Of a DNA stretch of 17,220 bases, positions 1 to 17,220 are shown piece by piece. Where the stretch lies: assembly GCA_903938955.1 (NCBI GenBank), contig CAJAFJ010000551.1, forward strand, positions 1-17,220, in the 5' to 3' direction. The position numbers were made by a program, and so were the translations under genes. Numbering within the stretch: position 1 is the first letter of the stretch; each line of letters starts with the position of its first letter. This stretch comes from an uncultured beta proteobacterium (GTDB lineage: Bacteria; Pseudomonadota; Gammaproteobacteria; Burkholderiales; Burkholderiaceae). Below the pieces are notes generated by a model. That model was not told where the DNA came from, did not search any database, and saw only the letters and a program-made list of their open reading frames with translations.

Positions 1-523
1 GCCCAGCGGCAACATCCACGGCATGCCGGTGGCCTGCCTGTGCGGCCACGGCCCGCAGGTGCTGATTGAAATCGGTGGCCACATTCCCGCGCTGGACCCG
101 ACATCGATTCGCCAGATCGGCATTCGCAGCGTGGACGAAGGCGAAAAACGGCTAGTGCATGACATCGGCATTGACGTGTTTGACATGCGCTACATCGACG
201 AGATGGGCATGCGTCACACCATGGAACAGGCCCTGGCAGGGCTGGATGCCAACACCCATTTGCACGTCAGTCTGGACGTCGATTTTCTCGACCCCGAAAT
301 TGCGCCCGGCGTGGGCACCACAGTGCGCGGCGGCCCGACCTACCGTGAGGCGCAGTTGTGCATGGAGATGATTGCCGACACCGGTCGCCTGGCCTCGCTG
401 GACCTGGTGGAGCTCAACCCGGCGTTGGATGTGCGCAACCAGACGGCCGAGCTGGCCGTGGATTTGATCGAGAGCCTGTTTGGCAAAAGCACCTTGATGC
501 GCCAGGCACCGGCGTCACGCTGA
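1..523 (+). CDS. rocF: Arginase, 3' part (5' end outside window)
   Basis: Arginase hydrolyses L-arginine to L-ornithine and urea in the cytoplasm, the first step of the arginase route. The frame is already open at base 2, and the first residues (PSGNIHGMPVA) are the arginase loop carrying the catalytic-site histidine, so the gene starts upstream. About 173 residues are visible. SLDVDFLDP holds two Asp ligands of the binuclear manganese site, followed by APGVGT and GGPTYREA, and DLVELNP near the end carries the conserved active-site Glu. The DAHxD metal motif would lie upstream of the window. The SGNIHGMP loop favours arginase over agmatinase. The TGA stop overlaps the convergent EamA gene by 9 bases. 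Nearby Lrp regulators and putA fit amino-acid catabolism. No disruption is seen. Confidence 0.93.
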   Translation, partial: PSGNIHGMPVACLCGHGPQVLIEIGGHIPALDPTSIRQIGIRSVDEGEKRLVHDIGIDVFDMRYIDEMGMRHTMEQALAGLDANTHLHVSLDVDFLDPEIAPGVGTTVRGGPTYREAQLCMEMIADTGRLASLDLVELNPALDVRNQTAELAVDLIESLFGKSTLMRQAPASR

Positions 524-1417
524 GCCCGCCAGCCGGGTGCGCGACAGCAGGGGCAGCAGTTGCACACTCATCATGCTGACAAAGATCAGGGTGCAGCCCG
601 CCATGCCGGCCGCATCCAGCCGGTCGCCCATCAGCAAAAAGCCAAACACCGCAGCAAACAAGGTCTCCGCCGATAAAACAATGGCCGCATCGGCGGCATG
701 TGCATAACGTTGCGCCACCACCTGCGCCGTGAATGCCACCCCGACGGACAGCACGCCGGTATAGGCCAGTGGCCAGGCAGCCGCCTGCAGACTGGCCCAG
801 TTCACCGGCTCATAGAGCAGCGACCAGGCCAGCGCCAGCCCACCGCAGACCAAAAACTGGCCGCCCGCCACCAGAAACGGCGCCGCCAGGCGGTCCGCGA
901 CGCGACCAATCAACAGCACATGAAAAGCCCAGGGCAGGGCCGAGGCGATGATCCAGACATCGCCGCGTCCGATCGACAGTGAACTGGCGCCGGACAGCAG
1001 GTAGGCCCCGACCAGACACGCCACCGCCCCCGGCCAGACCGACCAGTGTGGCCAATGGCGCCAAATCAGCCAGCCCAGCACCGGCACCAGTGGCACATAC
1101 AGCGCGGTCAAAAAACCGGCGTTGGTCACCGTGGTCCCCGTGATGCCGATTTGTTGCAGCGCGGCGCCCAGCAGCAGCAAGCCGCCGAGGCCCGCAATTT
1201 TGAAACCATCCTGGCGCTGCAACGGTTTGGCTTTGCGCTGCAGGCTGCGCCATTCGATCCACATCAAGGGCGCCACCACCAGCGCGCCAATTAAAAAGCG
1301 CACGCCGGTGAACGTCATCGGCCCCACATGGGCCATGCCCTGGCTTTGCGCGACAAAGGCCGAGCCCCAAATCAGGGACACCAGCAGCAACAAAAGATTG
1401 GCTTGGGACCGTGACAT
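515..1417 (-). CDS. EamA/DMT-family inner-membrane transporter
   Basis: This 300-residue, very hydrophobic protein fits the drug/metabolite transporter (EamA) superfamily: about ten membrane helices from two tandem EamA repeats, at roughly residues 5-145 and 155-290. Visible family features are the N-terminal LLLLVSLIWGSAFVAQ, the GLGGLLLLGAALQQIGI-TNAGFLTALYVPLVPVLGWL stretch of the first repeat, and SAETLFAAVFGFLLMGDRL in the second repeat, the usual penultimate-helix signature. Such proteins usually export amino acids or metabolites, but the substrate cannot be read from sequence. The start lies 4 bases after the stop of the Lrp/AsnC gene upstream, so the two are probably co-transcribed, a common arrangement for Lrp-controlled amino-acid exporters. 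The gene ends inside the arginase stop region, so any termination signal must lie within coding sequence. Confidence 0.88.
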   Translation of the reverse strand: MSRSQANLLLLLVSLIWGSAFVAQSQGMAHVGPMTFTGVRFLIGALVVAPLMWIEWRSLQRKAKPLQRQDGFKIAGLGGLLLLGAALQQIGITGTTVTNAGFLTALYVPLVPVLGWLIWRHWPHWSVWPGAVACLVGAYLLSGASSLSIGRGDVWIIASALPWAFHVLLIGRVADRLAAPFLVAGGQFLVCGGLALAWSLLYEPVNWASLQAAAWPLAYTGVLSVGVAFTAQVVAQRYAHAADAAIVLSAETLFAAVFGFLLMGDRLDAAGMAGCTLIFVSMMSVQLLPLLSRTRLAGSA

Positions 1418-1421
1418 GGCC

Positions 1422-1895
1422 TCAGCGCAGCGGCAGGTGGGTGGTGTTCTTGACCTCTTCCATCACCGCGTAGGTGCGTGTCTCGCGCACGCCGGGTAAC
1501 TGCCACAGCACGGTGCCGGCAAATTCGCGGTACGCCGTCATGTCATTCAGGCGGGTTTTCAGCAGGTAGTCAAAACCGCCCGCCACCATGTGGCACTCCA
1601 TGATCTCCGGGCGCACCTGCACCGCGGCCTTGAAGGCCTCAAACACATTGGGCGTGGTGCGGTCCAGCAGCATCTCGACAAACACCAGCATGCCGGCACC
1701 GAGCTTGAGCGGGTTGAGCCGCGCCTCATAGCCCAGGATGTAGCCGTCCTTGGTCAGGCGCTGCACGCGCGCCACCACCGCCGTGGGCGACAGGGCGACC
1801 AGCTCCGCCAGCTTGAGGTTGGAGATACGGCCATCCTCCTGCAGGCACTTCAGGATTTTGAGGTCAATACGGTCAAGGTCGGTCAGGTCAGACAT
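1422..1895 (-). CDS. Lrp/AsnC-family transcriptional regulator (copy 1)
   Basis: A 157-residue feast/famine regulator. Residues about 8-60 form the winged HTH (LDRIDLKILKCLQEDGRIS, with recognition region ALSPTAVVARVQRL), and about 65-145 form the RAM ligand-binding/oligomerisation domain, including GGFDYLLKTR and the closing YAVMEEVKNTTHLPL, very like the tail of the global-Lrp subgroup. Such proteins bind DNA as dimers to octamers and respond to amino acids. It sits between a second Lrp gene (11-base gap) and the EamA exporter (4-base gap), all on the same strand. Regulation of the exporter, and perhaps of the facing arginase genes, is a reasonable inference. The ATG start keeps the full HTH. 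It has only the usual family-level similarity to its neighbour, so it does not look like a recent duplicate. Confidence 0.93.
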   Translation of the reverse strand: MSDLTDLDRIDLKILKCLQEDGRISNLKLAELVALSPTAVVARVQRLTKDGYILGYEARLNPLKLGAGMLVFVEMLLDRTTPNVFEAFKAAVQVRPEIMECHMVAGGFDYLLKTRLNDMTAYREFAGTVLWQLPGVRETRTYAVMEEVKNTTHLPLR

Positions 1896-1906
1896 CTTCG
1901 GGCGAC

Positions 1907-2332
1907 TCAGGACAGCCGGTAGGTGTTGAGGTGGATGCTGGTCTCGCTGCTGCTGATGCCGCGGATCAGGCGAATCCGCTCCAGTACTTGGGACAACTCC
2001 GCCAGGTTGGCAGCGCGCAACTCGGCCAGCAAGTCCCAGCGGCCATTGGTGTCGTGCAGCGTGGCCACGCCGGGCTCGCCCAGCAGGCTGGCGATGACGG
2101 TTCGGGTGTCGTTGCCTTCCACGGCGATGCTCATGGAGGCGCTGATCGCGCTGGGGACGGCATCGGGGCGCAGGCGCACGGTGTAGCCGACGATGATGCC
2201 CGCGTTTTCCAGCTTGGTGATCCGGTTGGTGACGGTGCCGCGGGACACGCCCAACTTGCTCGCCAGCGTCGCCACGGGGGTGCGCGCATCCTTGCGCAGC
2301 AAGGCCAGTAATTGGTGATCGGTGGTATCCAT
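1907..2332 (-). CDS. Lrp/AsnC-family transcriptional regulator (copy 2)
   Basis: A 141-residue Lrp/AsnC protein. The HTH lies at about residues 4-50 (TDHQLLALLRKDARTPV, then LGVSRGTVTNRITKLENAGII), followed by a RAM domain (NGRWDLLAELRAANLAEL, RIRLIRGISSSETSIHLNTYRLS). The ligand is unknown. Shorter AsnC-type regulators of this sort often control a neighbouring amino-acid pathway, and the arginase gene 1.4 kb away is the obvious candidate. This is inference. It lies 44 bases after the stop of the GGDEF/EAL gene and is the likely first gene of a regulator-regulator-exporter operon. The ATG has no clear Shine-Dalgarno sequence because the bases before it are CCCC. A GTCA-TTT-TGAC inverted motif at 2336-2346, directly upstream, could be an autoregulatory site, but it is short. 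Confidence 0.9.
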   Translation of the reverse strand: MDTTDHQLLALLRKDARTPVATLASKLGVSRGTVTNRITKLENAGIIVGYTVRLRPDAVPSAISASMSIAVEGNDTRTVIASLLGEPGVATLHDTNGRWDLLAELRAANLAELSQVLERIRLIRGISSSETSIHLNTYRLS

Positions 2333-2376
2333 GGGGTCATTTTGACATTGGACGCGGCCAACGCTGTGACGCTGTG

Positions 2377-4944
2377 TCAGCGGCTGACCGGGGCCGGGCG
2401 GCCAAAGAAATAGCCCTGAAAGGTGGTGCAGCCCAGCGCCAGCAAAGCATCGCGGTGCTCGGCGGTCTCGACCCCTTCGGCAATCACGGCCAGGCCCAGG
2501 CTGTCGCCCAGCGCCACAATCGCCTTGATGATGCTGGCATCCTGCGCATCCACCAGCACATCGCGCACAAACGACTGGTCAATTTTGAGCTGGTCCAGCG
2601 GCAGGCGCTTGAGCATGCTCAGCGATGAATAGCCGGTGCCAAAGTCATCCAGTGAGAAACGCACGCCCAGGGCTTTGAGCGCGGTCATCTTGGCGATGAC
2701 ACTCTCCACATCGTCCAGCAGCTGGCTCTCGGTCAGCTCCAGCTCCAGGCGCTGCGGGTTGGCGCCGGTGTCCAGCAGCACATGCTGCACCTCCTGCACA
2801 AAATCAGGCTGGCGGAACTGGCGTGCGCTGACATTGACAGCAATGGTTTGGTGCTGCCGGTCAGGGGACTGGGACCAGGCCACCAGCTGCAGGCAGGCTT
2901 CTTTCAAAATCCAGCGCCCCAGCGGCAGGATCATCCCGGAGGCCTCCGCCACCGGGATGAAGGTGAGCGGCGGCACCAGGCCGCGCTGCGGGTGCTGCCA
3001 ACGCACCAGCGCCTCCGCGCCCAGACATTGCCCGGCGCGGTCGACCTGCGGTTGGTAGTACAGCAAAAATTCCGAGGCGGCCAGGGCGCGGTGCAAATCG
3101 GTTTCCAGCGCCATGCGCGCCGTCACCTGCGCTTGCATGTCGGTGTTGAAAAAGCACAGCGTGTTGCGGCCGTCGCCCTTGGCCTGGTACATCGCCAGGT
3201 CGGCCTGCTTGAGCAATTCGTCACGGCTGACGTTGGGCCCGGTAAACAGGGCAATGCCAATGCTCACGCTGGTTTGGTAAAGCTGCGTCTCCAGCGGGTA
3301 AGGCTCGCAGATATGGGTCAGCACTTTTTGCGCCACCACCTGGGCCTGTTGCGCGGCCTCTTCCCGTTGCGGGCTCAGGCCCTGCAGCAGCAGCACAAAC
3401 TCGTCGCCGCCCTGGCGCGCCAGCGTGTCTTGCGCGCGCGTGCAGGCGCTCAGGCGGGTGGCGATCTGGCACAGCAACTGGTCGCCTGCTGCGTGCCCCA
3501 GGCTGTCGTTCAGGTCCTTGAAGTTGTCGACATCGATGAACAGCAGTGCGCCCCCTTCGTGGTTGCGTTCTTGCGCCACCAGCGTTTGCTCCACCCGCTC
3601 CATGAAAAAGCGGCGGTTGGGCAGCTTGGTTAGCGGGTCGTAATAGGCCAGCTGGTGGATGGCTTCTTCGGCCTGCTTGTGCCGGGTGATGTCGGTAGAA
3701 ATGCCGCACAAGGCGTAAATCGACCCGTCCGGGCGGCGTAGCGGCAGTTTGACGGACAGGTAGCTGTGGGTGGACGTGCCATCGGCGCTGCGATTGGTCT
3801 CTTCGGTCTCGACCCGCTCGCCTTTGGTAAACACCAGCATGTCATTGAGGCGCAGGTTGTCGGCGGTGGCGGCATCAAAGAACACGCTGTCGGTCTGGCC
3901 GGTGACTTGCGCCAGCGGGCGGTCGAACAGCTCGCACACCTTGCGGTTGGCGTACTGGTAACGCAGCTCCGGGTCCTTGATGTAAATGTGGGCATCCACG
4001 CTGTTCAAAATGGTGGCCAGCTTGTCTTCGCTGGCCCGCAGGTGCCGGGTTTTGGCCGCCACTTCACGCCGCAGCCAGGCGCCGGCCCCCAGGGCCAGCG
4101 TCAGCAGCAGGCCTAAGGCGCCCAGACCCCAAGTCACATACGGCGGGATGGCAAACTGCGGTGGCGCCTCCATCCAGCGCTCCATGACCGCGAAGTACTG
4201 CGATTCGGGTTGCGCCTGCCATTGCGCCAGGTCGCGGTCAATCGCCAGCAGCAGATCGGCGTTGCGGCCCTTGCCGGTGGCGTAAAAGAGCTGTGACGGT
4301 TGAAACAGGATGGGCGTGGGCTCCAGCTTGAATTTGGGACTTTGCAGGTCGCCAAAAAAGCGGTTGGCGGCCGCGCCATCCACGGCGCCAGAGGCGGCCA
4401 GTTCAAAGCCTTCATTCAAGGTCGCCACCGGCACCAGGTCGGCGTGCAGGCCAAAGCCCGCCAGCAGGTTGTTCAGGTAGGTTTGTTGCACCGAGCCCGC
4501 CAGCACGGCAATGCGCTTGCCCTTCAAATCCAGGGCCGAGTTGATCTGCACGCCGCTGTGCTTGTAGAGTTGCGACCAGCTCAGCAGGGCCGGCGTTTTA
4601 TGCATGTCAAATAGCAGGGCGCGCTGCTCGCTGAAGGCAACATCGGGCATCAGGTCAATCTCACCGGCCTGCAGCGCTTTCAGGCAGGCCTGCCAGTCAC
4701 AGGGCACGGTTTGCAGCGTCCAGCCCTCACGCTGGGCCATCGCCACCAGCAAGTCGCCCAAAATGCCGGTTGGTTGCTGCTGTGCCCCCATGAATATCTT
4801 GGGCTCGTTTTGGTAGACCCCCACGCGCACGTCACGCGCTTGCCCCGGGGCCGATAGCGCCAGCAGCAGCGCCCCGCAAAACACCCGCCAGCCCGTGCGT
4901 GCACGGGGGTCTAAAAACCAATGAGCAAGGGAAGACATGGGCAT
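2377..4944 (-). CDS. Membrane sensor: periplasmic SBP_bac_3 domain, PAS, GGDEF, EAL (c-di-GMP turnover)
   Basis: An 855-residue inner-membrane signalling protein. Residues about 17-37 form an export signal (ending APGQA), 38-262 a periplasmic solute-binding protein-type 3 domain, and 269-291 a membrane helix. Residues 300-425 hold a PAS domain (ILNSVDAHIYIKD, then DITRHKQAEEAI). The GGDEF domain (about 432-595) has an intact GGDEF at 512-516 and an RAQD inhibitory-site motif at 503-506, five residues upstream as in the I-site pattern. The EAL domain (about 610-850) keeps EAL at 644-646, LTES, DDFGTGYSSL, KIDQSF, AEGVET and QGYFFGRP. Both catalytic centres therefore look competent to make and degrade c-di-GMP. 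In the binding domain the Arg after the S-E-Q motif (residue 108) matches the conserved amino-acid carboxylate-binding Arg of this fold. ATG is possible at 4944 or two codons later; neither has a clear ribosome site. Divergent from an amino-acid-binding protein gene. Confidence 0.92.
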   Translation of the reverse strand: MPMSSLAHWFLDPRARTGWRVFCGALLLALSAPGQARDVRVGVYQNEPKIFMGAQQQPTGILGDLLVAMAQREGWTLQTVPCDWQACLKALQAGEIDLMPDVAFSEQRALLFDMHKTPALLSWSQLYKHSGVQINSALDLKGKRIAVLAGSVQQTYLNNLLAGFGLHADLVPVATLNEGFELAASGAVDGAAANRFFGDLQSPKFKLEPTPILFQPSQLFYATGKGRNADLLLAIDRDLAQWQAQPESQYFAVMERWMEAPPQFAIPPYVTWGLGALGLLLTLALGAGAWLRREVAAKTRHLRASEDKLATILNSVDAHIYIKDPELRYQYANRKVCELFDRPLAQVTGQTDSVFFDAATADNLRLNDMLVFTKGERVETEETNRSADGTSTHSYLSVKLPLRRPDGSIYALCGISTDITRHKQAEEAIHQLAYYDPLTKLPNRRFFMERVEQTLVAQERNHEGGALLFIDVDNFKDLNDSLGHAAGDQLLCQIATRLSACTRAQDTLARQGGDEFVLLLQGLSPQREEAAQQAQVVAQKVLTHICEPYPLETQLYQTSVSIGIALFTGPNVSRDELLKQADLAMYQAKGDGRNTLCFFNTDMQAQVTARMALETDLHRALAASEFLLYYQPQVDRAGQCLGAEALVRWQHPQRGLVPPLTFIPVAEASGMILPLGRWILKEACLQLVAWSQSPDRQHQTIAVNVSARQFRQPDFVQEVQHVLLDTGANPQRLELELTESQLLDDVESVIAKMTALKALGVRFSLDDFGTGYSSLSMLKRLPLDQLKIDQSFVRDVLVDAQDASIIKAIVALGDSLGLAVIAEGVETAEHRDALLALGCTTFQGYFFGRPAPVSR

Positions 4945-5127
4945 GACGGAGGAATGCGACAGGGTGGGTGTTTATACCGACTTTTCAGCGGGCAGTCTGG
5001 ATAAATTTTTGTGCACATCACTATATCCTCGCCGGGTCTGTGGGCTGGGTGGTCGTGCATCCGGGGCGAGAATGGCGGGTGTTCAGTCAAGCCGCGCTGT
5101 CGCGGTCATTTTTAAGGAAAACAAGCC
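4945..5127. promoter_or_regulatory. Divergent intergenic region between the c-di-GMP sensor and the SBP gene
   Basis: This 183-bp gap must hold promoters for both divergent genes. Minus strand: TATAAA (4976-4971) lies 27 bases from the start codon and is a plausible -10, without a convincing -35. Plus strand: the AT-rich stretch 4998-5024 (around TGGATA and TATATC, 18 apart) is the best promoter candidate. Downstream, CTCGCC near 5026 and GGCGAG ending at 5070 could pair in the leader. AAGGAAA at 5114-5120 is a good ribosome site for the ATG at 5128. The assignments are by eye and weak, except for the ribosome site. Confidence 0.35.
5092..5113 (+). terminator. Possible leader hairpin with T-tract before the SBP gene
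   Basis: CCGCG (5092-5096) and CGCGG (5101-5105) form a 5-bp GC stem around CTGT, followed by TCATTTTT and then directly by the AAGGAAA ribosome site. This has the layout of a weak intrinsic terminator or attenuator in the leader of an amino-acid-binding protein gene. The stem is short and no competing antiterminator was worked out, so it may be incidental. Confidence 0.3.
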
Positions 5128-5904
5128 ATGAAGCTCAAACACATCGCCGCCCTCGTGGGCCTGGCCCTGGCCCTGTCCACCCAGGCTGCCGACCTGAAAG
5201 CCTTGCGCATCGGCACCGATGCCACGTATGAGCCCTTCACCTTCAAAGCGCCCAGCGGCCAGCTGATGGGTTTTGACATTGACCTCTCGAACGCCCTGTG
5301 CGCGGAAATGAAGCGGCGCTGCGTGTTCGTCGAGTCCACCTGGGAGGGGCTGATTCCGTCCCTGCAGGCCAAAAAGTTTGACCTGATCATGTCCAGCATG
5401 ACCATCACTGACCAGCGCCGCAAAGCCGTCAGCTTCAGCGACAAAATGACCGACATTCCGTACCGCGTCATCGTCAAGACCGGTAGCGGCATGGATGGCT
5501 CACCGGCGTCGATGAAGGGCAAAAAAGTCGGGGTGCTGAAAGGCTCCACCGACGCTGACTTTGCCGACAAACACTACGCCCCGGCCGGTGCCACGGTGCA
5601 GCGCTACGAGTCGACCCAGGCCTCGTACCTGGACCTGAGCTCGGGTCGGCTGGACGCCATTGTGGGCAATCTGGTGGAAATGAAAGGCGGCTTTTTGGCC
5701 AAGCCCGAAGGCAAGGCCTTTGAATTTGCCCCCTACGAGTTGAAGGACCCGGTCATTCTGGGCTACGGCACCGGCGCCGCCATGCGCCGCCAGGACACCC
5801 AACTCAAAGCCGAGGTGAATGCGGCCCTGAAGGCGGTGCGGGCCAACGGGCAGTACAAAAAAATTGTCGACAAGTACTTTGACGTCGACGTTTACGGCAA
5901 GTAA
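5128..5904 (+). CDS. Amino-acid ABC transporter periplasmic binding protein, HisJ/ArgT-like
   Basis: A 258-residue secreted binding protein with a signal peptide (about 1-20, cleavage near STQA-A). It aligns along its length, from memory, with HisJ and the lysine/arginine/ornithine-binding protein. Matches include RIGTDATYEPF (Asp11 and Tyr14 equivalents), GFDIDL, a Cys pair matching the HisJ 38-45 disulfide, GLIPSL, IMSSMTIT followed by the ligand-carboxylate Arg77 equivalent, GKKVGVLKGST, and a C-terminal KKIVDKYFDVDVYGK ending like HisJ. The HisJ Asp161 that contacts the ligand alpha-amino group appears to be Asn here (GNLVEM), and Gln122 is Asp. Expected ligands are basic or polar amino acids, but specificity is uncertain. 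No permease or ATPase gene is adjacent, so it works with a transporter encoded elsewhere or as a sensor partner. The ATG follows an AAGGAAA site. Confidence 0.92.
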   Translation: MKLKHIAALVGLALALSTQAADLKALRIGTDATYEPFTFKAPSGQLMGFDIDLSNALCAEMKRRCVFVESTWEGLIPSLQAKKFDLIMSSMTITDQRRKAVSFSDKMTDIPYRVIVKTGSGMDGSPASMKGKKVGVLKGSTDADFADKHYAPAGATVQRYESTQASYLDLSSGRLDAIVGNLVEMKGGFLAKPEGKAFEFAPYELKDPVILGYGTGAAMRRQDTQLKAEVNAALKAVRANGQYKKIVDKYFDVDVYGK

Positions 5905-5924
5905 GCCCGAGCGCTGTGGGCTTA
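5902..5924. terminator. Inverted repeat carrying both convergent stop codons
   Basis: TAAGCCC (5902-5908) and GGGCTTA (5918-5924) are perfect 7-bp arms around a 9-base loop. The TAA of the SBP gene lies in the left arm, and the TAA of the minus-strand zinc-finger gene is the right arm read in reverse. It could end transcription in both directions, but neither side has a T-run, so a canonical intrinsic terminator is not shown. Confidence 0.4.
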
Positions 5925-6974
5925 TGGCGCGGGTGCCAGGCTGTCGCAATCGGCACCACCGGTGCCCCGGACTTGCAGGGCCATCGATTGGTTTTCAGCC
6001 AGGCCGCTCCACGCCTGCTCGCTCAGGCCGCATTGCCAGGATTTACCTTGGAGGGAGCGCAGCGTGACGCGGTAAGTCTCACTCCGCGTGCCCAGGCGCT
6101 GGGCGCCCAGGGTGTTGCCTTGTACCAAAGCGTTTGCCAGCACCGGATGAGGCCAAGTGGGTGCCAACCGGGCATCGCCCGCCAAGTCGTCGGTTCGCAA
6201 GATGTGCCAGCGGTTGATGAGGTAGCTGCATTGGGCATCAAACACCGGCTCCTGTCGGTAACTGGGCGTGCACTCGCGGTGCTTGGTGAAGGTGCCGTCG
6301 CCCATGTCGTTGCGCGTGTTGACGCACACTTCGCCGGTCTGGATCTGGCGGGTGCTGCGCTGTGCCTGGGTACTGCGGACCTGGTAGGCGCCAGCGGGCG
6401 TCGCATCGCACCAGTCGGTGCTTTTAACGGCAGTGAAGTGCTCTACCGCCACGGAGCGGCTCCAGCTTTTCTCCACCAGTTGCACGCGTTCGCCATGCAG
6501 GCTGAACAACTGAATGACAAACTGGATCGCCAGATAAGCACAGCCCACCGCCACCACGCCGAGGATCGCCATGAACCACTTGAAGCCCGTCGGCAGACCG
6601 GGCGTGTTGGCTACCGGGGCGGTCGGTGGTCGTGGTGGCGTTGCCAGGGCGGACGCCAGCGGTGTTGGCGCAGTGGCTTGAGTGGCGGTGTCGATCACCC
6701 TCGCGACGTTTTTGGCGCCCTCTTTGGGGCCACCGCAATTGATGCAAAAAGCCGCAGCCGCCGAGTTGGGTGATTCGCAATACGTGCAGGCCCAGTCCAC
6801 GCCGACAAAGCGGTGTCCTTTGGCTTCGACCTCCTGGTCTGGTTCAGGGAAATAACGCTGTGTGGGGTCTTGGGCCGCACCGCACATGGGGCAATGTCGC
6901 TGGCTTTTGGCGAGCAGTTCATGCGTGCCGCAGGGCGCGCAATTCCATAACATTTCGAAAAATTGATCGGCCAT
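5922..6974 (-). CDS. Membrane protein with two N-terminal zinc fingers, one of RanBP2 type; function unknown
   Basis: A 350-residue protein that I do not recognise by name. Residues 10-31 form a first finger, W-x-C-x2-C-x12-C-x2-C (Cys12, 15, 28, 31). Residues 61-80 form a second, W-x-C-x2-C-x3-N-x6-C-x2-C (Trp61, Cys63, 66, Asn70, Cys77, 80), an exact match to the RanBP2-type consensus. A Pro/Ala/Thr-rich linker (about 96-128) leads to one membrane helix (about 133-157). The remaining ~190 residues are probably periplasmic and contain six cysteines (near WCD, EVCVN, RECTP, AQCSY, WQCGL, ADCDS), enough for three disulfides. The positive-inside rule puts the fingers in the cytoplasm. Fingers of this type bind RNA, ubiquitin or proteins in eukaryotes; the bacterial role is unknown. 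It is monocistronic and convergent with the SBP gene. The start gives MADQFF and is preceded by a long gene-free stretch. Confidence 0.8.
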   Translation of the reverse strand: MADQFFEMLWNCAPCGTHELLAKSQRHCPMCGAAQDPTQRYFPEPDQEVEAKGHRFVGVDWACTYCESPNSAAAAFCINCGGPKEGAKNVARVIDTATQATAPTPLASALATPPRPPTAPVANTPGLPTGFKWFMAILGVVAVGCAYLAIQFVIQLFSLHGERVQLVEKSWSRSVAVEHFTAVKSTDWCDATPAGAYQVRSTQAQRSTRQIQTGEVCVNTRNDMGDGTFTKHRECTPSYRQEPVFDAQCSYLINRWHILRTDDLAGDARLAPTWPHPVLANALVQGNTLGAQRLGTRSETYRVTLRSLQGKSWQCGLSEQAWSGLAENQSMALQVRGTGGADCDSLAPAP

Positions 6975-7108
6975 GGCGGCAGGTGTCCGGGGTTTGAGGG
7001 GCCGTGCCCCGGTGGTTTTTTTGCGCTTATTTTATGAAAAACAAGCTGTTGTTCTGGCCCGGGCAGTGGCAATTTTGGCAATGCGGTAATTCATGCGGTA
7101 CTCTTTCG
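6975..7108. other. Gene-free stretch upstream of the zinc-finger gene
   Basis: No credible gene is seen here. It should contain the minus-strand promoter of the zinc-finger gene; the AT-rich part 7018-7045 is the best place. CCGGGG (6987-6992) and CCCCGG (7007-7012) can pair and are followed by TGG and seven Ts (7016-7022), a terminator-like layout on the plus strand although no plus-strand gene needs ending there. ATGCGGTA occurs twice, at 7081-7088 and 7093-7100, a short direct repeat with a 12-base period. Confidence 0.4.
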
Positions 7109-7371
7109 TAAATCAAGCCCGCGGCGGTTTGTGCGGGCCGCTGACATTGGGGCAGATGCTTCCGCGAATGTCCTCCGCCCTTCGGGCTCCTCCTTGATTT
7201 CGCTGCACCATCTTCCCCAATGCCAGCGTCTGCCAGCCGTGTTAGCCCGCGGTAGGGCAAGATATCCGGACTCAGGACGGCGTGGCATTCAGTGCCGTGA
7301 GGTTCAGGAGGAGGCCAAAGGCCGGGGGACACGAACAGAGCTGAATGCCACGTCGCCCTGGGTCCTGTTTT
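7109..7371 (+). other. Double-hairpin structured element of unknown type (possible RNA or mobile-element remnant)
   Basis: Non-coding by eye, but rich in long inverted repeats. Hairpin A: 7139-7158 pairs with 7209-7228 (18 of 20 positions), then GCGAA/TTCGC (7164-7168, 7199-7203), then an apical GCCC-TTC-GGGC (7177-7187). Hairpin B: 7268-7292 pairs with 7341-7365 (25 positions, one A/C mismatch and two G-T pairs), then CGTG/CACG (7296-7299, 7330-7333), then an apical GGCC-AAA-GGCC (7313-7323). The two share one plan: a long basal stem, a short middle stem and a 4-bp apical stem with a triloop. CTCCTCCT (7187-7194) in A is complementary to AGGAGGAG (7306-7313) in B. Smaller stems are 7117-7122/7133-7138 and 7245-7248/7255-7258. 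TGTTTTAAA follows B, which would suit an RNA 3' end on the plus strand. The strand and nature of the element are not proven. Confidence 0.5.
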
Positions 7372-7387
7372 AAAGCGTGACGGTTCA

Positions 7388-7419
7388 TCTCACTAATAAG
7401 TCGCTATTTATTAGTGAGA
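7388..7419. promoter_or_regulatory. Perfect palindrome upstream of putA, candidate operator
   Basis: TCTCACTAATAA (7388-7399) and TTATTAGTGAGA (7408-7419) are exact inverted 12-bp arms around GTCGCTAT. It is AT-rich inside a GC-rich genome and centred about 75 bp before the putA ATG. The size and symmetry suit a dimeric HTH regulator. Because this PutA lacks its own DNA-binding domain, an external regulator (Lrp/AsnC or another family) is expected. No T-tract follows, so a terminator is less likely. A further palindrome, TTCATGAA, lies at about 7433-7440. Confidence 0.55.
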
Positions 7420-7465
7420 AATGAATGTAGTTTTCATGAAGAATTGCATTTTTGCCAGCACCAAC

Positions 7466-7470
7466 GGAGA
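7466..7470 (+). promoter_or_regulatory. Ribosome binding site fixing the putA start at ATG 7479
   Basis: GGAGA ends 8 bases before ATG 7479. An in-frame TTG at 7452 would add nine residues, but it has no Shine-Dalgarno sequence and would place this good one inside the coding region. Confidence 0.7.
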
Positions 7471-7478
7471 TTCGCCCC

Positions 7479-10436
7479 ATGCGCCTGCCTCAACCCTACC
7501 GCCCCGAAGCCGACATCGTGGCCCATCGCCTGAGCGCCTTGGGCAGTGCGCTGGACTGGGCTGCAGCCGCCAAAGCCGCCACGCCGTGGGTGCAGGCCGT
7601 GCGGCACAACCCGCCGCCGTTCTGGGCCATGGAAAGCCTGCTCAAGGAATACCCGATCAGCAGCGCCGAGGGCCTGGCCCTGATGCGTCTGGCCGAAGCC
7701 CTGCTGCGCGTGCCCGATGCTGAAACCGCGGTGGCGCTCACCGCCGACCAGCTGGGGCGCGCCGACTTTGAAGCCGCCGGCGACAAAACGCTGGCCCGCC
7801 TGAGCAGCACCGCCATTGCCATGAGCAAGAAGTTTCTGCCCGACAGCGAAGCACCCACCGGCCTGTTCGCCAAGCTGGGCGCACGCTCGGTGGTGGCGGC
7901 CACGCTGCGTGCCGTGCAGTTGCTGGGCCGCCAGTTTGTGCTGGGCCAGACCATCGGTGATGCCATGAACGAGGCCAATTCGGCCCGCCGCAAAATCCAC
8001 GGCTTACGCTACAGCTACGACATGTTGGGCGAGGGCGCCCGCACCGAGACCGATGCGCTCCAGTACCTTGCCAGTTACCAGCACGCGATTCAATCCATCG
8101 CCACGCAGGCGCAAGCTACCGGGGCGTGTGAGCACAACGATGGCATTTCCATCAAGCTCAGCGCCTTGCACCCGCGCTACGAAGACGGGCAAAGGGCGCG
8201 CGTCATGGCCGAGCTGGTGCCGCGCGTCTGGGGCTTGTGCGAGCAGGCGGCGCGGGCCAACATCAACCTCACCATCGACGCCGAAGAGGTCGACCGGCTG
8301 GAGTTGTCGCTCGACGTGCTGGAGCTGCTGATCGCCCGCGTGGCGCAGCATTACCCGCAGTGGACCGGCTTTGGCCTGGCAATGCAGGCCTACCAAACGC
8401 GGGCGCTGGAGCTGGTGGAACACGTCATCGCGCTGGCTCGCCGCTACAAGATTCGCCTGATGTGCCGTCTGGTCAAAGGCGCATATTGGGATGCCGAAAT
8501 CAAGCGCGCGCAAGAGATGGGTCTGCCCGCCTACCCGGTGTTCACGCACAAGCACCACACCGACGTGTCCTATCTGGCCTGCGCCCAAGCGCTGCTGGCC
8601 GCACCCGATGCGCTCTACCCGCAATTTGCCACGCACAACGCCGCCACCATCGCCGCCATTTTGCAGATGGGCGCCAAGAGCGGCGCGCCATTTGAGTTGC
8701 AGCGCCTGCACGGCATGGGCGAGGGCGTGTACCGCGAGGTGCTGAAAAACCCGCTGATCGCCTGCCGCGTCTACGCCCCGGTCGGCGCGCACAAAGATTT
8801 GCTCGCCTACCTGGTGCGCCGCCTGCTGGAAAACGGCGCCAACTCCTCGTTTGTGCACCAGCTGGCCGACGAGTCGGTCGGCATGGCGGACCTGCTGATT
8901 TCGCCGCTGCGGCTGGAGCCCGAGTCGTCGCTGCCGTTGCCGCTGGCACTTTTTGGCGCAGCGCGCCCCAACAGCGCCGGGCTGGATTTGACGGTCGACG
9001 CCATGCGCGCCCCGCTGCTGGCTGCCTACCCAAGCGTGGCAATCCCGGTGGTGCCGGTGTTTGATGCCACCTTGGCGAGCCACGCCGTGACGGTCAGCGC
9101 TGAGTGTTACCTACAGTGGCGCAAGACCGAGGTGGCCGAGCGCGCCGCCATCCTGCGCCGCGCCGCCGACGAGTTGCAACACCAGTTGCCCAGGTTCTGT
9201 GCGCTGCTGGTCAAAGAGGCTTTCAAGACCTGGGGTGATGCGGTGAGCGAAGTGCGCGAGGCGATCGACTTTATGCGCTACTACGCCCTTGAGGCCGAGC
9301 GCATCATGGCGCCCATCGCCATGCCCGGTCCGACTGGCGAGAGCAACGAGTTGCGTCTGATCGCGCGCGGCCCGTGGGTCTGTATCAGCCCATGGAACTT
9401 TCCGCTGGCTATTCTTCTGGGCCAGGTGGCGGCGGCGCTGGCTACCGGCAACACCGTGCTGGCCAAACCGGCCGAACAAACCCCCGGCGTCGCGCTGGCG
9501 GCGGTCAAATTACTGCACGCGGCGGGCGTGCCCGAAGGCGCTTTGCAACTGCTGCACGGCCCGGGCGACACCGTGGGTGCCGCGCTGGTGGCCGCGCCTG
9601 GCGTGGCGGGGGTGGTGTTCACCGGCTCGACGCAAGTCGCCAAGATCATCAACCGCGCACTGGCGGCCAAAGACGGCGCCATCGTGCCGCTGATAGCCGA
9701 GACCGGTGGCATCAACGCCATGCTGGTCGATAGCACCGCCTTGCCCGAACAGGTGAGCGATGCCGTCATGCAAAGCGCTTTCAGAAGCGCCGGCCAGCGC
9801 TGCTCGGCGCTACGCCTGTTGTGTGTGCATGACACCATTGCCGATCACGTAATTGAGATGATCCAGGGCGCGGCCCAAGAACTGGTGGTGGGCGACCCGG
9901 CGGATCTGGCCACGGATGTCGGGCCGGTGATTGACCGCGACGCTTTCGACGGCATTCTGCAGCATCTGTCGCGCCTGAATAGGCACGCCAAACCGTTGCT
10001 GGCGCCCTTTGTCGCGACAGGTCTTGGCGGCGGCCTGGCCAACCTGCTGGCCCCGCAAGCGTTTGAAGTCAATACCATCGCCGACCTGCAGCAGGAAATC
10101 TTCGGCCCGGTGCTGCACATCGTGCGCTGGTCGGGTGATCCGCAAGCGGTCATCGACCAGATCAACGCGCTGGGCTACGGCCTAACCATCGGTATTCAGA
10201 CCCGCATCGACAGCCGCGCCCAGGCGCTGGCCCGCGCCGCGCATGTCGGCAATGTCTACATCAACCGCAACCAGATCGGTGCCGTGGTTGGCGTGCAGCC
10301 CTTCGGCGGCGAAGGCCTGAGCGGCACCGGCCCCAAAGCCGGCGGCCCGCACTATTTGTACCGCTTCTGCGCGGAACAGACCATCACGGTGAACACGACA
10401 GCGGCGGGCGGCAATGCGGCCTTGCTGGCTGGGTAA
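7479..10436 (+). CDS. putA: Bifunctional proline dehydrogenase / P5C dehydrogenase PutA (short type, no DNA-binding domain)
   Basis: PutA oxidises proline to P5C with FAD and then to glutamate with NAD+, channelling the intermediate. It is a peripheral membrane enzyme. At 985 residues it matches the minimal bifunctional type (~1000) rather than the trifunctional type (~1300), and there is no N-terminal ribbon-helix-helix. The proline dehydrogenase barrel (about 175-465) shows RYSYDMLGEGARTE, ISIKLSALHPRYE, RLVKGAYWDAEIKRAQ and LENGANSSFV. The aldehyde dehydrogenase half (about 560-980) shows GPWVCISPWNFPLAI, VFTGST, the catalytic-region Glu741 in AETGG, nucleophile Cys775 in SAGQRCS, and EIFGPVLHIVRW. 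The C-terminal PFGGEGLSGTGPKAGGPHYLYRF is typical. Without its own repressor domain, regulation probably acts through the upstream palindrome. Large antisense open frames over this gene are codon-bias shadows. Confidence 0.97.
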   Translation: MRLPQPYRPEADIVAHRLSALGSALDWAAAAKAATPWVQAVRHNPPPFWAMESLLKEYPISSAEGLALMRLAEALLRVPDAETAVALTADQLGRADFEAAGDKTLARLSSTAIAMSKKFLPDSEAPTGLFAKLGARSVVAATLRAVQLLGRQFVLGQTIGDAMNEANSARRKIHGLRYSYDMLGEGARTETDALQYLASYQHAIQSIATQAQATGACEHNDGISIKLSALHPRYEDGQRARVMAELVPRVWGLCEQAARANINLTIDAEEVDRLELSLDVLELLIARVAQHYPQWTGFGLAMQAYQTRALELVEHVIALARRYKIRLMCRLVKGAYWDAEIKRAQEMGLPAYPVFTHKHHTDVSYLACAQALLAAPDALYPQFATHNAATIAAILQMGAKSGAPFELQRLHGMGEGVYREVLKNPLIACRVYAPVGAHKDLLAYLVRRLLENGANSSFVHQLADESVGMADLLISPLRLEPESSLPLPLALFGAARPNSAGLDLTVDAMRAPLLAAYPSVAIPVVPVFDATLASHAVTVSAECYLQWRKTEVAERAAILRRAADELQHQLPRFCALLVKEAFKTWGDAVSEVREAIDFMRYYALEAERIMAPIAMPGPTGESNELRLIARGPWVCISPWNFPLAILLGQVAAALATGNTVLAKPAEQTPGVALAAVKLLHAAGVPEGALQLLHGPGDTVGAALVAAPGVAGVVFTGSTQVAKIINRALAAKDGAIVPLIAETGGINAMLVDSTALPEQVSDAVMQSAFRSAGQRCSALRLLCVHDTIADHVIEMIQGAAQELVVGDPADLATDVGPVIDRDAFDGILQHLSRLNRHAKPLLAPFVATGLGGGLANLLAPQAFEVNTIADLQQEIFGPVLHIVRWSGDPQAVIDQINALGYGLTIGIQTRIDSRAQALARAAHVGNVYINRNQIGAVVGVQPFGGEGLSGTGPKAGGPHYLYRFCAEQTITVNTTAAGGNAALLAG

Positions 10437-10450
10437 TTAGCAGCCAGCAA
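10422..10450 (+). terminator. Stem-loop over the putA stop codon
   Basis: TTGCTGGCTG (10422-10431) and CAGCCAGCAA (10441-10450) are perfect 10-bp arms around a 9-base loop containing the putA TAA stop. This could form a strong 3' hairpin that ends or protects the transcript. No T-tract follows, so it is not a textbook intrinsic terminator. Confidence 0.45.
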
Positions 10451-10698
10451 AGACGGCAGGTCGTGGACGCGGCCGGCCCGGTTTGAAAATTCAGCGCCAG
10501 TTGATGGTTCGCAACGCGGGCGCGTGCTCCGGGCGCCATCCATCTTGTCAAAGCCGGCGGATTGCCTCTAAATACCGACGTGGCAAGGCGGCTGTCCATG
10601 CGCCTTCAAAGCGGGCGCCGTTCCTTTTCGAAGTGAGTGACACATGGATCGGCGTCTTGCCACAGACCCATCCTCACTTGATTCAAAAGGGGCATACC

Positions 10699-10917
10699 AT
10701 GACACGTCAATACATTGATTGCAGAGACTATCCGAGTACGATGAATTGCTCGGTTGCGCTGTCGGCGGATTCCGACAAGGAGTTGCTGGAAGCGGCGGTG
10801 CAGCATGCGGTGGCCATCCACCAGCATGAGGACACGCCGGAGTTGCGGGCCCAGCTCAAACAGATGTTCAAGCCCGGCACGCCGCCGATCGCGCAAGGGG
10901 CCGCCGCCAAGGGCTAG
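10699..10917 (+). CDS. Small DUF1059-family protein
   Basis: A 72-residue protein starting MTRQYIDCRDYPSTMNCSV. The CRD...C start, the acidic SADSDKELLEAAVQHAVAIH helix and the PELRAQLKQMFK end fit the DUF1059 family of small cytoplasmic proteins of unknown function. No catalytic motif beyond the two conserved cysteines is evident. The frame is open further upstream, but AAAAGGGG shortly before the ATG and the family start fix 10699. The preceding 260 bases (10437-10698) hold only the putA 3' hairpin and no gene I can support; a weak promoter may lie near 10660-10685. It converges on egtD, and the two genes share the four bases CTAG (10914-10917) for their stop codons. A redox or stress role is only a guess from the neighbours. 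Confidence 0.8.
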   Translation: MTRQYIDCRDYPSTMNCSVALSADSDKELLEAAVQHAVAIHQHEDTPELRAQLKQMFKPGTPPIAQGAAAKG

Positions 10918-11858
10918 TGCGGCGCATACAGCCAGCACACACAGAACAGCTGGTCCACATCCGTCCAGGCCGGGCCGGGGGTGAACCCGGCCTGGATGGA
11001 CTGTTCGTGCAAATCGTCGAGGCTGAATTTGTACGAGTTCTCGGTGTGCAGGGAGTCGCCGTTGGCCAATTCATAGCATTGCCCGGCGAGCAGGACGTGC
11101 TGGCGGCATTGGCTGACCAGGTGCATCTCGATGCGGCGTTGCGGTGCGTTGTAAAACGCATAGTGCGCAAATTGGGCCAGCGTAAAGTTGCAGTCCAGCT
11201 CGCGGTTGGCACGCGCCAGCAGGTTCAGGTTGAAGGAGGCGGTGACGCCTTGCGCATCGTTATAGGCCGCATGCAGCGTGGCCGGGCTTTTCACCAGATC
11301 AACCCCCAGCAACAGCGCGCCGCCGTGCAGCACCTGGGCGGCGGTTTGCAGAAACTGCAAGCGTTCCTGCGGCGTGAAGTTGCCGAGGGTGGAGCCCGGG
11401 AAAAAGCCCACGCGCTGCCCGGCGTGTGCCAGCGGTGGCGGCAGGCCAGGCATGTGGGTGTAGTCAGCGGCGATCGGAAACACGTCCAGGCGCGGAAAGT
11501 CTTGTGCCAGCCGTTGGGCCGCATGCAGGAGGTGCGTGCAAGAGATGTCGATCGGCAGGTAGCGGGCCGGTTGCTCCAGCGCGGCCAGCAGCAGGCGCAC
11601 CTTGTGCAGGGAGCCGGCACCAAATTCAACAATCTCGGCGTGGGGGCCGGCCAGGTCGGCGATGTCATGCGCATGGCGCTGCAGCAGAGCCAGCTCGGTG
11701 CGGGTCGGGTAGTACTCGGGCAAGCCGCAGATGCGGTCAAACAGCAGCGAGCCCAGCTCGTCATAAAAGTACTTGGGCGAAATGCAATGGGGTGGCGTGG
11801 CCAAGGCGCTTTGCAGGTCGTGCAAAAACGCGGCATGGTCGGCGTGAGGCGTGTTCAT
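10914..11858 (-). CDS. egtD: L-histidine N-alpha-methyltransferase EgtD
   Basis: EgtD uses three S-adenosylmethionines to trimethylate the alpha-amino group of histidine, giving hercynine, the first committed step of ergothioneine synthesis. The 314-residue length matches the family (~320). The N-terminal SPKYFYDELGSLLFDRICGLPEYYPTRTE is the family hallmark. VEFGAGSLHKVRLLL (about 77-91) is the SAM-binding loop, followed by YLPIDIS, VGFFPGSTLGNF and LLLGVDLVKSP. The C-terminal half carries FNLNLLARANRELDCNF and the histidine-site region before the SLHTENSYKFS segment. The start at 11858 overlaps the egtB stop in an ATGA arrangement, indicating translational coupling. A longer frame reaching 12119 is only a shadow of egtB. 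Confidence 0.95.
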   Translation of the reverse strand: MNTPHADHAAFLHDLQSALATPPHCISPKYFYDELGSLLFDRICGLPEYYPTRTELALLQRHAHDIADLAGPHAEIVEFGAGSLHKVRLLLAALEQPARYLPIDISCTHLLHAAQRLAQDFPRLDVFPIAADYTHMPGLPPPLAHAGQRVGFFPGSTLGNFTPQERLQFLQTAAQVLHGGALLLGVDLVKSPATLHAAYNDAQGVTASFNLNLLARANRELDCNFTLAQFAHYAFYNAPQRRIEMHLVSQCRQHVLLAGQCYELANGDSLHTENSYKFSLDDLHEQSIQAGFTPGPAWTDVDQLFCVCWLYAPH

Positions 11859-13108
11859 TTGGCCAGCCGCAGTCCAGAAAATTGCCAGCGTGCCGCCGGG
11901 GGAAAGAAGTTGCGGTAGGTGGGGCGGCTGTGCCCCGCGGGTGTGGCCAGGCTGGCGCCGCGCAGCACCAGCTGGCCGACCATGAATTTGCCGTTGTACT
12001 CCCCCAGCGCGCCGCTGGTGGGCTGAAAGCCGGGGTAGGGGTCGTAGGACGAACGGGTCCATTGCCAGGCCTGGTCGCTCATCTGGGTGAGGCCGGGTGT
12101 GCCAAACGCCGCTTCCCATTCAAACTCGGTTGGCAGGCGGGCCTGGGCCCAGCAGGCATAGGCGGCAGCTTCGTAAAAACTGAGGTGGACGACGGGCGCC
12201 AGCGGATCGAGGGCTTGCACCCCGTGCAGACCAAACACCTGCCATTGCTCGCACGGCGCCCGCGGGTCACCCGGTGCCAGCCAATAGGCTGGGGCCTGCC
12301 AGTGCTCGGCCTGCACCAGCGCCCAGCCATCCGACAGCCAGAAGTCGGGCCGTCGGTAGCCGCCGTCGGCGATGAAGGCGGCATAGTCGGCGCAGTTGAC
12401 CAGCCGACTGGCGAGCTGGAACGGCGGCAACAGCACCTGATGGCGCGGCGACTCGTTGTCGAACGCAAAGGCGTTGCTGGTGTGGCCGATCCAGGTGATG
12501 CCGCCTGGCAGGCTCAGCCAGGTCAACTCACCGGCACCAGCGGCCAGCGGGGGCGCCGCCGGGCTGGCGGCCTGACAAGCGGGCAGCAGCGGGTTGCATG
12601 ACAGCAGGTGCAGCAGGTCGGTCAGCATCAGCTCCTGATGCTGCTGCTCGTGGTGCAGGCCCAGCACCAGCAAAGGCGCCACCTGCAGCCAGCTGGCATG
12701 GTCCGCTTGGGCGATCAAGGCCAGCACCGCGGCGTCCACATGGGCGCGGTAGCGCTGGACCTCGGCCAGGGACGGGCGTGACAGCAAGCCGCGTTGGGGC
12801 CGGGGGTGGCGTGGCCCCAGTGCCTCGTAGTAGGAGTTGAACAGGTAGGCGAAGTGGCGGTCGAACACCGGGTAGGTGCGGGCATGCGGGCCGAGCACCA
12901 GCGCTTCAAAAAACCAGCTGGTGTGTGCCAAGTGCCATTTGGTGGGGCTGGCATCGGGCATGGACTGGATGCATTGGTCCTCGGCCGACCAGCCCTCGGT
13001 CAAGGCCAGGCTGTGCGCCCGCACGCTGGTATAGCGCTGCGCCACGGCCGCGCGCCAGGACGGCTCGTTGGCGGGGGGGCTGGGGTCATCCGGATTTTTG
13101 AGTGACAT
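11855..13108 (-). CDS. egtB: Ergothioneine biosynthesis sulfoxide synthase EgtB
   Basis: EgtB is a non-haem iron enzyme that uses O2 to couple hercynine with a thiol (cysteine or gamma-glutamylcysteine), giving a sulfoxide precursor of ergothioneine. The protein has 417 residues. The N-terminal DinB-like domain (about 15-170) contains WHLAHTSWFFE (His62) and the HHEQQHQE motif (His153, His157), together the three expected iron ligands. The C-terminal formylglycine-generating-enzyme-like domain (about 190-415) shows GGITWIGH, LPTEFEWEAAF, QWTRSSYDPYPGF and YRNFFPPAARWQFSGLRLA. First gene of a two-gene operon with egtD. No egtA, egtC or C-S lyase egtE is nearby, so the last step must be encoded elsewhere, and cysteine as direct donor is possible. 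The thiol donor cannot be decided from sequence alone. Confidence 0.95.
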   Translation of the reverse strand: MSLKNPDDPSPPANEPSWRAAVAQRYTSVRAHSLALTEGWSAEDQCIQSMPDASPTKWHLAHTSWFFEALVLGPHARTYPVFDRHFAYLFNSYYEALGPRHPRPQRGLLSRPSLAEVQRYRAHVDAAVLALIAQADHASWLQVAPLLVLGLHHEQQHQELMLTDLLHLLSCNPLLPACQAASPAAPPLAAGAGELTWLSLPGGITWIGHTSNAFAFDNESPRHQVLLPPFQLASRLVNCADYAAFIADGGYRRPDFWLSDGWALVQAEHWQAPAYWLAPGDPRAPCEQWQVFGLHGVQALDPLAPVVHLSFYEAAAYACWAQARLPTEFEWEAAFGTPGLTQMSDQAWQWTRSSYDPYPGFQPTSGALGEYNGKFMVGQLVLRGASLATPAGHSRPTYRNFFPPAARWQFSGLRLAK

Positions 13109-13220
13109 GTCACCGGATTAAATGGAAACCTGGTCAATCTGACTTGCGAACGCGCAAAAAATAGCCAACAGAACAGGGGCGACCAAGGGCATGCCGACCG
13201 CTTCCTAGAATACGCCCACC

Positions 13221-13886
13221 ATGCCCCTACTTGCCCGCACCCCACGACCTGCCTGCGCCATCTGTTGGCGCCCGCAACGGACTTGCATTTGCCAGTGGGT
13301 CACACCCACGCCGCATGCGGTGGAAGTGGTGGTGTTGCAGCACCCGCTGGAGGTGACACAGGCCAAAGGCAGTGCGCGCTTGTTGCATCTGAGCCTGCCG
13401 CACAGCCGGCTGGTGATCGGCGAAGTGTTTGACGAAGCCGAGTTGCAGGCCCTGCTGCGCGCCCCGCTGGATGCCGCTGTCGGAACCTCCGCCCCGGCGC
13501 ACACCCTGTTGCTGTACCCCGACACGCCGCAGGACCAGGCGCGCGGTCTGCCAGCGCCGCCACCGCTGGCCGCCGGGGCTTTGCAGGCGCCCGCGTCGCT
13601 GCGCCTGATCGTGCTCGATGGCACCTGGCGCAAAAGCCACAAGATGTTGTACCAGAACCCGCTACTGCAGCAGTTGCCGCGCCTGGCGTTGCGCGACCTG
13701 CCGCCCTCGCACTATCTGATTCGTAAAGCCCACCGGCCCGACCAACTTTCCACGCTGGAGGCGACCTGTCTGGCGCTGATGCAGCTTGAAGGTGACGCCC
13801 AGCTATTTGCGCCCTTGCTCACCGCGTTTGATGGTTTTGTGGCGCAGCAAATCCATCTGCGGACCACGCACGGCCAGCGCGACTGA
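13221..13886 (+). CDS. DTW-domain tRNA-uridine aminocarboxypropyltransferase (TapT/YfiP-like)
   Basis: A 221-residue protein of the DTW family, whose studied members transfer the aminocarboxypropyl group of SAM to uridine in tRNA (acp3U; E. coli TapT acts on position 47). The N-terminal Cys-rich site is CAICWRPQRTCIC (Cys12, 15, 22, 24). LQHPLEVTQAKGSARLL follows the family pattern, and the name-giving motif is D133-G-T-W136 in LIVLDGTWRKSHKML. The later segments LPRLALRDLP, YLIRKA and LSTLEA also match. The enzyme is cytoplasmic. It is transcribed divergently from egtB across a 112-bp gap (13109-13220), where TAGAAT at about 13206 is a possible -10 very close to the ATG. It has no functional link to its neighbours that I can see. 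Confidence 0.9.
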   Translation: MPLLARTPRPACAICWRPQRTCICQWVTPTPHAVEVVVLQHPLEVTQAKGSARLLHLSLPHSRLVIGEVFDEAELQALLRAPLDAAVGTSAPAHTLLLYPDTPQDQARGLPAPPPLAAGALQAPASLRLIVLDGTWRKSHKMLYQNPLLQQLPRLALRDLPPSHYLIRKAHRPDQLSTLEATCLALMQLEGDAQLFAPLLTAFDGFVAQQIHLRTTHGQRD

Positions 13887-13910
13887 TTGCCCGTCTTGAC
13901 CGGGGGCAAT
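13886..13910 (+). terminator. Possible terminator after the DTW gene
   Basis: ATTGCCC (13886-13892) and GGGCAAT (13904-13910) are perfect 7-bp arms starting at the last base of the stop codon, followed by TGCTGATTTTC. The T-run is short and displaced, so function is uncertain. The rest of the gap to 13986 carries CATAAT at 13949-13954 (possible -10 for glgP) and AAGGA at about 13976-13980 (ribosome site). Confidence 0.4.
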
Positions 13911-13986
13911 TGCTGATTTTCATCAACGCAGCGGCCACGCGCCGTTCCCATAATTTGGTCTTTCTAAAGCCTGAAAAGGACCGGCC

Positions 13987-16128
13987 ATGTTTCCTGGCGA
14001 CCACGACATTGAGCGCGCTGTGCTGGAGTTGGAGGGCTGCCTGCCGGAGCCTTTGCGTTCACTCGCCCGCGTGGCCTATGACTACCGCTGGTCCTGGTCG
14101 GTGGACGGTGCGGCCCTGTTCGAGACGCTGGACCCCGAGCGCTGGCGCCGCACCGGGCTCAACCCCCGGCGCCTGCTGACCGAAACCCCGCGCGCCATGC
14201 TGGCCCGCGCGGCCGATGACGCCGGCTTTGTCGGCTGGGTCGACCGCATTGCCGCCGAGTTGGCCCATGAGCGGGCGCGGCCCTGGCTGGCCGGGTCGGT
14301 CTGCCCGGCGCACCCGGTGGCGTTTTGTTGTTCCGAATTTGGAGTGCATGGCTCGCTGCCCATTTACTCCGGCGGTCTGGGCGTGCTGGCGGGCGATATT
14401 CTGAAAGAAGCGTCGGACCTGGCGCTGCCGATGGTGGGCGTCGGGCTGATGTACCGCACCGGCTACTTTCACCAGCGCATCGACGCCACCGGCTACCAGC
14501 ACGAGTACTGGCTGGATGCCGACCCCGAGCGGCTGCCCTGCGTCAAGGTCACCCGCGACGATGGTCGCGCCGTCACCGTCACGGTGCCGATTGACAACGA
14601 AAACGTCACGCTGCAGATCTGGCGCGTTGATGTCGGGCGCGTGCCGCTTTACCTGCTGGACACCGATCTGCCGGTGAACAGCCAGATGGGGCGCTGGATC
14701 ACCTCGCGGCTGTACGAGAGCAACCGCGCCATCCGGCTGGCGCAGTACGCGGTGCTGGGCGTGGGCGGCGTGCGGGCGTTGCACGCGCTGGGGCTGGCGC
14801 CGTGTGTCTACCACTTCAACGAAGGTCACCCGGCGCTGGGTGTGTTCGAGCTGCTGGCCCAGGCGCAGGCCTCCGCCCCGGCTGGTAGCGGCGTGGACGA
14901 CGCCTGGCAACGGGTGCGTGAGCAGGTGGTGTTCACCACCCACACACCGGTGCCGGCGGGTAACGAGACCTACCAGCGCGCCGAGGTGTTGGGCATGCTG
15001 GGCCGCATTGCCGACGCCGTGGGTGACCCCGAGCGATTTTTGGCGCTGGGCCGCCTGGACCCGAGCAACCCCGAGCAAGCCCTGAGCATGACCGTGCTGG
15101 CGCTGCGTGCCAGCCGTCAGGCCAACGCCGTGAGCCAGCGCCACGGGCAGGTGGCACGCGCCATGTGGCAGCCGCTGTTTCCCGGGCGCCCGGTGGCTGA
15201 GGTGCCGATCACCCACATCACCAACGGTGTGCATGTGCCGACCTGGCTGCACGGCCCGATGCGCACGCTGCTGGACCGCTACCTGGGCGACGGCTGGCTC
15301 CGCCGCGCCGACCAGCCCGCCACTTGGGCGCCGGTGCAGGACATTCCCGCCGCCGAGTTGTGGGCGGCCCGCTGTGCGGCACGCCGGCAGTTGGTGGACA
15401 TGATCGCCCGCCGCGCCACCAGCGACCGGCTGAGCCGTGGCGAGCCGCTGGACTACGCCGAGGCGCCCAGCAGCGGCTTTGACCCCGAGCGTCTTACGCT
15501 GGGTTTTGCCCGCCGCCTGGCGACCTACAAACGGCTGCACCTGGTGGCCTTGTTGCCGGAGCGGGCGCTGGCGCTGATCGGCGGCGAGCGCCCGGTGCAA
15601 TTTGTCTTTGCCGGCAAGGCCCACCCGGCGGACATGGCGGCCAAAGAGGTGGTGCGGCAAGTGTTTACTCTGAAAAAAGCGCCCGGTGTGGCCGGACGGG
15701 CGGCCTTTTTGGAGGACTACGACATCCCGTTGGCGGGCCACCTGGTGGCAGGCTGTGATGTGTGGATCAACGTGCCGCGCCCGCCCAACGAGGCCAGCGG
15801 CACCAGCGGCATGAAGTCGTGTCTGGGCGGTGGCTTGCAACTCTCAGTGCTGGACGGCTGGTGGGCCGAGGCCTATGACGGCAGCAACGGCTGGGCCATC
15901 AATGGCGACGTGATGGAAGACACCCTGGCGCAGGACCAGCACGACGCTCGAGCTCTGTTCGACCTGCTGGAGCAAGTGGTGGTGCCGATGTTTCATGAAC
16001 GCGACGCCAACGGCGTGCCGCAGCGCTGGGTGGCAATGATGCGGCGCAGCCTGCTCACCAACGGCCCGCGCTTCAGCGCCACCCGCATGCTGCGCGAGTA
16101 CGCCGAGACGGTTTATCGGTGTGACTAA
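13987..16128 (+). CDS. glgP: Alpha-glucan (glycogen) phosphorylase, short/DUF3417 type
   Basis: This enzyme releases glucose-1-phosphate from glycogen or maltodextrin, using PLP. The 713-residue protein belongs to the distant, allosterically simpler phosphorylase subfamily (Thermotoga/Mycobacterium type), not the E. coli type of ~800-815. The N-terminal DUF3417-like segment (about 10-110) includes VAYDYRWSWS. Motifs follow in order: EFGVHGSLPIYSGGLGVLAGD, YHFNEGHPALGVFELL, TTHTPVPAGNE, ITHITNGVHVPTWL, GFARRLATYKR and VFAGKAHPAD. GTSGMK carries the PLP lysine (Lys610), then LSVLDGWWAEAYDGSNGWAI. AAGGA lies 6 bases before the ATG. No other glycogen genes are in view. The long open frame opposite it on the minus strand (14059-15840) lacks any recognisable motif and reflects high-GC codon bias. 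Confidence 0.95.
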   Translation: MFPGDHDIERAVLELEGCLPEPLRSLARVAYDYRWSWSVDGAALFETLDPERWRRTGLNPRRLLTETPRAMLARAADDAGFVGWVDRIAAELAHERARPWLAGSVCPAHPVAFCCSEFGVHGSLPIYSGGLGVLAGDILKEASDLALPMVGVGLMYRTGYFHQRIDATGYQHEYWLDADPERLPCVKVTRDDGRAVTVTVPIDNENVTLQIWRVDVGRVPLYLLDTDLPVNSQMGRWITSRLYESNRAIRLAQYAVLGVGGVRALHALGLAPCVYHFNEGHPALGVFELLAQAQASAPAGSGVDDAWQRVREQVVFTTHTPVPAGNETYQRAEVLGMLGRIADAVGDPERFLALGRLDPSNPEQALSMTVLALRASRQANAVSQRHGQVARAMWQPLFPGRPVAEVPITHITNGVHVPTWLHGPMRTLLDRYLGDGWLRRADQPATWAPVQDIPAAELWAARCAARRQLVDMIARRATSDRLSRGEPLDYAEAPSSGFDPERLTLGFARRLATYKRLHLVALLPERALALIGGERPVQFVFAGKAHPADMAAKEVVRQVFTLKKAPGVAGRAAFLEDYDIPLAGHLVAGCDVWINVPRPPNEASGTSGMKSCLGGGLQLSVLDGWWAEAYDGSNGWAINGDVMEDTLAQDQHDARALFDLLEQVVVPMFHERDANGVPQRWVAMMRRSLLTNGPRFSATRMLREYAETVYRCD

Positions 16129-16144
16129 ATCTGCCACGCAGATT
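16128..16144 (+). terminator. Short hairpin after glgP
   Basis: AATCTGC and GCAGATT are perfect 7-bp arms around CAC, beginning at the last base of the glgP stop. There is no T-tract. It may separate glgP from the signalling genes. The remaining bases to 16191 are A-rich and should carry the promoter of the response-regulator gene, but no clear -35/-10 pair or sigma-28 site is visible. Confidence 0.35.
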
Positions 16145-16191
16145 ACACTGGTCGATTACGTCGTTGAAACAAAAAAGAGCATCACAAAAGT

Positions 16192-16572
16192 ATGGGTAAC
16201 CCTTCTACCAAGTCAGTCCTTATCGTTGACGACAGTCGAGTTTCGAGGATGTTGATCAAATCCATGATATTGGTGCGATTTCCTCACTGGGAGATCACCG
16301 AAGCGATCAGCGGCGAGGCCGCCTTGGCGGCAGCCCAGACGCAGCGTTTTGATTACTGCACCATGGACATTAATATGCCCGGCCTGCTGGGCACCGATGC
16401 GGCAGAGCAGTTGCTCAAATTACAGCCCACGTTGCGTATCGCCCTGGTGTCGGCCAATATTCAAGAAGCGCAGCAAGCCCGGGCGACCCAAATGGGCGTT
16501 CGGTTTGTGGCCAAGCCGGTGACTGAAAAGTCGGTGGCGTTGGCGCTGGCTTATTTTCAAGAGCAACTCTGA
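16192..16572 (+). CDS. Single-domain response regulator (CheY-like receiver)
   Basis: A 126-residue stand-alone receiver domain with no output domain. Conserved residues are the acidic pair Asp13-Asp14 in VLIVDDS, the phospho-acceptor Asp59 in TMDINMPG, the switch Ser87 in ALVSANIQ and Lys108 in VAKPVT. It should be phosphorylated by a histidine kinase that is not visible here and act through protein contacts, like CheY. Its stop overlaps the ATG of the CheC-type gene by one base (TGATG), so the two are translationally coupled and the downstream protein is its likely phosphatase. The ATG at 16192 follows an A-rich leader without a strong ribosome site. It could serve motility, or biofilm or c-di-GMP control. 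Confidence 0.92.
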   Translation: MGNPSTKSVLIVDDSRVSRMLIKSMILVRFPHWEITEAISGEAALAAAQTQRFDYCTMDINMPGLLGTDAAEQLLKLQPTLRIALVSANIQEAQQARATQMGVRFVAKPVTEKSVALALAYFQEQL

Positions 16573-17180
16573 TGGCCCTCACCGCTGACCAGCTGGACGC
16601 GCTAACCGAGATTTTCAACATCGGCGCCGGTCGCGCTGCCGCCAGCTTGAGCGACATCGTCGGTGACGAAGTGCTGCTGTCGGTGCCCCAAGTCGAGTTC
16701 TACCGGGCCAACGAGGTCAACGCCAAGGTGTTGTCGCTGTCTTCAGCGCGACTCGGCTCGGTCAAGCAGCAGTTCAATGGACCGTTCAACATCACGGCCT
16801 CCCTCGTGTTCACTGAAGAACGGGCGCTTGAAATCGTGCAGGAAATGCTGGGCTCGCAGGTCGAGATGGCGGACCTGGTGGAGTATGAGCAGGAGGCCAT
16901 GTGCGAGGTCGGCAACATCATTTTGAATGCCAGCCTGTCGGCCATGGCGGACATGCTGGGCATCACCTTTGACAGCACCTTGCCCGAGTATTCCAGCGAT
17001 GCGCCGGACGTGGTCATTGGCCGCATCGTGGCCGATACCAACAACCCCATGCTGCTGATCCTGCACATGAACATGATCATCGAAAAACGGCGCAGCCAGG
17101 GCACCCTGATTTTCTGGTTGAGCTCCTCGTCCCTCAATCTGCTGATTCTTCACATTGACCAGTTTCTCGCCCGGATTTAG
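16572..17180 (+). CDS. cheC: CheC-type CheY-P phosphatase
   Basis: A 202-residue protein of the CheC/CheX/FliY phosphatase family, which dephosphorylates CheY-like receivers. The first active-site helix fits the family pattern [DS]-x3-E-x2-N-x22-P exactly: DALTEIFN, then Pro 23 positions after the Asn. The second, EAMCEVGN followed by Pro at the same distance, keeps the E-x2-N pair but has Glu where Asp/Ser is usual. Two sites are the CheC layout, whereas CheX uses one. GAGRAAASLSDIVGDEVLLSVP and GNIILNASLSAMADMLG are typical. Length matches CheC (~200). It is coupled to the preceding receiver, whose phospho-Asp is the presumed substrate. No CheD is visible beside it. CheC proteins are less common in betaproteobacteria than CheZ. 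Confidence 0.88.
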   Translation: MALTADQLDALTEIFNIGAGRAAASLSDIVGDEVLLSVPQVEFYRANEVNAKVLSLSSARLGSVKQQFNGPFNITASLVFTEERALEIVQEMLGSQVEMADLVEYEQEAMCEVGNIILNASLSAMADMLGITFDSTLPEYSSDAPDVVIGRIVADTNNPMLLILHMNMIIEKRRSQGTLIFWLSSSSLNLLILHIDQFLARI

Positions 17181-17193
17181 CGCGCCTCACTGT

Positions 17194-17220
17194 ATGCCAC
17201 TCGATAAACTCTGCACCGGC
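17194..17220 (+). CDS. Possible start of a third gene, cut by the window edge
   Basis: An ATG at 17194, 13 bases after the cheC stop, opens a frame (MPLDKLCTG) that runs to the window end. Same strand and close spacing suggest a third gene in the receiver-CheC operon, perhaps the kinase or a c-di-GMP enzyme, but nine codons cannot identify it. No clear ribosome site precedes the ATG. Confidence 0.3.

Follow-up and report, generated by a model that had tools for sequence, protein, structure and literature searches.

An inverted pair of hairpins upstream of putA belongs to a dispersed and probably mobile repeat family in Comamonadaceae

Two long hairpins upstream of putA, hereafter A and B, are a mirror-image (inverted) pair of one repeated element of ~100 nt. 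They lie in a stretch of 17,220 nucleotides from an uncultured beta proteobacterium, which at its full length is called the window. The internal loop of the element is conserved and purine-rich (AAGGAGGAG / CGGGGGACA), its apical stem is short, and the sequence of its ~24-bp basal stem is variable while the pairing is retained. It looks like an undescribed repeat family of REP/MITE/RPE-like short mobile palindromes. Positions 7133-7367 are probably a divergent doublet of a non-autonomous mobile palindrome family of Comamonadaceae, the type of enzyme being left aside, and with greater confidence we regard the element as such as a dispersed mobile palindrome. Its movement by a single-strand (HUH-like) route is put forward only tentatively.

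The inverted pair and its conserved core

Both hairpins had been described in an earlier note on this DNA, and they proved to be real. Folding of 7109-7380 gave z = -4.56 for the plus strand and z = -3.68 for the minus strand, with 0 of 200 shuffles equally stable in either case. A scan of the entire window for 24-bp arms (at most 5 mismatches, loop of 38-62 nt) returned 18 overlapping matches, every one on A or B, and the same scan gave no matches in four of four Markov-shuffled windows; A and B are the sole hairpins of their kind within the window. Their parts are listed here with the scores of the covariance model R1, described below.

7133..7234, minus strand (core strand): hairpin A, one copy of the element (model R1, 86.7 bits, E 1.2e-19)
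7137..7160, minus strand: 3' arm of the A basal stem, partner 7207-7230 (model columns 75-98)
7169..7197, minus strand: conserved core of A, TCAAGGAGGAG - apical stem - CGGAGGACA (core pattern and model R1)
7207..7230, minus strand: 5' arm of the A basal stem (model columns 5-28)
7235..7265, no strand: spacer separating hairpins A and B, its sequence not conserved across doublets
7266..7367, plus strand (core strand): hairpin B, second copy of the element (model R1, 81.8 bits, E 1.9e-18)
7270..7293, plus strand: 5' arm of the B basal stem, partner 7340-7363 (model R1)
7303..7331, plus strand: conserved core of B, TTCAGGAGGAG - apical stem - CGGGGGACA (core pattern and model R1)
7340..7363, plus strand: 3' arm of the B basal stem (model R1)

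The core was recognised from three Variovorax records, which match over the tip of hairpin A in a distant BLAST of 7100-7450 against plasmids, and from putA-centred loci of relatives. A on the minus strand and B on the plus strand share it as AGGAGGAG - short stem - GGRGGACA, within differing stems. The 8-nt complementarity between CTCCTCCT in A and AGGAGGAG in B, to which attention had been drawn before, is genuine and is a consequence of the inverted arrangement of A and B, which carry the same conserved core. The stretches between the cores of doublets number 43 distinct sequences, most of them 109-122 nt long (111 nt in the window doublet).

Across 133 distinct copies the basal stem keeps a single register, with positions -13 to -34 paired in 68-90% of the copies compared with 27-68% expected from column composition. 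Many stem columns carry less than 0.3 bit, and a few (-19, -22 and -23) reach ~1 bit. Compensatory changes among homologues, on which the earlier note had made its reading depend, were found in A3, a gapless alignment of 19 copies from outside the window with a 26-nt core. Selection of the A3 copies required good pairing and an identity below 80% in one arm, which makes the alignment lean towards structure; 30 of its 33 pairs show changes on both sides, and its covariation score is 0.83, against 0.10-0.16 with slid partners. The middle stem is the weakest part of A3, with 70.5% of cells paired. Model R1 was built on this alignment, which includes neither window hairpin, and it detects both window copies with the E-values listed above. 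In a permissive R1 search of four genomes, which scored 150 first-look candidates per genome and may miss decayed copies, 99 of the 101 matches reached at least 54 bits and the remaining two scored 31.4 and 17.5.

The window doublet is flanked by a minus-strand gene (5922-6974), for which Pfam gave sub-threshold zinc-ribbon matches only, and by putA on the plus strand. Rfam returned 0 matches above the gathering score over the window, and over 7100-7480 two sub-threshold matches only (E 0.7 and 4.1). As for the T-tract that had been noted after B, a TTTT is present and is followed by AAA, and a terminator scan of 6950-7500 called a single site at 6998-7010 and none at the doublet.

A role of the doublet for putA was considered and rejected. 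In the putA loci of 71 relatives, some of which have little upstream sequence, no R1 match adjoins the start of putA, and so the insertion in the window is no evidence for such a role; the five R1 matches in these loci lie inside putA (three) or 3.3 kb upstream of it (two). Also upstream of putA, positions 7388-7419 of the window hold a perfect 12-bp inverted repeat (TCTCACTAATAA-8-TTATTAGTGAGA), possibly a putA operator, and TTCACTAAAAATTCAGTGAA stands at about the same distance from putA in L004, the locus whose PutA is closest to that of the window.

Distribution and genomic placement

The pattern AGGAGGAGN{4,20}GGRGGACA was present in 21 of the 27 genomes or records behind the Variovorax and putA loci, with a highest count of 52 in one genome; the reversed-pattern control gave 0. 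Among 200 genomes sampled from the family of strain OS-4, 79 contain the core pattern. The reversed pattern had 5 matches in 5 genomes of the same sample, and a few single matches may be due to chance. Of 300 genomes sampled from the order, 7 contain a stricter core pattern, and at least 5 of them recur in the family sample. The element is likely restricted to the family (Comamonadaceae), the order sample being one that does not name families.

R1 matches occurred in 19 of 24 genomes at 2 to 59 per genome, and there was no match in G004, G007, G008, G011 and G022. Copy numbers in this large group of environmental bacteria thus reach about 60 per genome. Four of six Polaromonas-titled genomes have zero R1 matches, and the other two have 2 and 4. 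The genome of L004 (G001) has 25 R1 matches and only 3 pattern matches, which points to a variant core. In L271 (genome G105, positions 617-1211), four consecutive R1 matches (-,+,-,+) with plus cores 336 bp apart form tandem doublets. Two viral-filed contigs carry genuine copies according to R1 (L331 684-785 and L338 5465-5576), which may reflect a prophage, a misfiled contig or true carriage by phage. A phage origin was rejected: at least 120 pattern stretches were seen in viral contigs, 80 were kept as loci, and 2 of the 80 were confirmed by R1.

Placement was scored on the calls of a crude, home-made codon-usage gene finder, at loci that were chosen by pattern and are partly orthologous. 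Copies occur singly or as divergent doublets, with two further groupings (one self-overlap and one same-direction pair). Gaps between tandem genes host 25 of the 36 divergent doublets; six lie between convergent genes, two between divergent genes (the window doublet is one of them) and two within genes, and one is unclear. Doublets are often near a stop codon. Solos, which are copies with no second exact-pattern match within 300 bp and some of which have a divergent partner seen by R1 only, number 82, including 22 in-gene sense and 11 in-gene antisense copies. Between tandem genes, 14 solos are sense and 16 antisense. Replication-strand bias was rejected, none being visible by eye in 18 OS-4 solos with the origin assumed at coordinate 1.

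In-frame sense copies in OS-4 reside in PutA, MutL, HrpA (two copies), a MIP-family channel, FdhD and a Mur ligase, which we take to be Mpl, and translate as ..AQVKEEPA(K/Q)RAGDTEQ..; antisense copies were found in the genes of a DNA polymerase III alpha-type protein and a kinase-domain protein. According to Pfam, the copies in MutL, the channel and the polymerase and the first one in HrpA fall outside or between matched domains, those in PutA and the Mur ligase and the second in HrpA lie within a matched domain, and in FdhD the copy is just past the first of two matched stretches. When reading frames were counted, with gene classes slightly different from those of the placement census, 22 of 26 sense in-gene copies were in one common frame (14 of 16 after thinning), and 8 of 10 antisense in-gene copies shared a frame. 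Conservation of a protein reading frame instead of the stems had been named as a result that would speak against a structured element; the common frame of the sense in-gene copies is there, and the stems are kept too. In-frame insertion reaches genes such as mutL and the Mur ligase gene, and annotators should read peptides such as AQVKEEPAKRAGDTEQ in host proteins as translated repeats.

PutA is interrupted at an identical spot, in opposite orientation, in L033 and L072. Near residue 880, PutA is length-variable among relatives: L018 has a hairpin there (7479-7730), and the same region of PutA in L006 (about 7530-7790) has a different repeat-like peptide, ..KPWIPAQGRDDKYLYRDD...

Foldable strand, spread and change in place

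A folded RNA or single DNA strand tolerates G.U or G.T better than A.C. Read on the core strand, the stem mismatches of 156 copies (22 pairs, -13 to -34) amount to 324 G.T/T.G and 49 A.C/C.A, and after thinning to 83 copies to 168:35. The ratio of G.T to A.C never exceeded 1.82 in 1000 trials with partners shuffled between copies, and was about 0.9 to 1.7 with slid partners. It is alike whether copies run antisense (108:18) or sense (144:24) relative to the gene that hosts or adjoins them. What is kept foldable thus seems to be the element's own core strand, not host mRNA; the bias fits RNA as well as single-stranded DNA, and may also reflect a strand-biased mutational process. The earlier proposal of an undescribed structured RNA survives to the extent that one strand looks kept foldable. 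Because ~24 bp per copy vary yet stay paired and the mismatch bias indicates the foldable strand, the family is a natural experiment in which the maintenance of bacterial palindromes, whether by selection, transposition or template switching, becomes directly testable.

At nine Variovorax sites the two hairpins of the doublets have median identities of 93% and 89%, each over 36 pairs, and the flanks, with a median identity of 38%, are unrelated. Such sharing of stems is as expected of recent spread. The doublet ends at these sites are similar, not identical, namely TTCAGGGCGCG and, at the opposite end, CGCGCCCTGAA. One Variovorax site holds a complete doublet in V. paradoxus SPNA7 and an internally deleted one in 2u118; in Variovorax sp. 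PDNC026 a single outer arm is present there, and SRS16 shows no recognisable trace. Gain and loss of the doublet fit these four strains alike. The dispersed copies, the near-identical Variovorax doublets with common ends and the full, partial and absent states bear out the suggestion of a folded, MITE-like repeat.

Change in place was followed in orthologous copies whose two flanks both match, in G006, G010, G013 (OS-4) and G018, through 44 same-orientation comparisons that are non-independent and from which flanks more than 97% identical and within-locus pairs were excluded. The 880 stem cells comprise 646 unchanged and paired, 8 unchanged and unpaired, 83 changed on both sides and 75 on one side that are pairable after the change, and 47 changed on one side and 21 on both that are not. 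Pairing at orthologous sites is thus kept, for which a dead insertion has no need, so that selection in place or correction between arms must be added to any account by mobility. Stems differ wholesale beside similar flanks in L198/L209 (flanks 80%) and L212/L179 (flanks 96%). In L222, the second of two Mur ligase gene copies is flanked, by eye, by an imperfect coding direct repeat of ~33 bp.

The core has opposite orientation in orthologs at four solo sites (8 solo comparisons; 12 of the 20 comparison rows classed as inverted are the two halves of doublets, not solos).

Inverted-core site 1: L186 vs L202/L168, aligned
Inverted-core site 2: L188 vs L216/L171, aligned
Inverted-core site 3: L189/L181 vs L204, aligned
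Inverted-core site 4: L193/L167 vs L219

In the alignments of the first three sites, the loop is flipped and the arms stay put.

Explanations and relation to known repeats

RAYT/HUH transposases move REP hairpins. In a similar manner, an enzyme encoded elsewhere would recognise the conserved internal loop of the element on a folded single strand (the core strand), and the same enzyme would move the element, as such transposases do with REP hairpins. The two arms may also correct one another, and template switching or recombination between arms could flip the loop.

It is unlikely, albeit worth stating, that the copies are live strand-specific folding devices, maintained in place regardless of the direction of host transcription. 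The same modest weight is given to the idea that for such devices the sequence of the basal stem is nearly unconstrained and only pairing, one-strand wobble tolerance and the purine loop matter, the loop being flippable in situ. If true, folding devices would represent a self-maintaining palindrome of a new class, served by an RNA- or ssDNA-binding partner, and one that also donates short peptides to proteins.

We give less credence to a host-functional site, at which copies would act in place as strand-specific folded RNA or ssDNA with the fold directly selected; a nucleoid, replication or RNA-binding protein would be an example of a partner, at the same low probability. Such a site would explain the G.T bias, the rarity of low-scoring copies (99 of 101 matches at or above 54 bits, with 150 first-look candidates per genome) and the pairing kept at orthologous sites, where 83 of 880 cells changed on both sides are paired versus 47 + 21 not pairable. 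It is at odds with the about even orientation of solos relative to tandem genes (14 sense, 16 antisense), with a putA site that is not common to the relatives searched, with the absence of the pattern from about 60% of the sampled family genomes and with the partial deletion tolerated at the Variovorax site.

Mutation alone is improbable. Template switching that copies arm onto arm and inverts the loop would need no folding selection, and would produce both the loop inversions between arms that remain in place and the wholesale stem replacement beside conserved flanks (L198/L209, L212/L179). However, a strand-blind DNA process predicts A.C to equal G.T on the core strand, where 324:49 was observed, and the conserved unpaired core is left unexplained. 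An intergenic element that terminates transcription in both directions or stabilises 3' ends is very unlikely: the window doublet stands between divergent genes with no terminator call, and many copies are in-gene, even though 25 + 6 of the 36 doublets lie between tandem or convergent genes, often near a stop codon.

There is a slender chance that the element is the published Beta-proteobacterial repeat element BRE, the nearest printed likeness found (PMC3110155). According to that paper, BRE is ~90 bp long, G+C-rich, betaproteobacterial and tandem, and is conserved along its length with >70% identity across the class; its copies are most numerous in Polaromonas JS666 (29) and Bordetella, and some lie in coding sequences. 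The two are alike in being short, G+C-rich, dispersed, present in Comamonadaceae and sometimes located in coding sequences. They are set apart by this description of BRE (tandem, class-wide, rich in Polaromonas JS666), not by sequence: R1 finds zero matches in 4 of 6 Polaromonas-titled genomes, and against conservation across the class, no more than 7 of the 300 order genomes contain the stricter core pattern here. The resemblance to a bridge RNA of an IS110-type element, raised earlier on the appearance of stems with internal loops, gained no support and is highly improbable: in A and B a single module is present twice in inverted orientation, where a bridge RNA would be one molecule with two guide loops; the copies, single and paired, are dispersed among varied genes, and there is no Rfam match.

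The preferred reading, a dispersed mobile palindrome, has its counterparts among known repeats. REPs are dispersed palindromes that occur as singles and spaced inverted doublets, mostly intergenic, with conserved unpaired bases in the hairpin. The element resembles REP, BIME and REPIN repeats in its dispersed hairpins, singles, inverted doublets with a spacer and conserved unpaired bases; it differs from REPs and REPINs in that its stem sequence is not conserved and no adjoining Y1_Tnp gene was found (29 loci). The hairpin is also ~100 nt long with its own conserved core, whereas the REP palindromes described in PMC3733652 are 20-40 bp long with a GTAG or CGTC tag. The Comamonadaceae genera looked for in two REP papers (PMC3733652, PMC12306157) do not occur in their main text, and no printed description of the element was found among openly licensed PMC papers.

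Like MITEs, the element is short, non-coding and dispersed, and its ends TTCAGGGCGCG and CGCGCCCTGAA are similar and inverted (in Variovorax only, nine sites). No autonomous partner with the Variovorax ends was seen among the results of an exact end-pattern search, and no regular target duplication was established, the one imperfect repeat of ~33 bp (L222) being seen by eye. Rickettsia palindromic elements (RPE; ~150 bp, ten families) are, as outlined in PMC10969869, palindromic repeats of Rickettsia that have entered a variety of unrelated genes without disturbing their reading frame. In-frame insertion into unrelated genes is likewise met in OS-4, but the element is set apart by description, being found in Comamonadaceae, also as intergenic doublets, and with one common core.

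Two enzymes were rejected as the mobiliser. Y1_Tnp, the mark of a RAYT, is present in 23 of 24 genomes including five hairpin-free ones and is missing from the hairpin-rich G003, and R1 gave 0 matches at 29 Y1_Tnp loci (about 1.5 kb on each side). An inverted repeat of another type (GGGGTCAGGTCTTGAATT..., L146 3114-3242) stands beside a Y1_Tnp gene and is perhaps the REP of that RAYT. As for a reverse transcriptase, RVT_1 occurs in 12 of 24 genomes and is absent from the hairpin-rich G003, G013, G016 and G020. Copying of stems from the target was also rejected, as type-1 stems share a loose consensus across sites (by eye).

A search for a longer element by the exact Variovorax end pattern gave 19 matches in 4 genomes or records and 1 control match, with no facing pair resembling such an element; the closest facing matches are 216 bp apart. 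A longer element between hairpins 1-2 kb apart was rejected as well: the intervals in L114, L115 and L253 contain ordinary-looking genes, among them presumably patatin-like and HipA-like ones and an hrpA whose name is supported by Pfam. At 2271-4429 of L253 (genome G017), two carboxylase-like genes enclose a doublet, the HipA-like gene and one more hairpin.
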